From Flavobacterium indicum GPTSA100-9 = DSM 17447 (GTDB lineage Bacteria > Bacteroidota > Bacteroidia > Flavobacteriales > Flavobacteriaceae): 64,000 nucleotides of DNA. Each line of letters starts with the position of its first letter. Position 1 is the first letter of the stretch. The stretch covers positions 1,364,001 to 1,428,000 of the forward strand of contig NC_017025.1 of the NCBI RefSeq assembly GCF_000455605.1. Direction: 5' to 3'. The notes beneath the pieces were generated by a model. It was not told the origin of the DNA. It made no database searches and saw only the letters and a program-made list of their open reading frames with translations. The position numbers and the translations under genes were made by a program. Below, in pieces: positions 1-64,000 of this stretch.

Positions 1-23
1 ATTTTAAAATATTATAGTACTTT

Positions 24-48
24 GGCTCACTCTTTGTGAGCCTTTTTT
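24..48 (+). terminator. Rho-independent terminator of a gene left of the window
   Basis: A perfect 7-bp stem GGCTCAC/GTGAGCC with a TCTTT loop is followed by six T. It ends two bases before the ATG of the next gene, so it must terminate a plus-strand gene lying off the left edge. Its 3' arm contains a GTG that could be mistaken for the next gene's start. Confidence 0.85.
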
Positions 49-50
49 AT

Positions 51-563
51 ATGAAACAAATTGTAGTCTTTTTTATTTTATTTTCCAGTGTAAGTTTTGG
101 TCAAATTACTGGAGTACCGCACTGTGGATATGATTTTACCTCCTATGTGGTAGTAAATGCACATGAAGAAAATCAGAAAGTAAATGTAAAAGATTTAAAA
201 ATTTCTTTAGTTGATTTGGACGGTAATGAGGTTTTGAATACCAATAATGCAATTAGTTTAGTAAATAACAATTTACCTTTACTATTTACCCAAAATTATC
301 AGATAACTTTAGAAAATAATCAACAAAGATGGTATTTTCCTTATGCCACGGATCAATATTTTTTGGTAGTGAGAAATACGATTTCAATTGAAGATTATCA
401 AATAAAAATTGAAGATACTAAGGGGAAGTACCAAACACAGATTGTTCCTTTAAGTAGCTTAAACTTATATATTCTTTGTTCAACTGAAGCAGAGAAACAA
501 GCACGCACATTTGGCCCCAAAACTTCTAACCAAATGGTAGAAGTTGTTTTGACTAAAATTTAA
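51..563 (+). CDS. Hypothetical exported protein (170 aa)
   Basis: I do not recognise the family. Residues 1-18 look like a signal peptide with cleavage after SFGQ, so the product is probably periplasmic or surface exposed. The rest is a soluble, beta-rich looking chain with a few cysteines (HCGYD near the new N terminus, LCST near the C terminus). I start at ATG 51 rather than the in-frame GTG at 36, because that GTG lies inside the 3' arm of the upstream terminator and ATG 51 gives a clean signal peptide. It converges with the SRPBCC/GyrI gene, leaving only two bases between them. No function is assigned. Confidence 0.75.
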   Translation: MKQIVVFFILFSSVSFGQITGVPHCGYDFTSYVVVNAHEENQKVNVKDLKISLVDLDGNEVLNTNNAISLVNNNLPLLFTQNYQITLENNQQRWYFPYATDQYFLVVRNTISIEDYQIKIEDTKGKYQTQIVPLSSLNLYILCSTEAEKQARTFGPKTSNQMVEVVLTKI

Positions 564-565
564 AA

Positions 566-1648
566 TTATTTTATTGAATTTTCTGGAATTGTTGGCGCCG
601 TTTCAGAATTTGTTTTTGTAGAATCGTTAACGATTCTTTTTTTAGGTTTCCTTTTTACTACTGGTATATAAATTTCGGTTTCCCATTTAGAAGGTTCTTT
701 AACTTCAGGTAATGCTCTTTTGTAAATACCAATATAGGTTCCGTTTTTATCTTCAGTAAACTTATTTTTATAAATAAACTGACGTGCTTTGCTCCAAGCT
801 TGTTTGGTATGTGAATAATCTCCTCTTAAAATTGTTTTTACTGCTAAAAATTCATCGTAATGATTACCTTGAATTTGACTTTCTGGGGTGGTTAAAATTT
901 CATCTTTTACAGGAACACACATAGAATACTTGATAAAACTTGTGTTGGGATTGTTGTGGAAGATGACAAAAGGCACACCAAGTGTTTGGATATTATTATT
1001 TTTTATAAAAGATTTCATTGAAGTAAGTAAGGTTTTTGATTTTTTATTGAAATCTTTAGTTAGACAAGAATCTTTTTGTTCAATAAAATTAGTTTCAGGT
1101 CTAACAACTAAACCATGAACATCAATTTTAAAATTCCCTAACTCGTTTACTAAGTAATTGTTTATTTTAGTTAACCCATCTTCAATTTGTGGACCAACAT
1201 AGCTAGTAATTCCTCCGTTTAATACAGAATAAATCTTTTCTTTAAAGCTTAGTTCTCCTTGTATGGTTACATTAGCTAAAGTTCCCGATTTAACTTTAAT
1301 AAATTTCCAGTGTAATGATTGTTTGTTGTCCTTTTCGATGTAATCCTGAGCAATTGAATCTTTATGAGCAAATTTTGTTGCAATTAAATTAGTATCATCC
1401 CATTTTACATATGCTTTTTCTCCAATTGGATTACTTGAAATGGTGTATTTAAAATCTTCAGATGTTTCAAACTGTTGCCAATCAATCCAATTTGAATAAT
1501 CGTTTACATATTCAAATACTTGAGAAGGAGGCATAATTATTTCTTTAGATTTTGTAATCTTATAAGTGGCAGGTTGTGTGGCTACAAATACTACAAAGGC
1601 TAATAAAAATAGCAAGAATAAAAGCGCAAAATATTTTACTAATTTCAT
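566..1648 (-). CDS. Membrane-anchored SRPBCC plus GyrI-like effector-binding protein
   Basis: This 360-aa protein has one N-terminal membrane segment (about residues 5-25). A START/SRPBCC-type ligand-binding region follows (about 30-175, beginning with the typical ITKSKEI and VFEYVNDYSNWIDW pattern). A second region (about 190-335) resembles the GyrI/AraC effector-binding fold. A Lys/Pro/Thr-rich tail ends the chain. Both folds bind small hydrophobic or cationic ligands; no DNA-binding domain is present, so it is not a regulator by itself. Combining the two folds on one membrane anchor is a pattern known in Flavobacteria. The ligand is unknown. The domain calls are from sequence pattern only. 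Confidence 0.75.
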   Translation of the reverse strand: MKLVKYFALLFLLFLLAFVVFVATQPATYKITKSKEIIMPPSQVFEYVNDYSNWIDWQQFETSEDFKYTISSNPIGEKAYVKWDDTNLIATKFAHKDSIAQDYIEKDNKQSLHWKFIKVKSGTLANVTIQGELSFKEKIYSVLNGGITSYVGPQIEDGLTKINNYLVNELGNFKIDVHGLVVRPETNFIEQKDSCLTKDFNKKSKTLLTSMKSFIKNNNIQTLGVPFVIFHNNPNTSFIKYSMCVPVKDEILTTPESQIQGNHYDEFLAVKTILRGDYSHTKQAWSKARQFIYKNKFTEDKNGTYIGIYKRALPEVKEPSKWETEIYIPVVKRKPKKRIVNDSTKTNSETAPTIPENSIK

Positions 1649-1683
1649 AATTTGGGAGATGATTCCTCCAAATTTATAAAAAA

Positions 1684-1908
1684 TTATTCTTTAATAACTG
1701 TTTTAATCAAAAATAAAAACAAAATAAACAATAAAAATCCTAATAAAACCCATTTTACACCTTTATAATTTTTTTTATGGATGTTAGCATCTTTCCGATA
1801 CATAAAGAACATGGTAATAATAAAAGAGATAGCAAATACTATCGCAAAAATAGTTTGGCCTTTTGAAAACATGTTGATAAAATTTATAGCAAAATTAAGG
1901 ATTATCAT
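1684..1908 (-). CDS. Small hypothetical membrane protein (74 aa)
   Basis: The protein has two hydrophobic helices (about residues 15-37 and 51-71) separated by a short basic loop (YRKDANIHKKNYKG), which suggests a hairpin in the inner membrane with the loop in the cytoplasm. Start at ATG 1908 is assumed; an internal Met at residue 13 would remove 12 residues and still leave both helices. It lies 35 bp downstream of the SRPBCC/GyrI gene's start on the same strand and is divergent from the MazG-like gene. No function is recognised. Confidence 0.6.
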   Translation of the reverse strand: MIILNFAINFINMFSKGQTIFAIVFAISFIITMFFMYRKDANIHKKNYKGVKWVLLGFLLFILFLFLIKTVIKE

Positions 1909-1939
1909 ATTTATAATATAATTTTAGAGGGTTAAAAAA

Positions 1940-2332
1940 ATGAGAATTATGCAAAAACAATTAGAAGCAGTTAAATTATTTCATACTTCTTTCGGATTAG
2001 GAGTAAGTGATGAAATGAAAGCGTGTTTGGGAGAACAAAAAAACATGTTACGTTTTAATTTGATGAAAGAAGAAAACGAAGAATATTTAGAAGCAGTTCA
2101 AAATAATGATTTGGTTGAAATTGCAGATGCTCTTGGAGATATGTTGTATATATTGTGTGGTACTATTTTAGAACATGGATTACAACATAAGATTGAAGAA
2201 GTTTTTGATGAAATTCAAAGAAGCAACATGAGTAAATTAGGAGAAGACGGACAACCGATTTATAGAGAAGATGGTAAAGTAATGAAAGGCCCTAATTATT
2301 TTAAGCCTAATTTTGAAGAAATTTTGAAATAA
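1940..2332 (+). CDS. MazG-like nucleotide pyrophosphohydrolase
   Basis: A single-domain all-alpha NTP pyrophosphohydrolase of 130 aa. The diagnostic metal-binding pattern is visible: an EENEEYLEA helix (about residues 43-51) followed by EIADALGDMLYIL (about 61-73), matching the family's ExxE then ExxD arrangement. Members hydrolyse nucleoside triphosphates or phosphoribosyl-ATP to the monophosphate and pyrophosphate. Small free-standing members usually act in nucleotide-pool cleaning; the substrate here cannot be read from sequence. The tail with GPNYFKPN is typical of the Bacteroidota subgroup. A strong bidirectional terminator separates it from convergent ilvE. Confidence 0.85.
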   Translation: MRIMQKQLEAVKLFHTSFGLGVSDEMKACLGEQKNMLRFNLMKEENEEYLEAVQNNDLVEIADALGDMLYILCGTILEHGLQHKIEEVFDEIQRSNMSKLGEDGQPIYREDGKVMKGPNYFKPNFEEILK

Positions 2333-2367
2333 AAAAAGTTGCCTTAGATATTATAAGGCAACTTTTT
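2333..2367. terminator. Bidirectional terminator between mazG-like gene and ilvE
   Basis: A 14-bp stem (AAAAAGTTGCCTTA and its complement) encloses a 7-nt loop, with an A-run on the left and T-run on the right, so it can serve both convergent genes. Confidence 0.9.
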
Positions 2368-2386
2368 ATAAATATTCATATTGTAT

Positions 2387-3451
2387 TTATACTTTAACAG
2401 TCCAACCAAAAGTATCTTCCAATTCTTTGGTTTGAATACCAGTTAATTTGGTTTTAATTTCTTGAGCAAAAGAATTTTCCATTTTTGGTAATTCAAAGTA
2501 CTCTCCTTTATAAGAGAACCCAGCAATAGGATTAATTACGGCTGCTGTTCCGGCACCAAATATTTCTTTTAAGCTTCCGTCTTTAGCAGCTTGTACTAAT
2601 TCATCTACTAATACTGAACGTACTTCAACTTGAATTCCTTCTCTCTTAGCTAAATCAATAACTGACTTTCTTGTTACACCATCTAAAATTCTTTCAGAAG
2701 TTGGAGCTGTATAAAGTACGTCATTAATTCTAAAGAAAACATTCATGGTTCCTGCTTCTTCTAGCTTGGTATGTGTAGCATCATCCGTCCAAATGATTTG
2801 TTGGAATCCTTCTTCGTTAGCTAATTTAGTAGGATAAAATTGCCCAGAGTAATTTCCTGCAGCTTTAGCAGCACCTATACCACCATTAGCCGCTCTACTG
2901 AAATGCTCTGCAATAATTACTTTAACTTCACCAGAATAATATGATTTTGCAGGAGATAAAATTATCATGAATCTATATTCAGTGGATGGAGCAGCAATTA
3001 CACCATGACCAGTAGCAATCATAAAAGGTCTTATGTATAAAGCACTGCCGTTACCGTGTTTTACCCAGTCTTTTTCTAATTGAATCAATTGTTTTAATCC
3101 GCCAATAAATACTTCTTCAGGTACTTCTGGCATTGCCAAACGTGTAGCACTTTTATTAAAACGATCAAAATTTTGGTCAGGTCTAAATAACCAAATATCA
3201 TCATGTGCATCTTTGTAAGCTTTCATTCCTTCAAAAATAGCTTGACCATAATGAAAAACTTTAGATGAAGGATCCATTAAAAAAGGTGCATAAGGTACAA
3301 TTTCAGGTTGTTGCCATACACCATCTTTATAATCACATAGTAACATGTGGTCAGTAAAAATATTTCCAAAAACTAGGTTTTCAAAATCTACTTCGTTAAT
3401 TTTAGAGGATTGACATTTTGTTATTTTAATGTCGCTAATTGTGTTATTCAT
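2387..3451 (-). CDS. ilvE: Branched-chain amino acid aminotransferase
   Basis: A class IV PLP aminotransferase of 354 aa, the usual length of the long bacterial/eukaryotic-like BCAT subgroup. It interconverts leucine, isoleucine and valine with their 2-oxo acids using glutamate/2-oxoglutarate, in the cytoplasm. The catalytic lysine is expected at K196 in GAAKAAGNYSG. The FHYGQAIFEGMKAY segment near residue 70, the EEAGTMNVFF segment and the DGVTRKSV cofactor-phosphate region are all family signatures. It is transcribed alone, divergent from the DUF4920 gene. Next to icmF elsewhere in the window it suggests branched-chain metabolism, but linkage is loose. Confidence 0.95.
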   Translation of the reverse strand: MNNTISDIKITKCQSSKINEVDFENLVFGNIFTDHMLLCDYKDGVWQQPEIVPYAPFLMDPSSKVFHYGQAIFEGMKAYKDAHDDIWLFRPDQNFDRFNKSATRLAMPEVPEEVFIGGLKQLIQLEKDWVKHGNGSALYIRPFMIATGHGVIAAPSTEYRFMIILSPAKSYYSGEVKVIIAEHFSRAANGGIGAAKAAGNYSGQFYPTKLANEEGFQQIIWTDDATHTKLEEAGTMNVFFRINDVLYTAPTSERILDGVTRKSVIDLAKREGIQVEVRSVLVDELVQAAKDGSLKEIFGAGTAAVINPIAGFSYKGEYFELPKMENSFAQEIKTKLTGIQTKELEDTFGWTVKV

Positions 3452-3584
3452 TGTTTGAAATTATGTAACAAAGGTTGGTTATGTTATTTGTTCCTTACAA
3501 ATTTACTAAAATAATGTTTGTTTTATTGCGAAATTTAGAATAATTATTAACATTGCTAAATCATTAGAAATTCAAAAAAATAAG

Positions 3585-3592
3585 TACATTTG
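3585..3592 (+). promoter_or_regulatory. Bacteroidota-type -7 element for the DUF4920 gene
   Basis: TACATTTG matches TAnnTTTG and lies 27 bp before the ATG at 3620. A clear -33 TTG at the right distance is not visible. Confidence 0.5.
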
Positions 3593-3619
3593 TGTTATAA
3601 AATTTATTAATTATTTAAG

Positions 3620-4114
3620 ATGAAAACAAAAATTGCTACATTATTAGCATTAGTAGTATTGACTGCATGTGGTAAAAAAAATGAAGAAATAAAAGAAAAA
3701 GCTCCTGAAAAAGTTTTTGCTGTATTTGGAGATTCCATTTCAAAAGACAATGCTTTAACTGCTGAGCAGATGTTAAATAAATACCAGACTTTAAAATCTG
3801 GAGATACTTTAAACGTGAAATTTTCAACTAAAATCAATGAGATTTGTCAAAATAAAGGTTGTTGGATGACCTTAGATTTAGGGAATGAGCAGCAAGCATT
3901 TGTTAAGTTTAAAGACTACGGTTTTTTTGTTCCAATGAATGCACAAAATAGAGAAGTTGTTGTTGAAGGAAAAGCTTTTATAGAAGAAACACCTGTTGCA
4001 GAGTTAAAACATTATGCAGAAGATGAAGGTAAATCTCAAGCTGCAATCGATAGTATTACTGCGCCTAAGAAAGAATTGAAATTTTTAGCACATGGGGTTT
4101 TAATTGCAAAATAA
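3620..4114 (+). CDS. DUF4920 domain lipoprotein
   Basis: A 164-aa lipoprotein: LVVLTACGKK gives a lipobox with the acylated Cys at residue 17, followed by a Glu/Lys-rich linker. The remaining domain (about 35-164) matches DUF4920, a small beta domain of unknown function found in Bacteroidota and Myxococcota envelope proteins. The family core, with a KGCWMTL stretch and a DYGFFVP stretch, is present; the two cysteines of ICQNKGCWM may pair or bind metal. It is one base away from the cytochrome c'-like lipoprotein gene and is almost certainly co-transcribed with it, which hints at a role near redox or metal handling. Confidence 0.85.
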   Translation: MKTKIATLLALVVLTACGKKNEEIKEKAPEKVFAVFGDSISKDNALTAEQMLNKYQTLKSGDTLNVKFSTKINEICQNKGCWMTLDLGNEQQAFVKFKDYGFFVPMNAQNREVVVEGKAFIEETPVAELKHYAEDEGKSQAAIDSITAPKKELKFLAHGVLIAK

Positions 4115-4115
4115 G

Positions 4116-4556
4116 ATGAAGAAATTAGTAACTGTTTTAGCATTTTCAATTTTATTTTTAAGTTGTAATTCCAATACGTCCGAAAAAGAAAAAGAGGCGT
4201 CTTGCGAAAAGCCTAAGGAAGAATTTCAGATGTATGAAATTTCAGAAATGGCAGGCTTAATGGAGCAAATGTATGTGGAAAACAAACGTTTAAGAGATCG
4301 AATTATTGCAAAAGATACCCTAGGAACATTTCCAGAATATTTTCTAAAAATTGAAAAAGCTACTTTCACGAAAGGGAAGGAGCGAGATGCTTTTTTTAAC
4401 GAACATGCACAATTGTTTTTGAAAGCTCAATCTGAAATTTATACTGCAAAAGATTCAAAAGTAGCTTACAATGCTATGGTTGATCAATGCATTGCTTGCC
4501 ATGAAGTAAAATGTGGCGGACCAATAATGCGGATTAAAAAATTGTACATTAAGTAA
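4116..4556 (+). CDS. Lipoprotein with one C-terminal haem c motif, cytochrome c'-like
   Basis: A 146-aa lipoprotein (acylated Cys17 in LFLSCNS). The chain is almost wholly helical by composition and carries a single CxxCH haem-attachment motif, C125-I-A-C128-H129, only 17 residues from the C terminus, followed by GGPIM with M138. A C-terminal haem motif in a helical protein of this size is the layout of class II cytochromes (cytochrome c'/c556); class I cytochromes have it near the N terminus. Start ATG 4116 is chosen over an in-frame TTG at 4104 inside the preceding gene, because ATG gives a proper lipoprotein signal. Role in electron transfer or NO/oxidant binding is inference. Confidence 0.75.
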   Translation: MKKLVTVLAFSILFLSCNSNTSEKEKEASCEKPKEEFQMYEISEMAGLMEQMYVENKRLRDRIIAKDTLGTFPEYFLKIEKATFTKGKERDAFFNEHAQLFLKAQSEIYTAKDSKVAYNAMVDQCIACHEVKCGGPIMRIKKLYIK

Positions 4557-4561
4557 AAATT

Positions 4562-4594
4562 AAAAGTGATAAGTTAATATTTATCACTTTTTTT
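4562..4594. terminator. Bidirectional terminator
   Basis: An 11-bp stem AAAAGTGATAA/TTATCACTTTT with an 8-nt loop and T-tract lies between the convergent cytochrome-like and NlpC/P60 genes. Confidence 0.85.
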
Positions 4595-5354
4595 ATATCA
4601 ATTTCTTAATGACTCTTAATTTATGCGTATGACGACCTGTGTCTACATTATAAATTCCTAAATGATCAATACGGTCAATACGTACTTTACCAGAGGCATG
4701 AATAATGTAATTGTTCTCCATCATAATACCTACATGTATTATATTACCTTCGTCATTATCGAAAAAGGCTAAATCACCCGGTTCACTTTCTTCAATAAAA
4801 CTCAAGGGCTCACCTTGTGTAGCTTGTTGTGAGGCATCGCGAAGTAATTTATAACCATTTAATTTGTACACCATTTGCGTAAAACCAGAACAATCGATAC
4901 CAAAAGGTGTTTTGCCTCCCCATAAATAGGGTGCATTTAAATATAAAAAGGCAGTTTTAAGTAATTGTTCTTTGGGTTTCACACCACAAAGCTTCATGCC
5001 TTCAAATTGAAAGTTAGAAGTGTTGATTTCATTTATATCTAAAAATGATACCGAACTTCCTAAAGGAATTGGCATTAATTGATTATTACCATAAGAAACA
5101 AAATCAATTAAATCGCCGTTTAAAATGTTTGCTGTGGTTTCAATTAATTGAAATTGAGTTTCAGATAATGCTTGGTATTGTTTACTATCAATCCAACCTT
5201 CATAGTGATCAAATGCGGTTTGAATACGAATCCATTTTGGTGTGGATTCTACTATTTTGAAGTGATCTCCAAATAACAATTGGGAAACCATTTCACTTCT
5301 GTCACTGGCTTCAAATCTTATAGGAACAATAGCTAAATTACAAATTCCAAACAT
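4593..5354 (-). CDS. C40 family (NlpC/P60) cell-wall peptidase with SH3-like N terminus
   Basis: A 253-aa cysteine peptidase. The N-terminal part (about 8-60) resembles a bacterial SH3 domain (VPIRFEASDRSEMVSQLLFGD, WIRIQTAFDHYEGWI). The NlpC/P60 catalytic domain occupies about 128-250, with the catalytic Cys155 in FGIDCSGF, His207 in NIIHVGI and His219 in YIIHASG. The family cleaves gamma-D-glutamyl-diamino acid bonds of peptidoglycan peptides. No signal peptide is visible, so it may act on recycled muropeptides in the cytoplasm, as YkfC-like enzymes do; that is inference. It follows the thiolase gene on the same strand after a 13-bp hairpin. Confidence 0.9.
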   Translation of the reverse strand: MFGICNLAIVPIRFEASDRSEMVSQLLFGDHFKIVESTPKWIRIQTAFDHYEGWIDSKQYQALSETQFQLIETTANILNGDLIDFVSYGNNQLMPIPLGSSVSFLDINEINTSNFQFEGMKLCGVKPKEQLLKTAFLYLNAPYLWGGKTPFGIDCSGFTQMVYKLNGYKLLRDASQQATQGEPLSFIEESEPGDLAFFDNDEGNIIHVGIMMENNYIIHASGKVRIDRIDHLGIYNVDTGRHTHKLRVIKKLI

Positions 5355-5374
5355 TTTTATTCAATTAAATAAGA

Positions 5375-5410
5375 AACGATTGGTATTAGAAGAAAACAAT
5401 ACCAATCGTT
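5375..5410 (-). terminator. Hairpin downstream of the thiolase gene
   Basis: A perfect 13-bp stem AACGATTGGTATT/AATACCAATCGTT with a 10-nt loop lies between the thiolase stop and the NlpC/P60 start. The following T-tract on the minus strand is interrupted, so it may be a leaky terminator or an RNA-stability element. Confidence 0.65.
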
Positions 5411-5418
5411 AATTTATA

Positions 5419-6597
5419 TTATGCTTTTTCAATTACAATTGCAGAAGCTCCACCACCACCATTACAAATGGCAGCCGCTCCTAATTTTGCATTGTTTTGT
5501 TCTAATACATTAATTAAGGTTACAATTATTCTTGCACCTGAACATCCTAGAGGATGACCTAATGAAACTGCACCACCGTTAACATTAACTTTGTTGTTAT
5601 CTAATCCTAAAATTTTAGCATTAGCTAATCCAACAACTGAAAATGCTTCATTAAATTCGAAGAAATCAATATCTGAAATAGAAAGTCCAGCTTTGTCTAA
5701 AGCTTTCGGTAATGCTTTTGCAGGAGCAGTTGTAAACCATTTTGGTTCCTGTGCTGCATCTGCATAAGATTTAATATATGCTAAAGGTTTTAAACCTAAT
5801 TCAGCAGCTTTTTCTTCACTCATTAAAACTAATGCAGCAGCTCCATCATTAATCGTTGAAGCGTTAGCAGCAGTAACTGTTCCTTCTTTAGTAAATACAG
5901 CTGGTAAAGTAGGGATACGGTCTAATTTTACGTTTGTAAACTCTTCGTCTTTAGTAACAATAATTGGGTCGCCTTTTCTTTGAGGTACTTCTACAGGCAC
6001 AATTTCTGCATCAAATTTATTAGCTTCCCATGCTGCTGCTGAGCGCTGGTACGATTGAATAGCGAAATTATCTTGATCTTCACGAGTAATATTGTACTCA
6101 GATGCACATAAATCGGCGCAAACACCCATGGCATTATTATCGTAGGCATCCGTTAAACCATCTTTTTGCATTCCGTCTACCATTGAAGTTGGTCCAAATT
6201 TTACACCATTTCTTAAATGAACATAGTGAGGAATTAAGCTCATGTTTTCCATACCACCAGCTACTACAATTTGTGCATCACCAGCCATAATAGCTTGTGC
6301 GCCTTGCATAACTGCTTTCATACCACTTGCGCAAACTTTGTTTACGGTTGTACAAGCTACTTCATTTGAAAGTCCAGCGTATAATGCTGCCTGACGAGCA
6401 GGGGCTTGTCCGTTTCCTGCTTGGACAACATTTCCCATTAAAACTTCATCAACTAATGCTGGATTTAAATTAATTTTATTTAAAGCACCTTTAATAGCTG
6501 CAGCTCCTAATTTTGTTGCGGGTACTGTTGATAAAGCTCCCATAAAACTTCCAATTGGAGTTCTTACAGCTGATACTATAACTACTTTTTTGCTCAT
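5419..6597 (-). CDS. Acetyl-CoA C-acyltransferase (thiolase)
   Basis: A 392-aa thiolase, the normal length. The nucleophilic Cys89 sits in KVCASGMKAV, and the C-terminal active-site segments NEAF (near residue 348) and GHPLGCSGAR (general-base Cys near 378) and the glycine-rich CNGGGGASA end are all present. It condenses two acetyl-CoA to acetoacetyl-CoA or cleaves 3-oxoacyl-CoA; direction is not readable. ATG 6597 is chosen because upstream in-frame extension to 6675 adds 26 residues unlike any thiolase, and MSKKVVIVSAVRTPIG is the canonical start. Monocistronic or co-transcribed with the NlpC/P60 gene through the hairpin. Confidence 0.93.
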   Translation of the reverse strand: MSKKVVIVSAVRTPIGSFMGALSTVPATKLGAAAIKGALNKINLNPALVDEVLMGNVVQAGNGQAPARQAALYAGLSNEVACTTVNKVCASGMKAVMQGAQAIMAGDAQIVVAGGMENMSLIPHYVHLRNGVKFGPTSMVDGMQKDGLTDAYDNNAMGVCADLCASEYNITREDQDNFAIQSYQRSAAAWEANKFDAEIVPVEVPQRKGDPIIVTKDEEFTNVKLDRIPTLPAVFTKEGTVTAANASTINDGAAALVLMSEEKAAELGLKPLAYIKSYADAAQEPKWFTTAPAKALPKALDKAGLSISDIDFFEFNEAFSVVGLANAKILGLDNNKVNVNGGAVSLGHPLGCSGARIIVTLINVLEQNNAKLGAAAICNGGGGASAIVIEKA

Positions 6598-6783
6598 TGT
6601 GTTTGAATTTATTTTTTGCGAATGTAACGAAATATTGTTGAATTTTAAAGTAAAAATGTATCTTTGGCCTATCAAAAACTAATACTGCTATTGAAATAGA
6701 CTAGAAATGAAAAAAAAATTTAGTTCTATGTGTTTGAAAGCTAGAGTTTTTAAAAAAAAGTTGTAAAAAAAACAAAAAAAGTG

Positions 6784-6814
6784 TTGGAAATAATAGAATC
6801 TTGTTCTACATTTG
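6784..6814 (+). promoter_or_regulatory. Strong promoter of the tRNA cluster
   Basis: TTG at 6784-6786, 20 bp, then TACATTTG at 6807-6814 gives a near-perfect Bacteroidota housekeeping promoter. It is placed 40 bp before tRNA-Ser in the 257-bp gap after the thiolase gene. The rest of that gap is plain AT-rich DNA in which I see nothing else. Confidence 0.75.
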
Positions 6815-6854
6815 CAACCGCAAAAAAGATAAGTTCTTTCGCAGAAAAATATTA

Positions 6855-6938
6855 GGAGAGGTGCCGGAGTGGTAACGGAGCAGATTGCTAATCTGTCATC
6901 GGGTAACCGATGCCAGGGTTCGAGTCCCTGTCTCTCCG
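6855..6938 (+). tRNA. tRNA-Ser (anticodon GCT)
   Basis: The cloverleaf folds: acceptor GGAGAGG/TCTCTCC with one G-T pair, anticodon stem GCAGA/TCTGT with loop TTGCTAA, a long variable arm CATCGG/CCGATG typical of class II serine tRNAs, and T-loop GGTTCGAGTCC. CCA is not encoded. It reads AGC/AGU codons. Confidence 0.95.
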
Positions 6939-6952
6939 CTTTTTTGTTCACA

Positions 6953-7027
6953 CGGGGTGTAGCGTAGCCCGGTTATCGCGCCTGGTTTGGGACCAGGAGG
7001 TCGCAGGTTCGAATCCTGCCACCCCGA
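6953..7027 (+). tRNA. tRNA-Pro (anticodon TGG)
   Basis: Acceptor CGGGGTG/CACCCCG, anticodon stem CCTGG/CCAGG with loop TTTGGGA, and T-arm GCAGG TTCGAAT CCTGC. It follows tRNA-Ser by 14 bases and is presumably in the same transcript. Confidence 0.95.
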
Positions 7028-7068
7028 CAAGTTTTCAGTTCCCAATTTAGCTGAAAATAAAGAAAATA

Positions 7069-7142
7069 GGTCTCATAGCTCAGCTGGATAGAGCAACTGC
7101 CTTCTAAGCAGTAGGTCTCAGGTTCGAATCCTGATGAGATCA
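7069..7142 (+). tRNA. tRNA-Arg (anticodon TCT)
   Basis: Acceptor GGTCTCA/TGAGATC, anticodon stem ACTGC/GCAGT with loop CTTCTAA, T-arm CAGG TTCGAAT CCTG. Third gene of the tRNA cluster; it reads AGA/AGG, the preferred arginine codons in this AT-rich genome. Confidence 0.95.
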
Positions 7143-7144
7143 CA

Positions 7145-7172
7145 AAAAGCCTAGCATTTGCTAGGCTTTTTT
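7145..7172 (+). terminator. Terminator of the tRNA cluster
   Basis: Stem AAAAGCCTAGC/GCTAGGCTTTT around an ATTT loop, continuing into six T, begins two bases after tRNA-Arg. Confidence 0.9.
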
Positions 7173-7206
7173 GTTTTGTATTTGTTGTAAACACTGTTTT
7201 AAAAGC

Positions 7207-7236
7207 AAAAAAAATCCCGATTAATCGGGATTTTTT
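7207..7236 (-). terminator. Terminator of the marR-nitroreductase-yceI operon
   Basis: A palindrome ATCCCGATTAATCGGGAT lies between A-runs and T-runs, 31 bp beyond the yceI stop on the minus strand. It could also stop read-through from the tRNA side. Confidence 0.8.
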
Positions 7237-7266
7237 CTTCTTCATAGCATTTTAATTAAGCGTTTT

Positions 7267-7830
7267 TTACCAAGCTAAGTTTACTTTTAATTCAAACTCG
7301 TCGTTGATTGTTTTATCTCCTAAATCAGAGAAAAAGCTTCCTGATCCGTATTTGATATCATATTTAGTTCTGTCAATTTTTACATTAGCAGAAGCTGTAG
7401 TTCCGTTTACTACTAAATCAAAAGTTACTGGTTTAGTAATACCTTTTATTGTTAAATCAGCTGTTACAGTGTAATTGTTTTTGTTCTTTGTACTAATGTT
7501 TTTGAATACTAAAGTAGCTGTTTTGAATTTTTCTACACCAAAGAAGTCATCAGCTTTTAAGTGACCATCTAATTTATCTTTCCATTCACCTTTTAAATCA
7601 GTAGTATTAATTGATGTCATGTCTACAGTGAAAGTTCCACCTTTAACTAATCCTTTTTTGAATACTAAATTACCTTCTTTTAAATTGATAGTTCCAGTGT
7701 GTTCACCTGTTACTTTTTTACCTGTCCAATTAATTGTACTTTTAGATACATTAATTTTTTTAGTTTGTGCTGTCGTTGTAAATGTAACTAAAGCCACTAA
7801 CGCTAATGCGATTGATTTTAAATTTCTCAT
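7267..7830 (-). CDS. YceI family periplasmic lipid-binding protein
   Basis: A 187-aa protein with a signal peptide (residues 1-21, ending TTTAQ) and one YceI domain over the rest. The family forms a lipocalin-like beta barrel that binds polyisoprenoids or other amphiphiles; signature stretches include STINWTGKKVTGEHTG, LVFKKGLVKGGTFTVDM and the TADLTIKGITKPVTF strand pair. It sits 22 bp after the nitroreductase gene and is the last gene of a marR-led operon, so its expression probably responds to whatever ligand the MarR protein senses. The ligand is unknown. Confidence 0.92.
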   Translation of the reverse strand: MRNLKSIALALVALVTFTTTAQTKKINVSKSTINWTGKKVTGEHTGTINLKEGNLVFKKGLVKGGTFTVDMTSINTTDLKGEWKDKLDGHLKADDFFGVEKFKTATLVFKNISTKNKNNYTVTADLTIKGITKPVTFDLVVNGTTASANVKIDRTKYDIKYGSGSFFSDLGDKTINDEFELKVNLAW

Positions 7831-7852
7831 TTTATAAATATTTAGTTATTAA

Positions 7853-8485
7853 TTAAATTGTTTCAAATAATTCTTCTTCTGATTTTCTAACTTTTGCAGC
7901 AAATTGTAAAGCATCTTCAGCATGTCTGTATCCAATTGGAGCAACTAAAGTAGCATGTAATCCTCTTTCATTGAATCCTAAAATTTCGTTGAATTTTTCT
8001 GGCTCAAAACCTTCCATTGGAGTTACATCAATTTTTAATTCGGCAGCAGCTGCAAGTAAATTACCTAATGCAATATAAGTTTGTTTGGCAGTCCATGTTG
8101 CCATTTTGTCTTCTGGCATATTTAATATAGCGCCTTTCATAAAAGTAGCATATCCTTCTAAATCAGCTACTTGTAAGTTTCTAGTGGTAGCCATATTTTG
8201 AACAAAAGCGTCAATATAAGCTTCGTTTAGTTTGTTAATACTTGCAAAAACTATTAAATGTGAAGCATCTACAATTTGAGATTGTCCCCAAGCTGCAGGT
8301 TGTAATTGCGCTCTTACTTCTGGATTTTCAATAAAAAATACTTTGTAAGGTTGAAGTCCATATGATGATGCAGCCGATTGTATTGCTTTTTTTAATAAAG
8401 CTATATTTTCATCTGATATTTTTTTAGTAGCATCAAATTTTTTAGTAGCATAACGCCAATTTTGATTTTCAATAAATGTACTCAT
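7853..8485 (-). CDS. NAD(P)H-dependent nitroreductase family oxidoreductase
   Basis: A 210-aa flavoprotein of the nitroreductase (NfsB/DrgA-like) superfamily, expected to bind FMN and work as a cytoplasmic dimer reducing quinones, nitro compounds or other electrophiles. The N-terminal NWRYATKKFD and the SSYGLQPYKVFFI segment, which form the flavin site, and a C-terminal LHATLVAPIGYRHAEDA segment are typical. It lies 9 bp after marR and 22 bp before yceI. The marR-nitroreductase-yceI order suggests an inducible response to a redox-active or electrophilic compound. Confidence 0.9.
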   Translation of the reverse strand: MSTFIENQNWRYATKKFDATKKISDENIALLKKAIQSAASSYGLQPYKVFFIENPEVRAQLQPAAWGQSQIVDASHLIVFASINKLNEAYIDAFVQNMATTRNLQVADLEGYATFMKGAILNMPEDKMATWTAKQTYIALGNLLAAAAELKIDVTPMEGFEPEKFNEILGFNERGLHATLVAPIGYRHAEDALQFAAKVRKSEEELFETI

Positions 8486-8494
8486 AACAAATTT

Positions 8495-8950
8495 TTAATT
8501 TCTAAATTTTTCTAATAATTGATTTAATGTTTCTAATTCCTCTTGGGTTAGATTTTTTGTATATAAATTTTCAAATTCTATGACAATTGGATCTAAAATT
8601 TCTAATGTTTTTAATCCTTTTTCAGTAATAGTTACTTCCATTTTACGTTTATTTGCTGGGCAAACATTTCGAGTCACCATTTCTTTTGCTAATAATTTAT
8701 CAACTAATCGAGTCGTATTACTAGTTTTGGCAATCATGCGTTCTTGTATCATACACATATTGGCAGGGTTTCCTTTTTGCCCACGCAATATTCTTAATAC
8801 ATTATATTGTTCTGAAGACAATTCAAATTTTTTTAATACCTCACTAAACTTATCTGATATGATGTGTTGTGTATAAATTAAGTTTAATATTGTCTTTTTT
8901 TCTAAAGCAATTTCAGAGGTAGATTTTATTATATCTTCTATTTTCATCAC
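8495..8950 (-). CDS. MarR family transcriptional regulator
   Basis: A 151-aa winged-helix regulator, normal length. The recognition-helix region is QYNVLRILRGQKGNPANMCMIQERM with the wing in TRLVDKLLAKEMVTRNVCPANKRKMEVTITEKG. MarR proteins are dimers that repress their own operon and release DNA on binding phenolic or oxidising ligands. C residues in MCMIQ and NVCPAN are possible redox sensors (inference). It heads the operon with nitroreductase and yceI, and two matching palindromes lie immediately upstream of its start, covering its promoter, so autoregulation is likely. ATG 8950 is adjacent to a second ATG at 8947; either could be used. Confidence 0.92.
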   Translation of the reverse strand: MMKIEDIIKSTSEIALEKKTILNLIYTQHIISDKFSEVLKKFELSSEQYNVLRILRGQKGNPANMCMIQERMIAKTSNTTRLVDKLLAKEMVTRNVCPANKRKMEVTITEKGLKTLEILDPIVIEFENLYTKNLTQEELETLNQLLEKFRN

Positions 8951-8957
8951 CTTGATA

Positions 8958-8971
8958 TTTGTAGGTACAAA
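8958..8971. promoter_or_regulatory. Proximal operator TTTGTA-N2-TACAAA
   Basis: TTTGTAGGTACAAA, an inverted repeat with a 2-bp centre, begins eight bases before the marR start codon and overlaps the -7 element of the putative marR promoter. Same pattern as the distal copy 32 bp away. Assignment to MarR is inference. Confidence 0.65.
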
Positions 8972-9003
8972 TGTATGACATATTTTTTATTTGTATATAC
9001 AAA
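8968..9003 (-). promoter_or_regulatory. Putative promoter of the marR operon
   Basis: On the minus strand TTTG (9003-9000), 24 bp, then TACATTTG (8975-8968) resembles the Bacteroidota -33/-7 pair with a slightly long spacer. Both elements overlap the two palindromes. Confidence 0.5.
8990..9003. promoter_or_regulatory. Distal operator TTTGTA-N2-TACAAA
   Basis: TTTGTATATACAAA is a perfect 14-bp palindrome. Its start is exactly 32 bp from that of the proximal copy, about three helical turns, so two dimers would bind the same face of DNA. Confidence 0.65.
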
Positions 9004-9048
9004 CGTTGTTAATTTTTTATTAAATTTTTTAATTCTTATTTCTTATTG

Positions 9049-9056
9049 TAAATTTG
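9049..9056 (+). promoter_or_regulatory. -7 element for the rhodanese gene
   Basis: TAAATTTG fits TAnnTTTG and lies 16 bp before the ATG at 9073. No convincing -33 partner. Confidence 0.4.
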
Positions 9057-9072
9057 AGCAAAATTTAAGAAA

Positions 9073-9378
9073 ATGGATTTATCTCAAAAAGATTGGTGGG
9101 AAGGTTTTTTGAAAGATCAGGATGCAATAATTCTTGATGTTCGAACAGAGGAAGAAGTAGCTTCTGGAAAAATTCCTAATTCTATTAATATTGATATTTA
9201 TAAAGGACAAGGATTTGTTTATCAAGTTGAAGAATTAGATAAAAACAAAACGTATTATGTATATTGTAGATCAGGAGCGAGAAGTGCTCAAGCTTGCAGT
9301 ATTATGAATCAATTAGGTTTTGAGAAAACTTATAATTTAATAGGTGGAATTATGCAATGGGAGGGACCTATTGAATAA
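9073..9378 (+). CDS. Single-domain rhodanese-like sulfurtransferase
   Basis: A 101-aa free-standing rhodanese domain without signal peptide. The active-site loop is C65-R-S-G-A-R, the six-residue loop with a Cys nucleophile and basic residues that favours persulfide (thiosulfate-type) chemistry. LDVRTEEEVASGKIPNSINI is the typical N-terminal CH2 motif and NLIGGIMQWEG the C-terminal one. Expected to carry sulfane sulfur in the cytoplasm. It is followed after 21 bp by the antiporter gene, probably co-transcribed, though no functional link is obvious. Confidence 0.92.
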   Translation: MDLSQKDWWEGFLKDQDAIILDVRTEEEVASGKIPNSINIDIYKGQGFVYQVEELDKNKTYYVYCRSGARSAQACSIMNQLGFEKTYNLIGGIMQWEGPIE

Positions 9379-9399
9379 TAATAAATAGATGTTTTATTC

Positions 9400-11637
9400 A
9401 TGAAAAAATTTAAAAACTCAATTTTTTACATTTTTGTATTAGTCTTTTTTTCAACAATTATATTCAATATATTGAAAGTAGGAAAGACAATTGAGTTGGG
9501 TAAAGTAACTAATGAAATTCAAGTTAAACATCATTATTTACAAGAATTTATTTCATCAATAAAACACAATATATTTCATCCGCTTGCAATTTTATTAGCG
9601 CAAATTGTTACCATAATTTTAGTGGCACGTTTTTTTGGTTGGATATGCAGAAAAATTGGTCAGCCTACTGTTATTGGTGAAATGTTGGCAGGAATTGCAT
9701 TAGGGCCCTCTTTGTTTGGGGCTTATTTTCCTGAATTATTTGGTACACTTTTTCCAAAAGAATCAATTGTAAATTTAAAGTTTTTAAGTCAGATTGGTTT
9801 AATCCTATTCATGTTTGTGGTAGGAATGGAACTCGATTTAAAGATTTTAAGAACTAAAGTTAAAGAAGCCTTTATTATAAGTCATACCAGTATCATTGTT
9901 TCGTATGCGCTTGGACTAGGATTGGCCTTTTTTTTATATCAAGAATTTGCACCTCATGGCGTACATTTTATGTCTTTCGGACTTTTTCTTGGAGTTGCTA
10001 TGAGTATTGCCGCTTTTCCGGTTTTAGCCCGAATTGTTCAAGAAAGAGGTTTGAATAAAACCAAATTAGGTTCGTTAGTAATTACTTGTGCAGCCATTGA
10101 TGATATTACTGCATGGTGTTTATTAGCTGGTGTAATCGCTATAGTTAAAGCAGGTTCGGTAGCAAGTTCATTGTATATTATAGCAATGGCTATCGTTTAT
10201 ATCGGAATTATGCTTGGAATGGTTCGTCCGTTTTTAAAACATATAGGTGAATTATACGATTCTGCTGAAAAAATTACTAAACCTGTTGTAGCAATTTTCT
10301 TTTTGACCTTATTGATTTCATCTTATTTGACGGAAATTATTGGCATTCATGCTTTAGTTGGTGCTTTTGTAGCAGGTGTGATTATGCCTGAGAATATGAA
10401 ATTCAGACATATTTTTATCGAAAAAGTGGAAGATGTTTCTTTGGTAATCATGCTACCCTTATTCTTTGTTGTAACGGGATTGAATACAAAAATTGGTTTG
10501 CTAAACAATGTGTATTTATGGAAAATGACTGGTATAATTGTATTGGTAGCAGTAGGAGCCAAATTTTTAAGTAGTACTTTAACGGCTAAATATGTGGGAC
10601 AAAATTGGAGAGACAGTTTAACACTCGGAGCTTTAATGAATACAAGAGGTTTAATGGAGTTAGTGGTATTAAACATCGGATTAGAATTAGGTGTCTTGTC
10701 TCCAAAAATATTTGCTATGATGGTAATTATGGCTCTATCAACTACTTTTATGACAGGACCGGCATTAAATTTAATTGATTTTATTTTTAAAAGAAGAAAA
10801 TATTTTGCTCCACAAATTGTAATGCCAAAAGAGTATAAAGTTTTGGTTACATTTGAAAATCCGGATGATGCGAAATCATTATTGAAAGTGGCAAATAATT
10901 TTGTGAGTAAAGAAGAAGAAAAACAGTCATTAACGGCTATGTATATTTCTTCCACGAATGAAATAAATCCATACAAAATTGAGGAATACGAAAAAGAAAG
11001 TTTTCGTCCGGCATTAAAAGAAGCAGATAAATTAAACAGAAAAATTAATACTGTTTTTAAAGCTTCAAATGATATTGATGCTGATGTTGTTGATGTAGTT
11101 AAAAAAGGAGATTTTAATTTTGTTTTACTAAATATTGGGGCTTCTATTTATGAAGGTACACTATTAGGAAAAATTTTAGGTGTAACATCAAAAATCATAA
11201 ATCCTGAAAATTTATTAAATACTTTTACAGGAAAAGAAAAATTGTTTGAAAGTAATTATTTTGATGATAAAACGCAAGCAATTATCAATAAAACAGAAGT
11301 TCCATTAGGGGTTTTTGTAGATAAAAATTTAGTCAAAACAGATCATATTTCGGTAATTCTTTTTAATAAAGAAGATCAATTCTTGTTAGAATACATCAAA
11401 CGAATGAAAAAAAGTTCAGAGGCTAAAATTTCAATTTTTGACACTTATGAAGTCATGAATGAAGATAACAAAGTAGTTCATGAAAATGTCAAAATAATTA
11501 CTTCATCAAAACTTGAAAGAGATTTTTTGAAGGAACAAGATTTACTTATTTTGAGTATGGATAGTTGGAAAAAACTAATCGATACCAATAGTGTTTGGTT
11601 AAATAATACACCATCACTTTTAATTATTAAACCATAA
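9400..11637 (+). CDS. CPA2 family cation:proton antiporter
   Basis: A 745-aa inner-membrane protein. After an N-terminal hydrophobic segment (about 7-25), a Na+/H+ exchanger domain with about 12 helices covers residues 55-460, with the signatures GEMLAGIALGPSLFG, DDITAWCLLAG (the paired Asp of the ion site) and NTRGLMELVVLNIGL. The C-terminal third (about 475-745) is soluble and resembles paired UspA-like nucleotide-binding regions that often gate such transporters. It exchanges Na+ or K+ for H+. It sits between rhodanese and the S1 protein genes, with only 4 bp to the next gene. Confidence 0.92.
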   Translation: MKKFKNSIFYIFVLVFFSTIIFNILKVGKTIELGKVTNEIQVKHHYLQEFISSIKHNIFHPLAILLAQIVTIILVARFFGWICRKIGQPTVIGEMLAGIALGPSLFGAYFPELFGTLFPKESIVNLKFLSQIGLILFMFVVGMELDLKILRTKVKEAFIISHTSIIVSYALGLGLAFFLYQEFAPHGVHFMSFGLFLGVAMSIAAFPVLARIVQERGLNKTKLGSLVITCAAIDDITAWCLLAGVIAIVKAGSVASSLYIIAMAIVYIGIMLGMVRPFLKHIGELYDSAEKITKPVVAIFFLTLLISSYLTEIIGIHALVGAFVAGVIMPENMKFRHIFIEKVEDVSLVIMLPLFFVVTGLNTKIGLLNNVYLWKMTGIIVLVAVGAKFLSSTLTAKYVGQNWRDSLTLGALMNTRGLMELVVLNIGLELGVLSPKIFAMMVIMALSTTFMTGPALNLIDFIFKRRKYFAPQIVMPKEYKVLVTFENPDDAKSLLKVANNFVSKEEEKQSLTAMYISSTNEINPYKIEEYEKESFRPALKEADKLNRKINTVFKASNDIDADVVDVVKKGDFNFVLLNIGASIYEGTLLGKILGVTSKIINPENLLNTFTGKEKLFESNYFDDKTQAIINKTEVPLGVFVDKNLVKTDHISVILFNKEDQFLLEYIKRMKKSSEAKISIFDTYEVMNEDNKVVHENVKIITSSKLERDFLKEQDLLILSMDSWKKLIDTNSVWLNNTPSLLIIKP

Positions 11638-11641
11638 TTTT

Positions 11642-12469
11642 ATGTTGCAAATTGGGACTTACCATACCTTAAAAATTGCTAGAGATACTAAAGTTGGCCT
11701 TTTTTTAGTAAATGAAAACGAAGAAGTTTTATTACCTAAAAAATATGTTCCTGCTGATTTTCATATTGGAGATGACATTACTGTTTTTGTCTATTTGGAT
11801 CATGAAGAACGTCCCGTTGCTACCACATTGAAACCATATATTACATTGAATCAATTTGCTGTATTAAAAGTAAATTATACCAATAAATTTGGCGCTTTTT
11901 TGGATTGGGGTTTAGAAAAAGATTTGTTTGTGCCGTTTAAAGAACAAGCACGACCAATGGAAAAAGACAAACGTTATGTAGTGTATTTATATGAGGATGA
12001 AAAAACAAACCGTTTAGTAGCTTCAAGTAAAATCAATCAGTTTTTAGAACAAGAAACAATTGATTTAGAAAAGAATCAAGAAGTTGATGTGATGGTTTCT
12101 CATATTACAGATGTGGGTATTAATGTTATTATTAATGGTAAATACCGTGGATTAGCGTATAAAAATGAAGTTTTTGAAACTGTTTCTCCAGGTTATAAAA
12201 CAAAAGCATACATTAAATTGGTGCGCCCTGACGGAAAAATTGATGTTTCTTTTCAAAAATTAGGGGTTGAAGTAATTGATGCCTCAGCACAAAGTGTTTT
12301 ACAAGCATTACAACAAAATAACGGTTTTTTAGCTTTAAATGATGACAGTCATCCGGAAGAAATAAAATCGGTTTTAAAGATGAGTAAAAAATCTTTTAAA
12401 AAGGCTATTGGTAGTTTGTATAAACAGAAATTAATATCAATTAAAGAAAACGGTATTCAATTGAATTAG
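11642..12469 (+). CDS. CvfB-like S1 RNA-binding protein
   Basis: A 275-aa protein with tandem S1-type OB folds (about 1-65, 66-135 and 145-210; for example NKFGAFLDWGLEKDLFVPFKEQ is the classical S1 strand pair) and a C-terminal winged helix (about 220-275) containing KSVLKMSKKSFKKAIGSLYKQ. This is the layout of CvfB, an RNA-binding virulence and expression modulator in Firmicutes. It is cytoplasmic and probably binds mRNA or ribosomal RNA. It starts 4 bp after the antiporter, so is co-transcribed with it. Its stop codon overlaps by four bases the stop of the convergent downstream gene. Confidence 0.9.
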   Translation: MLQIGTYHTLKIARDTKVGLFLVNENEEVLLPKKYVPADFHIGDDITVFVYLDHEERPVATTLKPYITLNQFAVLKVNYTNKFGAFLDWGLEKDLFVPFKEQARPMEKDKRYVVYLYEDEKTNRLVASSKINQFLEQETIDLEKNQEVDVMVSHITDVGINVIINGKYRGLAYKNEVFETVSPGYKTKAYIKLVRPDGKIDVSFQKLGVEVIDASAQSVLQALQQNNGFLALNDDSHPEEIKSVLKMSKKSFKKAIGSLYKQKLISIKENGIQLN

Positions 12470-13110
12470 TTTAACGATTGATTCAAGATCCATTTTTTTA
12501 TCAATTTTTGATTGTTTGAAATGGGAACGATATAATAGGTGGTACTCGAAGCAGCTTTTGATTTTTCGATATTTTCCTTAACGACTCCTTGTTTATTGAT
12601 ATAATTAGAATGTATTATATATACATTTTGTTGTTCTTTAAGGATATAGCCTACGTGGAAATCAAGACCAATGAAATAAATACCATCTTTAAGCGTTAAA
12701 AAATGTTTTTTTAATTCGGTAAGTGAACTGTTTTTAATTGTTGTTATTGTTTCGCCACAACTCATAATTTTTGCTACTTCTAGAGGATTTAGTTGTGCGA
12801 GTTTATATCTATTTAATTTAAAACCAGCATCTCTTAATGTTGTTGATACAAAATACCCACAGGCAATATTTCCCGATTTTGGGATTTCTGTGTGTCCTTC
12901 AAAAGACCATTTGGTTCCGTACCAATTCGGAATGATTTGATCAATTAAAATAGTTTTGATTTCTAGTTGTGCCTTTTCAATGACTTTCTTTTTTTCGATT
13001 GAAGTGGTATATAAATTTGAATAGGTAATTCTATTTTGTATAACAATAGATTTAATTTCTTTATAAGTGACATTAAAAAGAAGTAAAAATAAAGGCAGTG
13101 TAATTTTCAT
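12466..13110 (-). CDS. Putative exported papain-fold (NlpC-like) hydrolase
   Basis: No family is firmly recognised for this 214-aa protein. The N terminus (KITLPLFLLLFNVTY) is a probable signal or anchor segment. The core has C84 in GNIACGYFVSTTLRDAGF, H152 in GLDFHVGYI and H166 in VYIIHSNY. A Cys followed by a helix, then a His in an HxGxI strand and a second polar residue, is the order of catalytic residues in NlpC/P60 and other papain-fold enzymes. I therefore infer an exported cysteine hydrolase acting on wall or surface substrates. The KAASSTTYYIVPI tail is of unknown meaning. Confidence 0.55.
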   Translation of the reverse strand: MKITLPLFLLLFNVTYKEIKSIVIQNRITYSNLYTTSIEKKKVIEKAQLEIKTILIDQIIPNWYGTKWSFEGHTEIPKSGNIACGYFVSTTLRDAGFKLNRYKLAQLNPLEVAKIMSCGETITTIKNSSLTELKKHFLTLKDGIYFIGLDFHVGYILKEQQNVYIIHSNYINKQGVVKENIEKSKAASSTTYYIVPISNNQKLIKKWILNQSLN

Positions 13111-13177
13111 TTATTGAATTTTTTATAACAACGGAATAATGAAAATTTAATTCAATATAAAATGTTAAAATTTAAAT

Positions 13178-13756
13178 TTATTTTAATCGTTTCAAGATTC
13201 TGGTCCTTAAAAATTTATCTTTTGGATAATTTCGGAAGGAGGTAATATTATTAAAAAATAAGGCAACAATCAATAAAATCAGACTTCCACTTAAAACAGG
13301 AAATAGTACATATAAATAACCCAATGCTTTTATTTTTTCTGTTCCAATGATTGCAATTAATGCAGTTGCACCACCTGGAGGATGAAGGGTTTTTGTAAAT
13401 TGCATGGCAATGATTGATAATGAAACAGCCAATGGAGCCGTAATCCAAATTATTTCGGGTAACAATTTATAAATAGTTACGCCAATACAGGCTGAAATAA
13501 TGTGGCCTCCAATTAAATTGCGCGGTTGTGCTAAAGGACTTTGAATTGCGCCATAAATTAAAACACTCGATGCTCCAAATGAACCTATTAAAAAAATGTT
13601 TTCAATTTGATTAAAAAAGAAGGTTTGTATCAGTCCGATACTTCCAATTCCAACAAATGATCCTATAAAAGACCAAAAGTATTCTTTATAATTGATAAAT
13701 GTTTCTTTATAAATTACATACTTTGAAATCCGAATTGTTCTTTTAATTTTAGACAT
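13178..13756 (-). CDS. HPP family integral membrane protein
   Basis: A 192-aa protein with five to six membrane helices. The motif giving the family its name, HPPGGATALIA, is at about residues 126-136, following SIIAMQFTKTL. HPP proteins are inner-membrane proteins; characterised cyanobacterial and plant plastid members transport nitrite, but most bacterial members are unstudied. It is 3 bp after the serine hydrolase gene on the same strand, so the two are in one transcript, although a common role is not apparent. Confidence 0.88.
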   Translation of the reverse strand: MSKIKRTIRISKYVIYKETFINYKEYFWSFIGSFVGIGSIGLIQTFFFNQIENIFLIGSFGASSVLIYGAIQSPLAQPRNLIGGHIISACIGVTIYKLLPEIIWITAPLAVSLSIIAMQFTKTLHPPGGATALIAIIGTEKIKALGYLYVLFPVLSGSLILLIVALFFNNITSFRNYPKDKFLRTRILKRLK

Positions 13757-13759
13757 TAA

Positions 13760-14959
13760 TTATTCATTTGCCCCATTACTAACCTCTGTATTGTCGAGTT
13801 TAATTGGGTATTTTGGATTAAATAGAGCTAAAAACTTTTTAGTTTGATAGGTTTTATGTGTCATTTTATTAGACAAACAAATGATTGTAAGCTTATCATT
13901 TTTCATGGTAATATAAGAAGAAGTATTTCCATGCCACCATCCATTATGATAGGTAAGAGTAGGAGCTTCTTTCCATTCGCGTAAACGAATACCTAATCCA
14001 TAATTTTTTTCTCCTTTAGCTTCATAACTGTAGCCTTTGTAAATTTCCTTTCGCAACTTCGGACTGAAAAATTTATCAGAATAGGTAGCTAAATCAAATT
14101 TTAATAAATCACGTGCCGTTGAATAAATATTTTTATCACCATAAACTAAATCCAAATGATCAAAAGCTAAACGCAACTTACTTGCTTTATACGTCTGACT
14201 CACAGTATCATGGTGTTTTTCATAATCAAAAACAAACGTGTTTTTCATACCTAATGGTTTAAACAACAGCTTATCCATCGCTTCATGATATCGTAATTTA
14301 GTTACTTTTTCAATAATTAAAGCTAGTAACGCATAATTGGTATTGCAGTAGGCAAATCGGGTATCGGGTTTAGATTCTAAATGAATTTTTCCCGAATTAA
14401 TTAAATCTAAAATATCTTGATTGGTAATTCGTTTTGAACGATCCCATTTAACGTCGGTTTCAATAAAATAGCCATAGTGTCGAAGTCCGCTTCTATGATT
14501 TAAAAGCATTCGAACGGTAATATCATCAAAATAAAAATTAGGTAAATACTTGGAAACTTTATCGTCTAATCCAATTTTTCCCTCATCAACTAATCGTAAA
14601 ACAACCGCAGCAGTTAACACTTTACTTACAGATGCAATATGTAACGGTTTATCTTTTCGATTTTCTTCTTTTTTTTCATAGTAGGCATAGCCTTTATAAT
14701 CTTCAAAAAGAACTTTTCCGTTTTTAGCTACTAAAAACTGACCATAAAAATCGGGTGTTCCAATTAGTTTAGTGTAGTAATATTCAATGTCATTTTTCTT
14801 TTGATCAACATATTTTTTGGATAACGGTTCAAATTCTACAAAGAATTCACTATCTGATTTTTGTGTTTTGTTATTTAAAGTAAATGTTTTACTGTTTTTA
14901 GATTCATTACATCCAAGTACTAATAAAAGTAAGGGCAAATATAGGTAGTTAAATTTCAT
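13760..14959 (-). CDS. Serine hydrolase lipoprotein, class C beta-lactamase fold
   Basis: A 399-aa protein with a lipoprotein signal (LVLGC17NES), so likely periplasm-facing or on the outer membrane. The catalytic signatures of the beta-lactamase/esterase fold are clear: S110-V-S-K113 (SxxK nucleophile), Y204-C-N206 (YxN), and HNG near residue 339 in place of KTG. Such proteins are D-alanyl carboxypeptidases, esterases or D-amino-acid amidases more often than true beta-lactamases; the substrate cannot be told. It lies 22 bp downstream of the PH-like membrane protein gene and 3 bp before the HPP gene. Confidence 0.88.
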   Translation of the reverse strand: MKFNYLYLPLLLLVLGCNESKNSKTFTLNNKTQKSDSEFFVEFEPLSKKYVDQKKNDIEYYYTKLIGTPDFYGQFLVAKNGKVLFEDYKGYAYYEKKEENRKDKPLHIASVSKVLTAAVVLRLVDEGKIGLDDKVSKYLPNFYFDDITVRMLLNHRSGLRHYGYFIETDVKWDRSKRITNQDILDLINSGKIHLESKPDTRFAYCNTNYALLALIIEKVTKLRYHEAMDKLLFKPLGMKNTFVFDYEKHHDTVSQTYKASKLRLAFDHLDLVYGDKNIYSTARDLLKFDLATYSDKFFSPKLRKEIYKGYSYEAKGEKNYGLGIRLREWKEAPTLTYHNGWWHGNTSSYITMKNDKLTIICLSNKMTHKTYQTKKFLALFNPKYPIKLDNTEVSNGANE

Positions 14960-14981
14960 TCGTTTTTGGGTAGTCGTTTGA

Positions 14982-15419
14982 TTATTTTTCTTGTATTCTA
15001 ATTTCTGGGTTTATTCCTTTTAAATGAGCAATAAATTCATCTCTGTTTTCAGGAGAAATAAATAAATCATCGTAGTTATTATAGGTGATAATTATTCCTT
15101 TATGACTCCAGCCTAATTTAAAAATCGCTTGTACAAAAATACTATTATTAATTTCGATTTTCTTTATTTTTTGAATATCAATTTTTCCATGAAAAACACC
15201 ACATTTGTATTTTAAGATTGTATTTTCAATTTGATAAAATGTATTTTTAAATGCATGAATTATAAAGCAAGTTAAAACCAGTATAAATGAACCAATTATT
15301 GATGCTTCTTTTCTTTCATTAGGTTCCGTAATAAAAATATATGTTAAGGCACTAAGAGGAGCTCCTAATGCTATAAATACGATATATGAAAAATTTGTAT
15401 AAGCAGATTTGTACTTCAT
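14982..15419 (-). CDS. Membrane PH-like domain protein
   Basis: A 145-aa protein with two N-terminal membrane helices (about 8-30 and 40-62) followed by a bacterial PH-like beta domain (about 63-140): NTFYQIENTILKYKCGVFHGKIDIQKIKKIEI is the usual strand pattern. Bacterial PH domains of this kind are found in small inner-membrane proteins of unknown function. It is the first gene of a minus-strand operon with the serine hydrolase and HPP genes. Two further PH-domain genes occur just across the divergent gap, between menB and menA. Confidence 0.7.
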   Translation of the reverse strand: MKYKSAYTNFSYIVFIALGAPLSALTYIFITEPNERKEASIIGSFILVLTCFIIHAFKNTFYQIENTILKYKCGVFHGKIDIQKIKKIEINNSIFVQAIFKLGWSHKGIIITYNNYDDLFISPENRDEFIAHLKGINPEIRIQEK

Positions 15420-15540
15420 TTTTTGCCTTTTAATTGCAAGTTAAACCAAAAAAATCAATTAATTTTACAAACTTCAATATAAAAATTGAATTCAAAACAT
15501 AAGTAATTCATATTTAACACTTTTTATCAAATTAGAAAAA

Positions 15541-16380
15541 ATGGATACAATTAATTGGGTAACAGCAAAGGAATATAGTGACATCACTTACAAAAAGTGT
15601 GATGGTGTAGCACGTATTGCATTTAATCGACCAGAAGTTAGAAATGCATTTCGACCAAAAACAACGGCTGAATTATTAGATGCATTTCATGATGCACATG
15701 AAGATACTTCGATTGGGGTTATTCTTTTGTCTTCTGAAGGTCCTTCTCCTAAAGACGGAATTTATTCATTTTGTAGTGGTGGGGATCAAAAAGCTAGAGG
15801 ATACCAAGGTTATGTAGGTGAAGATGGGTACCATAGATTAAATATTTTAGAAGTACAACGATTAATTCGTTTTACGCCAAAAGTTGTTATTGCTGTTGTA
15901 AATGGTTGGGCTGTAGGAGGCGGACACAGTTTACATGTGGTGTGCGACTTGACTTTAGCGAGTAAAGAACATGCAATTTTTAAACAAACAGATGCCGATG
16001 TAACCAGTTTTGATGGAGGCTATGGTTCAGCGTATTTGGCAAAATTAGTGGGACAAAAGAAGGCTAGAGAAATTTTCTTTTTAGGAAGAAATTATTCAGC
16101 ACAAGATGCGTTTGATATGGGAATGGTGAACGCCGTTATACCTCATGATGAATTAGAAGACACAGCTTATCAGTGGGCGCAAGAAATTCTAGAGAAATCG
16201 CCTATCTCAATTAAAATGCTAAAATTCGCCATGAATTTAACAGATGATGGTATGGTAGGTCAGCAAGTATTTGCTGGGGAAGCTACACGTTTGGCTTATA
16301 TGAGTGATGAAGCTATTGAAGGAAGAAATGCGTTTTTAGAAAAACGTAAACCTAACTTTGATAAAAAATACATTCCGTAA
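15541..16380 (+). CDS. menB: 1,4-Dihydroxy-2-naphthoyl-CoA synthase
   Basis: A 279-aa crotonase-fold enzyme that cyclises o-succinylbenzoyl-CoA to 1,4-dihydroxy-2-naphthoyl-CoA in menaquinone synthesis. NRPEVRNAFRPKT, the oxyanion-hole segment FCSGGDQKARG, GWAVGGGHSLHVVCDLT and TDADVTSFDGGYGSAYLA are diagnostic of MenB rather than a generic enoyl-CoA hydratase. It uses the type with SFDGGYG region and Asp in TDADV. It heads a tightly packed operon of six genes (to about 20401), followed 6 bp later by a PH-domain gene. Confidence 0.96.
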   Translation: MDTINWVTAKEYSDITYKKCDGVARIAFNRPEVRNAFRPKTTAELLDAFHDAHEDTSIGVILLSSEGPSPKDGIYSFCSGGDQKARGYQGYVGEDGYHRLNILEVQRLIRFTPKVVIAVVNGWAVGGGHSLHVVCDLTLASKEHAIFKQTDADVTSFDGGYGSAYLAKLVGQKKAREIFFLGRNYSAQDAFDMGMVNAVIPHDELEDTAYQWAQEILEKSPISIKMLKFAMNLTDDGMVGQQVFAGEATRLAYMSDEAIEGRNAFLEKRKPNFDKKYIP

Positions 16381-16386
16381 TATATT

Positions 16387-16938
16387 ATGGAGAAATTCAC
16401 TAATGAATCTATAGATTTAGAAAGTTTACCAAAATTTGAAGAAGTAATTTTTACACCTTTACAAAGCAACTATTTTAATGTATTGGTGTTTAATTTAGTT
16501 TTGGTACTAGCGGTTAGTTTACTTTTTTATATCGGATTGGAATGGTTTGCATATCTATCGATGTTTAAAAACAGTGTCGTATTTGTTCCTATAATCTTAA
16601 TTTTACTCTTTAGTATTGCTTTTATTTTACTTAAACTCGGATTTAAGAAAAGAGGATTTGCAATTCGGAATCACGATATAATTTATAGAAGTGGCATTAT
16701 TTCTGAAAACACTATAATTGTACCCTATAACCGGGTACAACATGTTGCTATTCATAGAGGGTTCATTTCTAGAAAACTGAATTTAGCAACAATACAATTA
16801 TATACTGCTGGGGAAAATAGTGCTGATATTAAAATTCCAGGATTACTTGATGAAGAAGCTATTAAAATCAAAGAATTAGTTTCAAGTAAAATTAATTTAC
16901 AACAACAATTTAGTACTGATAATCATCCTAATGAATAA
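16387..16938 (+). CDS. Bacterial PH domain membrane protein, YdbS-like
   Basis: A 183-aa protein with two membrane helices (about 30-53 and 62-87) followed by a bPH_2 domain (about 88-170) containing RNHDIIYRSGIISENTIIVP and the NRVQHVAIHRGFISRKLNLATIQLYTAG signature. It resembles the YdbS half of the Bacillus YdbS/YdbT pair. Function is unknown; the pair has been linked to envelope stress and bacteriocin resistance in Firmicutes. It overlaps the next gene by 8 bp, indicating translational coupling, and is inserted inside the menaquinone operon. Confidence 0.85.
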   Translation: MEKFTNESIDLESLPKFEEVIFTPLQSNYFNVLVFNLVLVLAVSLLFYIGLEWFAYLSMFKNSVVFVPIILILLFSIAFILLKLGFKKRGFAIRNHDIIYRSGIISENTIIVPYNRVQHVAIHRGFISRKLNLATIQLYTAGENSADIKIPGLLDEEAIKIKELVSSKINLQQQFSTDNHPNE

Positions 16939-18433
16939 TTTTTCTATACCTCAAAAACAATCGTTATTAGGTGTGGTTGTAATGTTTGTAAATACATTGC
17001 AAAAATTAGTACGCGCTTTTTGGCCTATTTTGTTGATTAGTATAGTTAAACTGAATGCAACTAATAAACTTATTTTTTTTACTTCGATTGTAATCGGGAT
17101 TGTTTTAGTAGGAATCTATGCTTTTATACAATATTTTAATTTTACTTTTTATATTGATGATAAAACGGATGAATTTGTAATTAATAAGGGTGTTTTAAAT
17201 AAATCTAAAATTGCCATTCAGTTGAATAAAATTCAACAAGTAACCATCAATCAAACGATTTTGCAACGAATTATTGGTGTTTATAAATTAGAAATCGATA
17301 CGGCCGGAAGTGATAGTAAAGAAGTTACGATAAATGCCCTGAACCATGAATTAGCGTTATTATTGAAAGAAAAGTTAGTTCAAGTTAGTACTAAAAATGA
17401 TTCAATAGTAGAAAGTCAACAGAATGAAGCAGAGAAAGTTGAAATGAACAGTTCTACATTCTTTAAAGCGAGTATAAGCAGTTTGTTAAAAATAGGATTA
17501 ACTTCAAACTACATCAAAAGTTTATCACTGTTACTTTTTTTTATTGCTTCTGCTTTTGAGAATTTAAATAAATTATCAGCAGAAACCGAATTGTACGAAT
17601 CAAAAGTAGCATTGTTTTTCTCAAATTTATCAATTGCTACCGCCGTGTTTTTTGTTGGAATTGTATTAATTTCAGTGATTTTAATTATAAATTTAGTCAG
17701 AACTATTGTTAAATATTATGATTTTACGATAGTAAAAAATAACGATTCATTATCAATGCAATTCGGATTATTTAATACAAAAAATACATTGATGAATCCT
17801 GATAAAGTTCAAAAATTAAAAGTAACTCAGAATTATTTTCAAAGAAAATTAGACGTTTTGACCATTGAAGTTAATCAGGCGTCTAATGGTTTTGAAAATG
17901 AAAAAGATAAATTACAAATTCCGGCTTGTTCAGAATCAGAATCGGAAACGATCTTAAAATTAATTTACAATCAATATCCAATAAAAGGGCAAGTACTCAG
18001 TCCAAATATTCGAAAATTAGTTATAAATGCATTTTTTTTAATTCTATTTCCTATACTTATTTCGTTTATTTTGAATGAAAAATTTGAATTCGTTTCAAGA
18101 ATATATTGGATTTTTTTGTGTCTTATTTATCTTGTTTTGAATTCAATTTTAGTTTATAAATCATATAAGCACTATAAATTATTTGTATCAGATAAATATA
18201 TCATAAAGCAAGAAGGAGCTTGGGATATTGATACAATTATTATTGAACCACATAAAATTCAAACCATTGCAACTCATCAATATTTTTGGCAAAAAAAATC
18301 GAATATTGGTTCAATAACTTTATCTACCGCAGGTGGAAATCTTAATTTTTCAACAGCTAATTTTTCTGAAATGAAACAATTGGTTAATTATTGGTTATAT
18401 CAAGTAGAAACAACAAATAAATCATGGATTTAA
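16931..18433 (+). CDS. Multi-PH-domain membrane protein, YdbT-like
   Basis: A 500-aa membrane protein with repeated units of paired helices plus bPH_2 domains: strands around residues 75-155 (DEFVINKGVLNKSKIAIQLNKIQQVTINQ), 265-345 (LSMQFGLFNTKNTLMNPDKVQKLKV) and 410-490 (KYIIKQEGAWDIDTIIIEPHKIQTIA). This three-domain layout is that of YdbT, the partner of YdbS. It overlaps the preceding gene by 8 bp and the following one by 10 bp. The pair likely forms one inner-membrane complex; its connection to menaquinone synthesis is only positional. Confidence 0.85.
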   Translation: MNNFSIPQKQSLLGVVVMFVNTLQKLVRAFWPILLISIVKLNATNKLIFFTSIVIGIVLVGIYAFIQYFNFTFYIDDKTDEFVINKGVLNKSKIAIQLNKIQQVTINQTILQRIIGVYKLEIDTAGSDSKEVTINALNHELALLLKEKLVQVSTKNDSIVESQQNEAEKVEMNSSTFFKASISSLLKIGLTSNYIKSLSLLLFFIASAFENLNKLSAETELYESKVALFFSNLSIATAVFFVGIVLISVILIINLVRTIVKYYDFTIVKNNDSLSMQFGLFNTKNTLMNPDKVQKLKVTQNYFQRKLDVLTIEVNQASNGFENEKDKLQIPACSESESETILKLIYNQYPIKGQVLSPNIRKLVINAFFLILFPILISFILNEKFEFVSRIYWIFLCLIYLVLNSILVYKSYKHYKLFVSDKYIIKQEGAWDIDTIIIEPHKIQTIATHQYFWQKKSNIGSITLSTAGGNLNFSTANFSEMKQLVNYWLYQVETTNKSWI

Positions 18434-18816
18434 TACTACATTATTTTTCAAAAGTTATCTTAATTGGATTTGGAATATTTCTTATCTGGTCAAGTTATAT
18501 GATGTTTTTTAAATCAGAAAAAACAAAATCTATAATTGCACTTGCTGGTTCTACCATTTTTATAAATTTTTTTGAATTATCCATAAGATGTATTGTTGGT
18601 TTTGCCTTTTTAAATTATTTTACTAATAATAATTATTTTTTTAATTGGATTGGTTATTTTTTAATTTTTTCCGCAATTTTGATAATGTTTTTGCCTATTA
18701 AATTACATAATTCATTTTCTCGAAATGCAGCAAATAAACTCAAACCAATATATCTTAAAATAGCTTCTCTAATTTCATTAATTGCAGGTTTGTCTTTAAT
18801 TTATACTATTATTTAA
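18424..18816 (+). CDS. Hypothetical four-helix membrane protein
   Basis: A 130-aa protein with four strongly hydrophobic segments (about 8-28, 36-60, 74-95 and 108-129) and few charged residues apart from KSEKTKS and KLHNSFSRNAANKLKP loops. I recognise no family. It overlaps the YdbT-like gene by 10 bp and is 3 bp before menA, so it is a translationally coupled member of the operon. A function as a small partner of the PH-domain proteins is conceivable but unsupported. Confidence 0.65.
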   Translation: MDLILHYFSKVILIGFGIFLIWSSYMMFFKSEKTKSIIALAGSTIFINFFELSIRCIVGFAFLNYFTNNNYFFNWIGYFLIFSAILIMFLPIKLHNSFSRNAANKLKPIYLKIASLISLIAGLSLIYTII

Positions 18817-18819
18817 ACT

Positions 18820-19713
18820 ATGAAAAACTGGATTCAAGCAGCACGATTACGAACATTACCACTATCTGTATCTGGAATTTTAGTAGGAAGTGCTTATGCT
18901 TATTACCAAAATCAATTTGATGGAATCATTTTTACACTAGCAATTTTAACAACCTTAGCTTTTCAAATATTATCCAATTTTGCTAATGATTATGGCGATG
19001 GAGTAAAAGGTACAGATGCCAATAGAGTAGGAGAAAAACGTTTGGTAGCTTCTGGTGAAGTTACATCTGCACAAATGAAACAAGCCGTGATTGTCACGGG
19101 GCTTATTTCTTTACTATTAGCTCTCAGTTTAATCTTTGTTTCTTTTGGACAAGACCATTTTTTATTTAGTTTATTGTTCTTAGTTTTAGGATTAGCGTCT
19201 ATTGCTGCAGCCATTAAATATACAGTCGGAAAAAATGCTTATGGATATAGTGGTTTTGGTGATGTGTTTGTTTTTATCTTTTTTGGATTGGTTTCTGTTT
19301 TAGGTTCAAATTTTTTATTTACCAAAACATTGGATTGGAAATTAATTTTACCAGCAATAGCTATAGGTCTTTTAAGTGTTGCGGTTTTAAATTTGAACAA
19401 TATGCGTGATATTGAAAATGATAAAATAGCCAATAAAAATACATTAGTAGTAAAAAAGGGTTTAGCTTGGGCCAAAAAATACCATGAAGTGATTATTTTA
19501 GTTGCATCTTTGTCTTTTATGTTATTTTGCACGTTGTTACGAGTACCGTTATTTCCTATATTAGCCATTAATATTCCTCTTATATTTCATTTAAGAAAAA
19601 TTAAATCGGCCCAACATTATGCTGATTTTGAGCCTGAATTAAAAAAAGTGGCTTTAAGTACTTTTGCATTAAGTCTACTATTTTGGGTATCTTTACTGAT
19701 TAACAACATCTAA
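18820..19713 (+). CDS. menA: 1,4-Dihydroxy-2-naphthoate polyprenyltransferase
   Basis: A 297-aa UbiA-superfamily prenyltransferase with about nine helices; it attaches the polyprenyl chain to 1,4-dihydroxy-2-naphthoate with loss of CO2, in the inner membrane. The two Asp-rich Mg-diphosphate motifs are visible: NFANDYGDGVKGTD (about residues 55-68) and NNMRDIENDKIANKNT (about 193-208). WIQAARLRTLPLSVSGILVG is the canonical MenA N terminus. It comes 3 bp after the four-helix protein and 10 bp before the UPF0173 gene. Confidence 0.95.
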   Translation: MKNWIQAARLRTLPLSVSGILVGSAYAYYQNQFDGIIFTLAILTTLAFQILSNFANDYGDGVKGTDANRVGEKRLVASGEVTSAQMKQAVIVTGLISLLLALSLIFVSFGQDHFLFSLLFLVLGLASIAAAIKYTVGKNAYGYSGFGDVFVFIFFGLVSVLGSNFLFTKTLDWKLILPAIAIGLLSVAVLNLNNMRDIENDKIANKNTLVVKKGLAWAKKYHEVIILVASLSFMLFCTLLRVPLFPILAINIPLIFHLRKIKSAQHYADFEPELKKVALSTFALSLLFWVSLLINNI

Positions 19714-19723
19714 AAATTATACT

Positions 19724-20401
19724 ATGAAAATTACTTTTTACGGACACGCTTGTTTAGGAATTCAAATTAATGATGTACATGTTTTAGTTGATCCATTTAT
19801 TACAGGTAATCCAAAAGCTGCTCACATCAATATTGATGAGCTTAAAGCAGATTATATTTTACTTACGCATGCGCATCAAGATCATATATTAGATGCAGAA
19901 GTTATAGCCAAGAGAACAGATGCGGTTATCATTTCAAATTATGAAATTGCTTCATACTATGGAAATAAGGGGTTTCAATTCCATCCCATGAATCATGGTG
20001 GTAGCTGGGATTTTGAATTTGGAACAGTAAAATATGTAAATGCCATTCATACTTCATCTTTCCCAGATGGGAGTTATGGGGGGCAACCTGGAGGATTTGT
20101 AATTGAAGGGGAACATAAAAATATTTACATTGCTGGTGATACTGCTTTAACAATGGATATGAAATTAATTCCTTTACGCACAACATTAGATTTAGCCATT
20201 TTACCTATTGGAAGCAATTTTACAATGGATGTGGAAGATGCAATTGTGGCGTCTGATTTTGTAGCTTGTGATAAAGTATTAGGATACCATTTTGATACTT
20301 TTGGATACATTGAAATTGATCATGAAGAAGCCAAGCGTAAATTTTTCGAAAAAGGAAAAGATTTAATGTTATTAGAAATTGGTCAAAGTATTGATTTATA
20401 A
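19724..20401 (+). CDS. UPF0173 metal-dependent hydrolase (metallo-beta-lactamase fold)
   Basis: A 225-aa soluble enzyme of the UPF0173 group. The metal-binding motif HAHQDH (about residues 48-53), FYGHACLGI at the N terminus, a central HTSSFPDG histidine, GDT at about 139-141 and a C-terminal YHFDTF histidine complete a dinuclear zinc site. The biochemical substrate of UPF0173 proteins is not known. It lies 10 bp after menA and is probably the last gene of the menB operon; a role in quinone metabolism would be inference from position. Confidence 0.9.
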   Translation: MKITFYGHACLGIQINDVHVLVDPFITGNPKAAHINIDELKADYILLTHAHQDHILDAEVIAKRTDAVIISNYEIASYYGNKGFQFHPMNHGGSWDFEFGTVKYVNAIHTSSFPDGSYGGQPGGFVIEGEHKNIYIAGDTALTMDMKLIPLRTTLDLAILPIGSNFTMDVEDAIVASDFVACDKVLGYHFDTFGYIEIDHEEAKRKFFEKGKDLMLLEIGQSIDL

Positions 20402-20475
20402 AAATTGGTATAAAATTTGACATTACATTACAAATTTTCAATTGAACATACTTTCAATTGATCTTAATTTAGAAC

Positions 20476-21666
20476 ATGAAAAAACTAGTATTCTTTTTAT
20501 TTATTTCAACATTTTCATTGGCTCAGAAAGATGGATTTTGGGATAAAGAACGCGCTTTTACAAAAGAAATTAAATTAGGTTCAGGAAATCGTACCTTAGT
20601 TAAAGTAGATGAATTGCCTGAAGGTACTTCCGAATTTGTATATCGTATCAGTCTCATCGACGAAAACGGAAAAATTACAACGAGCTTGGCTTCCGTTTTA
20701 AAAGCTATTCCAGATCCAACCGGAATCAGTCAGGGTACGGCAGGAGCCATTACGCTTACTAATGCGGTTTCAGGTGACGATACTTGTATTTACGGAATTT
20801 TTACTTCAGAAAAAGCAGGTACTCAATTTCTTAAAGATGGTAAAGTAGATAAAGCCTGTTACAGTGTTAAAGAAGCGATAAATAAGGATAGTAAAGTAAT
20901 TTCTATAAAAAATACTTCTTGTTTAGAACATGCGCCCAATATTTGGTTTGCGTTTGAAAATAAAAATTGGGTCATGTCAACCAAAATTGTATTAGAAGTT
21001 GTGGCTTGGGTGGATTACAAAATGAGTAGAGGTTGGAATTTGGAAACCAAAAAGGAATTAATGGCAATAGGAGAACGATTGGATTGGTATAAAAAATCGC
21101 CCAAACCTGACGCATTTTTGGCTCAATTCATGGAAAGTTTTGCTGCTAAATATAAATACTCAGAATTTAAACAATTGCTTCCTGTGGAAAAAACAAGAGC
21201 AATAGAATTAATTAAAGAAGAAGCTATTAAACAATCGAAGCAAACCAATAGCTATTTAAAAGAAATTCGTTATGATATAAGAATGTTAATGATGAATAAT
21301 AAAGATAAAGAAGCTATTGATAAATACCAACAATTGGTTTTTGATAAAGCATTAGCTACGGATTTAGATTATTCTCAAATGGGCGCTTTGTATCTTAAAA
21401 CGAAACAGTTTACGAAAGCAGAAACGTATTTTAATAAAGCTATTTCTTTAAATAAAGCTGAAATTAGATACCAATTAAATTTAGCTCATGTTTATTTATT
21501 TACTGATCGAGTTTCGGATGCTAAAAAAATTCATGAGCAATATAAAAACCAAAATATTTCTGAATACGTGAGTTGGATTGAAGCCACGAAATCTGATTTT
21601 GAAAGTTTTGAAAAAGCTGGATTGCCAACACAAAATTTCAAAAAGATTTTAAGAATACTTGATTAA
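20476..21666 (+). CDS. Exported TPR-containing protein of unknown function
   Basis: A 396-aa protein with a signal peptide (1-16, ending SLAQ). The N-terminal half (about 20-160) is a beta-type region that I do not recognise and contains four Cys that could form two disulfides (DDTCIYG, KACYSV, TSCLEH and none later). The C-terminal part (about 265-385) holds tetratricopeptide-like repeats, best seen in QMGALYLKTKQFTKAETYFNKAISLNKAEI and the next repeat starting NLAHVYLF. It probably scaffolds protein contacts in the periplasm. It sits between the UPF0173 gene and menC on the same strand. Confidence 0.75.
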   Translation: MKKLVFFLFISTFSLAQKDGFWDKERAFTKEIKLGSGNRTLVKVDELPEGTSEFVYRISLIDENGKITTSLASVLKAIPDPTGISQGTAGAITLTNAVSGDDTCIYGIFTSEKAGTQFLKDGKVDKACYSVKEAINKDSKVISIKNTSCLEHAPNIWFAFENKNWVMSTKIVLEVVAWVDYKMSRGWNLETKKELMAIGERLDWYKKSPKPDAFLAQFMESFAAKYKYSEFKQLLPVEKTRAIELIKEEAIKQSKQTNSYLKEIRYDIRMLMMNNKDKEAIDKYQQLVFDKALATDLDYSQMGALYLKTKQFTKAETYFNKAISLNKAEIRYQLNLAHVYLFTDRVSDAKKIHEQYKNQNISEYVSWIEATKSDFESFEKAGLPTQNFKKILRILD

Positions 21667-21767
21667 TTAATTTAGTAAAGTTTTAATTTTAATTAATGGA
21701 ACTTTAAAATTCTAATATACTATTCAAAATTGGTTCATTGTAAAGTCACTTGCAGTTAAATTAAATT

Positions 21768-22802
21768 ATGAAAGCTACTTACCATAAATATATTTTACAA
21801 TTTAAACGTCCAAGTGGGACTTCACGTGGGGTTTTAACTGAAAAGGAAACTTGGTTTATTGTTTTAGAACAAGACGGTAAAAAAGGAATAGGTGAGTGTG
21901 GAATATTAAGAACGCTTTCCATTGATGATCGACCAGATTATGAAGATAAATTACGTTGGACCTGTGAAAATATTCATTTAGGTAAAGAGGAACTTTGGAA
22001 GGCATTACTTGAGTTTCCTTCTATTCAATTTGGAGTTGAAATGGCTTTTTTGTCGCTCGAAAACGAAAATCCATTTGAATTATATCCATCTGCTTTTACA
22101 GAAGGAGAAAAAGCAATTTCAATTAATGGCTTGGTTTGGATGGGTTCTCCCGAATTCATGAAAGCACAAATTGAAGAAAAATTAGAACAAGGTTTTACCT
22201 GCATTAAGTTAAAAATTGGTGCTATTGATTTTCAGCAAGAATTAGATTTATTGGCTTATATTCGTTCTCATTTTGATGAAAAAACCATTGAAATTAGAGT
22301 AGATGCAAATGGAGCTTTTCATTCTTCGGAAGCTTTAAATAAACTTATTCAACTTCATGTGTATAAGTTACATAGTATAGAACAACCAATTAAAGCAGGT
22401 CAAATAACTGAAATGTCTGATTTGTGTCAAAAAACGCCGTTTCCAATTGCTTTAGACGAGGAACTTATTGGTGTTTTTACCTATGAAGAGAAAGTGACAT
22501 TATTAGATACTATTCAACCCCAATATATAATTTTAAAACCCAGTTTGATTGGTGGTATAAAAGGAAGTTTGGAGTGGATTCGAATAGCGGAAGAACGCAA
22601 TATTGGGTGGTGGATTACTTCGGCATTAGAAAGTAATATTGGCTTGAATGCCATTGCTCAATTCACTTTTACTTTGAAAAGTGATATGCCACAAGGGTTA
22701 GGAACAGGCGGATTATATACTAATAATTTCGAATGCCCTTTACGTATAGAAAAAGGTGAATTAATTTATTATAATAAGAGGGAATGGGAAGTTGCATTTT
22801 AA
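21768..22802 (+). CDS. menC: o-Succinylbenzoate synthase
   Basis: A 344-aa member of the enolase superfamily that dehydrates SHCHC to o-succinylbenzoate. The expected acid/base and metal residues are all recognisable: KLKIG (the KxK base, near residue 145), VDANGAF (metal Asp near 179), IEQP (metal Glu near 204), LDEEL (metal Asp near 228) and ILKPSLIGG (Lys near 260). Length is normal. It follows the TPR gene by 101 bp on the same strand, so it may have its own promoter. menE, menD, menF and menH are not in the window. Confidence 0.92.
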   Translation: MKATYHKYILQFKRPSGTSRGVLTEKETWFIVLEQDGKKGIGECGILRTLSIDDRPDYEDKLRWTCENIHLGKEELWKALLEFPSIQFGVEMAFLSLENENPFELYPSAFTEGEKAISINGLVWMGSPEFMKAQIEEKLEQGFTCIKLKIGAIDFQQELDLLAYIRSHFDEKTIEIRVDANGAFHSSEALNKLIQLHVYKLHSIEQPIKAGQITEMSDLCQKTPFPIALDEELIGVFTYEEKVTLLDTIQPQYIILKPSLIGGIKGSLEWIRIAEERNIGWWITSALESNIGLNAIAQFTFTLKSDMPQGLGTGGLYTNNFECPLRIEKGELIYYNKREWEVAF

Positions 22803-22806
22803 TTTT

Positions 22807-23274
22807 CTAATGTAAACTAATCACTTTGGTTATTTTCCAGATTTCATGTTCTTTTTTCCAAACAATTATGAATTTACTTGGTTTTGAAGGAGCAGTTGGT
22901 TCTTGATTATTGTAAAATCGGTGATACCCCATTTCAATAGCGCCATAATTTTGTATGGGGTAAACTTCTATAGAATTAGGAATAAGTATTCGAGTAACTT
23001 TTCCACAAATATTTGTTTTAGTTCCTTCTAAAAGAGCCTTCTTTGAAGTCATTAACCCTCCTTTGTCATGAAAAAATTCTATTGAGTCTGAATAAATAGC
23101 AGCTTGTTTTTCAATATCGCAAGTGTTATAAGCCTGAAAAAATTGGGCGTCCATTTGCTCAATTTCTTGTTGTAATTTAGAATCTATAATTTGGTATTTT
23201 AAATCGGATTGAACCGTACTTTTGCAACCAATTAAAACGATAAACAGCCAAAGTATCTGGAATTGTATTTTCAT
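22807..23274 (-). CDS. Exported NTF2-like (DUF4440-type) protein
   Basis: A 155-aa protein with a lipobox-type signal (LWLFIVLIGCKST, Cys17) and an NTF2-like cone fold: QEIEQMDAQFFQAYNTCDIEKQAAIYSDSIEFFHDKGG is the standard first helix pair and strand, ending in KFIIVWKKEHEIWKITKVIS. Such proteins bind small ligands or have minor enzyme activity; no specific role can be assigned. I start at ATG 23274, not at the in-frame ATG 23340, because the latter lies upstream of the terminator hairpin of the preceding gene and would hide the lipoprotein signal. It converges with menC, with 4 bp between the stops. Confidence 0.8.
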   Translation of the reverse strand: MKIQFQILWLFIVLIGCKSTVQSDLKYQIIDSKLQQEIEQMDAQFFQAYNTCDIEKQAAIYSDSIEFFHDKGGLMTSKKALLEGTKTNICGKVTRILIPNSIEVYPIQNYGAIEMGYHRFYNNQEPTAPSKPSKFIIVWKKEHEIWKITKVISLH

Positions 23275-23310
23275 TTTTACTCTTTTCTCAAATATATAAT
23301 TTTTTCTCAC

Positions 23311-23337
23311 AAAAAAAGCGACAATTAAGTCGCTTTT
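23311..23337 (-). terminator. Terminator of the 283-aa exported protein gene
   Basis: Stem AAAAGCGAC/GTCGCTTTT with a 6-nt loop; the seven A on the plus strand give a T7 run on the minus strand, three bases past the stop at 23340. Confidence 0.85.
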
Positions 23338-23339
23338 CA

Positions 23340-24191
23340 TTATTTACAAAGATTTTTATAATCTTCGGTTATTATCATAAAAGGTGTTAGATAGAAGTTA
23401 GAATATACTTCACTTTCAAAAGCTATTTTTTCCTTACTGGTTTTCAGTTTCTTTTTACCTTCTTTTATATCCGATTCCATTTTTTTATATTTTTGAAGAG
23501 CATCCTTTTTCATTTCCTTTGTAACATCAGGTTTTTCTTCAATTTTTTTATGAAATTCAGGGCAATCTTTAGTGATGTATTTTAAAATATTAATTATTTC
23601 AGTTTGTAAAGTGCTTTCTTTTTTAAATAAGTCAGCTAAACTAAAATCAAGAGGATTAATAGCTAAATTGTCTTTAGAATTGTTCATATAAAAAACGGTT
23701 CTTACATATCTGTTTTCAAAAATTACATTGTATCCATAATAATTTATAGAATCTTTTTTTATTAATGGAAGGAAAAAGCTTTTTCCAGAGTTGTATATTT
23801 CTCCATTATTATTAGTTTTCAATATTTGAAGACGTTTGAATTCCTTAACTTCATTCAATTCTTTATCAAAATAGCTTATTTGATCAATAGAATCAGCAGA
23901 AATTTGAATTTCTTTTTCAGAAGCATTTGTTCTAAATTTAATTTTTTTTCGATCTAAATTAAATTCAGGTTCCAATTCTTTTGGTTCAAATCCGAATGGA
24001 TTATTAATTTTTACCAAATTTGGTGAATCAAAATCTTGCACTTCACCCATTATGACTTTGCCATTGTTTAATTCTACTGTTGCAGGAATATACTTTGTTT
24101 TTCCAAAATATAATTCAACTATTGGTTTCTCTTGTGAAAGTGTGCAAGAAGAACTTAAAATTAAAAAAAAGTGAAATAAATATTTAGTCAT
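23340..24191 (-). CDS. Hypothetical exported protein (283 aa)
   Basis: I do not recognise the family. Residues 1-20 form a signal peptide (FFLILSSSCTLSQ), with either lipoprotein processing at Cys16 or ordinary cleavage after SQ. The first half looks beta-rich (VELNNGKVIMGEVQDFDSPNLVKI reads like an SH3/Sm-type strand series seen in many exported Bacteroidota proteins). The second half is helical and Lys/Glu-rich with coiled-coil character (about 215-260, EKPDVTKEMKKDALQKYKKM). A strong terminator follows directly. It is 15 bp downstream of the SRPBCC gene. Confidence 0.65.
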   Translation of the reverse strand: MTKYLFHFFLILSSSCTLSQEKPIVELYFGKTKYIPATVELNNGKVIMGEVQDFDSPNLVKINNPFGFEPKELEPEFNLDRKKIKFRTNASEKEIQISADSIDQISYFDKELNEVKEFKRLQILKTNNNGEIYNSGKSFFLPLIKKDSINYYGYNVIFENRYVRTVFYMNNSKDNLAINPLDFSLADLFKKESTLQTEIINILKYITKDCPEFHKKIEEKPDVTKEMKKDALQKYKKMESDIKEGKKKLKTSKEKIAFESEVYSNFYLTPFMIITEDYKNLCK

Positions 24192-24206
24192 AAACTTTTA
24201 AAATTA

Positions 24207-24599
24207 TTATAACTTATGCATATTAGATGCTAAAGTCTCAATAAATTTTCCAATGGGCCCTTTAACCATCATGGCCATCATTGGATTGAAATCACCTTCA
24301 AAAAACAATTGAACGTCAGTCGTAGCATCGCTTACCGTATCCAATTGAGCAGTTAGTGTAAAGGGTAACTTACTCGATGCGGCACCTAAAACTACTTTTG
24401 AATGAGGAGTTGCTTCTTTTTTAACCAATTTTATTTCAGGCATACCTTTTAATCCAAATTCGAAACAATTTTCATCAATTACTTCAAATTTAGCAATATT
24501 ATCAGGCATTAATTTTTCAAAATTCTTAATATCAGTTAATGCTTCAAATAAATAAGCGGCTGATTTTTCTACTTGTACTTTTGGACTTTCTAAGTTCAT
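24207..24599 (-). CDS. Small SRPBCC family protein
   Basis: A 130-aa single-domain START/polyketide-cyclase-like protein: SPKVQVEKSAAYLFEALTDIKNFEKLMPDN is the usual opening and the C-terminal helix GPIGKFIETLASNMHKL closes the cavity. It should bind a hydrophobic ligand in the cytoplasm; the ligand is unknown. It follows pyrE by 25 bp on the same strand, an association common in Flavobacteria, and is probably co-transcribed with it. Confidence 0.85.
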   Translation of the reverse strand: MNLESPKVQVEKSAAYLFEALTDIKNFEKLMPDNIAKFEVIDENCFEFGLKGMPEIKLVKKEATPHSKVVLGAASSKLPFTLTAQLDTVSDATTDVQLFFEGDFNPMMAMMVKGPIGKFIETLASNMHKL

Positions 24600-24624
24600 T
24601 ATTTTATTTTTTAATTTATAAACA

Positions 24625-25275
24625 TTATAATAGGGTAGCTCCCCATTCCGCTGGATTCGAATTCCAAGCTTGTAAAGTTTCTAGTTCTTCTTCAGAAACA
24701 TATTTTTTATCTACCGCTTTCTGAATTAAATTTTCATAATTACTTAACGTGTAAACTTCTAAATTTGCTTCTTCAATTTTTTCTTTTGAAATCGGGAAGC
24801 CATAAGTAAAAATAGCGGCCATACCTTTAACATTAGCGCCTTCATTTCTTAATGCTTCAACAGCTAATAAGCTACTTCCTCCAGTAGAAATTAAATCTTC
24901 AACTACTACTACATTTTGTCCTTTTTGTAAAAAACCTTCCACTTGATTTTGTCTTCCGTGTTTTTTTGGCTCTGGTCTAACATATACAAATGGTAATCCC
25001 ATGGCCTCAGCCACTAAAATTCCAATACCAATAGCTCCAGTTGCTACACCGGCAATCACATCAGGTCGACCAAATTTATCTTCAATGTGTTTCACAAATT
25101 CATCTCTAACATAATTTCTAACTGCTGGAAATGAAAGGATTATACGATTATCGCAATAAATTGGTGACTTCCAACCCGAAGCCCATGTAAAAGGATTTTT
25201 AGAATTCAGTTTAATTGCGTTTATTTGTAAAAGCAATTCGGCTGTTTGCTGTGCTGTGTTAACATTAAATATCAT
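24625..25275 (-). CDS. pyrE: Orotate phosphoribosyltransferase
   Basis: A 216-aa type I phosphoribosyltransferase converting orotate and PRPP to orotidine 5'-phosphate in pyrimidine synthesis. The PRPP-binding motif VVVVEDLISTGGSSL (about residues 118-132), the catalytic-loop segment RPEPKKHGRQNQVEG and the orotate-binding NPFTWASGWKSPIYCDNR near residue 28 are all intact. The start codon is only 7 bp from the divergent NUDIX start, so its promoter must lie within the NUDIX coding sequence. Confidence 0.96.
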   Translation of the reverse strand: MIFNVNTAQQTAELLLQINAIKLNSKNPFTWASGWKSPIYCDNRIILSFPAVRNYVRDEFVKHIEDKFGRPDVIAGVATGAIGIGILVAEAMGLPFVYVRPEPKKHGRQNQVEGFLQKGQNVVVVEDLISTGGSSLLAVEALRNEGANVKGMAAIFTYGFPISKEKIEEANLEVYTLSNYENLIQKAVDKKYVSEEELETLQAWNSNPAEWGATLL

Positions 25276-25282
25276 ACTGCAA

Positions 25283-25879
25283 ATGTATAAAGTTTTTGTG
25301 AACGAAAAACCACTTTTTTTAACAAATCAAGTGCAAAAGGAAACAAATTTTAGAATTTATTTGTTAGAAACGGTTAATTTCAGAAAAGTAATTTCAGAGC
25401 TTTTCTTGAATAAAATTGATAGTGCCTATTTGTACCATCCGGATGAGAAATTAATCATGAAGACATTAAAGTCTAAATTACCTGTTGCCAAAGCAGGGGG
25501 TGGGTTGGTTTACAATCAGAAAGGGGAAGTATTATTTATTTTTAGAAATGGAAAATGGGATTTGCCTAAAGGAGGTATTGAAAAAAATGAAGAAATTGAA
25601 GATACTGCCATCAGAGAAGTTGAAGAAGAAACTGGAGTTACGGGTTTAATAATAACAGATAAACTGCAAAAAACGTATCATATTTTTAAACGTAATGGAA
25701 GGTATAAGCTTAAAATTACGTATTGGTACAAAATGAAAACTAATTTCACCGGTATTCCTCAACCTCAAGAAGATGAAGGTATTGAAAAAGTAGCTTGGTT
25801 AAAACCAGAGGAAATTCCTTTAGCTCTTGAAAACTCTTATGAAAACATTAAATTATTATTTGAAGAAGTATTAGTTTAG
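25283..25879 (+). CDS. NUDIX hydrolase
   Basis: A 198-aa protein. The complete NUDIX box is present, with the G, E, REVEEETGV residues in the right spacing within GGIEKNEEIEDTAIREVEEE (about residues 94-113). The preceding WDLPKGG is the usual strand. The N-terminal 70 residues are a Flavobacteria-type extension with YKVFVNEKPLFL. It hydrolyses a nucleoside diphosphate linked to another moiety; the substrate is not readable. ATG 25283 is selected since the earlier in-frame start overlaps the pyrE start and adds nine atypical residues. Confidence 0.9.
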   Translation: MYKVFVNEKPLFLTNQVQKETNFRIYLLETVNFRKVISELFLNKIDSAYLYHPDEKLIMKTLKSKLPVAKAGGGLVYNQKGEVLFIFRNGKWDLPKGGIEKNEEIEDTAIREVEEETGVTGLIITDKLQKTYHIFKRNGRYKLKITYWYKMKTNFTGIPQPQEDEGIEKVAWLKPEEIPLALENSYENIKLLFEEVLV

Positions 25880-25978
25880 CTTCATTAACAAATCATTTAC
25901 AAATTTATCCAATTTAAAGATTTACATTTGCTACAAGTTTTGATTACATTTAAATTAATTGATGAATAACAAGAATTA

Positions 25979-26377
25979 ATGAAGAAATTGAATTATAAAT
26001 ATTTCTTTTTACTATTCATAGCAATGATGAGTTGTTTTGGTGTTTATACCAAAACCATTCATAATGAGGGTACTTTTGTTACGCGTTATGTTGTTCATCA
26101 TTCAGAAGTTAATTCTAACCAAAAACATTACATTTCTCCTGGCTCCTTAGTTTATGAGGTAGATTATGAAAATGTAGAAATCAATGAATCTGAAATTGAA
26201 GATAGTGATTTTGAATTAAATTTTTTTGATTCAGCATTTTTTGTAAAATTTCTAAACGCTAATGGTTGTAATTATCTTTTTAATTCATTTAAAAATGGAT
26301 TAAAAGATTGTTTCTTTACAAACTATTTATCATCCATCCACTCTTTTAACGTTTTATTCTGCGTATACAGGCTGTGA
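25979..26377 (+). CDS. Hypothetical exported protein upstream of the RND operon
   Basis: A 132-aa protein with a signal-like segment (YKYFFLLFIAMMSCFGVYT; a lipobox at MMSC18 is possible). The remainder is short, acidic in the middle (NVEINESEIEDSDFELNFFDS), with Cys and aromatic residues at the C end (DCFFTNYLSS). I recognise no family. It is 80 bp upstream of the efflux adaptor gene and on the same strand, with a perfect TTAGGA-N3-TCCTAA palindrome in between; it may be a small accessory or a leader gene of the operon. Low functional confidence. Confidence 0.5.
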   Translation: MKKLNYKYFFLLFIAMMSCFGVYTKTIHNEGTFVTRYVVHHSEVNSNQKHYISPGSLVYEVDYENVEINESEIEDSDFELNFFDSAFFVKFLNANGCNYLFNSFKNGLKDCFFTNYLSSIHSFNVLFCVYRL

Positions 26378-26401
26378 TAAATTAATTTATTTTCGGTTTT
26401 T

Positions 26402-26416
26402 TTAGGATGTTCCTAA
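26402..26416. promoter_or_regulatory. Palindrome TTAGGA-N3-TCCTAA before the RND adaptor gene
   Basis: A perfect 6+6 inverted repeat (TTAGGATGTTCCTAA), 42 bp upstream of the adaptor ATG and with no T-run after it. It looks like an operator rather than a terminator. No regulator gene is adjacent. Confidence 0.4.
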
Positions 26417-26457
26417 TACTCAATTATTCCAAAAATTAATTAATTTATACTCTTATT

Positions 26458-27546
26458 ATGGCTAAAAGAATTGTATTACTTTTAAGCTTAGGTAGTGTGT
26501 TAGCATTATCTAGTTGTGGTTCAAAACACGAAGAAAAAGAAGAAACAGCAAAATATTTAGTAACTTCTCCAGTTCAACAAGATACTTTAGTTGAACGTAA
26601 ATATGTGTGTCAAATTCACTCAGTAAAGCACATTGAGTTACGTGCATTAGAACAAGGTTATTTGCAAAAAATATTTGTAGATGAAGGGCAAACTGTTGTT
26701 CAGGGACAAAAAATGTTTCAAATTATGCCTAATGTTTATCAGGCAGAATTATCTAAAGCAAAAGCCGAAGCAGAAACGGCATTGATTGAATATAAAAATA
26801 CAAAAGCACTTGCTGACAAAAATGTAGTATCTAAAAATGAATTGGCTTTAGCAAAAGCAAAATTAGATAAAGCAAGAGCTGAAGTTCAATTATCAGCTAC
26901 ACATTTAGGTTTTACAGATGTAAGAGCGCCTTTTACAGGTATTATGGATCATTTACATGTACGTGAAGGAAGTTTGTTGGAAGAAGGAGAATTATTAACT
27001 ACCCTTTCTGATAACAGTAAAATGTGGGTGTATTTTAATGTGCCAGAAGCAGAATACTTGAATTATATGACCAATAAATCAAGTAAAGACAAATTAAAAG
27101 TTCATTTAGAAATGGCAAATGGTTCTATCTTTAATCAAGAAGGAATTGTGGAAACTATTGAAGGTGAATTTAATAACGAAACAGGTAATATTGCTTTTAG
27201 AGCAACGTTCCCTAATCCTAATAAATTATTAAGACACGGTGAAACTGGAAATATTATTGTTAAAAATAAATATCCTAATGCCATCTTAATTCCTCAAAAA
27301 GCTACATTTGAAGTATTAGATAAAAAATATGTATTTGTACTTGATAAAAACAACGTAATTCATCAAAAAGAAATTACGGTTGCTGAAGAAGAAGTACCGT
27401 ACTTATTTATTGTGAAAAAAGGGTTATCTAAAGAAGATAAAATTTTATTAGACGGTTTAAGAAAAGTGAAGGATGGTCAGAAAGTTCACCCTGATTATCA
27501 AGACCCTAAACAAGTTTTCCATTCATTAGAAGTAGAAGCGGAATAA
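26458..27546 (+). CDS. RND efflux periplasmic adaptor (membrane fusion protein)
   Basis: A 362-aa lipoprotein (LALSSC20GSKHEEKEE) of the HlyD/AcrA family. Order of domains: barrel-sandwich first half (RALEQGYLQKIFVDEGQTVVQGQKMF, about 62-90), a helical hairpin (about 97-142), barrel-sandwich second half (TDVRAPFTGIMDHLHVREGSLL) and then beta-barrel and membrane-proximal domains ending near HPDYQDP. It links pump and outer-membrane channel in the periplasm. It is the first gene of a classical three-gene operon. Confidence 0.95.
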   Translation: MAKRIVLLLSLGSVLALSSCGSKHEEKEETAKYLVTSPVQQDTLVERKYVCQIHSVKHIELRALEQGYLQKIFVDEGQTVVQGQKMFQIMPNVYQAELSKAKAEAETALIEYKNTKALADKNVVSKNELALAKAKLDKARAEVQLSATHLGFTDVRAPFTGIMDHLHVREGSLLEEGELLTTLSDNSKMWVYFNVPEAEYLNYMTNKSSKDKLKVHLEMANGSIFNQEGIVETIEGEFNNETGNIAFRATFPNPNKLLRHGETGNIIVKNKYPNAILIPQKATFEVLDKKYVFVLDKNNVIHQKEITVAEEEVPYLFIVKKGLSKEDKILLDGLRKVKDGQKVHPDYQDPKQVFHSLEVEAE

Positions 27547-27567
27547 TCACTTTTAAAAACAATTTTT

Positions 27568-30500
27568 ATGTTTAAGAATTTTATCAAACGACCAGTGATG
27601 GCGATCGTTGTATCGTTAATCATTATATTTATGGGTTTACTTTCCATAAAAACGTTACCTATATCTCAATTTCCTGAAATTGCACCTCCAAGGGTAATTG
27701 TAACTTTAGCGTATCCTGGAGCAAGTGCCGATGTATTAGTAAAATCAGCTTTAATTCCATTAGAACGTTCTATCAATGGAGTTCCAGGAATGAAATACAT
27801 GGTTTCCGATGCAACATCTGCCGGTGAAGCAACAATCCAAGTTGTTTTTGAATTAGGTACTGACCCTAATCAAGCGGTTGTAAATGTAAAAAACCGTGTG
27901 GATAAGGTAATAAATAATTTACCTCATTTAGTTCAATTAGAAGGTGTAATTGTTAATGTAGTGCAACCAAGTATGTTGATGTATATTAACTTGTATAGTA
28001 ATGATAAAAACTCGGATGAGAAGTTTTTATATAATTATGCGAATGTTAATATTATTCCAGAAATTCAACGTATCAACGGTATTTCACAAGCACAAATTTT
28101 AGGAAATAGAAACTATGCTATGCGTGTTTGGTTAAATCCTGACCGTATGCGTGCTTATAAAGTTTCAGTCGATGAAGTGATGAAGGCCATGGCTGAGCAA
28201 AGTATTATCGGTCGTCCAGGACGTTTAGGACAAGCTACAGGTATTAAATCACAATCTTTGGAATATGTTTTGGTGTACCAAGGACGATACAATAAACCTG
28301 AGCAGTATGAAAACATAATCATTCGTTCCAATTCTGAAGGTGAAATTATTAAATTAAAGGATATTGGAAAAGTTCAGTTTGGAAGTGAATTTTTTGATAT
28401 CTATTCCAATAAAGACGGACATCCGTCCGCAGCGATTCAATTAAAACAAGTTTACGGTAGTAACGCCAGTGATGTAATTGAACAAGTGAAGCATAAAATG
28501 GAGGAGTTAAAAGGCTCATTCCCTCCAGGTATGAAATATGAAGTGAGTTATGATGTATCGAATTTCTTAGATGCCTCTATTGATAAAGTAATTCATACCT
28601 TAGGAGAAGCATTTGTTTTAGTTGCTCTAGTAGTGTTTATTTTCTTAGGTGATTGGCGTTCTACATTAATTCCAATTATTGCTGTTCCAATTTCATTGAT
28701 TGGTGCGTTTATCTTCATGAAAGCATTTGGATTAACGATTAATTTAATTACTCTTTTTGCCCTAGTATTAGCCATTGGAATCGTTGTTGATGATGCCATC
28801 GTCGTCGTGGAAGCGGTCCACCTAAAAATGGAAGAAGACCATGTTGGACCTTATAAAGCAGTGCAGCGTGTATTAGGAGAAATAGGTGGAGCTGTTGTTG
28901 CAATTACATTATTAATGACCTCCGTTTTTGTTCCGGTGGCCTTTATGACCGGACCGGTTGGTGTGTTCTACAGACAGTTCTCTATTACCATGGCTTCTTC
29001 AATTGTGTTATCTGGAATTGTTGCCTTAACATTAACACCGGTATTATGTGCTATGATTTTAAAAAATACACATGGACAACCAAGAAAGAAAACGCCAATT
29101 AATAGATTTATTGATGCATTTAACCGATGGTTTGAAAAATTAACGGGTAGATACACTAACATTTTAACTAAAATTGTTGATAGAAGATTAGTTACTTTCT
29201 TAGTTTTAGGTGGATTTGCAGTGGGAACTTTCTTTGTAAATGAAACATTACCAGCCGGATTTATTCCTGGTGAAGATCAAGGTATGATTTATGCTATTAT
29301 TCAAACACCTCCGGGCTCAACTTTAGAAAACACCAATGCAGTAGCTAGAAAATTACAAGCCATTGCTAAGAAAGTTGAAGGGATACAATCGGTTTCTTCA
29401 TTAGCTGGTTATGAAGTATTAACTGAAGGTCGTGGTTCTAATGCGGGTACTTGTTTGATTAACTTAAAACCTTGGGAAGATCGAGAACATTCGGTACATG
29501 AAATTATAGAGGAATTAGAGGAAAAATCAAAAGATTTTGGTGCGGTTATAGAATATTTTGAACCACCAGCAGTTCCAGGTTATGGAGCAGCAGGAGGATT
29601 ATCACTTCGTTTATTAGATAAAACCAATGGGGAAGATTACCATGAGTTTGATCGCATCAATAAAGAATTTATGAGCGAATTAGGTAAGCGTAAGGAATTA
29701 ACAGGTTTGTTTACATTTTATGCTGCTAACTATCCGCAATATGAAATTGTAATAGACAATCAAGCAGCTATGCAAAAAGGTGTTTCTATTGGAAATGCTA
29801 TGGAAAATTTGAATATATTAATTGGTTCAACTTACGAACAAGGATTTATTCGCTTTAATAATTTCTTTAAAGTGTATGTGCAATCGGGGCCAGAATTTAG
29901 AAGATATGCCAGTGATTTATTGAACTATTACGTGAAAAACGATAAAGGAGAAATGGTACCTTATTCTGCTTTTATGACATTGAAAAAGCGTCAAGGACCA
30001 AACGAAATTACTCGTTATAATTTATATAATTCTGCTGCAATTAGAGCAGTACCAGCCAAAGGTTATACTACCGGTGAAGCAATTAAAGCCATTCAAGAGG
30101 TAGCTAAAAAACATTTGCCTCACGGGTACGATGTGGATTGGGAAGGTTTATCTTTTGATGAAGCAAGAAGAGGAAATGAAGGAATTATCATTTTCGGAAT
30201 TGTATTAATCTTCGTTTATTTAGTATTGGCCGCTCAGTATGAAAGTTTTATTTTACCAATGGCCGTTGTTTTATCTCTTCCTGCGGGTATTTTTGGAACA
30301 TTCTTCTTGTTAAAAATGTTCGGATTAGCGAATGATATTTATGCACAAGTTGGATTAGTGATGTTGGTCGGATTATTAGGTAAAAATGCCGTATTAATTG
30401 TAGAGTACGCCGTTCAGAAAAACCAGCAGGGTATGTCAATTTTAGATTCGGCAATTGAAGGAGCAAAAGTGCGTTTTAGACCCATTTTAATGACTTCATT

Positions 30501-30777
30501 TGCATTTATTGCAGGATTAATTCCTCTAGTTAAAGCAACAGGTGCTGGAGCAATCGGAAATAGAACAATTGGAACTTCTGCTCTAGGAGGAATGTTATTC
30601 GGAACTATTTTCGGTGTGATATTAATCCCTGGATTGTATTATATTTTTGGAAAATTGGCAGAAGGTAGAAAAATGATTAAACATGAAGATTTTACACCTT
30701 TAACCGAAGAGGTAGACTATAATCATAAACACAAAAAAGATAAAAATAAAGATACAGGACACAATGAAAAAAAATAA
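27568..30777 (+). CDS. RND efflux pump permease (HAE1/AcrB type)
   Basis: A 1069-aa inner-membrane resistance-nodulation-division transporter, normal length. It begins MFKNFIKRPVMAIVVSLIIIF, with the GISQAQILGNRNYAMRVWLNPDRM porter segment, the SxxD-type proton relay region LFALVLAIGIVVDDAIVVVEAV (paired Asp in helix 4) and the equivalent GLLGKNAVLIVEYA (Lys in helix 10). The C-terminal tail is His/Lys-rich (HKHKKDKNKDTGHNEKK), reminiscent of a metal-binding tail but commonly seen in such pumps. It overlaps the outer-membrane factor gene by 14 bp. Substrates, probably drugs or bile-like amphiphiles, are not readable. Confidence 0.96.
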   Translation: MFKNFIKRPVMAIVVSLIIIFMGLLSIKTLPISQFPEIAPPRVIVTLAYPGASADVLVKSALIPLERSINGVPGMKYMVSDATSAGEATIQVVFELGTDPNQAVVNVKNRVDKVINNLPHLVQLEGVIVNVVQPSMLMYINLYSNDKNSDEKFLYNYANVNIIPEIQRINGISQAQILGNRNYAMRVWLNPDRMRAYKVSVDEVMKAMAEQSIIGRPGRLGQATGIKSQSLEYVLVYQGRYNKPEQYENIIIRSNSEGEIIKLKDIGKVQFGSEFFDIYSNKDGHPSAAIQLKQVYGSNASDVIEQVKHKMEELKGSFPPGMKYEVSYDVSNFLDASIDKVIHTLGEAFVLVALVVFIFLGDWRSTLIPIIAVPISLIGAFIFMKAFGLTINLITLFALVLAIGIVVDDAIVVVEAVHLKMEEDHVGPYKAVQRVLGEIGGAVVAITLLMTSVFVPVAFMTGPVGVFYRQFSITMASSIVLSGIVALTLTPVLCAMILKNTHGQPRKKTPINRFIDAFNRWFEKLTGRYTNILTKIVDRRLVTFLVLGGFAVGTFFVNETLPAGFIPGEDQGMIYAIIQTPPGSTLENTNAVARKLQAIAKKVEGIQSVSSLAGYEVLTEGRGSNAGTCLINLKPWEDREHSVHEIIEELEEKSKDFGAVIEYFEPPAVPGYGAAGGLSLRLLDKTNGEDYHEFDRINKEFMSELGKRKELTGLFTFYAANYPQYEIVIDNQAAMQKGVSIGNAMENLNILIGSTYEQGFIRFNNFFKVYVQSGPEFRRYASDLLNYYVKNDKGEMVPYSAFMTLKKRQGPNEITRYNLYNSAAIRAVPAKGYTTGEAIKAIQEVAKKHLPHGYDVDWEGLSFDEARRGNEGIIIFGIVLIFVYLVLAAQYESFILPMAVVLSLPAGIFGTFFLLKMFGLANDIYAQVGLVMLVGLLGKNAVLIVEYAVQKNQQGMSILDSAIEGAKVRFRPILMTSFAFIAGLIPLVKATGAGAIGNRTIGTSALGGMLFGTIFGVILIPGLYYIFGKLAEGRKMIKHEDFTPLTEEVDYNHKHKKDKNKDTGHNEKK

Positions 30778-32197
30778 TGTAATAAAATCAATTGCCTTTG
30801 GAAGTTTGTTCATCGCTTTTTCATGTGGAATTCCAAAAGTTACAATTAAAGAAAATCAAGTGAATGTACCTTCGAGTTTTACTGCAAACTCGAAGGCTAC
30901 TTCTAACGATGCAAAAGTTAAATGGAAAGATTTTTTTGAAGATAAAAATTTGCAACAATTAATAGATTCTGCATTGGTTAATAATAAAGAATTAAACATT
31001 TTGATGCAAAAAGTAGCTATGTCTCAAAATGAAATACAAGCTAAAACTGGTGAATATTTGCCTAGTGTTGGATTTGGTGCAGGTGCTGATTTAGATAAAG
31101 TTGGAAAATATACTAGAAACGGTGCCGTTGAAGAGAATTTAAATATAAGAGAAGAGGAAAAATTTCCTGAGCCATTAACCAATTACAAATTTGGTTTGTA
31201 TAGTTCATGGGAATTAGACGTTTGGAAAAAATTACGTAATGCTAAGAAAGTAGCAGTAATGGAATTCATGGCTTCTCAAGAGGGAAAAAATTACTTAGTT
31301 ACTAATTTGGTTGCTGAAATTTCAAGTTCTTATTTTGAATTAATAGCTTTAGATAGCCAATTAAAAAATTTAGAACAAAATATTGAAATTCAGAAAAATG
31401 CTTTAGAAATTGTAAAATTATTGAAAGAATCTGCAAGAACTACTCAATTAGCGGTAAAACGTTTTGAAGCAGAAGTACAAAAAAATCAAAGTGAGATTTA
31501 CAATTTAAAACAAGATATTGTTGAAACTGAAAATAAGATTAATTTTTTAGTTGGTCGTACACCAAGACCCGTGATAAGAAGTACGGCTAATTTTTTAGAA
31601 ATGCAACCTAAATTAGTTCAAGTTGGTTTACCAGCTGATATTCTTGAAAATAGACCTGATATCAAAAAAGCACAGCTAGAAATGGAAGCGGCTAAATTGA
31701 ATGTAAAAGTAGCAAAAGCCAATTTTTATCCTTCATTTGGTTTAAAAGCGGGCGTAGGTTATGAAGCTTTTAATCCGAAATATTTATTGAATTCACCAAC
31801 TTCTTTATTGTATTCATTAGCTGGTGATGCCATCATGCCTTTAGTAAACAGAAATGCAATAAAAGCTGAATATAAAAATGCATCTGCAAAACAAATTCAA
31901 ACTGTTTTTGAATATGAACAAACAATTTTAAATGCTTATACTGAAGTAGTAAATCAAATGTCTAAAATTGATAATTTACAACAATCTTTTAAATTGAAAG
32001 AGGATCAAGTAAAAGCTTTAAATGAATCAATTGATATTGCAAATCAATTATTTCAATCAGCAAGAGCAGATTATATGGAAGTTTTATTAACACAACGTGA
32101 TGCTTTAGAAGCTAAAACAGCTTTGATTGAAACTAGAAAAAATCAAATGTTAGCCGTAGTTAATTTATATAAAGCCTTAGGAGGTGGTTGGAATTAA
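30764..32197 (+). CDS. TolC-type outer-membrane efflux lipoprotein (OprM/NodT family)
   Basis: A 477-aa outer-membrane factor with a lipoprotein signal (IAFSC21GIPK). It shows the two-fold OEP repeat: WKDFFEDKNLQQLIDSALVNNKELNILMQKV begins the first, and RPDIKKAQLEMEAAKLNVKVAKANFYPSFGLKAG the second, with long coiled helices between. It forms the trimeric channel of the tripartite pump with the two preceding genes. Its start lies within the end of the pump gene, so translation is probably coupled. A strong terminator follows. Confidence 0.94.
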   Translation: MKKNNVIKSIAFGSLFIAFSCGIPKVTIKENQVNVPSSFTANSKATSNDAKVKWKDFFEDKNLQQLIDSALVNNKELNILMQKVAMSQNEIQAKTGEYLPSVGFGAGADLDKVGKYTRNGAVEENLNIREEEKFPEPLTNYKFGLYSSWELDVWKKLRNAKKVAVMEFMASQEGKNYLVTNLVAEISSSYFELIALDSQLKNLEQNIEIQKNALEIVKLLKESARTTQLAVKRFEAEVQKNQSEIYNLKQDIVETENKINFLVGRTPRPVIRSTANFLEMQPKLVQVGLPADILENRPDIKKAQLEMEAAKLNVKVAKANFYPSFGLKAGVGYEAFNPKYLLNSPTSLLYSLAGDAIMPLVNRNAIKAEYKNASAKQIQTVFEYEQTILNAYTEVVNQMSKIDNLQQSFKLKEDQVKALNESIDIANQLFQSARADYMEVLLTQRDALEAKTALIETRKNQMLAVVNLYKALGGGWN

Positions 32198-32223
32198 TGT
32201 TAAAATTTCTGAGTTAGTAAATT

Positions 32224-32254
32224 AAGTCGTCAGTAATGGCGACTTTTTTTTTAT
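32224..32254 (+). terminator. Terminator of the RND operon
   Basis: A 9-bp stem (AAGTCGTCA/TGGCGACTT, one T-G pair) with a GTAA tetraloop and about ten T, 27 bp past the outer-membrane factor stop. Confidence 0.9.
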
Positions 32255-32276
32255 ATTTAGTAAAAAAATAGCTAAC

Positions 32277-33131
32277 ATGCAGAGCAAAGAAATATCATTG
32301 GTTTTATCAGGAGGTGGTGCCAGAGGAATTGCCCATATCGCTGTAATTGAAGAGTTGTTGAAAAAAGGATATACTATTCAATCGATTTCAGGAACTTCAA
32401 TGGGGGCATTGATTGGTGGAGTATATGCAGTTGGAAAACTAGAAGAATTTAAGCAATGGCTTTTAAAAGTTAATAAACAAAAAATATTTAGACTTATTGA
32501 TTTTAGTTTTTCATCCAAAGGTTTAGTAAAAGGAGAACGAGTTTTTAATGAAATTAAAGAATTTATTACGGATGTAAATATTGAAGATTTATCCATTATA
32601 TTTAATGCAACAGCTTTTGATATTGCAAACAATAGGGAAGTAGTATTTGATTGCGGAAGTCTTTTTCAAGCAATAAGAGCTTCTATTTCTATTCCTACCA
32701 TATTTACTCCATTGTCTGTTGGTAATTCTGTTTTTGTTGATGGCGGAGTGGTAAACAATATTCCTATTAGCAATATAGTTAGAAAACCCAATGATGTAAT
32801 AATTGCAGTCAATGTAAATGCTGGATTAACAGAAAAAGTAGATGTGTTTTCGAGTATTTTAAATGAAAAAAACATTACTAATGAGCAAGATGCATTGTTA
32901 AATATAAATAAAAAAATTAATTACTTTACATTAATAAATACTACCTTAGTGACCATGACAAATCATATGTCTAATGTGTTATTGGAGAAAAACCCGCCAG
33001 ATGTTCTAGTTGAAATTCCAAGAACTTGTGCGGGTATTTTTGAATTTTATAAAGCTAATGAAATTATAGAAATAGGTAGAGAAGCTGTAATCAAATCTAT
33101 GCTAGCTATTGAGTCTAAAATATTAGTTTAA
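32277..33131 (+). CDS. Patatin-like phospholipase
   Basis: A 284-aa patatin-family lipid acyl hydrolase. The oxyanion-hole motif SGGGARG (about residues 11-17), the nucleophile elbow G-T-S-M-G (about 39-43) and the catalytic D-G-G (about 160-162) form a complete Ser-Asp dyad. There is no signal peptide, so it is probably cytoplasmic or peripheral at the inner membrane, acting in phospholipid or lysophospholipid turnover. It converges with the M14 peptidase gene and overlaps its stop by 9 bp. Confidence 0.92.
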   Translation: MQSKEISLVLSGGGARGIAHIAVIEELLKKGYTIQSISGTSMGALIGGVYAVGKLEEFKQWLLKVNKQKIFRLIDFSFSSKGLVKGERVFNEIKEFITDVNIEDLSIIFNATAFDIANNREVVFDCGSLFQAIRASISIPTIFTPLSVGNSVFVDGGVVNNIPISNIVRKPNDVIIAVNVNAGLTEKVDVFSSILNEKNITNEQDALLNINKKINYFTLINTTLVTMTNHMSNVLLEKNPPDVLVEIPRTCAGIFEFYKANEIIEIGREAVIKSMLAIESKILV

Positions 33132-34832
33132 AATTCTATAAACGGGATAGTGCATATGGGCTTTTTCATAATAAACAGAGTGTTTGTATATCCAATCCAA
33201 TTGAGCTGCTCCGTTATCTGAAAAACTTTTGTCTTGATTTTTTTTACGTTCAAATTCTGCTTTTAATTCCGGATTTTGATTCAAAATTTCCTTTGCCATA
33301 TCTTCAAATACATAGGCTGAAAAATACTCTTTTTGTTGTAAAATAGCATCAAAATAGTTCCAATTGAAAAAAGAATCTACGGCTTCTGGTTCCAAAGTTT
33401 CTAATAGGTATTTAACTCCGAATTGATCTGTTGGAAATACATAATCACCTTTTAAAAACTTTAGTTTATGACTTGTTTTTGAAATTTTGGTATTGTAATG
33501 TCCATAATGACCTTCGTATGCCGTTTTAGCTGTTTGATATTCAAGAATTTTATAACTTTCAACTTCAATGATCGTATCTTTTTCTAATTGATAAAACTGC
33601 AAATTATTCAATTTTAATAATTCTGCTATTGGCCATTGTGCTTGTGGAACAATATACGCCTTTGGAATTTTAATAAATTGAGTTGGTTTATAATTTCCAT
33701 AAAAAGGAATTGGTTTTGTAAACGGCTGATTACGATCATAGTACAAACGGTCTTTACCTGATACCTCACTCGGTTTAAATTTTCCTTCATAACCCTTAAA
33801 ATTAAGTGAACTTACTTTTGAAGAATCAATGGCCCATGCTAAAGGATAATCCATTCCTGCTTGAAATTCTTTTTCCGCTTCTTTTCTTTTGCTTTGAATT
33901 AAATTTGAATGAGAATCAACATAGTTAATGGCACTAACCATAAATTCATAGGTAACTTTAACTCTGTCTTTATAAGGTTTCAACATATGTGTTTCGGGAA
34001 CGAATCCAAGGGTATGGAATAGAGTAGTGTAGCCAGTTGCATATCTTGGTGTATCGGTAAATTGTTCGTATCCTAAATCGGGTTTAGCCCCATGTATATT
34101 TACATAAGGTACCACATCGATTTTCTTTTTTTGCATGTCCTTTACCAAAGTTGGATACATTTCATTGATAAAATAATTTCCTAAAATAGAACCTAAACGT
34201 TCATGTTGTGTAGCGATACAAGTGAAAGTGTATTGGTAATCTGCACCATTTGAAACGTGGTTATCCAAAAAAACATCGGGTTGAACCCAATGAAAAATCT
34301 GTTGGAAACTTCTGGAGTTTTTGGTATCTGATTTTATAAAATCCCGATTTAAGTCAAAATTCCGTGCATTTCCTCTAAACCCATATTCTTCTGGTCCATT
34401 TTGATTGGCTCTTGAAGTGGCACTTCGGTTCAACATACCTCCAACATTGTATACTGGAATTACAATGATTTGGGTGTTTTTTGGAATTTTAATTTTATTC
34501 ATTGCTAAATCACGTAAGAGCGACATAGAGGCATCGATTCCATCCGGCTCACCTGGATGAATTCCGTTATTAATTAAAATTTTGGCTTTTCCCGATTTAA
34601 AATTAAAATCTTTATCAGCAGAGAAAATCACGAGGTGGAGCGGTTTTCCACTATCTGTTAATCCCATTTCTTGCATTTGAATAGTTTCAAAATATGCATC
34701 CAATTTTTGATAATAGGCAATACAATCTTCATAGGTAACCGATTGATTTCCATTTCCTTTTTCAAAAGTGGTTTTCCATTCCGTTTGAGAAAAACAAATA
34801 TTTGAGAGAAGTAAGAAAAGAATTTTTTTCAT
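33123..34832 (-). CDS. M14 family zinc carboxypeptidase, exported
   Basis: A 569-aa protein with a signal peptide (1-15, NICFSQ). The M14 zinc ligands are H and E in the NNGIHPGEPDG segment (HxxE, near residue 91) and a later His in FLDNHVSNGADYQYT (near 196); RGNARNFDLNRDFIK provides the Arg/Asn substrate-carboxylate site. Unlike pancreatic-type enzymes it has a long C-terminal extension (about 350-569) typical of Bacteroidota members. It probably trims peptides in the periplasm or outside. It is the last gene before the coaD operon terminator on the same strand. Confidence 0.9.
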   Translation of the reverse strand: MKKILFLLLSNICFSQTEWKTTFEKGNGNQSVTYEDCIAYYQKLDAYFETIQMQEMGLTDSGKPLHLVIFSADKDFNFKSGKAKILINNGIHPGEPDGIDASMSLLRDLAMNKIKIPKNTQIIVIPVYNVGGMLNRSATSRANQNGPEEYGFRGNARNFDLNRDFIKSDTKNSRSFQQIFHWVQPDVFLDNHVSNGADYQYTFTCIATQHERLGSILGNYFINEMYPTLVKDMQKKKIDVVPYVNIHGAKPDLGYEQFTDTPRYATGYTTLFHTLGFVPETHMLKPYKDRVKVTYEFMVSAINYVDSHSNLIQSKRKEAEKEFQAGMDYPLAWAIDSSKVSSLNFKGYEGKFKPSEVSGKDRLYYDRNQPFTKPIPFYGNYKPTQFIKIPKAYIVPQAQWPIAELLKLNNLQFYQLEKDTIIEVESYKILEYQTAKTAYEGHYGHYNTKISKTSHKLKFLKGDYVFPTDQFGVKYLLETLEPEAVDSFFNWNYFDAILQQKEYFSAYVFEDMAKEILNQNPELKAEFERKKNQDKSFSDNGAAQLDWIYKHSVYYEKAHMHYPVYRILN

Positions 34833-34847
34833 AGACTTAAGTTATAA

Positions 34848-34873
34848 ATAAAAAAACCTCAAAAATTGAGGTT
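34848..34873 (-). terminator. Terminator of the ddl-hypothetical-coaD operon
   Basis: Stem AACCTCAA/TTGAGGTT with an AAA loop just downstream of the coaD stop; a plus-strand A-run (34848-34856) gives the T-tract for the minus strand. Confidence 0.85.
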
Positions 34874-34882
34874 AATATTCAA

Positions 34883-35338
34883 TTATTTTTTTAAAACTGA
34901 TTCCGGAACTAAGGGTGAAATATCGCCACCATTTCGAAGAACATCCCTTACAATACTTGAGGAAATAAAAGATGTTCTTGCAGCTGTTAATAAAAACACC
35001 GTTTCTATTTTTGACATAACTCTATTAGTATGTGCAATGGCTTTTTCGAATTCAAAATCGGCCGGATTGCGTAAGCCTCTTAAAATAAAATCCGCTTTTT
35101 CTTTTTTACATAAATCAATAGTTAAACCCGTATAAGTAATCACTTTTACTTTGGGTTCATCTTTAAAAGCTTCTTCAATGAAACGTTTTCTATCTTCCAA
35201 AGAATACATGTATTTTTTATCGGCATTCACGCCAATCGCTACAATTACTTCATCAAAAAGAGAAACTCCTCGTTTAATGATATCATAATGTCCGTTTGTT
35301 ATAGGATCAAAAGATCCGGGGAATATCGCTTTTTTCAT
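34883..35338 (-). CDS. coaD: Phosphopantetheine adenylyltransferase
   Basis: A 151-aa nucleotidyltransferase that makes dephospho-CoA from 4'-phosphopantetheine and ATP. GSFDPITNGHYDIIKRG holds the T/HxGH motif; the second ATP motif is SSSIVRDV, and FILRGLRNPADFEFE is the family's substrate loop. Length is normal. Its start overlaps the stop of the 157-aa gene by 4 bp, so it is translationally coupled and in the same transcript as ddl. Confidence 0.96.
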   Translation of the reverse strand: MKKAIFPGSFDPITNGHYDIIKRGVSLFDEVIVAIGVNADKKYMYSLEDRKRFIEEAFKDEPKVKVITYTGLTIDLCKKEKADFILRGLRNPADFEFEKAIAHTNRVMSKIETVFLLTAARTSFISSSIVRDVLRNGGDISPLVPESVLKK

Positions 35339-35808
35339 AATTTTTTTAATTTTGTAATAATTGTTTTCACGTCTTTTTCTGAATATTCACCTACTTTAAA
35401 TTCAAAATATCCTTTTTTATTAATTGCAATTATAGCATGACAATTTTGAAAATCTTTTAAAAGATCGTTTTTAAAAAAATCATTAAAATCTTCAAAAGAA
35501 GTAGAGTTATCTATCATGTTTTTTGCTATAAATTTATCAGTAAAAACATTTATTTTTTTTATTTGATTTAAATCAATTTTAGAGTAAATATTATTTTCAA
35601 ACCAGTCTAAGCTTTTATGTAAATTTTCATATTGATTGTAAAAACAATTTTCTTGAGGAAAAAAGAAGTTTATTAGTAATATGTCATCATTTTCCCATTT
35701 ATACTTTTCTTTTAAAAAGAATATTTTTTCAGAACTAATAATTTTAGATTGAGAATGTATTGAATTTGAAAAAAATATAATAAATAGAAGAAAAATAGTT
35801 TTTTTCAT
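35335..35808 (-). CDS. Hypothetical exported protein, possibly thioredoxin-like
   Basis: A 157-aa protein with a signal peptide (1-19, FFSNSIHSQ). The alternation of hydrophobic strands and helices (DDILLINFFFPQENCFYNQYENLHKSL..., KKINVFTDKFIAKNM, CHAIIAINKKGYFEFKVGEYSEKDVKTII) resembles a thioredoxin fold, but the active-site CxxC is missing: only a single Cys (in PQENCF) remains at that place. I would call it a degenerate thioredoxin-like protein of unknown role. It sits between ddl (3 bp) and coaD (4-bp overlap). Confidence 0.55.
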   Translation of the reverse strand: MKKTIFLLFIIFFSNSIHSQSKIISSEKIFFLKEKYKWENDDILLINFFFPQENCFYNQYENLHKSLDWFENNIYSKIDLNQIKKINVFTDKFIAKNMIDNSTSFEDFNDFFKNDLLKDFQNCHAIIAINKKGYFEFKVGEYSEKDVKTIITKLKKL

Positions 35809-35811
35809 AAA

Positions 35812-36786
35812 TTATTTTTTTAGAGCCAACTCAATAGCGTTTTCAAATAGTTCATTTAAAGAAATTCCAGCTTCTCGAGCTTGTTGTGGAAGAATACTTT
35901 CGGTCGTTAATCCAGGAATAGTATTCATTTCTAACATATGTGGTTCGCCATTTACAATAATAAATTCACTTCTAGAGAACCCCGACATTTTTAAAACTTC
36001 ATAGGCTTTTTTTGCCGTCGCTTCCACTTTAGCTTGGATTTCTGCTGAAATTCGAGCAGGTGTAATTTCTTGAGATTTACCTAAATACTTGGCTTCATAA
36101 TCAAAAAAGTCGTTTTCAGAAACAATTTCAGTTATGGGTAAAACCTTGATTTGACCTTTAAAATTGATAACTCCAACCGAAACTTCTGTACCATCTAAGA
36201 AACTTTCAATAATAATTTCATTATCTTCTTTGTAAGCATTTTCAATAGCAGGAACTAAATCTTCAATAGATTTTACTTTTGAAATTCCAAAGCTTGAACC
36301 CGATTTGTTTGGTTTAACAAAACACGGTAATCCAACAGTTTCAATTATTTTTGTAATATCAATTGAATCCCCATTATTTAAGTAAAAAGAAGTAGCTGTT
36401 TTAATTCCATAGGGTTTTAAAACAGAAAGTAAATCTCTTTTATTAAAGGTCAACGCCGCTTGGTAATAATCACATGAAGTTTGCGGAATATTCAATAATT
36501 CAAAGTACGCTTGCATTAATCCATCTTCACCGGGTGTACCATGAATGGCATTAAAAACCACATCAAAAGTTATTTTAGAACCTTGAACTTCAACCGAAAA
36601 ATCATTTTTGTTTATTGGAAATTCTTGTTCATTTTTATCAACATATACCCATTTATCTTTAAAAATATGAATTCTATAAGCGTTATATTTGGTTGCATCT
36701 AAATGATTATAAACTACATTTCCACTGGTAAGAGAGATTTTATATTCGCTTGAATATCCTCCCATAATAATTGCTACGTTTGTCAT
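35812..36786 (-). CDS. ddl: D-alanine--D-alanine ligase
   Basis: A 324-aa ATP-grasp enzyme making D-Ala-D-Ala for peptidoglycan. MGGYSSEYKISLTSG at the N terminus, the catalytic Glu in HGTPGEDG, the ATP loop KPNKSGSSFGISKVKS (with SSxGxS) and EMNTIPGLTTESILPQQA are all in place. Cytoplasmic. It is first in the minus-strand ddl-hypothetical-coaD operon and divergent from the PASTA protein gene, an order typical of Flavobacteria. Confidence 0.96.
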   Translation of the reverse strand: MTNVAIIMGGYSSEYKISLTSGNVVYNHLDATKYNAYRIHIFKDKWVYVDKNEQEFPINKNDFSVEVQGSKITFDVVFNAIHGTPGEDGLMQAYFELLNIPQTSCDYYQAALTFNKRDLLSVLKPYGIKTATSFYLNNGDSIDITKIIETVGLPCFVKPNKSGSSFGISKVKSIEDLVPAIENAYKEDNEIIIESFLDGTEVSVGVINFKGQIKVLPITEIVSENDFFDYEAKYLGKSQEITPARISAEIQAKVEATAKKAYEVLKMSGFSRSEFIIVNGEPHMLEMNTIPGLTTESILPQQAREAGISLNELFENAIELALKK

Positions 36787-36893
36787 TGAAGTTGTACTAA
36801 ATGTTTATACAAATTTATTATAAATTGTTTAGTGTAAAAAAGAAAATTGCAATAAACTAAAAATGAATTTTTATCGTTATCCATATATTAACA

Positions 36894-36923
36894 TTGATTC
36901 CAAAAAGAAATTTAGTATTTTTG
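36894..36923 (+). promoter_or_regulatory. Promoter of the PASTA-pseudouridine synthase operon
   Basis: TTG at 36894-36896, a 19-bp spacer and TATTTTTG at 36916-36923 form a good Bacteroidota promoter 16 bp before the ATG at 36940. Confidence 0.65.
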
Positions 36924-36939
36924 CTAAAATTATCAATTT

Positions 36940-37554
36940 ATGAGTTTAGGTAAGTTTCTAACCAGTTTAACGTTTTTCAAGCAATTGTTTTTAGCCATTG
37001 TAATAACAGTAGTTTTTTTATTCGCCTTAATTAAATTCTTAGATTTTAGAACGAATCATGGAGAGGAAATTAATGTTCCCGATTTATCTAAAATGAAATT
37101 AGAAGTAGCAGAAGAAAAATTAGATGAAGATGGATTGGAAGTTTTTCTATTAGATACTGTTGATTTTAGACCTGAATTTCCGCCTTATACTATTGTTGAA
37201 CAAGATCCGAAACCGAATTCTAAAGTTAAGGATGGCAGAAAAATTTATGTGAAGTTAAATGCCGGAGGTTTTTCTACTGTAACTATGCCCGACTTAATTA
37301 ACAAAACTTTCCGTCAAGCTGCCAGTACCATTAGAGCATTAGGTTTAGTAGAAGGAAAATCTAAATATGTTCCTAATATTGCTAAAGATGTAGTGTTGGA
37401 AATTTCTCAAAATGGTAAAAAATTAAAAGCAGGAGATAAAATTCTTAAAAATTCAACTATTGACTTTGTTTTGGGTGATGGAAAAGAATTGTTCAAAGAA
37501 GAGGAAACCGATTCATTGACGCAACAATTAATTGATACAACGGCAACAAATTAA
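36940..37554 (+). CDS. Membrane-anchored PASTA domain protein
   Basis: A 204-aa protein with one membrane helix (about 14-34) and then two recognisable PASTA domains (about 45-112 starting EEINVPDLSKMKLEVAEEKL, and about 115-180 starting TVTMPDLINKTFRQAASTI), ending in an acidic tail. PASTA domains bind peptidoglycan or lipid II. There is no kinase or transpeptidase domain, so this is a free PASTA anchor, probably inner-membrane with the domains in the periplasm. It is 5 bp from the pseudouridine synthase gene and divergent from ddl. Confidence 0.9.
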   Translation: MSLGKFLTSLTFFKQLFLAIVITVVFLFALIKFLDFRTNHGEEINVPDLSKMKLEVAEEKLDEDGLEVFLLDTVDFRPEFPPYTIVEQDPKPNSKVKDGRKIYVKLNAGGFSTVTMPDLINKTFRQAASTIRALGLVEGKSKYVPNIAKDVVLEISQNGKKLKAGDKILKNSTIDFVLGDGKELFKEEETDSLTQQLIDTTATN

Positions 37555-37559
37555 TTGAA

Positions 37560-38594
37560 ATGCAAGAGTTTATAAATGAAAATGAGCTAGATGATGAATT
37601 ATATGAACATCATCGTTTTGAAGTAGCTAAAGGTCAACAATCGCTTCGAATTGATAAATTCTTAATGAATGTCATTGATAATACCACTAGAAATAAGATT
37701 CAAAAAGCAGCTGATTCTGGTAACATCTTGGTTAATGATGTTGCGGTTAAATCCAATTATAAAGTCAAACCAAATGATGTAGTACGCGTGATGCTAGAAC
37801 ATCCTCCGTATGAACATCTATTAAAAGGGGAAAATATTCCAATTGATATTGTTTATGAAGATGAACAAGTATTAGTTGTAAACAAACCAGCAGGAATGGT
37901 AGTGCATCCTGGTCATGGTAATTACTCGGGCACTTTAGTAAATGCCTTGGCTTATCATTTTGATAATTTACCGATGAATTCTAGTGAAAGACCAGGTTTA
38001 GTTCATCGAATTGATAAAGATACTTCGGGTTTGTTAGTTGTGGCAAAAACAGAACATGCAATGAACCATTTGACTAAACAATTTGCCGAAAAAACTTCTG
38101 AAAGAGAATATGTAGCTATTGTTTGGGGAAATATTGAAGAGGAGGAAGGCACGATTGAAGGTAACATTGACCGTCATCAAACCAATCGTATGCAGATGGC
38201 AGTTTATCCTGATGGAGAAAAAGGGAAACCTGCAGTGACTCATTATAAAGTTATTGAACGTTTAGGTTATGTTACAGTGGTTTCGTGTAAATTAGAAACA
38301 GGTCGCACTCATCAAATTCGTGTGCACATGAAATATATCGGACATACATTATTCAATGATGAACGTTATGGTGGCGACCAAATTTTAAAGGGTACAACGT
38401 TTACTAAATACAAACAGTTTGTAGATAATTGTTTTAAAACACTTCCACGTCAGGCCCTACACGCCAAAACACTGGGATTTGAACATCCTACAACTGGCGA
38501 ATTTTTACGATTTAACACGGATATACCACAAGATATGGTGGATTGTATTGAAAAATGGAGAACTTATTCTAAAGCAGTACAAATTGAAGAATAA
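37560..38594 (+). CDS. RluA-family 23S rRNA pseudouridine synthase, RluD-like
   Basis: A 344-aa enzyme. The S4 RNA-binding domain is at about 25-85 (LRIDKFLMNVIDNTTRNKIQKAADSGNILVN) and the RluA catalytic domain at about 98-300, with the catalytic Asp in HRIDKDTSGLLVVAK (RxDxxTSG) near residue 150 and motif GRTHQIRVHMKYIGH later. Length and S4 domain point to RluD (U1911/1915/1917 of helix 69) rather than RluC, but that choice is inference. It is in an operon with the PASTA protein. Confidence 0.9.
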   Translation: MQEFINENELDDELYEHHRFEVAKGQQSLRIDKFLMNVIDNTTRNKIQKAADSGNILVNDVAVKSNYKVKPNDVVRVMLEHPPYEHLLKGENIPIDIVYEDEQVLVVNKPAGMVVHPGHGNYSGTLVNALAYHFDNLPMNSSERPGLVHRIDKDTSGLLVVAKTEHAMNHLTKQFAEKTSEREYVAIVWGNIEEEEGTIEGNIDRHQTNRMQMAVYPDGEKGKPAVTHYKVIERLGYVTVVSCKLETGRTHQIRVHMKYIGHTLFNDERYGGDQILKGTTFTKYKQFVDNCFKTLPRQALHAKTLGFEHPTTGEFLRFNTDIPQDMVDCIEKWRTYSKAVQIEE

Positions 38595-38625
38595 AAAAAG
38601 GGAAGTACATTTACTTCCCTTTTTT
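38594..38625. terminator. Bidirectional terminator
   Basis: Stem GGGAAGTA/TACTTCCC flanked by A6 and T6, with a CATT loop, lies between the convergent pseudouridine synthase and TonB receptor genes. Confidence 0.9.
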
Positions 38626-38639
38626 GTATCTATGCTAGT

Positions 38640-40862
38640 TTAAAAACTATATTTTACTCCGCCATAAAAGTTTCGACCGGCTGCATTAATACCTGAAGCA
38701 AAAACTCGGTATTGTGTATCTAATATATTTTCAACACCACCATAAATTCTGAAACCCGCTAGGTCTTTTGATGAAGCTTTAAAATTATAAGTTTCCCAAG
38801 CATACATGCCATTTGCAGGAGCATATTGTAAATTATCTTCTCCACTTGTTGAATAATCTTTAAGTCTCTTTTTACCATTAAACAACATATAAGCTTCTAA
38901 TTCTCCCCAATTAGGTTTATAATTTACACCAATTTTTCCATAATAAGGAGGAATATGATCCATTGGTCTTCTTGAATTATTGTCTTCAATTACACGACCT
39001 AAAGTATAATTAAAATTTCCTGATAAAATTAAATTTTTATACAACGTAGATTTTAATGAAGTTGAAAATCCTGTTATAAAAGCATTTCCAGCATTTTGAT
39101 TTGCAAAAATAGTACTGGAAATCCCATCATTATCATTATCTATTTGAGTTTGCCCATTTAATGAAAATTCTTTTGTCACAATGGCATTTTTGATCGTAGT
39201 ATAATAGTAGGTGGTTTCAATATTATGTTTGTTATCGGCCGACTTTACTACAAAACCAAAATCTGTTGTTACAGTTTTTTCAGGACCTAAATCATTATTT
39301 GGAATAATTAAAATTGAATTTGTACTGGTATCAAAAATCTTAGCTAAATCATCAATGTTAGGTGCTCTATAACCAGTTCCAATATTTGTTTTCAAAATAA
39401 AATTTTCAGATGTATTATATACTAATCCAGCGTTGGCACTGTAAGTAAAATTATTTTGTTCAATTGTTGTAAAAGGAAATTGGAAAGTTGAATTATCAAT
39501 TAGTTCACTTTTTAACTGGGTATATCCCACACGACCTCCAAGCGTAAAATTCCATTTTTCCATTTTTTTATTGAACGATACATAAGCATCATTTCTCATC
39601 ATTGAATTAGCACCATCTGGGTATCGTGTATTAGCACTAGTAATTTCACCGGTATTGATGTTAACTCTATTGGCAGTAGAATTTAACGTTTCATAGTAGT
39701 TCTCAATTCCATAGTATAAATTTCCATTCCAAACTTTTGATTCAAATTGACCATTAATGCTAAATACATCAACCTCTTCCATTTGGTTTCTAATTTTATC
39801 TTTGTTACTACCTGAGAATCTTCTGTCGTGTCTACTTTCTTCAACTTTTTGATACGAGGCATCCACTCTAAAATCGGTTTTACCAATGAAATCCTCTTTT
39901 TCTATAGTATAAATTCCTAAAATTCTTTTCTGTGGACCATAGTACCATTCTGCAAAAGTCATATTTCCACCCGAACGTTCGGTTAATCGGTCGTATCTTC
40001 CTATATTAGAACTGTTTGAAAATTGAAAATTAATTGAATGTTTCCAATTACTATTGGTTTTATATATGAATTTTTGCAAGAAATTCCATTGTTGATAGGC
40101 ACTACCAACTTGCGTGTATTTATCTGAATTTTCTACATTTTCATTTACATATAAATTGGTATTTGGGTCAAAATACGTATTTGCATAATACACTCGTTCT
40201 CCAAAATAATCACCGTTGTGATTTTTCTTTTTACCCATTTTCATGTCTCCAAAATCATTATAAGAAAAAGCAGTTAAGGAAGCCCAATTTTTACCACCAT
40301 AAGAAAAATCAAAGTAACCTGATTTTTCTTCGTTAACAGAAGAATATCTCGTAACTACATTTCCTTTTAGACCACTTCCAAATGTTGGTTTTTTGGTTAA
40401 CATATTTACAGCTCCACCTAAAGCATCACTTCCATACAAAGTAGAGGTTGGACCATATTGTATTAATGTGTTTTCCAATAAATTTTCATCAACAGTTATT
40501 ACATTTTGTAAATGTCCTGCTCTAAAAATTAGGTTATTCATTCTTACTCCATCTACTAGTAGTAAGACTCTACTTGCTTCAAATCCTCTAATTACGGGAG
40601 AACCGCCACCTTGTTGAGATTTTTGTACAAATAGTGCTCCACTGTTAGATAACATATCAGCTGTGTTTTGAAAATTTTGAAATTCAATTTTTTCTTTCGT
40701 GATAATTTCAACTTGAGAGGAGTTTTGTTGTTTATTCACATTTATTTTTTCACTGTGAATCTTTATTTCTTCAATATTTTGAGTTTTAATAGTATCTTGT
40801 TTGGTTTGAGACCATGAAGATATGCTTCCCATAAAGGCAAGTAGTATAATTTTTACTTTCAT
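38640..40862 (-). CDS. TonB-dependent outer-membrane receptor, haem/haemoglobin type
   Basis: A 740-aa receptor with signal peptide (1-18, ISSWSQ), plug (about 45-160: SQVEIITKEKIEFQNFQNTADM, GGGSPVIRGFEASRVLLLVDGVRMNN) and a 22-strand barrel ending in aromatic YGGVKYSF. FRAGHLQNVITVDENLLEN, YGSDALGGAVNML, GYRAPNIDDL and NNDLGPEKT resemble the FRAP/NPDL signatures of haem-uptake receptors, so haem or haemoproteins are the likely ligand, though cobalamin or siderophores are not excluded. A 167-aa membrane protein gene lies 59 bp upstream on the same strand. Confidence 0.88.
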   Translation of the reverse strand: MKVKIILLAFMGSISSWSQTKQDTIKTQNIEEIKIHSEKINVNKQQNSSQVEIITKEKIEFQNFQNTADMLSNSGALFVQKSQQGGGSPVIRGFEASRVLLLVDGVRMNNLIFRAGHLQNVITVDENLLENTLIQYGPTSTLYGSDALGGAVNMLTKKPTFGSGLKGNVVTRYSSVNEEKSGYFDFSYGGKNWASLTAFSYNDFGDMKMGKKKNHNGDYFGERVYYANTYFDPNTNLYVNENVENSDKYTQVGSAYQQWNFLQKFIYKTNSNWKHSINFQFSNSSNIGRYDRLTERSGGNMTFAEWYYGPQKRILGIYTIEKEDFIGKTDFRVDASYQKVEESRHDRRFSGSNKDKIRNQMEEVDVFSINGQFESKVWNGNLYYGIENYYETLNSTANRVNINTGEITSANTRYPDGANSMMRNDAYVSFNKKMEKWNFTLGGRVGYTQLKSELIDNSTFQFPFTTIEQNNFTYSANAGLVYNTSENFILKTNIGTGYRAPNIDDLAKIFDTSTNSILIIPNNDLGPEKTVTTDFGFVVKSADNKHNIETTYYYTTIKNAIVTKEFSLNGQTQIDNDNDGISSTIFANQNAGNAFITGFSTSLKSTLYKNLILSGNFNYTLGRVIEDNNSRRPMDHIPPYYGKIGVNYKPNWGELEAYMLFNGKKRLKDYSTSGEDNLQYAPANGMYAWETYNFKASSKDLAGFRIYGGVENILDTQYRVFASGINAAGRNFYGGVKYSF

Positions 40863-40921
40863 TTTAAATTTAAATTAAGTTAGTTTCAAATTCCGTATTT
40901 CATACGAATTGAGTTATTTGT

Positions 40922-41425
40922 TTAAGAAAGTAAATTGTTTTTTGGTGGAGAATAGGGGATGTCTAAATAAATAGTTGAAAGTTGAGAATTTAATGACCTA
41001 ATTTTAGTCTTCTTTCTTTTAAAAATTATAATATCTTGATTTGTTATTAGAATAGGAAGGTAATATCCGTAAGTATTGAGTTTCTTTTTGTTTTCCTTTT
41101 TTTCTTTGTGTAATTTGTAAAACAACTGCTCAATTTTTTTTTCATAACTGTCATTAATACAAATGTATTTTTTACCGTTTTTGGTTTCAATAATTTTAGT
41201 TATGTCATACAGGTTCCCTTTATATTTAAATTCTTTATTTTTTTTTAGCCAAACAAATTTGCTAAAGTCTATTTTGTTTACTTCAAATTGAACTTTAATA
41301 TTGGGGTTGTTTTCTATAAAATCAATTTTTGATTTATGTACTTTATATAATTGAATAACATGAATGCCAATAACACTACTTAACAGTACTAATATAAGGA
41401 ATAGTAATGTGATTTTTTTTGACAT
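40922..41425 (-). CDS. Hypothetical single-pass membrane protein
   Basis: A 167-aa protein with one N-terminal hydrophobic segment (about 5-25, LLFLILVLLSSVIGIHVIQLY) and a Lys/Tyr-rich exported part (KYKGNLYDITKIIETKNGKKYICI reads as beta strands). I do not recognise a family. It is placed directly before the TonB receptor gene and probably forms an operon with it, which suggests a role with the receptor; proteins of this size and layout precede TonB receptors in other Flavobacteria. Confidence 0.65.
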   Translation of the reverse strand: MSKKITLLFLILVLLSSVIGIHVIQLYKVHKSKIDFIENNPNIKVQFEVNKIDFSKFVWLKKNKEFKYKGNLYDITKIIETKNGKKYICINDSYEKKIEQLFYKLHKEKKENKKKLNTYGYYLPILITNQDIIIFKRKKTKIRSLNSQLSTIYLDIPYSPPKNNLLS

Positions 41426-41625
41426 TTTGATTAGCTAAATTTAGTAGTGTAAATATAAAAAATATCTTTTGTAGTGGATTAATTTTTTCTTCAATATTTA
41501 TTCTGATATTTTAAGTATTTTTTTGTAAAAACTTACTTTTTAAATGAATTCATTAAAAATCATTTTTAATTTTCCTTTTTTTTAATAATTCCCTAAATTG
41601 CATGACTTTTTATCGCTAATTAAAA

Positions 41626-44600
41626 ATGGAACAAGTACAACCTTACCAACCAAAAAATAAAGTTCGAATTGTAACAGCCGCGTCCTTATTTGACGGTCAT
41701 GATGCTGCAATTAATATCATGCGTAGAATTATTCAAGCTACTGGCGTTGAAGTCATTCACCTTGGACATGATAGAAGTGTGGAAGAAGTAGTAAATACTG
41801 CTATTCAAGAAGATGCAAATGCAATCGCGATGACATCTTACCAAGGAGGTCACAACGAATATTTCAAATATATGTACGATTTGCTGAATGAAAAAGGAGC
41901 AGGACATATTAAAATATTTGGTGGCGGTGGCGGTGTAATTCTTCCTTCTGAGATTGAAGAGTTACATGCTTACGGTATCACTAAAATTTATTCTCCAGAT
42001 GACGGGCGTGCATTAGGTTTACAAGGAATGATTAATGATTTAGTTCAAAAATCCGATTTTTGCCCCCCAACCCCCGATGGGGGAGCTTCCAAAATTGTGG
42101 AAAATCTTAAAGAAAAAGAAGTCAATACAATTTCACGATTAATTTCACTTGCTGAAAACAATCCTGATAATTTCTATGAAATTTTTACGAAATCATTAGT
42201 AGCTCCCCCTTCGGGGGCGGGGGGGGCTGTTCCAGTTTTAGGTATCACCGGAACAGGTGGTGCTGGAAAATCATCATTAGTAGATGAATTAGTACGTCGT
42301 TTCTTAATCGATTTCCCTGAAAAAACTATCGGATTAATTTCGGTTGACCCATCAAAACGTAAAACAGGTGGTGCTTTATTGGGTGATAGAATTCGTATGA
42401 ATGCTATTAACAATTCTCGTGTTTACATGCGTTCGTTAGCAACTCGTCAATCGAATTTAGCCTTATCGAAATATGTAGCGGAAGCGATTCAAGTGTTGAA
42501 AGCGGCAAAATATGATTTAATCATTCTAGAAACTTCTGGAATTGGACAATCCGATACTGAAATTCTTGATCACTCTGATGTTTCTTTATACGTAATGACA
42601 CCTGAATTCGGTGCAGCAACACAGTTAGAGAAAATCGATATGTTAGATTTTGCGGATTTAGTAGCGTTAAATAAATTCGATAAACGTGGCGCTTTAGATG
42701 CCATTCGTGATGTGAAAAAACAATACCAACGCAATCATAATTTATGGGATGTAGATCCAGATAAAATGCCTGTATTTGGCACTATCGCTTCTCAATTCAA
42801 CGATCCTGGTATGAATACCCTTTACAAATCTATCATGGATAAGATTGTTGCCAAAACGGGAGCGGATTTACAATCGACTTTCGAAATTACACGTGAAATG
42901 AGCGAGAAAATCTTCGTAATTCCTCCTCACAGAACGCGTTATTTATCGGAAATTGCAGAAAACAACAGAAAATACGATGAAACGGCGCTAACACAAGTAG
43001 AAGTAGCGCAAAAATTATACGGAATTTTCAAAACGATTTGTTCAGTTGCAAATATAAATTCTCGAGCAATTGAAAATAGCTTGATAATTAAATCGGGGTT
43101 AAATCAAGATGAGATTCTGAAACAAGTTCAGAATGACAAAGATAAATCAGTTTTCTTAGACTTATTATTAAAAGAATTCGACCGCGTAAAAATGAATTTA
43201 GACCCATACAATTGGGAAATTTTGTTGACTTGGGAAGAAAAAGTAAACAAATACAAAAATCCAGTGTATTCGTTTAAAGTTCGTGATAAAGAAATCAAAA
43301 TTGAAACGCATACCGAATCGTTGTCTCATTCTCAAATTCCAAAAGTTGCCTTACCTAAATACCAAGCTTGGGGTGATATCTTAAAATGGAATTTACAAGA
43401 AAACGTACCTGGAGAATTTCCTTTTGCATCTGGATTGTATCCATTCAAGCGTGAGGGAGAAGATCCAACGCGTATGTTTGCAGGAGAAGGGGGTCCAGAA
43501 AGAACAAATCGTCGTTTCCATTATGTTTCTTTGGGAATGCCAGCAAAACGTTTATCTACCGCCTTTGACTCGGTAACATTATACGGAAATGACCCAGACC
43601 ACAGACCTGATATTTACGGAAAAATTGGTAATGCGGGAGTTTCTATTTGTTGTTTAGACGATGCTAAAAAGTTATACTCAGGTTTCGATTTGAGTCACCC
43701 TGCGACTTCAGTTTCTATGACCATTAACGGTCCAGCACCCATGTTGTTAGGATTTTTTATGAATGCTGCTATCGACCAAAACTGTGAAAAATACATCAAA
43801 GAACACGGTTTAGAAGCAGAGGTTGAGAAAAAGAAAAAAGAACTATACGACGATAAAGGTTTAGAAAGACCAAGATATAATGGTGAATTACCAGAAGGAA
43901 ATGATGGTTTAGGTTTATTGCTTTTAGGAGTAACGGGAGATCAAGTATTGCCTGCGGATGTTTACCAAGATATCAAAGTGAAGACGTTAGCACAAGTCCG
44001 TGGAACGGTTCAAGCGGATATTTTAAAAGAAGATCAAGCACAAAACACTTGTATTTTCTCAACGGAGTTTGCGTTGCGTTTGATGGGAGACGTTCAAGAA
44101 TATTTCATCAAGCAAAATGTGCGTAACTTCTATTCGGTTTCGATTTCAGGTTATCATATTGCTGAAGCTGGAGCGAATCCAATAACACAGTTAGCGTTTA
44201 CTTTAGCTAATGGTTTCACTTATGTGGAATATTATTTAAGTAGAGGAATGAACATCAACGACTTCGGTCCGAATTTATCGTTCTTCTTCTCAAACGGAAT
44301 TGATCCTGAATATGCTGTAATCGGTCGTGTAGCACGTAAGATTTGGGCAAAAGCCATGAAAAACAAATACGGAGCTAACGAAAGAGCGCAAATGTTGAAA
44401 TATCACATTCAAACCTCTGGTCGTTCGTTACACGCGCAAGAGATTGATTTCAATGATATTCGTACGACTTTACAAGCGTTGTACGCGATTTACGATAACT
44501 GTAACTCGTTACATACGAATGCTTATGATGAGGCAATTACGACTCCAACAGAAGAATCAGTGCGTCGTGCAATGGCCATTCAGTTGATTATTAATAAAGA

Positions 44601-45099
44601 ATTAGGTTTAGCGAAAAACGAAAATCCAATCCAAGGTTCGTTCATTATTGAAGAATTAACCGATTTAGTGGAAGAAGCGGTTTTAGCTGAATTTGATAGA
44701 ATCACAGAAAGAGGAGGCGTTTTGGGTGCTATGGAAACCATGTACCAAAGAAGTAAAATTCAAGAAGAATCATTGTATTACGAAACTTTGAAACATACAG
44801 GAGAATTCCCAATCATTGGTGTAAATACATTCTTGAGTTCAAAAGGTTCTCCGACAGTGATTCCAGCAGAAGTAATTCGTGCAACGGAAGAGGAGAAACA
44901 ATTCCAAATTAAAACCTTAGAGAATTTACATCAAGCTAAAGCTAAAGAAGTTGAAAATCAAATCTCAATTATTCAAGAGGCAGCAATTCAAAACCATAAT
45001 ATTTTTGAAAAATTAATGGAGGCTGCAAAAGTGTGTTCGTTAGGCCAAATTACTTCAGCTTTATTTGAAGTGGGTGGACAATATAGAAGAAACATGTAA
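41626..45099 (+). CDS. icmF: Fused isobutyryl-CoA mutase IcmF (B12 domain, G-protein chaperone, mutase)
   Basis: A 1157-aa adenosylcobalamin-dependent acyl-CoA mutase with chaperone fused in. Domain order: B12-binding (about 12-140; D23-x-H25-D, SYQGGH, GGGGG), MeaB-like GTPase (about 200-420; Walker A G206[41 protein letters not shown]) and mutase barrel (about 590-1150). At the two positions that distinguish substrates, this enzyme has Phe618 (in TRMFAGEG) and Gln806 (in AQNTCIF) where methylmalonyl-CoA mutases have Tyr and Arg. This is the isobutyryl-/n-butyryl-CoA type. Three in-frame palindromic elements interrupt interdomain linkers (near residues 146-155, 192-201 and 492-505). Gene stands alone, ending in a terminator. 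Confidence 0.93.
42062..42087 (-). repeat. G/C-rich palindromic element inside icmF, copy 1 (reverse)
   Basis: A C6, AA, C5, GAT, G5 run ending in AGCT interrupts otherwise AT-rich coding sequence and encodes CPPTPDGGA. Read on the minus strand it begins AGCTCCCCCATCGGGGG, aligning to copy 2 at 42201. It folds into CCCCC/GGGGG. Confidence 0.75.
42201..42228 (+). repeat. G/C-rich palindromic element inside icmF, copy 2 (forward)
   Basis: Begins AGCTCCCCCTTCGGGGG and ends in a G8 run (42219-42226) then CT; encodes APPSGAGGA. Same element as copy 1 in the opposite orientation, with about 113 bp of normal icmF sequence between them. Confidence 0.75.
43101..43140. repeat. Palindromic element of a second type inside icmF
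   Basis: ATTCTGAA-ACAAG-TTCAGAAT (43114-43134) is a perfect 8-bp stem with a 5-nt loop, read through in frame as [10 protein letters not shown]. From memory this sequence type is a dispersed short repeat of Flavobacterium-like genomes; no second copy was seen in this window. Confidence 0.65.
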
Positions 45100-45116
45100 A
45101 AAAATCTTTAATTATA

Positions 45117-45146
45117 AAAAAGACCTTTCATTTGAAAGGTCTTTTT
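45117..45146. terminator. Bidirectional terminator
   Basis: Stem AAAAAGACCTTTC/GAAAGGTCTTTTT around an ATTT loop between the convergent icmF and GreA/B-like genes. Confidence 0.92.
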
Positions 45147-45588
45147 ATTTTATATCTTTTATAACAAAGTGTAAATTTCCTAACTCTATTTTATCACCTA
45201 CTTTTTTTCCTTTTATAGAATGGTATATTGGAGCATCTTCCGAAATTGTATATATTTCTTTATCATCTGCTTTAAGTGTATGCGTTGAAGCTCCAACAAA
45301 TAAATACTTTATGTCTAAATCAACTAAAGCACCTAATTCTACTACTTTATTATCAAGATTTAAACATTTTTCAATTATCTCTTTGTTTCTAGTTTCCTTT
45401 ACTAATAATTGCTCCAAACGCATTTTCATATCCATTGCTTCACCTTGATGAGAAAAATCTTCAGGGTCTAAAGTGTTATTTTCGTCTAAATCTGAAGCCA
45501 TTTTATATTTTTCTATAGAAGAAGATAAGTTATTGATAGTTTTATCTTGTTCCGCTATAATTTGCTGTAAAATATTTGTCTTATTCAT
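45145..45588 (-). CDS. GreA/GreB-like protein
   Basis: A 147-aa protein with an N-terminal helical region (about 1-80, QQIIAEQDKTINNLSSSIEKYK...DMKMRLEQLL) that could form a coiled coil and a C-terminal GreA/GreB-type FKBP-like domain (about 85-147: LVDLDIKYLFVG..., ISEDAPIYHSIKGKKVGDKIEL). GreA/B proteins insert a coiled coil in the RNA-polymerase secondary channel to rescue arrested complexes; the two acidic tip residues of true Gre factors are not clearly identifiable (DLDENNTLDPED might supply them). ATG 45588 is preferred over 45621, which adds 11 atypical residues. Similar genes are often mislabelled in Flavobacteria. Confidence 0.7.
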   Translation of the reverse strand: MNKTNILQQIIAEQDKTINNLSSSIEKYKMASDLDENNTLDPEDFSHQGEAMDMKMRLEQLLVKETRNKEIIEKCLNLDNKVVELGALVDLDIKYLFVGASTHTLKADDKEIYTISEDAPIYHSIKGKKVGDKIELGNLHFVIKDIK

Positions 45589-45783
45589 ATAGTGATTTTT
45601 ATATGTTAAAGTTACGTTCATTTTTTAATTATCAATATGAGAATTATCATAATTACTTTGAAAAATAAATGATTCTTAAATTTGACTGCATTAATTTCTA
45701 TTATCATTTTATTGGACATTATTTTTTAATTTATCTGTAAAAATAAAAGTAAATGTTTTTTAGAATGTATTATTTTATAATTT

Positions 45784-45807
45784 TACTCTAAAATAAATAG
45801 GGGTGTA
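45784..45807 (+). promoter_or_regulatory. Imperfect inverted repeat in the amt leader
   Basis: TACTCTA, seven bases, then TAGGGGTGTA directly before the amt ATG. It resembles the TACCCCTA/TAGGGGGTA repeat upstream of glutamine synthetase III at 57682-57704. A shared regulator is inference. Confidence 0.35.
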
Positions 45808-45809
45808 TT

Positions 45810-47156
45810 ATGAAAAATAATAAAAAAGATAGCTATTGGTATGTTTTTTTTGGGGTAATAGCTGTTGTTTCTTTTGTTTCTCTATTTTGGAAACATCAAG
45901 CTGCAGAAAATAAATTTGAATTTAACTCAATTGATACTATTAATGTTGCAGATGTTGCATGGTTGTTAACGGCCTCTTGTCTTGTTTTAGTAATGACACC
46001 AGGATTGGCTTTTTTTTATGGAGGTATGGTTGGAAAAAAAAATGTAATATCAACCATGTTAAAAAGTTTTATTTGTTTAGGGGTAATTAGTATAATTTGG
46101 GTTGTTGTAGGTTTTAGTTTATCTTTTGGTACAAGTATTGGAATAACAATAAATGGTAACGAATATGGAATTATAGGAAATCCTTTTGATTATATGTTTT
46201 TTGATGCAGTAGAAATATTTCCTCATAAAACATTAGCATCGTCGATTCCATTTATTTTATTTGCTTTATTCCAAATGAAATTTGCTATAATTACTCCGGC
46301 TATAATTACTGGAGCTTTAGCAGAGCGAATTCGTTTTGTTTCTTTCTTATTATTCATAAGTTTATTTACTTTAGTTATTTATGCACCGCTGTGTCACATG
46401 GTTTGGCATCCTGATGGATTATTGGCCTCTTATTTTAAAGTTAAAGATTTTGCTGGTGGCACAGTGGTACATATGAGTGCAGGTTTTGCTGCTTTAGCGG
46501 GTGTTTTAGTACTTGGCAAAAGACAACATAAAGACCATATTCCAACTAATATACCTTTTGTTATTTTAGGAACTGGACTCTTGTGGTTTGGTTGGTTTGG
46601 ATTTAATGCTGGTTCTGCTCTTGCAGCAAACGCTACAGCTGCTATGGCTTTTGCAACTACTACAATTGCTTCTGCTTCAGCAATGATGACATGGGTATTT
46701 TTTGATCGCATAAATGGAAGAAGAGTATCTGCGTTAGGCGCCTGTATTGGTGCAGTAGTTGGGTTAGTTGTAATAACTCCTGCTGCAGGATATGTTTCTG
46801 TTCCAGAGAGTATTTTCTTTGGTTTTATTGGAGCAATAGTTTCCAACAAAATGATGTATTGGTCAAAATTAAAACAAATTGATGATACATTAGATGTTTT
46901 TGCTTGTCATGGAGTAGGAGGAATCATGGGGATGATTTTAACAGCTATTTTTGCTCATGGTAAGGATGCAAGTTTATTACATGGAGGGTGGGAGGTGTTT
47001 TTACATCATATTATTGCATTAGTTCTTGTATCTGTTTTTACATTTTTTGGTGCTTTTATATTATATAAAATTACTAATTATTTAATTCCAATTCGCGTTA
47101 CCGTAGAATCAGAAATAGTTGGTCTTGATTTATCTCAACATGGAGAAAAATTTTAA
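45810..47156 (+). CDS. amt: Ammonium transporter
   Basis: A 448-aa Amt/Mep/Rh channel. An N-terminal signal-like helix (about 9-26) is followed by 11 membrane helices. DVAWLLTASCLVLVMTPGLAFFYGGMVGKKN is the classic start; GGTVVHMSAGFAALAG (first pore His region) and DVFACHGVGGIMGMILTAIFA (the second) carry the twin-His site. It lets ammonium/ammonia enter for glutamine synthetase, whose type III gene is also in the window. No PII (glnB/glnK) gene is adjacent. It converges with meaB and overlaps its stop by 4 bp. Confidence 0.95.
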   Translation: MKNNKKDSYWYVFFGVIAVVSFVSLFWKHQAAENKFEFNSIDTINVADVAWLLTASCLVLVMTPGLAFFYGGMVGKKNVISTMLKSFICLGVISIIWVVVGFSLSFGTSIGITINGNEYGIIGNPFDYMFFDAVEIFPHKTLASSIPFILFALFQMKFAIITPAIITGALAERIRFVSFLLFISLFTLVIYAPLCHMVWHPDGLLASYFKVKDFAGGTVVHMSAGFAALAGVLVLGKRQHKDHIPTNIPFVILGTGLLWFGWFGFNAGSALAANATAAMAFATTTIASASAMMTWVFFDRINGRRVSALGACIGAVVGLVVITPAAGYVSVPESIFFGFIGAIVSNKMMYWSKLKQIDDTLDVFACHGVGGIMGMILTAIFAHGKDASLLHGGWEVFLHHIIALVLVSVFTFFGAFILYKITNYLIPIRVTVESEIVGLDLSQHGEKF

Positions 47157-48238
47157 AGCTTTTTATATAGTTCTAATAACTCTATAGCACCAGTAAAAGG
47201 AGATATTTGATGTGTAAGTACTTTTTGTTTGGTAATTTCTAAAGCTTTAATTATCTCTGGATGATTGTAAAATTGATTTTTTAATTGTTCATTAATAGTT
47301 TCTAACATCCAATATTGATTTTGTTCTTCACGTCTATGATTAAAATAATCATTTGATTTTGTTAGTATTTCATATTCGTTAATAGTATTCCAAATGGAAG
47401 CAATGCCTTCTTTTGTTATTGCACTACACGTTGTTACTTTTGGATTCCAACCCGAATTTTTTAAGGGAAATAAATGTAAGGCTCGATTGAATTCTACTTT
47501 GGCTAAATTAGCTTTTCTGATATTATCACCATCAGCTTTATTAATTACAATAGCATCCGCCATTTCCATAATTCCTCTTTTTATGCCTTGTAATTCATCA
47601 CCAGCTCCTGCAATTTTTAATAATAAGAAAAAATCAACCATACTATGAACTGCAGTTTCACTTTGGCCTACACCAACGGTTTCAATAATGATTGTATCAA
47701 AACCACAGGCTTCACAAAGTATTATTGCTTCTCGTGTTTTTCTGGCAACACCACCTAAACTGTCTCCAGAAGCACTCGGTCGAATATAAGCATTTTCATC
47801 TTTTACTAATTCTTCCATTCTCGTTTTATCTCCTAGAATACTGCCATGACTTAACGAGCTACTTGGATCAATAGCTAAAACGGCTACTTTTTTACCTAAT
47901 GAAGTTAAATGTTTTCCAAACGCTTCAATGAAGGTGCTTTTTCCAACTCCCGGGACACCCGTAATTCCAATACGAATTGAATTATTGGCATGTGGTAGAC
48001 AACCATTAATGACTTCATTAGCTTTGGATAAATGTGTTGGATTGGTGCTTTCAATTAAAGTAATTGCCCTACTCAATGCCACCTTATCACCTTTTAAAAT
48101 CTTTGAAATCAATTCATCAGAAGAAATAGTTTTTCTTCTAAACTGTTGAATTGATTTAGCAACTTGTGTACTCAGAGTTTCAGGTTGAGTCACACCGTCT
48201 CTTTCATTTAATGCGGATGTATTTTTTTTTGGTTCCAA
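47153..48238 (-). CDS. meaB: Methylmalonyl-CoA mutase-associated GTPase MeaB
   Basis: A 361-aa G3E-family GTPase. Walker A GVPGVGKS is at residues 94-101, AVLAIDPSSSLSHGSILGDKTRM is the family's switch segment, VGVGQSE follows, and the guanine-specificity NKAD is at about 234-237. MeaB protects and loads cobalamin on free-standing acyl-CoA mutases. IcmF already has its own GTPase domain, so the client of this stand-alone protein is probably a separate methylmalonyl-CoA mutase encoded elsewhere (inference). It converges with amt by a 4-bp overlap. Confidence 0.94.
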   Translation of the reverse strand: MEPKKNTSALNERDGVTQPETLSTQVAKSIQQFRRKTISSDELISKILKGDKVALSRAITLIESTNPTHLSKANEVINGCLPHANNSIRIGITGVPGVGKSTFIEAFGKHLTSLGKKVAVLAIDPSSSLSHGSILGDKTRMEELVKDENAYIRPSASGDSLGGVARKTREAIILCEACGFDTIIIETVGVGQSETAVHSMVDFFLLLKIAGAGDELQGIKRGIMEMADAIVINKADGDNIRKANLAKVEFNRALHLFPLKNSGWNPKVTTCSAITKEGIASIWNTINEYEILTKSNDYFNHRREEQNQYWMLETINEQLKNQFYNHPEIIKALEITKQKVLTHQISPFTGAIELLELYKKL

Positions 48239-48313
48239 AAGGCAATATATTTGTGTAAAAATACAATTTTTTTAAATTGGCTTTTATTTTATGAGCCTAA
48301 TTTTCCTCAAAAT

Positions 48314-49219
48314 ATGGATACTATCATACTGCTATTTTTGTGCTTACTTTTAGGAATTGTTTTTCAAAATGTAAATAGTTTTCCAAAAAATGCACATTTA
48401 GCTTTGAATCAATTTGTGCTCAATGTATCAATTCCTGCAATGGCATTGTACTATATTCCAAAAATAAAAATTGATGAATCTCTGTTGTTTCCAGTCGGAA
48501 TTGCCTGGATTGGATTTTTAATATCATTTTTGTTTTTTTATGCCTTAGGTAAAATTTTTAAATGGTCCAATAAACTAACAGGTTGTCTTATTATTGTTGC
48601 CGGATTAGGAAATACCTCTTTTGTTGGATTTCCAGTATTAGAAGCTATGTATGGAAAAGAGGCGATTGAAACAGCAATTATTGTAGATCAACCAGGTTCT
48701 TTTGTAGTTTTATCTACATTAGGTGTTTTAGTTGCCATGTTGTATTCTAAAGAACAACCGTCAATTTCCATTATAGCCAAAAAAATATTCTTTTTTCCTC
48801 CGTTTATCATGTTTGTTATGGCAGTAATTTTAAACATTTTTGAGGTTGATTTTCCTGAATCGTTACAATCTGTATTTCAAAGACTTGCAGCTACGGTTTC
48901 ACCTATTGCTTTAGTAGCAGTTGGGTTACAATTAAAAATTGAAAAAAGAAGTAAACATTGGAAATTTTTATCTTTAGGTCTTATCTTTAAATTAATAATC
49001 ACACCCTTGTTCTTTTACTTGTTTTATAAAGTTATTTTGGGTGCAAATGGATTAATTATTAATGTTTCTATAATGGAATCGGCTATGGCTCCCATGATTA
49101 CTGGGGCAATTTTAGCGTCGACTTATGGATTAAAACCCAAGTTAAGTAGTATGATGGTTGGTATTGGAATTCCATTATCTTTTATTACTTTAGTACTATG
49201 GTATTTTATATTAAAATAA
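48314..49219 (+). CDS. AEC family transporter
   Basis: A 301-aa inner-membrane protein with about ten helices in two inverted halves, of the auxin efflux carrier/malate permease family. AGLGNTSFVGFPVLEAMYGKEA and the related C-terminal SAMAPMITGAILASTYGL carry the unwound-helix crossing motifs. Substrates in bacteria are mainly organic acids such as malate or lactate. ATG 48314 is preferred because it starts the first membrane helix correctly; an in-frame ATG at 48251 adds 21 residues that overlap the meaB promoter region. It is 7 bp before the FAD oxidoreductase, perhaps an operon for a 2-hydroxy acid. Confidence 0.88.
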   Translation: MDTIILLFLCLLLGIVFQNVNSFPKNAHLALNQFVLNVSIPAMALYYIPKIKIDESLLFPVGIAWIGFLISFLFFYALGKIFKWSNKLTGCLIIVAGLGNTSFVGFPVLEAMYGKEAIETAIIVDQPGSFVVLSTLGVLVAMLYSKEQPSISIIAKKIFFFPPFIMFVMAVILNIFEVDFPESLQSVFQRLAATVSPIALVAVGLQLKIEKRSKHWKFLSLGLIFKLIITPLFFYLFYKVILGANGLIINVSIMESAMAPMITGAILASTYGLKPKLSSMMVGIGIPLSFITLVLWYFILK

Positions 49220-49226
49220 ATAAATT

Positions 49227-50627
49227 TTGAACACAACAATTCTAATAAAACTACAAGAAATAGTAGGAACATCCTATGTTTTTACAGATGAAGAAAATCT
49301 GAAAAAATATGGGCATGATGAAACTGAAGATTTTATTTTTCCTCCCAATGTAGTTGTTAAACCCTCCTCTGTTGAAGAAATTGCTTCCATATTGAAATTG
49401 GCAAATGAATTTAAAATTCCTGTAGTTCCCATTGGAGGACAAACGGGATTAAGTGGTGGAGCTTTAGCCATTCATGGAGGAATTGGACTTTCAATGGAAC
49501 GGTTAAATCGAATCATTGAAATTGATGAAAAAAATTTACAAGTGATAACAGAACCCGCAGTAATTACCCAAGTTTTAAGAGAAACAGTAGCTGAAAAAGG
49601 CTTGTTTTATCCTGTTGATCCGAGTAGCATGGGAAGTTGCTTTATTGGTGGTAATATTGCTGAAAATTCGGGTGGAGCCAGAGCAGTAAAATATGGAGTT
49701 ACTAAAGATTACGTGCTAAATTTAGAAGTTGTGTTACCCAATGGTGAAATTATCTGGACCGGAGCCAATACGTTAAAAAATTCAACTGCTTATAATTTAA
49801 CCCAATTGATGGTAGGTAGTGAAGGGACTTTAGGAATTGTTACTAAGATTGTACTTAAACTACTTCCATTATATAAGCATAATGTTTTATTATTAGTTCC
49901 ATTTTTTAAAGCGGAACAAGCTTGCGAAGCGGTTTCTGCCATTTTTAGAGCTGGAATTATTCCAAGTGCTTTGGAGTTTATGGAGCGAGATGCAATTGAT
50001 TGGTCGTTGCAATATGTAGATGGAATAAGCGTAGAAGTGAAAGAAAATCACCAAGCTCATTTATTAATTGAAGTAGATGGAAATTACCCTGAAATTTTAA
50101 TGCAAGAAGCTGAAAAAATTTTAGAAGTTGTTGAACAATTTGAAATTGATGAAGTTTTATTTGCAGATTCCGAAGAGCAAAAAAATGCATTGTGGAAAAT
50201 GCGTAGGGGAGTAGCCGAAGCAGTTAAAGCGAATTCAATTTATAAAGAAGAAGATACTGTTGTACCAAGATACGAATTACCGGTATTATTAAAAGGTATT
50301 AAGGAAATAGGTTCAAAATATGGTTTTCAATCCGTTTGTTATGGTCATGCAGGCGATGGTAATTTACATGTAAATATCATTAAAGGAAACATGTCCGATG
50401 AAAATTGGAAAACAGAAGTACCAAAAGGGATACGTGAAATTTTTGAACTAACGGTTGGTTTGAAAGGAACATTATCTGGAGAACATGGCATTGGTTATGT
50501 TCAGAAAAATTACATGAATATCGCTTTTAATACTGTACAGCTTAATTTGTTGCAAGGGATTAAACAACTCTTTGATCCTAATAATATTTTGAATCCTGGA
50601 AAAATATTACCTGACAATATAAACTAA
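49227..50627 (+). CDS. FAD-binding 2-hydroxyacid dehydrogenase (GlcD/D-LDH type)
   Basis: A 466-aa flavoprotein of the vanillyl-alcohol-oxidase fold: FAD-binding PCMH region about 35-215 (PVVPIGGQTGLSGGAL, VDPSSMGSCFIGGNIAENSGGARAVKYG, VGSEGTLGIVTKI) and FAD-oxidase C domain about 220-462 ending CYGHAGDGNLHVN and GEHGIGYVQK. Candidates are glycolate oxidase subunit GlcD or D-lactate dehydrogenase. The only plausible start is TTG 49227, since the next in-frame ATG would delete part of the FAD domain. It follows the AEC transporter by 7 bp, which fits uptake and oxidation of lactate or glycolate. Confidence 0.92.
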   Translation: MNTTILIKLQEIVGTSYVFTDEENLKKYGHDETEDFIFPPNVVVKPSSVEEIASILKLANEFKIPVVPIGGQTGLSGGALAIHGGIGLSMERLNRIIEIDEKNLQVITEPAVITQVLRETVAEKGLFYPVDPSSMGSCFIGGNIAENSGGARAVKYGVTKDYVLNLEVVLPNGEIIWTGANTLKNSTAYNLTQLMVGSEGTLGIVTKIVLKLLPLYKHNVLLLVPFFKAEQACEAVSAIFRAGIIPSALEFMERDAIDWSLQYVDGISVEVKENHQAHLLIEVDGNYPEILMQEAEKILEVVEQFEIDEVLFADSEEQKNALWKMRRGVAEAVKANSIYKEEDTVVPRYELPVLLKGIKEIGSKYGFQSVCYGHAGDGNLHVNIIKGNMSDENWKTEVPKGIREIFELTVGLKGTLSGEHGIGYVQKNYMNIAFNTVQLNLLQGIKQLFDPNNILNPGKILPDNIN

Positions 50628-50655
50628 AAAATGATTCCAATTGGAATCATTTTTT
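50626..50655. terminator. Bidirectional terminator
   Basis: AAAAAATGATTCC and its exact complement enclose AATT, giving a fully palindromic 30-bp hairpin between two convergent genes. Confidence 0.9.
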
Positions 50656-50664
50656 AATTTTATT

Positions 50665-51240
50665 TTAATTTAAACCTAACTGTTTTATTATTGTTTCATC
50701 GAATAACATCTGAATTAAAGAACCGTCTTTCTCAATATTCACAAATTTCCATGTATTGTTTGTTAATTCATCGCTTACAGCAAGTACTTTAGCTCTTTTT
50801 TGTATAGTGAAAGTAAAAGTTTTGTCATCGTAAGTGGCTTCAGAAGCCCCCATACTTTCTTTTATCATTTCTAACATCATTTCTGCCGACTCTCCCATAT
50901 CTTCTTTAAAAGCCATTGTCATTTTATTCTCGTGTTCAAAAACACAGAATGTTTGATTTCCTATTTTTTTAATTTCTCCAAAAGTAAATTTAGGATCTAT
51001 TTTAACCAATCTAATGGTCATAGCCTCATTATTAAATGCTTCATTCAATACATCTTTCATTTGTTCTCTTGAAGCAATTTCAAAAACTTTAGGATAGGTT
51101 TGGTCTAAAATTTTATCTAAATCTAATGTAATAGCATTATCATACATAATTTGAGCATCAGTTTGTAATGCTTTTAAATTTTGAGCAAATCCGAAAATAA
51201 AACTTGCTAATACTAAAAATAAAGTAATTGGTTTTTTCAT
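50665..51240 (-). CDS. Hypothetical exported protein (191 aa)
   Basis: A protein with a signal peptide (1-19, FIFGFAQ) and no recognised domain. The body begins with helices (LKALQTDAQIMYDNAITLDLDKILDQTYPKVFEIA, as in NTF2-like or ligand-binding folds) and continues in beta strands (TFGEIKKIGNQTFCVFEH..., VLAVSDELTNNTWKFVNIEKDG). A Met-rich stretch (GESAEMMLEMIKESMG) stands out. It is 30 bp downstream of the 126-aa gene on the same strand. Function unknown. Confidence 0.7.
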   Translation of the reverse strand: MKKPITLFLVLASFIFGFAQNLKALQTDAQIMYDNAITLDLDKILDQTYPKVFEIASREQMKDVLNEAFNNEAMTIRLVKIDPKFTFGEIKKIGNQTFCVFEHENKMTMAFKEDMGESAEMMLEMIKESMGASEATYDDKTFTFTIQKRAKVLAVSDELTNNTWKFVNIEKDGSLIQMLFDETIIKQLGLN

Positions 51241-51270
51241 AATTGTTATTATTGAGTGAATATATTTTTT

Positions 51271-51651
51271 TTAAAATAAATTAGGGTCAGCATTTTTAAA
51301 AGTGGGATTCATTTCTGTGATAGTTGCCACTCGTTTTTTATTTAATTTTAAAACTACGTCTTTTTCAGTTGTAAATAAAATGGCTGACATAAAAGGGTTG
51401 TTCATATAAGGAATTAATTCATTTGCTAAATCATTTAATTCCACTGTTTTTTCAATTTCTTGTAAACCATCTTTGTAAATTTTAAAAATCACCGAAAGTT
51501 TGAATTCATTTTCAATTTTGGTAATTCTTACATATATATTTTGCAATTCAGGTTTTCCAATTGTTTTAGCTAATGTAAGTTTGGCAAATGTTTTATCAGC
51601 AATACTATCTAATGCTAAATTAAAAAAATCTAAATAGGTTGGTATATTCAT
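51271..51651 (-). CDS. Hypothetical cytoplasmic protein (126 aa)
   Basis: A small soluble protein without signal peptide or cysteine. Its composition is mixed alpha/beta (NIYVRITKIENEFKLSVIFKIYKDGLQEIEKTVEL suggests two beta strands). I do not recognise the family. It lies between the secA terminator and the 191-aa exported protein gene on the same strand; the two may be co-transcribed. Confidence 0.6.
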   Translation of the reverse strand: MNIPTYLDFFNLALDSIADKTFAKLTLAKTIGKPELQNIYVRITKIENEFKLSVIFKIYKDGLQEIEKTVELNDLANELIPYMNNPFMSAILFTTEKDVVLKLNKKRVATITEMNPTFKNADPNLF

Positions 51652-51673
51652 TATAATTATATTGAGTAAATAT

Positions 51674-51704
51674 AAAAAAAATCCTCTACAAAGTTGCAGA
51701 GGAT
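51674..51704 (-). terminator. Terminator of secA
   Basis: Stem ATCCTCT/AGAGGAT with an A-run that becomes a T7 tract on the minus strand, 22 bp past the secA stop. Confidence 0.8.
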
Positions 51705-51725
51705 CTTATCAGTAATTTAATTTTT

Positions 51726-54700
51726 TTATTCATTTACTAAAACCCATTCACCAGAAGCTAGCATAGGCTCCGCTTTTTTGAATTTCATGGTCTCACTTTT
51801 ACCACTCATAATGTGTTTAATTGTTACATTATCATTACGATTGATTTTAGGTTGATCACGTACAATGGTTTCAGTTACTGCAGGTCTTTCTTGAACTTGA
51901 GGTTGAGTAGATGAAGTTGAATTATTTCCTCCAAATTCTTCTTTCGACTCAATATAATGTTCATGTACTTCTTCTGCAGGCGCTTCATGTATATTTGAAG
52001 GGTTGTTAGATGGTAATTCACCTTTAAATAAGAATGAAATCACATCTTTATTTACTTGAATAATCATTTTTTTGAATAATTCAAAAGCTTCAAATTTATA
52101 AATCAATAATGGATCTTTTTGTTCGTGAACTGCTAATTGAACCGATTGTTTTAATTCATCCATTTTACGTAAATGTTTTTTCCAAGATTCATCTACAATG
52201 GCTAATGTAATATTCTTTTCAAAATCGGTAATTAACGATTTACCTTCAGTTTGATAAGCTTTTTCTAAATTAGTTACCACATTCAATGTTTTAATACCGT
52301 CCGTAAACGGCACAACAATACGTTCATATTGACCGTTATTATTTTCGTAAACATCTTTAATTACTGGAAAAGCTTGGTGAGCATCACGTTTTACTTTTTC
52401 ATCATAATAAGCATAAGCCGCTTGATATACTTGTGCAGTAATTTGATTCACATTTAATTTAGAAAACTCTGCTTCAGTTACTGGTGAACTAATCGATAAT
52501 ATTCGGATTAATTCAAATTCAAAGTTTTTAAAATCGTTAAATGTTTTATTATTTTCTACAATTGCTTCACATGTTTCATAAATCATGTTAACAATATCTA
52601 CTTTTAAACGCTCTCCTTCTAAAGCATGACGACGACGTTTGTAAACCACTTCACGTTGAGAATTCATTACATCATCATATTCTAATAAACGTTTACGAAC
52701 ACCAAAATTGTTTTCTTCTACACGTTTTTGAGCTCTTTCAATTGACTTAGTCATCATCGAGTGTTGAATAACTTCACCTTCTTTCAAGCCCATTCTGTCC
52801 ATCACTTTTGCTACTCGTTCAGAACCGAATAAACGCATTAAATTATCTTCTAATGAAACGTAGAATTGAGAACTACCTACATCACCTTGACGACCAGAAC
52901 GACCTCTTAACTGACGGTCAACTCGACGAGAATCGTGACGTTCAGTACCAATAATAGCTAAACCGCCCGCTGCACGAACTTCTTCAGAGATTTTGATATC
53001 GGTTCCACGACCCGCCATATTTGTTGCAATCGTTACCACTCCTGGTTTACCTGCTTCTGCTACAATTTCAGCTTCACTCTTATGCATTTTTGCATTCAAT
53101 ACATTGTGGTTAATACCTCTCATTTTAAGCATACGGCTTAATAATTCCGATATTTCTACAGAAGTTGTTCCAATTAATACAGGTCTTCCTGCTTCGGATA
53201 ATTTCACAACATCTTCTATAACAGCATTGAATTTTTCACGTACTGAACGATAAATTAAATCATCACGGTCAATACGAGAAATAGGTTTGTTGGTTGGAAT
53301 TTCAACTACATCTAATTTATAGATTTCCCAAAATTCACCAGCTTCCGTAACAGCAGTACCTGTCATACCGCCTAATTTATTGTACATACGGAAGTAATTT
53401 TGTAATGTAATTGTAGCAAACGTTTGTGTAGCAGCTTCAATTTTTACATTTTCTTTTGCTTCTATTGCTTGATGTAAACCGTCAGAATAACGACGTCCGT
53501 CCATAATACGACCTGTTTGTTCATCAACAATTAAAATTTTATTATCCATAATTACATATTCCGTATCTTTTTCAAATAGGGCATATGCTTTTAATAATTG
53601 TGTTAACGTATGGATTCTTTCAGATTTAACAGAGAAATCTCTGAATAAACTTTCTTTTAATTCAGCTTCAGCTTCTTTTTCTAAATTTTGCTTTTCAATG
53701 GCTGCAATTTCCATTCCGATATCAGGTAAAACGAAGAAATTTTCATCTGTATCTTGTGAAAGGAATTTAATACCATTATCTGTTAATTCAACTTGATTGT
53801 TTTTTTCTTCAATTACAAAGTAAAGTGCTTCATCAATTTTATGCATTTCACGACTATTGTCTTGCATGTATTGATTTTCTGTTTTTTGAAGAATTTGTTT
53901 TACACCTTCTTCTGATAAAAACTTAATTAATGCTTTGTTTTTAGGTAAGGCTCTGTGTGAACGTAATAATTGGAACCCACCATCTTTAGTGTTTCCTTCT
54001 TTGATTAAACGTTTTGCTTCAGTTAAACAATCCGTTGCTATTTTCTTTTGTAAATTGAATAAGTTTTCAACTTTTGGTTTTAATTCTAAAAATTCATGAC
54101 GATCACCATCTGCAACCGGACCAGAAATAATTAATGGTGTACGCGCATCATCAATTAATACAGAATCCACCTCATCTACAATTGCAAAGTTGTGTTTTCT
54201 TTGAACTAAATCTTCTGGTGAATGAGCCATATTGTCTCTTAAGTAATCGAAACCAAACTCATTATTTGTACCATAAGTGATATCTGCATTATACGCTTTT
54301 CTTCTTGCTTCTGTGTTAGGTTGGTGGTTGTCAATACAGTCAACAGATAATCCATGGAATTCAAATAAAGGTGCTTTCCAAGTACTGTCACGTCGAGCTA
54401 AGTAGTCATTCACCGTAACTAAGTGTACACCATTACCCGTTAATGCATTTAAGTATATTGGTAAAGTTGCTACTAACGTTTTACCTTCACCCGTTTGCAT
54501 TTCTGCAATTTTACCTTGATGTAATACAATACCACCAATTAACTGTACATCATAGTGAATCATATCCCAAGTAATAGCTTTTCCTGCAGCATCCCAAGAA
54601 TTAGCCCAAATAGCATTATCTCCTTCAATGGTAATGTATGGTTTTGTAGCAGAAAATTCTCTGTCTTTTGCAGTTGCAGTAACTACAACATTTGAATTCT

Positions 54701-55073
54701 CTTTGAAACGACGAGCAGTTTCTTTAACAACAGCAAAAGCTTCAGGTAATATTTCATTCAATACTTTTTCTGAAATTTCATAAGCTTCTTTTTCAAGCTT
54801 GTCAATTTCATTATAAATATTTTCTCTTGCATCAATATCAGCTGTATTTTCAGCTTCCACTTTTAATTGTTCAATTTTAGCATCAATACCAGCTCTTGCT
54901 TCTTTAATTTTAGATTTAAAGTAAGTTGTTTTTGCACGTAAATCATCATTTGAAAGCTGTTGTAAGGCACCTTCAAATGATTTAATTTTATTTACAATTG
55001 GCTGAATGGCTTTAATATCATTGGCAGATTTATCTCCAACAAATATTTTTAAAATTGAATTTATAATACTCAT
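51726..55073 (-). CDS. secA: Preprotein translocase ATPase SecA
   Basis: A 1115-aa DEAD-like motor that drives proteins through SecYEG, about 200 residues longer than E. coli SecA, as usual in Bacteroidota owing to insertions in the first nucleotide-binding and helical regions. [14 protein letters not shown] (Walker A region), [21 protein letters not shown] (DEAD-type Walker B), [13 protein letters not shown] and [14 protein letters not shown] are all intact. The C terminus ends [14 protein letters not shown] and has no cysteine-containing zinc-binding tail, so SecB-dependent binding through that tail is not expected. Monocistronic with its own terminator. Confidence 0.97.
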   Translation of the reverse strand: [1115 protein letters not shown]

Positions 55074-55134
55074 AATTTATTATTTATAGGTTACCCTTTG
55101 TGGGGTGATTTTTTAATTGTAAAATTAACCAAAA

Positions 55135-55159
55135 AAAAAGTCTCACTTGGAGACTTTTT
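55135..55159 (-). terminator. Terminator downstream of the DUF2795-like gene
   Basis: Stem AAAAAGTCTC/GAGACTTTTT with a 5-nt loop, 19 bp past the stop on the minus strand. Confidence 0.85.
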
Positions 55160-55177
55160 AGTTGTGTTATTATTTTT

Positions 55178-55399
55178 TTAATATTCATCCTCGTTCCAAA
55201 GATAGTCTTCGTCAGTTGGATAATCTGGCCATATTTCTTCCATTGATTCGTAGATTTCTCCTTCATCTTCGATAGACTGCAAGTTTTCTACAACTTCTAA
55301 TGGAGCTCCTGTTCTAATAGCATAGTCGATTAACTCGTCTTTTGTTGCTGGCCAAGGCGCATCACTTAAATAGGATGCTAATTCTAACGTCCAATACAT
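55178..55399 (-). CDS. DUF2795-like small protein
   Basis: A 73-aa acidic protein. The first 45 residues (LSDAPWPATKDELIDYAIRTGAPLEVVENLQ) match the short helical DUF2795 fold, and the last 28 are a very acidic tail rich in Tyr and Trp (YESMEEIWPDYPTDEDYLWNEDEY). Function is unknown. It lies between secA and the cobalamin adenosyltransferase gene, all on the same strand, an order that recurs in Flavobacteria. No signal peptide. Confidence 0.75.
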   Translation of the reverse strand: MYWTLELASYLSDAPWPATKDELIDYAIRTGAPLEVVENLQSIEDEGEIYESMEEIWPDYPTDEDYLWNEDEY

Positions 55400-55520
55400 C
55401 TTTAATTAGATTTTTAGTTTTATGCAAAAATAATTTTTTAACTCAAAAAGTCAAGTTTTTTTTGAAATATTTTTTATTTATTTTTAAGAACGTATATTTT
55501 ATTATTTCAAACTGAGAAAT

Positions 55521-56099
55521 TTAGCTTTCGTTTTTTCTAGGAATCCACTTCACTTCCTCAGCGTGCAAATCATGTGACAACTTTCGTGCCAATACAAATA
55601 AGTAGTCAGAAAGTCGGTTTAAATAGGTTAAAACCTGTTCATCTATAGGTTCAATCTCGTTTAAATGGGTAGCTAAACGTTCAGCGCGTCTGCATACACA
55701 ACGGGTTACATGACAATATGACACAGTAGTATGACCGCCTGGTAATACAAAATGCGTCATAGGTGGTAGTTCCGCATCCATACTATCAATTTGAGTTTCT
55801 AATAATTCAATATCTTGATTTGAAATTCTATTAATATTTAATCGTGGTTGGCCATTTTTTAATACTTCTTTTTCGGGTGGAGTTGCCATAATCGCGCCAA
55901 CGGTGAACAATCGATCTTGAATTTCAATAAGAATTGCTTTGTATTCGGGATTAATATCTTGGTCACGAATTAACCCAATATAAGAATTTAATTCATCAAC
56001 AGTTCCATAGCTTTCAATACGGACATGGTGTTTTGGAACTCGTGTGCCTCCAAATAATGAAGTAGTACCTTTGTCGCCTGTTTTCGTGTAAACTTTCAT
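55521..56099 (-). CDS. PduO-type cob(I)alamin adenosyltransferase
   Basis: A 192-aa trimeric ATP:corrinoid adenosyltransferase. The ATP motif MKVYTKTGDKGTTSLFGGTRVPK is at the N terminus; the catalytic and cobalamin-pocket segment CHVTRCVCRRAERLATHL and the C-terminal NRLSDYLFVLAR are the family hallmarks. It makes adenosylcobalamin, the cofactor used by IcmF and methylmalonyl-CoA mutase. ATG 56099 is preferred over a TTG at 56108 because it starts the conserved motif exactly. It follows terC (9 bp after that stop) on the same strand. Confidence 0.94.
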   Translation of the reverse strand: MKVYTKTGDKGTTSLFGGTRVPKHHVRIESYGTVDELNSYIGLIRDQDINPEYKAILIEIQDRLFTVGAIMATPPEKEVLKNGQPRLNINRISNQDIELLETQIDSMDAELPPMTHFVLPGGHTTVSYCHVTRCVCRRAERLATHLNEIEPIDEQVLTYLNRLSDYLFVLARKLSHDLHAEEVKWIPRKNES

Positions 56100-56108
56100 C
56101 GGATACAA

Positions 56109-57047
56109 TTATTTATCTTGTTTTTTTAAAGAAACTAAAACACCAGCAGTTAAAGCAACAGCTATAAATCCGAGTGAAGCCCACTCAGGGAATTTAAAAT
56201 GATGAACTAATAGCATTTTTACGCCAACAAAAGTCAAAATTGCAATTAAACTGTACTCAATATAACTGAATTTTTCAAGCATATTTGCCAAGAAGAAATA
56301 CATGGAACGTAAACCTAATATTGCAAATATATTTGAGCTAAAAACAATAAACGGATCAGCTGTAATTGCTAAGATTGCAGGTACACTATCAACTGCAAAA
56401 AGAACATCCATTAATTCAATAACAATTAGAGCAATAAATAATGGTGTAACATAATTAATTCCATGTTCACGAATGAAGAATTTTTGTCCATGAATTTCAT
56501 GTTTAATTGGGAAAATTTTACCAATTAATTTGTAGACTTTTGAATCTTTAGGGTCGAATTCTTCTTCTTCGTTTGTGAATAACATTTTTAAAGCAGTAAA
56601 AATTAAAAATGCACCAAAAACATAAGTAATCCAATCAAATTTATTAATTAGTGCTACTCCCAAGAAAATCATTAGTCCTCTAAAGAAAATGGCACCTAGA
56701 ATTCCCCAAAACAAAACCCTATGTTGAAATTTTTGTGGAATTTTGAATGATGAAAAAATAATGGCTATAACAAATATATTATCTGCACTTAATGATAATT
56801 CAATTAAATATCCGGTAATGTATTTTAATGAAGCTTGGTATGGAGTTAAATTAGTCGGATTTGCTATGTATTCGTGTTTGTATAATAAATAGAGAACTCC
56901 AGAAAATAAGAATGATAATGTAACCCAAAGTACCGTCCATTGAGAAGCTTCTTTAGAGCTAATAACATGTGGGTTTTTGTTAAATACACCTAAATCTAAA
57001 GCTAAAAAAATGGCAATAGCGCATAAAAATATTATCCAAACAGTCAT
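56109..57047 (-). CDS. TerC family integral membrane protein (Alx-like)
   Basis: A 312-aa inner-membrane protein with about nine helices. ELSLSADNIFVIAIIFSSF and ELMDVLFAVDSVPAILAITADPFIVFSSNIFAILGLRSMYF hold the conserved acidic residues in membrane helices that define TerC. Characterised members export manganese or act in alkaline and tellurite resistance. It lies 9 bp before the cobalamin adenosyltransferase start and may share its transcript; a functional link is not evident. No Mn-riboswitch-like structure is visible in the 43-bp upstream gap. Confidence 0.9.
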   Translation of the reverse strand: MTVWIIFLCAIAIFLALDLGVFNKNPHVISSKEASQWTVLWVTLSFLFSGVLYLLYKHEYIANPTNLTPYQASLKYITGYLIELSLSADNIFVIAIIFSSFKIPQKFQHRVLFWGILGAIFFRGLMIFLGVALINKFDWITYVFGAFLIFTALKMLFTNEEEEFDPKDSKVYKLIGKIFPIKHEIHGQKFFIREHGINYVTPLFIALIVIELMDVLFAVDSVPAILAITADPFIVFSSNIFAILGLRSMYFFLANMLEKFSYIEYSLIAILTFVGVKMLLVHHFKFPEWASLGFIAVALTAGVLVSLKKQDK

Positions 57048-57090
57048 GATATTATTTGTTTTTCGACAAATATAAGGTTAAAAAATGATT

Positions 57091-57657
57091 TTATTTTTCC
57101 TTTAACATTTTTTGAATATTTAAATACCCTATATTATTTTTATCTAATTTGTTTTCAGTAGCTTCAGTAATTTTTAGTTGGTATTTTTCTTTGAATTCGG
57201 GATATAGAATATCTTGAACATTAAATATTTCATCTACAGCAACACCATAATAATCATCAATATGCGATTGAGCTCCTTTGAAACTAAATTTTTTATAAAA
57301 CTCAGTTTCTTTGACTTTTTTTATCGCTTCTGCTTTTGATTTAGCTACGATTAATTGTTTATGATGGTATTCTTCAAATTCATTCGGTAAATACCCGCCA
57401 AGATTAATGAAGAACAATTGAAAATTATTTTTAAAATTAGTTTTTTCAATAACTTCAATATTGTAATTTCCAACTCTAGTTACTTTTCTCCAACAATCAA
57501 TATGGAAAACACCATTAGCTTCTGGCCAAAAGTTGTTAATGGAAGGAATTAAGTTTTTTAATTCATTTGCAATTCCAAAAAACATATCATGCTGTTCAAT
57601 GAGTCTATTTTTGGGGGTACAACCGATTAGAATCATAAACAAATTCATTTCTTTCAT
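57091..57657 (-). CDS. DUF1543 domain protein
   Basis: A 188-aa soluble protein that matches DUF1543 in two half-repeats: MILIGCTPKNRLIEQHDMFFGIANELKNL with FHIDCWRKVTRVGNYNIEV, and a second region from about 95 with FVNLGGYLPNEFEEYHHKQLIVAKSKAEA and KFSFKGAQSHIDDYYGVAVDEIF. Function of the family is unknown. It lies divergently from glutamine synthetase III with a 121-bp shared upstream region, and 43 bp downstream is the terC start on the same strand. Confidence 0.8.
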   Translation of the reverse strand: MKEMNLFMILIGCTPKNRLIEQHDMFFGIANELKNLIPSINNFWPEANGVFHIDCWRKVTRVGNYNIEVIEKTNFKNNFQLFFINLGGYLPNEFEEYHHKQLIVAKSKAEAIKKVKETEFYKKFSFKGAQSHIDDYYGVAVDEIFNVQDILYPEFKEKYQLKITEATENKLDKNNIGYLNIQKMLKEK

Positions 57658-57681
57658 AGTTATTTAAAATTATTTTAATGA

Positions 57682-57704
57682 TACCCCTAAAAAAATAGGG
57701 GGTA
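57682..57704. promoter_or_regulatory. Inverted repeat upstream of glutamine synthetase III
   Basis: TACCCCTA, six A, TAGGGGGTA: a 4-to-5 C/G inverted repeat in AT-rich DNA, 75 bp before the ATG and 25 bp before the DUF1543 start, so it could act on either divergent gene. Confidence 0.45.
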
Positions 57705-57729
57705 AAGTTAAATGTTTTAATTTTTTTTG

Positions 57730-57737
57730 TATTTTTG
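57730..57737 (+). promoter_or_regulatory. -7 element of the glutamine synthetase III gene
   Basis: TATTTTTG fits TAnnTTTG and lies 41 bp before the ATG at 57779. No clear -33 TTG. Confidence 0.5.
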
Positions 57738-57778
57738 TCGTGTAAAATTAGAGGTATAATTTTAAAAACACAACTTTT

Positions 57779-59968
57779 ATGTCAACATTTCGTTTTCAAG
57801 CTTTAGGAAAAGCAAGTAGTAGAAAACCAGTTTCGTTCGAAGAAACTAACAAAAAATCTGAAATTTTTGGTTCTAATGTTTTTAACGATAAAGCCATGCG
57901 ACAGTTTTTAACTCCAGACGCATACAAAGCCGTTAAGAGTGCAATTGAACATGGGACAAAAATCGATAGAAAAATTGCAGATTATGTAGCCATGGGAATG
58001 AAAGAATGGGCATTGACAAAAAATGTGACACATTATACACACTGGTTCCAACCTTTAACTGGGACAACTGCTGAAAAGCATGACGCTTTTTTTGAAACCT
58101 CTTTCGATGGTTCAGATCCAGTTGAAAAATTTGGTGGAAGTCAATTAGTGCAACAAGAACCAGACGCTTCTTCTTTTCCAAATGGAGGAATTAGAAATAC
58201 TTTTGAAGCACGTGGTTATACTGCTTGGGATCCAACCTCACCAGCGTTTATTTTTGGTAGTACTTTGTGTATTCCAACTGTTTTTGTTTCGTATACTGGT
58301 GAAGCTTTAGATAACAAAACGCCTTTATTAAGAGCTTTAAGTGCTATTGATGCGGCTGCTACTGAAGTTGCAAAATATTTTGATAAAAATGTAAAAAAAG
58401 TAACGCCAACGTTAGGTTGGGAACAAGAATATTTCTTAGTCGATGCAGCTTTAGCCAATTCAAGACCAGATATTTTAGCTACAGGAAGAACGTTATTAGG
58501 ACATACTTCTTCTAAAGGACAACAGTTGGATGACCATTATTTTGGTTCTATTCCAACGCGTGTTTTACAATACATGAGAGAATTGGAGTATGAGTGTATG
58601 TTATTAGGTATTCCTGTAAAAACACGTCACAATGAAGTAGCGCCAGGTCAGTTTGAATTAGCTCCTATTTTTGAAGAAACAAATTTAGCAGTAGATCACA
58701 ACTCTTTATTGATGGATGTTATGCAAAAAGTAGCAGAACGTCATGATTTTAAAGTTTTATTCCATGAAAAACCTTTTAAAGGAGTTAATGGATCTGGAAA
58801 ACACAATAACTGGTCTTTAGCTACGGATACAGGAGTTAATTTATTATCGCCAGGTAAAACGCCAATGAGTAATTTACAATTCTTAACGTTCTTTATTAAT
58901 ACAATTAAAGCTGTTAATAATTATGAGGAATTATTAAGAGCGTCAATTGCTTCAGCGAGTAATGATCATCGCTTAGGAGCTAATGAAGCACCTCCAGCAA
59001 TTATTTCTGTTTTTATTGGGCAACAATTGACTAAAGTGTTGGCGGAATTAGAAGGTGTTACTAAAGGTAAGTTATCTCCAAAAGAAAAAACAGATTTAAA
59101 ATTAAATGTTGTTGGTAAATTACCCGATGTTTTATTAGATAATACCGACAGAAATAGAACTTCTCCATTTGCTTTTACAGGTAATAAATTTGAATTTAGA
59201 GCAGTTGGTTCATCGGCAAATTGTGCTGTTTCAATGACTACTTTAAATTCTATTGTGGCTAAACAATTAATTGATTTCAAAAAAGAAGTTGATGCTTTAG
59301 TTGAGAAAAAAGATTTGAAAAAAGACGAAGCAATTTTCAATATCTTAAGAGAATATATCAAAGAAACGAAGAATATTTTATTCGAAGGAGATGGATATAG
59401 TGAGGCGTGGGAAAAAGAAGCTAAAAAACGTGGTTTAAGTAATCATAAAACAACTCCAAAAGCTTTGAAAGCAAAAGTTTCAAAAGAAGCAGTGAAGTTG
59501 TTCGAAGAATTAGGTGTAATGAATCATGTGGAAGTAGAAGCTCGTTATGAAATTGAATTAGAAGAATACACTAAAAAAATCCAAATCGAAGGTAGAGTTT
59601 TAGGTGATATTGCTCGTAATCACGTAATTCCTACGGCTATTAAATACCAAAATACGTTGATCGAAAACGTGAAAGGTTTGAAAGAAATTTTCGGAAAAGA
59701 TTTTGAAAAAATTGCTAAAGAACAAATTGGCTTAATTAAAGAAATTTCAGAACACATTGAAGGAATCAATAGAAATATTGATGCCATGATTGAAGAGCGT
59801 AAAAAAGCAAACAATTTAAACAGTGCTGAAAAAATGGCTGAAGCTTATTGTGATAAAGTTAAACCTTATTTTGAAATCATTAGAGAACATTCTGATAAAT
59901 TAGAATTGTTAGTTGATGATGAAATGTGGACATTAACGAAATACAGAGAATTATTATTTGTAAAATAA
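57779..59968 (+). CDS. glnN: Glutamine synthetase type III
   Basis: A 729-aa enzyme, the length expected of GSIII (type I is about 450). It makes glutamine from glutamate, ammonium and ATP in the cytoplasm, as a dodecamer. FNDKAMRQFLTPDAYKAVKSAI, THYTHWFQPLTGTTAEKHDAF, GWEQEYFLVD (first metal Glu region), HNEVAPGQFELAPIFEETN, HEKPFKGVNGSGKHNNWSL and RTSPFAFTGNKFEFRAVGSSANCA are GSIII signatures. It has its own promoter and terminator. The upstream inverted repeat is a candidate nitrogen-control site. Confidence 0.96.
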   Translation: MSTFRFQALGKASSRKPVSFEETNKKSEIFGSNVFNDKAMRQFLTPDAYKAVKSAIEHGTKIDRKIADYVAMGMKEWALTKNVTHYTHWFQPLTGTTAEKHDAFFETSFDGSDPVEKFGGSQLVQQEPDASSFPNGGIRNTFEARGYTAWDPTSPAFIFGSTLCIPTVFVSYTGEALDNKTPLLRALSAIDAAATEVAKYFDKNVKKVTPTLGWEQEYFLVDAALANSRPDILATGRTLLGHTSSKGQQLDDHYFGSIPTRVLQYMRELEYECMLLGIPVKTRHNEVAPGQFELAPIFEETNLAVDHNSLLMDVMQKVAERHDFKVLFHEKPFKGVNGSGKHNNWSLATDTGVNLLSPGKTPMSNLQFLTFFINTIKAVNNYEELLRASIASASNDHRLGANEAPPAIISVFIGQQLTKVLAELEGVTKGKLSPKEKTDLKLNVVGKLPDVLLDNTDRNRTSPFAFTGNKFEFRAVGSSANCAVSMTTLNSIVAKQLIDFKKEVDALVEKKDLKKDEAIFNILREYIKETKNILFEGDGYSEAWEKEAKKRGLSNHKTTPKALKAKVSKEAVKLFEELGVMNHVEVEARYEIELEEYTKKIQIEGRVLGDIARNHVIPTAIKYQNTLIENVKGLKEIFGKDFEKIAKEQIGLIKEISEHIEGINRNIDAMIEERKKANNLNSAEKMAEAYCDKVKPYFEIIREHSDKLELLVDDEMWTLTKYRELLFVK

Positions 59969-59989
59969 TCATTTTTACTTTAAAGTTTG

Positions 59990-60021
59990 AAAGCCTATCG
60001 TAATTGATAGGCTTTTTTTTT
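59990..60021 (+). terminator. Terminator of glutamine synthetase III
   Basis: Stem AAGCCTATC/GATAGGCTT with a 6-nt loop and nine T. The T-tract is shared with the promoter of the downstream OmpA array. Confidence 0.92.
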
Positions 60022-60050
60022 GGTCAATACAATAAAATGTTCTATTTTTC
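60019..60050 (+). promoter_or_regulatory. Promoter of the OmpA-like array
   Basis: TTTG (60019-60022), a 20-bp spacer and TATTTTTC (60043-60050) approximate the Bacteroidota pattern; it begins in the T-tract of the preceding terminator. Confidence 0.5.
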
Positions 60051-60074
60051 GACAGCTATAAACCCAAACCAACT

Positions 60075-60905
60075 ATGCGCTATTTTTTGTTAATGTTAGC
60101 ACTAACTTCAACTGCTTATTCTCAGGAGAAGTTTGCTGTTTACTTCGATACAGATAAATATGTTTTAACGCCTGAACAATCAAAACAATTAGAAAATTTT
60201 TTAAGAAATAATCAAGTTGTATTTAAAAAAGTAACAGGATTTTGCGATTTCAGAGCAAGTAATGCCTATAACTACCAACTAGGTTTAAATAGAGCAAATA
60301 ATATATTAGACCAATTACCAATTGAAGATAAAGCTTTAATTTCAGTAGTTTCAAAAGGGGAAGATTTCAAACAAAATGCTGCTCTTTGGAAAAATAGAAG
60401 AGTAGAAATTGAATATGAAAAATTTATTCCTTTAGAAGAAACGGTGACAAAAGAAGAAGTAGTTGCTGAGCCGCAACCCCTAAGTATACATACAATAGAA
60501 CCAATTGTAGATGAATATCCTTCAGAATTACAAAAGAAAATTATAAATGCCAATGTGGGTGATAAAATACTTTTAAGTAATTTAAATTTTTACGTTAGAA
60601 GTGATGAGTTTTATCCTGAATCTATTCCTGTTTTAGTCGATTTATATGAAGTGTTGGAAAAAAATCCCAACATGAAAGTTGAAATTCAAGGGCATATTTG
60701 TTGTACTCCTGGTCGCGATTTAGAAGAGTTTTCTCTTAGACGTTGTATTGCCGTTTATAATTTTTTAGTGGATAGTGGTATAGCAGAAGATCGAATGACT
60801 TATGTAGGTTTCGATGCTACAAAACCCATTTTTCCTTTACCTGAAAAAAATGAAGAAGAACGAAAAGCCAACAGACGTGTAGAAATTATGATTTTAGAAA
60901 AATAA
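60075..60905 (+). CDS. OmpA-like protein A1 with di-cysteine motif
   Basis: A 276-aa exported protein (signal 1-17, TSTAYSQ) made of two OmpA-C-like halves. The N-terminal half (about 18-116) keeps a degenerate motif: VTGFC57-D58 and KNRRVEI. The C-terminal half (about 160-276) is a good OmpA-C domain (FYPESIPVLVDLYEVL, ANRRVEIMILEK), but its core reads IQGHIC209-C210-TPG where canonical proteins have GHTD, and it has an extra Cys224 in SLRRC. It probably sits in the periplasm. It is 4 bp before B1 and most like A2. Confidence 0.85.
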   Translation: MRYFLLMLALTSTAYSQEKFAVYFDTDKYVLTPEQSKQLENFLRNNQVVFKKVTGFCDFRASNAYNYQLGLNRANNILDQLPIEDKALISVVSKGEDFKQNAALWKNRRVEIEYEKFIPLEETVTKEEVVAEPQPLSIHTIEPIVDEYPSELQKKIINANVGDKILLSNLNFYVRSDEFYPESIPVLVDLYEVLEKNPNMKVEIQGHICCTPGRDLEEFSLRRCIAVYNFLVDSGIAEDRMTYVGFDATKPIFPLPEKNEEERKANRRVEIMILEK

Positions 60906-60909
60906 GAGT

Positions 60910-61761
60910 ATGCAGTTGCGGTTTTTTATATTTTTTGGGTTGTCTTTTTATTTTTCTTTGGCTCAAGAACAAGTTTCTTTTTATTTTCAATCTGATAAAT
61001 TTGAATTAGAACAGGAGCAAGTATCACTTTTAAATAAATGGATTGAAAATAATACTGATTCTAAAATTATTTCCATTATTGGAGAAGCAGATGCAAATGG
61101 AACAACAACTTATAATGAAGTTTTATCAGTTAAGCGAGTAGATTATATTGTACAGAAAATTAATAATAAAATTCAAGTAAGAGCAGATTTTAAGAAAGTA
61201 GGTTTAGGAGAGTCGAAAATTTCATCTTCTATAGATGCTGAAAATAGAAAAGTGACTATTTATTTTTTAAGTAAAACAAAACTTCACTTGGAAGAATTCA
61301 TTATTAATGATTTAACGGTTCTAAAAAAATTAGATTCTATTACTATTGTTTCTGTTGAGAAATTAAATTTTTCTCCTAAGTTAGCAATAGAGGCGGTAAT
61401 AAAAAAAGCACCTGTTGGAACTTTATTTACTTTAGAAGATATACAATTTCAGTTTGATTCTGCTGAACTAATGAAATCTGCCAAAATTGAATTAGATAAT
61501 TGGTTGACAGTATTAAATGAAAATCCTCAAATGAAAATAGTGATTCAAGGACACATTTGTTGTATTCCTAAAGACGAAATTTTATTATCATCACAACGAG
61601 CAAAATCGGTTATGAAATATTTTATTAGTAGAGGCATTTCAGAAGATAGAATGCATTATATAGGCTTTGGTTCTTCTCGTCCAAAATATAAAATTCCTGA
61701 AAAAAATGGTTATGAAGCATTAATGAATCGAAGAGTAGAAATTGTAATTTTAGAAAAATAA
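60910..61761 (+). CDS. OmpA-like protein B1 with di-cysteine motif
   Basis: A 283-aa exported protein (signal 1-19, SFYFSLAQ). The N-terminal half (about 20-120) keeps Asp61 (IIGEADANG, the peptidoglycan-binding Asp position), a VKRVDYI helix and ENRKVTIYF. The C-terminal half (about 165-283) has FQFDSAELMKSAKIELDNWL, IQGHIC217-C218-IPKDE, SSQRAKSVMKYF and NRRVEIVILEK. The third Cys of the A type is absent. It is in one operon with A1 (4-bp gap), and its closest relative in the window is B2, with the cysteine pair at the same residue numbers. Confidence 0.85.
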   Translation: MQLRFFIFFGLSFYFSLAQEQVSFYFQSDKFELEQEQVSLLNKWIENNTDSKIISIIGEADANGTTTYNEVLSVKRVDYIVQKINNKIQVRADFKKVGLGESKISSSIDAENRKVTIYFLSKTKLHLEEFIINDLTVLKKLDSITIVSVEKLNFSPKLAIEAVIKKAPVGTLFTLEDIQFQFDSAELMKSAKIELDNWLTVLNENPQMKIVIQGHICCIPKDEILLSSQRAKSVMKYFISRGISEDRMHYIGFGSSRPKYKIPEKNGYEALMNRRVEIVILEK

Positions 61762-61790
61762 GTTGTTACAATTTTAATCAATAGTATACT

Positions 61791-61832
61791 AACTCTCAAA
61801 ATAAACTTTATAGTTTTATGAGAGTTTTTTTT
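61791..61832 (+). terminator. Terminator-like hairpin containing the A2 start codon
   Basis: Outer stem AACTCTCA/TGAGAGTT and inner stem AAACT/AGTTT, followed by eight T. The ATG of the next gene (61818) lies at the base of the 3' arm, so the hairpin would both end the A1-B1 transcript and, in read-through RNA, sequester the start of A2. Confidence 0.65.
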
Positions 61833-62579
61833 ATTTCATTTTTATTATTATTTCTTTCAATTGGTAATGCTCAAAGGAAAGTAACGTTGTATTACGAAGC
61901 TAATTCCTCAGATTTAAGTCCAACTGAATTTAAAAAATTAAACGACTTAATTAGAGTAAAAGATGTAAAGATTCAAAAAGTAATTGGGTTTTGCGATTTG
62001 CGTTCTTTTGAAATATATAATGATACTTTAGCCAATAAAAGAGCCAATCTTATTGCCGGATTCATAAAATTAGCCATGCCTTATCAGAATTTTGAAGTGA
62101 GTTATAAAGGAGAAAATTTCAATAAAGAGAAGGTTTTAAATTTGACTCGAAAAGTTGAAATTCATTTTATCATTCAAAGTACACCGATTAAAAAAAATGA
62201 ATTGGCAAATCAAATTAAGAAAGCTAAAATTGGTGATTTATTAGTGTTAAAAAATTATAATTTCTATGATTGCTCAGATGTAATTTATCCAGAATCCGAA
62301 GAAATTAGAGAAGAATTACTTCAAGTACTAAAAGATAATCCAAAATTAAAGATTGAAATACAAGGGCATATTTGTTGTACACCTGGAAAGGATGAAGAAG
62401 AAATTGCTTTAAAACGATGCTTAAGTACCTATAATTATCTGGTATCAAATGGAATAGAAAAATCAAGATTGAAGTATAAAAGTTTTGATGCGACTAAACC
62501 TCTATATAAAATTCCTGAAAAAAATGAAGATGAAAAAAAAGCCAACAGAAGAATAGAAATTTTAATACTCGAAAAATAA
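61818..62579 (+). CDS. OmpA-like protein A2 with di-cysteine motif
   Basis: A 253-aa exported protein (signal 1-19, LSIGNAQ), shorter than A1 because the linker between halves is reduced. It shares the A-type marks: VIGFC59-D60-LR in the N-terminal half, a FYDCSDVIYPES start to the C-terminal half, IQGHIC186-C187-TPG, the third Cys201 in ALKRC, FDATKPLYKIPEKNEDE and ANRRIEILILEK. ATG 61818 is the only start giving the signal peptide; it is inside a terminator-like hairpin. Confidence 0.85.
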   Translation: MRVFFISFLLLFLSIGNAQRKVTLYYEANSSDLSPTEFKKLNDLIRVKDVKIQKVIGFCDLRSFEIYNDTLANKRANLIAGFIKLAMPYQNFEVSYKGENFNKEKVLNLTRKVEIHFIIQSTPIKKNELANQIKKAKIGDLLVLKNYNFYDCSDVIYPESEEIREELLQVLKDNPKLKIEIQGHICCTPGKDEEEIALKRCLSTYNYLVSNGIEKSRLKYKSFDATKPLYKIPEKNEDEKKANRRIEILILEK

Positions 62580-62597
62580 TTGGCATACTTTTTAAGT

Positions 62598-62605
62598 TAT
62601 ATTTG
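62598..62605 (+). promoter_or_regulatory. -7 element before OmpA-like B2
   Basis: TATATTTG, 14 bp before the B2 ATG. A TTG at 62580-62582 is only 15 bp upstream, so the -33 match is weak. Confidence 0.4.
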
Positions 62606-62619
62606 TAAAAAACAAATTC

Positions 62620-63471
62620 ATGAAAACCTATTTCTTTTTATTCTTTTCTTTTATTCTTTCTACACTTTACAGTCAAGAACAAATTGCATTTTATTTTGAT
62701 AATAATAAATCAGATTTGAATAAAATAGAATTGGCTAAATTGAACAAATGGATTGCTGAAAATAAGACTTCTAAGATACTTTCAATTACAGGTATGACGG
62801 ATGAAGTGGGAACTTCGGGTTATAATGATACGCTTTCACAAAAAAGAGTCACTTTTATATTTAATCAGATTAAAGGAAAAGTGAAAATTAGAGAAGATTT
62901 TAAAAGTATTTCATTAGGAGAAAAAGGAGCAAAGTCTAAAGTTAAAGCGGAAAATAGAAAGGCAATAATTCATTATCTTTTAGAAAAAGATTTAGCAAAA
63001 GAAAATGAAATTTTAGGAATTAAACCAAAAGTTGAATCCAATGGTGAAATTGTTCCCATAGAAGAAGTAGATATGCATTTTCCTGTTGGAGCAACCTTAG
63101 AAGAAAAAGTTTCTTTGTCGAAACCCGGAACCTTAATTGTTTTACCAGAAATTCAATTCTATAAAAATTCATTTGGAATTATGCCTATTTCAAAAAAATC
63201 CATTGATGAATTGATCTATATTATGGATAAAAATCCGAATTTAAGAATTGAAATTCAAGGGCATATTTGTTGTGTAACTAAAGACCATAATAATTTGTCT
63301 TTGGAAAGAGCTAAGCAAGTGCGTCGTGTATTGGTAATGAACAGTATAAGACAAGATAGAGTGGTGGTTAAAGGTTATGGAGTTACTAAACCAAAATTTT
63401 CAATTCCAGAAGCTACAGAAGAACAAGCGGCTGCAAACAGACGTGTTGAAATCATGATTTTACAAAAGTAA
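62620..63471 (+). CDS. OmpA-like protein B2 with di-cysteine motif
   Basis: A 283-aa exported protein (signal 1-18, STLYSQ), same length as B1. The N-terminal half keeps a near-canonical motif (ITGMTD61EVGTSGYNDTLSQKRV and ENRKAII), so it may still bind peptidoglycan. The C-terminal half has IQGHIC217-C218-VTKDH, SLERAKQVRRVL and ANRRVEIMILQK, with no third Cys. It is the fourth and last gene of the array and has a possible promoter of its own in the 40-bp gap after A2. Confidence 0.85.
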   Translation: MKTYFFLFFSFILSTLYSQEQIAFYFDNNKSDLNKIELAKLNKWIAENKTSKILSITGMTDEVGTSGYNDTLSQKRVTFIFNQIKGKVKIREDFKSISLGEKGAKSKVKAENRKAIIHYLLEKDLAKENEILGIKPKVESNGEIVPIEEVDMHFPVGATLEEKVSLSKPGTLIVLPEIQFYKNSFGIMPISKKSIDELIYIMDKNPNLRIEIQGHICCVTKDHNNLSLERAKQVRRVLVMNSIRQDRVVVKGYGVTKPKFSIPEATEEQAAANRRVEIMILQK

Positions 63472-63542
63472 TAAAGTTTACCAAGGTAATTTTTTTAATG
63501 GGTTAACTTTAAATAAATTGACATTTGGACATATTTATAATA

Positions 63543-63573
63543 TTGTCTAATTGACATTTTTTTTATATTTTTG
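63543..63573 (+). promoter_or_regulatory. Promoter of the purM-like gene
   Basis: TTG at 63543-63545, a 20-bp spacer and TATTTTTG at 63566-63573, 24 bp before the ATG. An 11-bp direct repeat AATTGACATTT occurs at 63516-63526 and 63549-63559, flanking and overlapping it. Confidence 0.6.
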
Positions 63574-63597
63574 CGCAAACAACAACAACACAACATA

Positions 63598-64000
63598 ATG
63601 AGCGCTGAAGCAAGTCAACGTTACAACCTTAGAGGTGTTTCTGCATCGAAAGAAGATGTACATAATGCCATCAAAAACATCGATAAAGGTTTATTTCCTA
63701 AAGCCTTTTGTAAAATTATCCCCGATTACTTAACAAATGATGAAAACTATTGTGTGATTATGCATGCTGATGGAGCAGGTACAAAATCATCTTTAGCCTA
63801 TATGTATTGGAAAGAAACGGGTGATTTATCGGTTTGGAAAGGAATTGCACAAGATGCCTTAATCATGAATATTGATGATTTATTATGTGTAGGTGCTACC
63901 GATAATATTTTATTATCAAGTACCATCGGGCGTAATAAAAATTTAATTCCAGCCGAAGTAATTTCGGCAATCATTAATGGTACAGAAGAATTAATTACTG
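63598..64000 (+). CDS. purM: AIR synthase family protein (PurM-like), 5' part
   Basis: The first 134 codons of an open frame that continues past the window end. After MSAEASQRYNLRGVSASKEDVH, the segments CVIMHADGAGTKSSLAYMYWKE (the ATP/substrate Gly-rich loop) and QDALIMNIDDLLCVGATDNILLSSTIGRNK (Mg-binding Asp pair) match the Bacteroidota form of phosphoribosylformylglycinamidine cyclo-ligase, which closes the imidazole ring of purines using ATP. The more cautious name is AIR synthase-related protein, as the C-terminal half is not seen. It has a good own promoter. Confidence 0.85.
   Translation, partial: MSAEASQRYNLRGVSASKEDVHNAIKNIDKGLFPKAFCKIIPDYLTNDENYCVIMHADGAGTKSSLAYMYWKETGDLSVWKGIAQDALIMNIDDLLCVGATDNILLSSTIGRNKNLIPAEVISAIINGTEELIT

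Follow-up and report, generated by a model that had tools for sequence, protein, structure and literature searches.

Results

The icmF gene and its two inverted palindromes

The window, by which we mean the whole 64-kb stretch of DNA analysed, comes from a single-contig genome of 2.99 Mb and contains an icmF gene in which three domains are fused into one product. The features discussed here are as follows.

41626..45099, + strand: icmF, an open frame of 1157 aa fusing B12-binding, MeaB GTPase and methylmalonyl-CoA mutase domains
42062..42087, + strand (C-rich strand on +): palindrome copy A, in frame as CPPTPDGGA, residues 146-154
42088..42200, + strand: the segment between the palindromes, comprising linker allele "B" and the first helix of the MeaB domain
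42201..42228, - strand (G-rich strand on +): palindrome copy B, inverted, in frame as APPSGAGGA, residues 192-201
43113..43138, + strand: a palindromic repeat of a second, unrelated type, GATTCTGAAACAAGTTCAGAATGACA, translated as EILKQVQND within the icmF frame; it lies in the MeaB-mutase interdomain stretch, outside the bracket

Copy A reads GCCCCCCAACCCCCGATGGGGGAGCT and copy B reads AGCTCCCCCTTCGGGGGCGGGGGGGGCT. The reverse complement of copy A begins AGCTCCCCCATCGGGGG, which makes A and B inverted copies of a single G/C palindrome. The sequence together with the frame 41626-45099 confirms the first-pass annotation in describing them as inverted and both read through. That annotation also placed both copies between the B12 and GTPase domains, which is correct for copy A only. 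Pfam locates the B12-binding domain (PF02310) at residues 14-114, MeaB (PF03308) at 170-406 and the mutase (PF01642, best stretch) at 787-1150, and finds no DUF559 in the protein. With MeaB starting at residue 170, copy B falls inside this domain, between its first helix and the P-loop strand, and not in a plain inter-domain linker. Within the window GCTCCCCCNTCGGGG is found, allowing up to 3 mismatches, at copies A and B only (0.17 expected), and two or more such matches arose in 1 of 100 shuffles. As single-stranded DNA the copies fold somewhat better than shuffled sequences (z -1.6 to -2.9, secondary structure only), and in the best fold the C block pairs with the farther G block, not with the nearer one.

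Two single-contig genomes have a broken icmF frame (L233, L240). The break in G135 is at palindrome B, between query residues 195 and 200, and that in G262 is about 5 residues before palindrome A, at query residue 141; each could be G-run slippage or a sequencing error. The second repeat type of icmF has a core, TGAAACAAGTTCA, with 19 exact copies in the genome, and eight cores, four of them exact, lie together at 1268332-1268684. Copies elsewhere are also translated, in a yggS-like gene (L032) and within a long frame of L027, and similar peptides are present at the same spot of icmF in other genera (L133, L100, L124).

A dispersed family of palindromes

The original proposal was that a small palindrome had landed twice in a tolerant linker, and a genome-wide search for further copies was suggested. 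The answer depends on the pattern used: the 17-mer occurs exactly in icmF only, with one more place at 2 mismatches, and a looser motif, CCCC-(0-3)-AACCCC-(3-9)-GGGG, finds the rest of the family. The looser motif is present in 26 of 61 genomes of the genus, while the same pattern written backwards gave 5 hits in total across all 61; overlapping matches inflate the hit counts and leave the number of genomes unaffected. Several of the copies form inverted pairs at short spacing.

The source genome has about ten copies, mostly inside genes and often as inverted pairs. The genes icmF, recG and a C39-peptidase/ABC-like gene carry two each and a primase-like gene carries one, all of them read in frame. 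Another codes the last residues of a yggS-like gene, and the remaining two are intergenic; recG and the three "-like" hosts are what we take these genes to be from their sequences. The pair in the C39-peptidase/ABC-like gene (L274, at 217593 of G000) is in frame and surrounds about 14 residues. Among 34 distinct elements (30 fetched loci, two duplicates excluded), 11 sit 30 or more codons deep in a frame of at least 150 codons, counting two (L172, L174) that are possibly upstream of the true start and two that make up an inverted pair in one gene (L190). This gene and L187, both presumably acyltransferase-like, carry the palindrome in the lipoyl-domain linker.

The icmF palindromes differ among species, with C5, CCTCC and CCCTTCC types, and in the variants read the loop codon keeps one frame at site A. 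Next to palindrome A, four loci with the CCTCC variant (L093, L102, L251, L252) have about 20 additional residues (NTDASxLxxLGK). Since these features recur in many genomes, single-contig ones included, an assembly artefact is unlikely.

Exchange of the icmF linker between species

We sorted 124 distinct icmF genes by the linker that they carry. A plain linker, allele A, is present in 88, allele B with palindromes in 25, and allele B counted as palindrome-free in 11, this last class wrongly including L091, whose palindromes are decayed. On a gene tree built without the linker the A/B states need 19 changes and the element 17, at least 9 of them forced by well-supported branches (quick trees, LG+G4, with some long branches flagged). 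Vertical descent of a single insertion, which would put the element-bearing genes into one clade, was rejected by the AU test (p-AU 1.5e-86). The closest icmF, that of Flavobacterium cucumis (L056; 95% identity over 610 core columns), lacks both palindromes, as the first-pass annotation had anticipated for a close relative.

Close pairs of A and B genes show what has changed. Five pairs have flanks at least 90% identical (the source genome/F. cucumis, L060/L071, G161/L071, G127/L064 and G198/G004); their flanking DNA is 90-95% identical and their linker proteins only 36-40%. In G198/G004 and G161/L071 the identity is 93-100% in the 15 nt on each side of the linker. Because the whole linker differs between sisters, at 72 versus 66 codons, a segment has been exchanged and no linker has been split by an insert. 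We therefore reject simple insertion of a palindrome into an unchanged icmF linker, as the entire linker differs and the net change in length is small. The part of the original proposal that invoked a dispersed family and in-frame tolerance within linkers stands, and the simple landing in a native linker does not. Neither a cut site nor a target duplication was found; what the element does is take the place of the linker. The flanks of G127/L064 are less alike downstream (0.88) than upstream (0.93), so that the exchanged tract may extend past the palindrome.

Twelve of 14 linkers from other families are A-like by eye and two (L264, L268) are ambiguous, so allele B was probably gained. Of 398 genus genomes, 52 gave a single match to a 68-residue query across the B segment, and all 30 fetched loci were in icmF. 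A B-type helix without palindromes occurs in a 10-row clade that includes Myroides, Empedobacter and Avrilella, and its presence in this outgroup clade means that the B segment is no private cargo of the element. The same Pro/Gly linker in distant genera had been named as a finding that would count against a mobile palindrome. Pro/Gly pieces do occur at both sites in many species and, going by source names, in Polaribacter, Flavimarina and Psychroflexus; the occupancy of the two sites is patchy across species.

Bracketed nuclease domains in other genes

In recG of the source genome the two palindromes enclose an in-frame DUF559 domain (PF04480, E 7e-32), for which the nearest solved structure is 3hrl, "Endonuclease-Like Protein" (E 5e-19); we take DUF559 to belong to the PD-(D/E)XK/Vsr-like class. 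PF04480 is present in 30 of 61 genus genomes, and embedded copies occur at two sites of metH as well as in recG, leuS and a UvrD/AddA-like helicase. We name these genes from sequence motifs, and the metH insert was also checked with Pfam. Of 60 fetched DUF559 loci, 41 are in frames of at least 350 aa; 29 of these have palindromes at both ends, 8 at a single end and 4 at neither. For the remaining 19 the corresponding counts are 6, 4 and 9, so that 10 of 19 stand-alone genes also have a palindrome. These counts were made with a detector that misses stems with more than 1 mismatch, against a hairpin background of 0.30 per kb. The orientation of the DUF559 brackets is that of the icmF bracket, and icmF copy B is letter for letter the downstream palindrome of five metH elements (L284, L286, L287, L289, L292).

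At the metH cap/B12 junction, matched in 55 of 61 genomes, we fetched 30 loci and parsed 29. A linker of 11-13 residues was found in 25, the source genome among them, and an element of 147-164 residues in the other 4, including F. cucumis. The site thus has occupied and empty alleles in sister species, with the source genome empty and F. cucumis occupied. Searching proteins with the metH insert, we obtained 1060 hits, and 119 of the best 120 combine DUF559 with methionine-synthase domains; the other is, by its source name, an isoleucyl-tRNA synthetase (P0139) with DUF559. Methionine-synthase-like proteins among these (P0121-P0135, 743-1702 aa) score high enough to suggest two DUF559 inserts in one protein. 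By Pfam, neither the metH insert of L284 nor the recG insert of the source genome has a Hint or splicing domain, and the nuclease therefore seems to remain in the host protein.

A tree of 50 DUF559 domains places 36 of 37 embedded copies in one branch (support 95), the exception being L307. Labelled by host site the tree needs 8 changes against 30.1 in shuffles, with the leuS copies in three places. The domains were cut by a motif rule, DF..ExDG, which skipped 10 of 60 loci, and long branches were flagged. As the motif was the cutting rule, its presence in the tree is not countable as evidence; two strong embedded copies that were skipped (L314, L328) also have it. Median dN/dS of the nuclease is 0.22 in metH (68 pairs), 0.19 in the helicase (18 pairs) and 0.31 in leuS (26 pairs), with pairs at dS of 2 or more dropped and dS still high (medians 1.2-1.4). 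The embedded nucleases cluster largely by host site and look to be under purifying selection.

Of the 29 genomes whose B match is strong, 21 have an embedded DUF559 (E below 1e-20, frame at least 490 aa); of the remaining 57 in the 61-genome set, 14 do (Fisher p 2.7e-5, from a hand count, ignoring kinship and with 4 of the 29 linkers unparsed). The other 8 of the 29 have no strong embedded copy. Against the explanation that we favor, no DUF559 inside icmF was found among the 60 DUF559 loci or the 120 listed of 5896 proteins.

Discussion

We consider it probable that the two icmF palindromes are the inverted end-pieces of a Flavobacterium family of in-frame elements, present here as a bracket without nuclease, and that the linker was replaced by short-tract recombination. 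Such elements would occupy in-frame spots where the host protein tolerates a Pro/Gly-rich loop. The nuclease-bearing members consist of a palindrome, a DUF559 domain and an inverted palindrome, read through in MetH (two sites), RecG, LeuS and the UvrD-like helicase, and the icmF bracket would be a nuclease-less member enclosing a piece that IcmF needs, the first helix of MeaB. Short-tract recombination would then put allele B in the place of allele A in the icmF of other species, while the flanks stay native. The exchange may start from breaks, made either by a DUF559 nuclease acting in trans or through folding of the palindromes as hairpins or intrastrand triplexes. Repair of breaks at palindromes or at empty sites from an occupied homologue would copy the bracketed segment, as in homing, and the segment copied would be the nuclease in metH and the helix of IcmF in icmF. 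Both the break and the copying are our reconstruction of how the element might move.

The simplest alternative is ordinary interspecies recombination of a fast-evolving linker, in which passive palindromes hitch-hike and are kept as code for a flexible loop. The palindrome-free B helix of the outgroup clade fits this well, as does the lower similarity of the downstream flank in one close pair, and the flanks QGMINDLV and LGITGTGG are conserved enough for recombination to act on. It accounts less readily for the sharp edges of G198/G004 and G161/L071, or for the same palindrome family being bracketed and patchy in metH and other genes, and we regard it as unlikely, if the strongest of the competing accounts. 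Slightly less likely still are two separate insertions of a passive palindrome resembling the Rickettsia elements, with the pairing incidental. Single palindromes are indeed found within and between genes, and the icmF sites bear different variants in different species, but the sites and their orientation are constant, an equal bracket surrounds DUF559 in other genes, and sisters differ over the entire linker, beyond the palindromes. Copies A and B look like one bracket, comparable to the DUF559 brackets of recG, metH, leuS and other genes.

We consider a REPIN, a REP element moved by the Y1 transposase RAYT, very improbable and reject RAYT as the mover. In favor of it are the inverted pairs at short spacing, the Y1 genes of 41 of 61 genomes and a degenerate look-alike seen by eye at the RAYT locus of G033 (L205, 1341-1376, about 140 nt upstream of the Y1 gene). 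Against it, none of 30 RAYT loci has a palindrome within 420 nt according to the detector, the source genome's own RAYT is flanked by a different palindrome of 30 nt, and three genomes (G078, G030, G004) have several palindromes and no Y1 hit; a RAYT flanked by CCCCCNAACCCCCNNNGGGGG would revive this largely refuted reading. In G000 we noted an open RAYT-like Y1 gene (L166, at 411150) flanked by the 30-nt inverted palindrome of another type, and a broken one (L167, at 1651978).

Returning to the nuclease-less bracket, we offer more tentatively a wider reading, which we hold to be a real possibility though short of an even chance. The family would be selfish and would home in the absence of splicing. 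Its nuclease-bearing form would be a DUF559 domain within triplex-type palindromes, with the frame open throughout, able to spread through important genes (metH, recG, leuS, helicases) and yet stay as a translated domain of its host; nuclease-less brackets, such as that of icmF, would carry a piece of the host protein as cargo and drive its replacement across species. If so, the element is mobile without splicing and without having to land outside genes, and through it the protein linkers of a bacterial group are being swapped as modules. This would also link the unexplained spread of palindromes and triplex motifs with database entries that show nuclease domains in frame in methionine synthase and other enzymes. 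In-frame palindromes and triplex motifs are already known. For an in-frame DUF559 bracket of this kind no paper was found by titles and abstract openings, in a search that mostly fell outside subscription journals.

Comparison with known systems

With RAYT/REPIN systems our elements share inverted palindrome pairs; they differ in that the Y1 transposase lay beside the palindrome in none of 30 RAYT loci. The Rickettsia palindromic elements are dispersed and translated in frame, many of them in DNA synthesis and repair genes, and intragenic REPs are likewise read in frame (PMC3733652). Dispersed palindromes translated within genes are the common ground. Here too we find a dispersed family, in frame and absent in a relative, though not a simple insertion into an unchanged protein. 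The passages of PMC3733652 available to us name no gene between palindromes, whereas here the bracket holds a nuclease or, in icmF, an exchanged segment; the string "flavobacteri" does not occur in the text of that paper.

The intrastrand triplex motif (TM/PIT) of E. coli and more than 260 bacterial genomes has been linked to genomic instability (Holder 2015, PMC4666352). In architecture it resembles our palindromes, with a C block, a G block and a second G block, a second loop of TTA in one type, and inverted pairs of two types (PMC4666352). In the asymmetric palindromes of relatives the third block matched a mirror copy better than a direct copy in 42 of 89 hairpin flanks (both sides counted), equally in 41 and worse in 6; the icmF blocks are symmetric (C5/G5) and thus uninformative on this point. 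The E. coli motif is reported to be always intergenic and without an association with mobile elements, while ours is in frame and beside a nuclease (Holder 2015, PMC4666352).

Inteins and homing endonuclease genes differ from the present elements in that these have no splicing domain, as seen in the metH insert of L284 and in the recG insert of the source genome, and in that palindromic inverted repeats bracket the nuclease. The icmF copy departs further in having no nuclease. An abstract in the homing literature names PD-(D/E)-XK and EDxHD families. What our elements share with homing genes is an in-frame nuclease at fixed sites in conserved genes, patchy in sister species, with occupied and empty alleles in metH and nuclease lineages that are largely site-specific.
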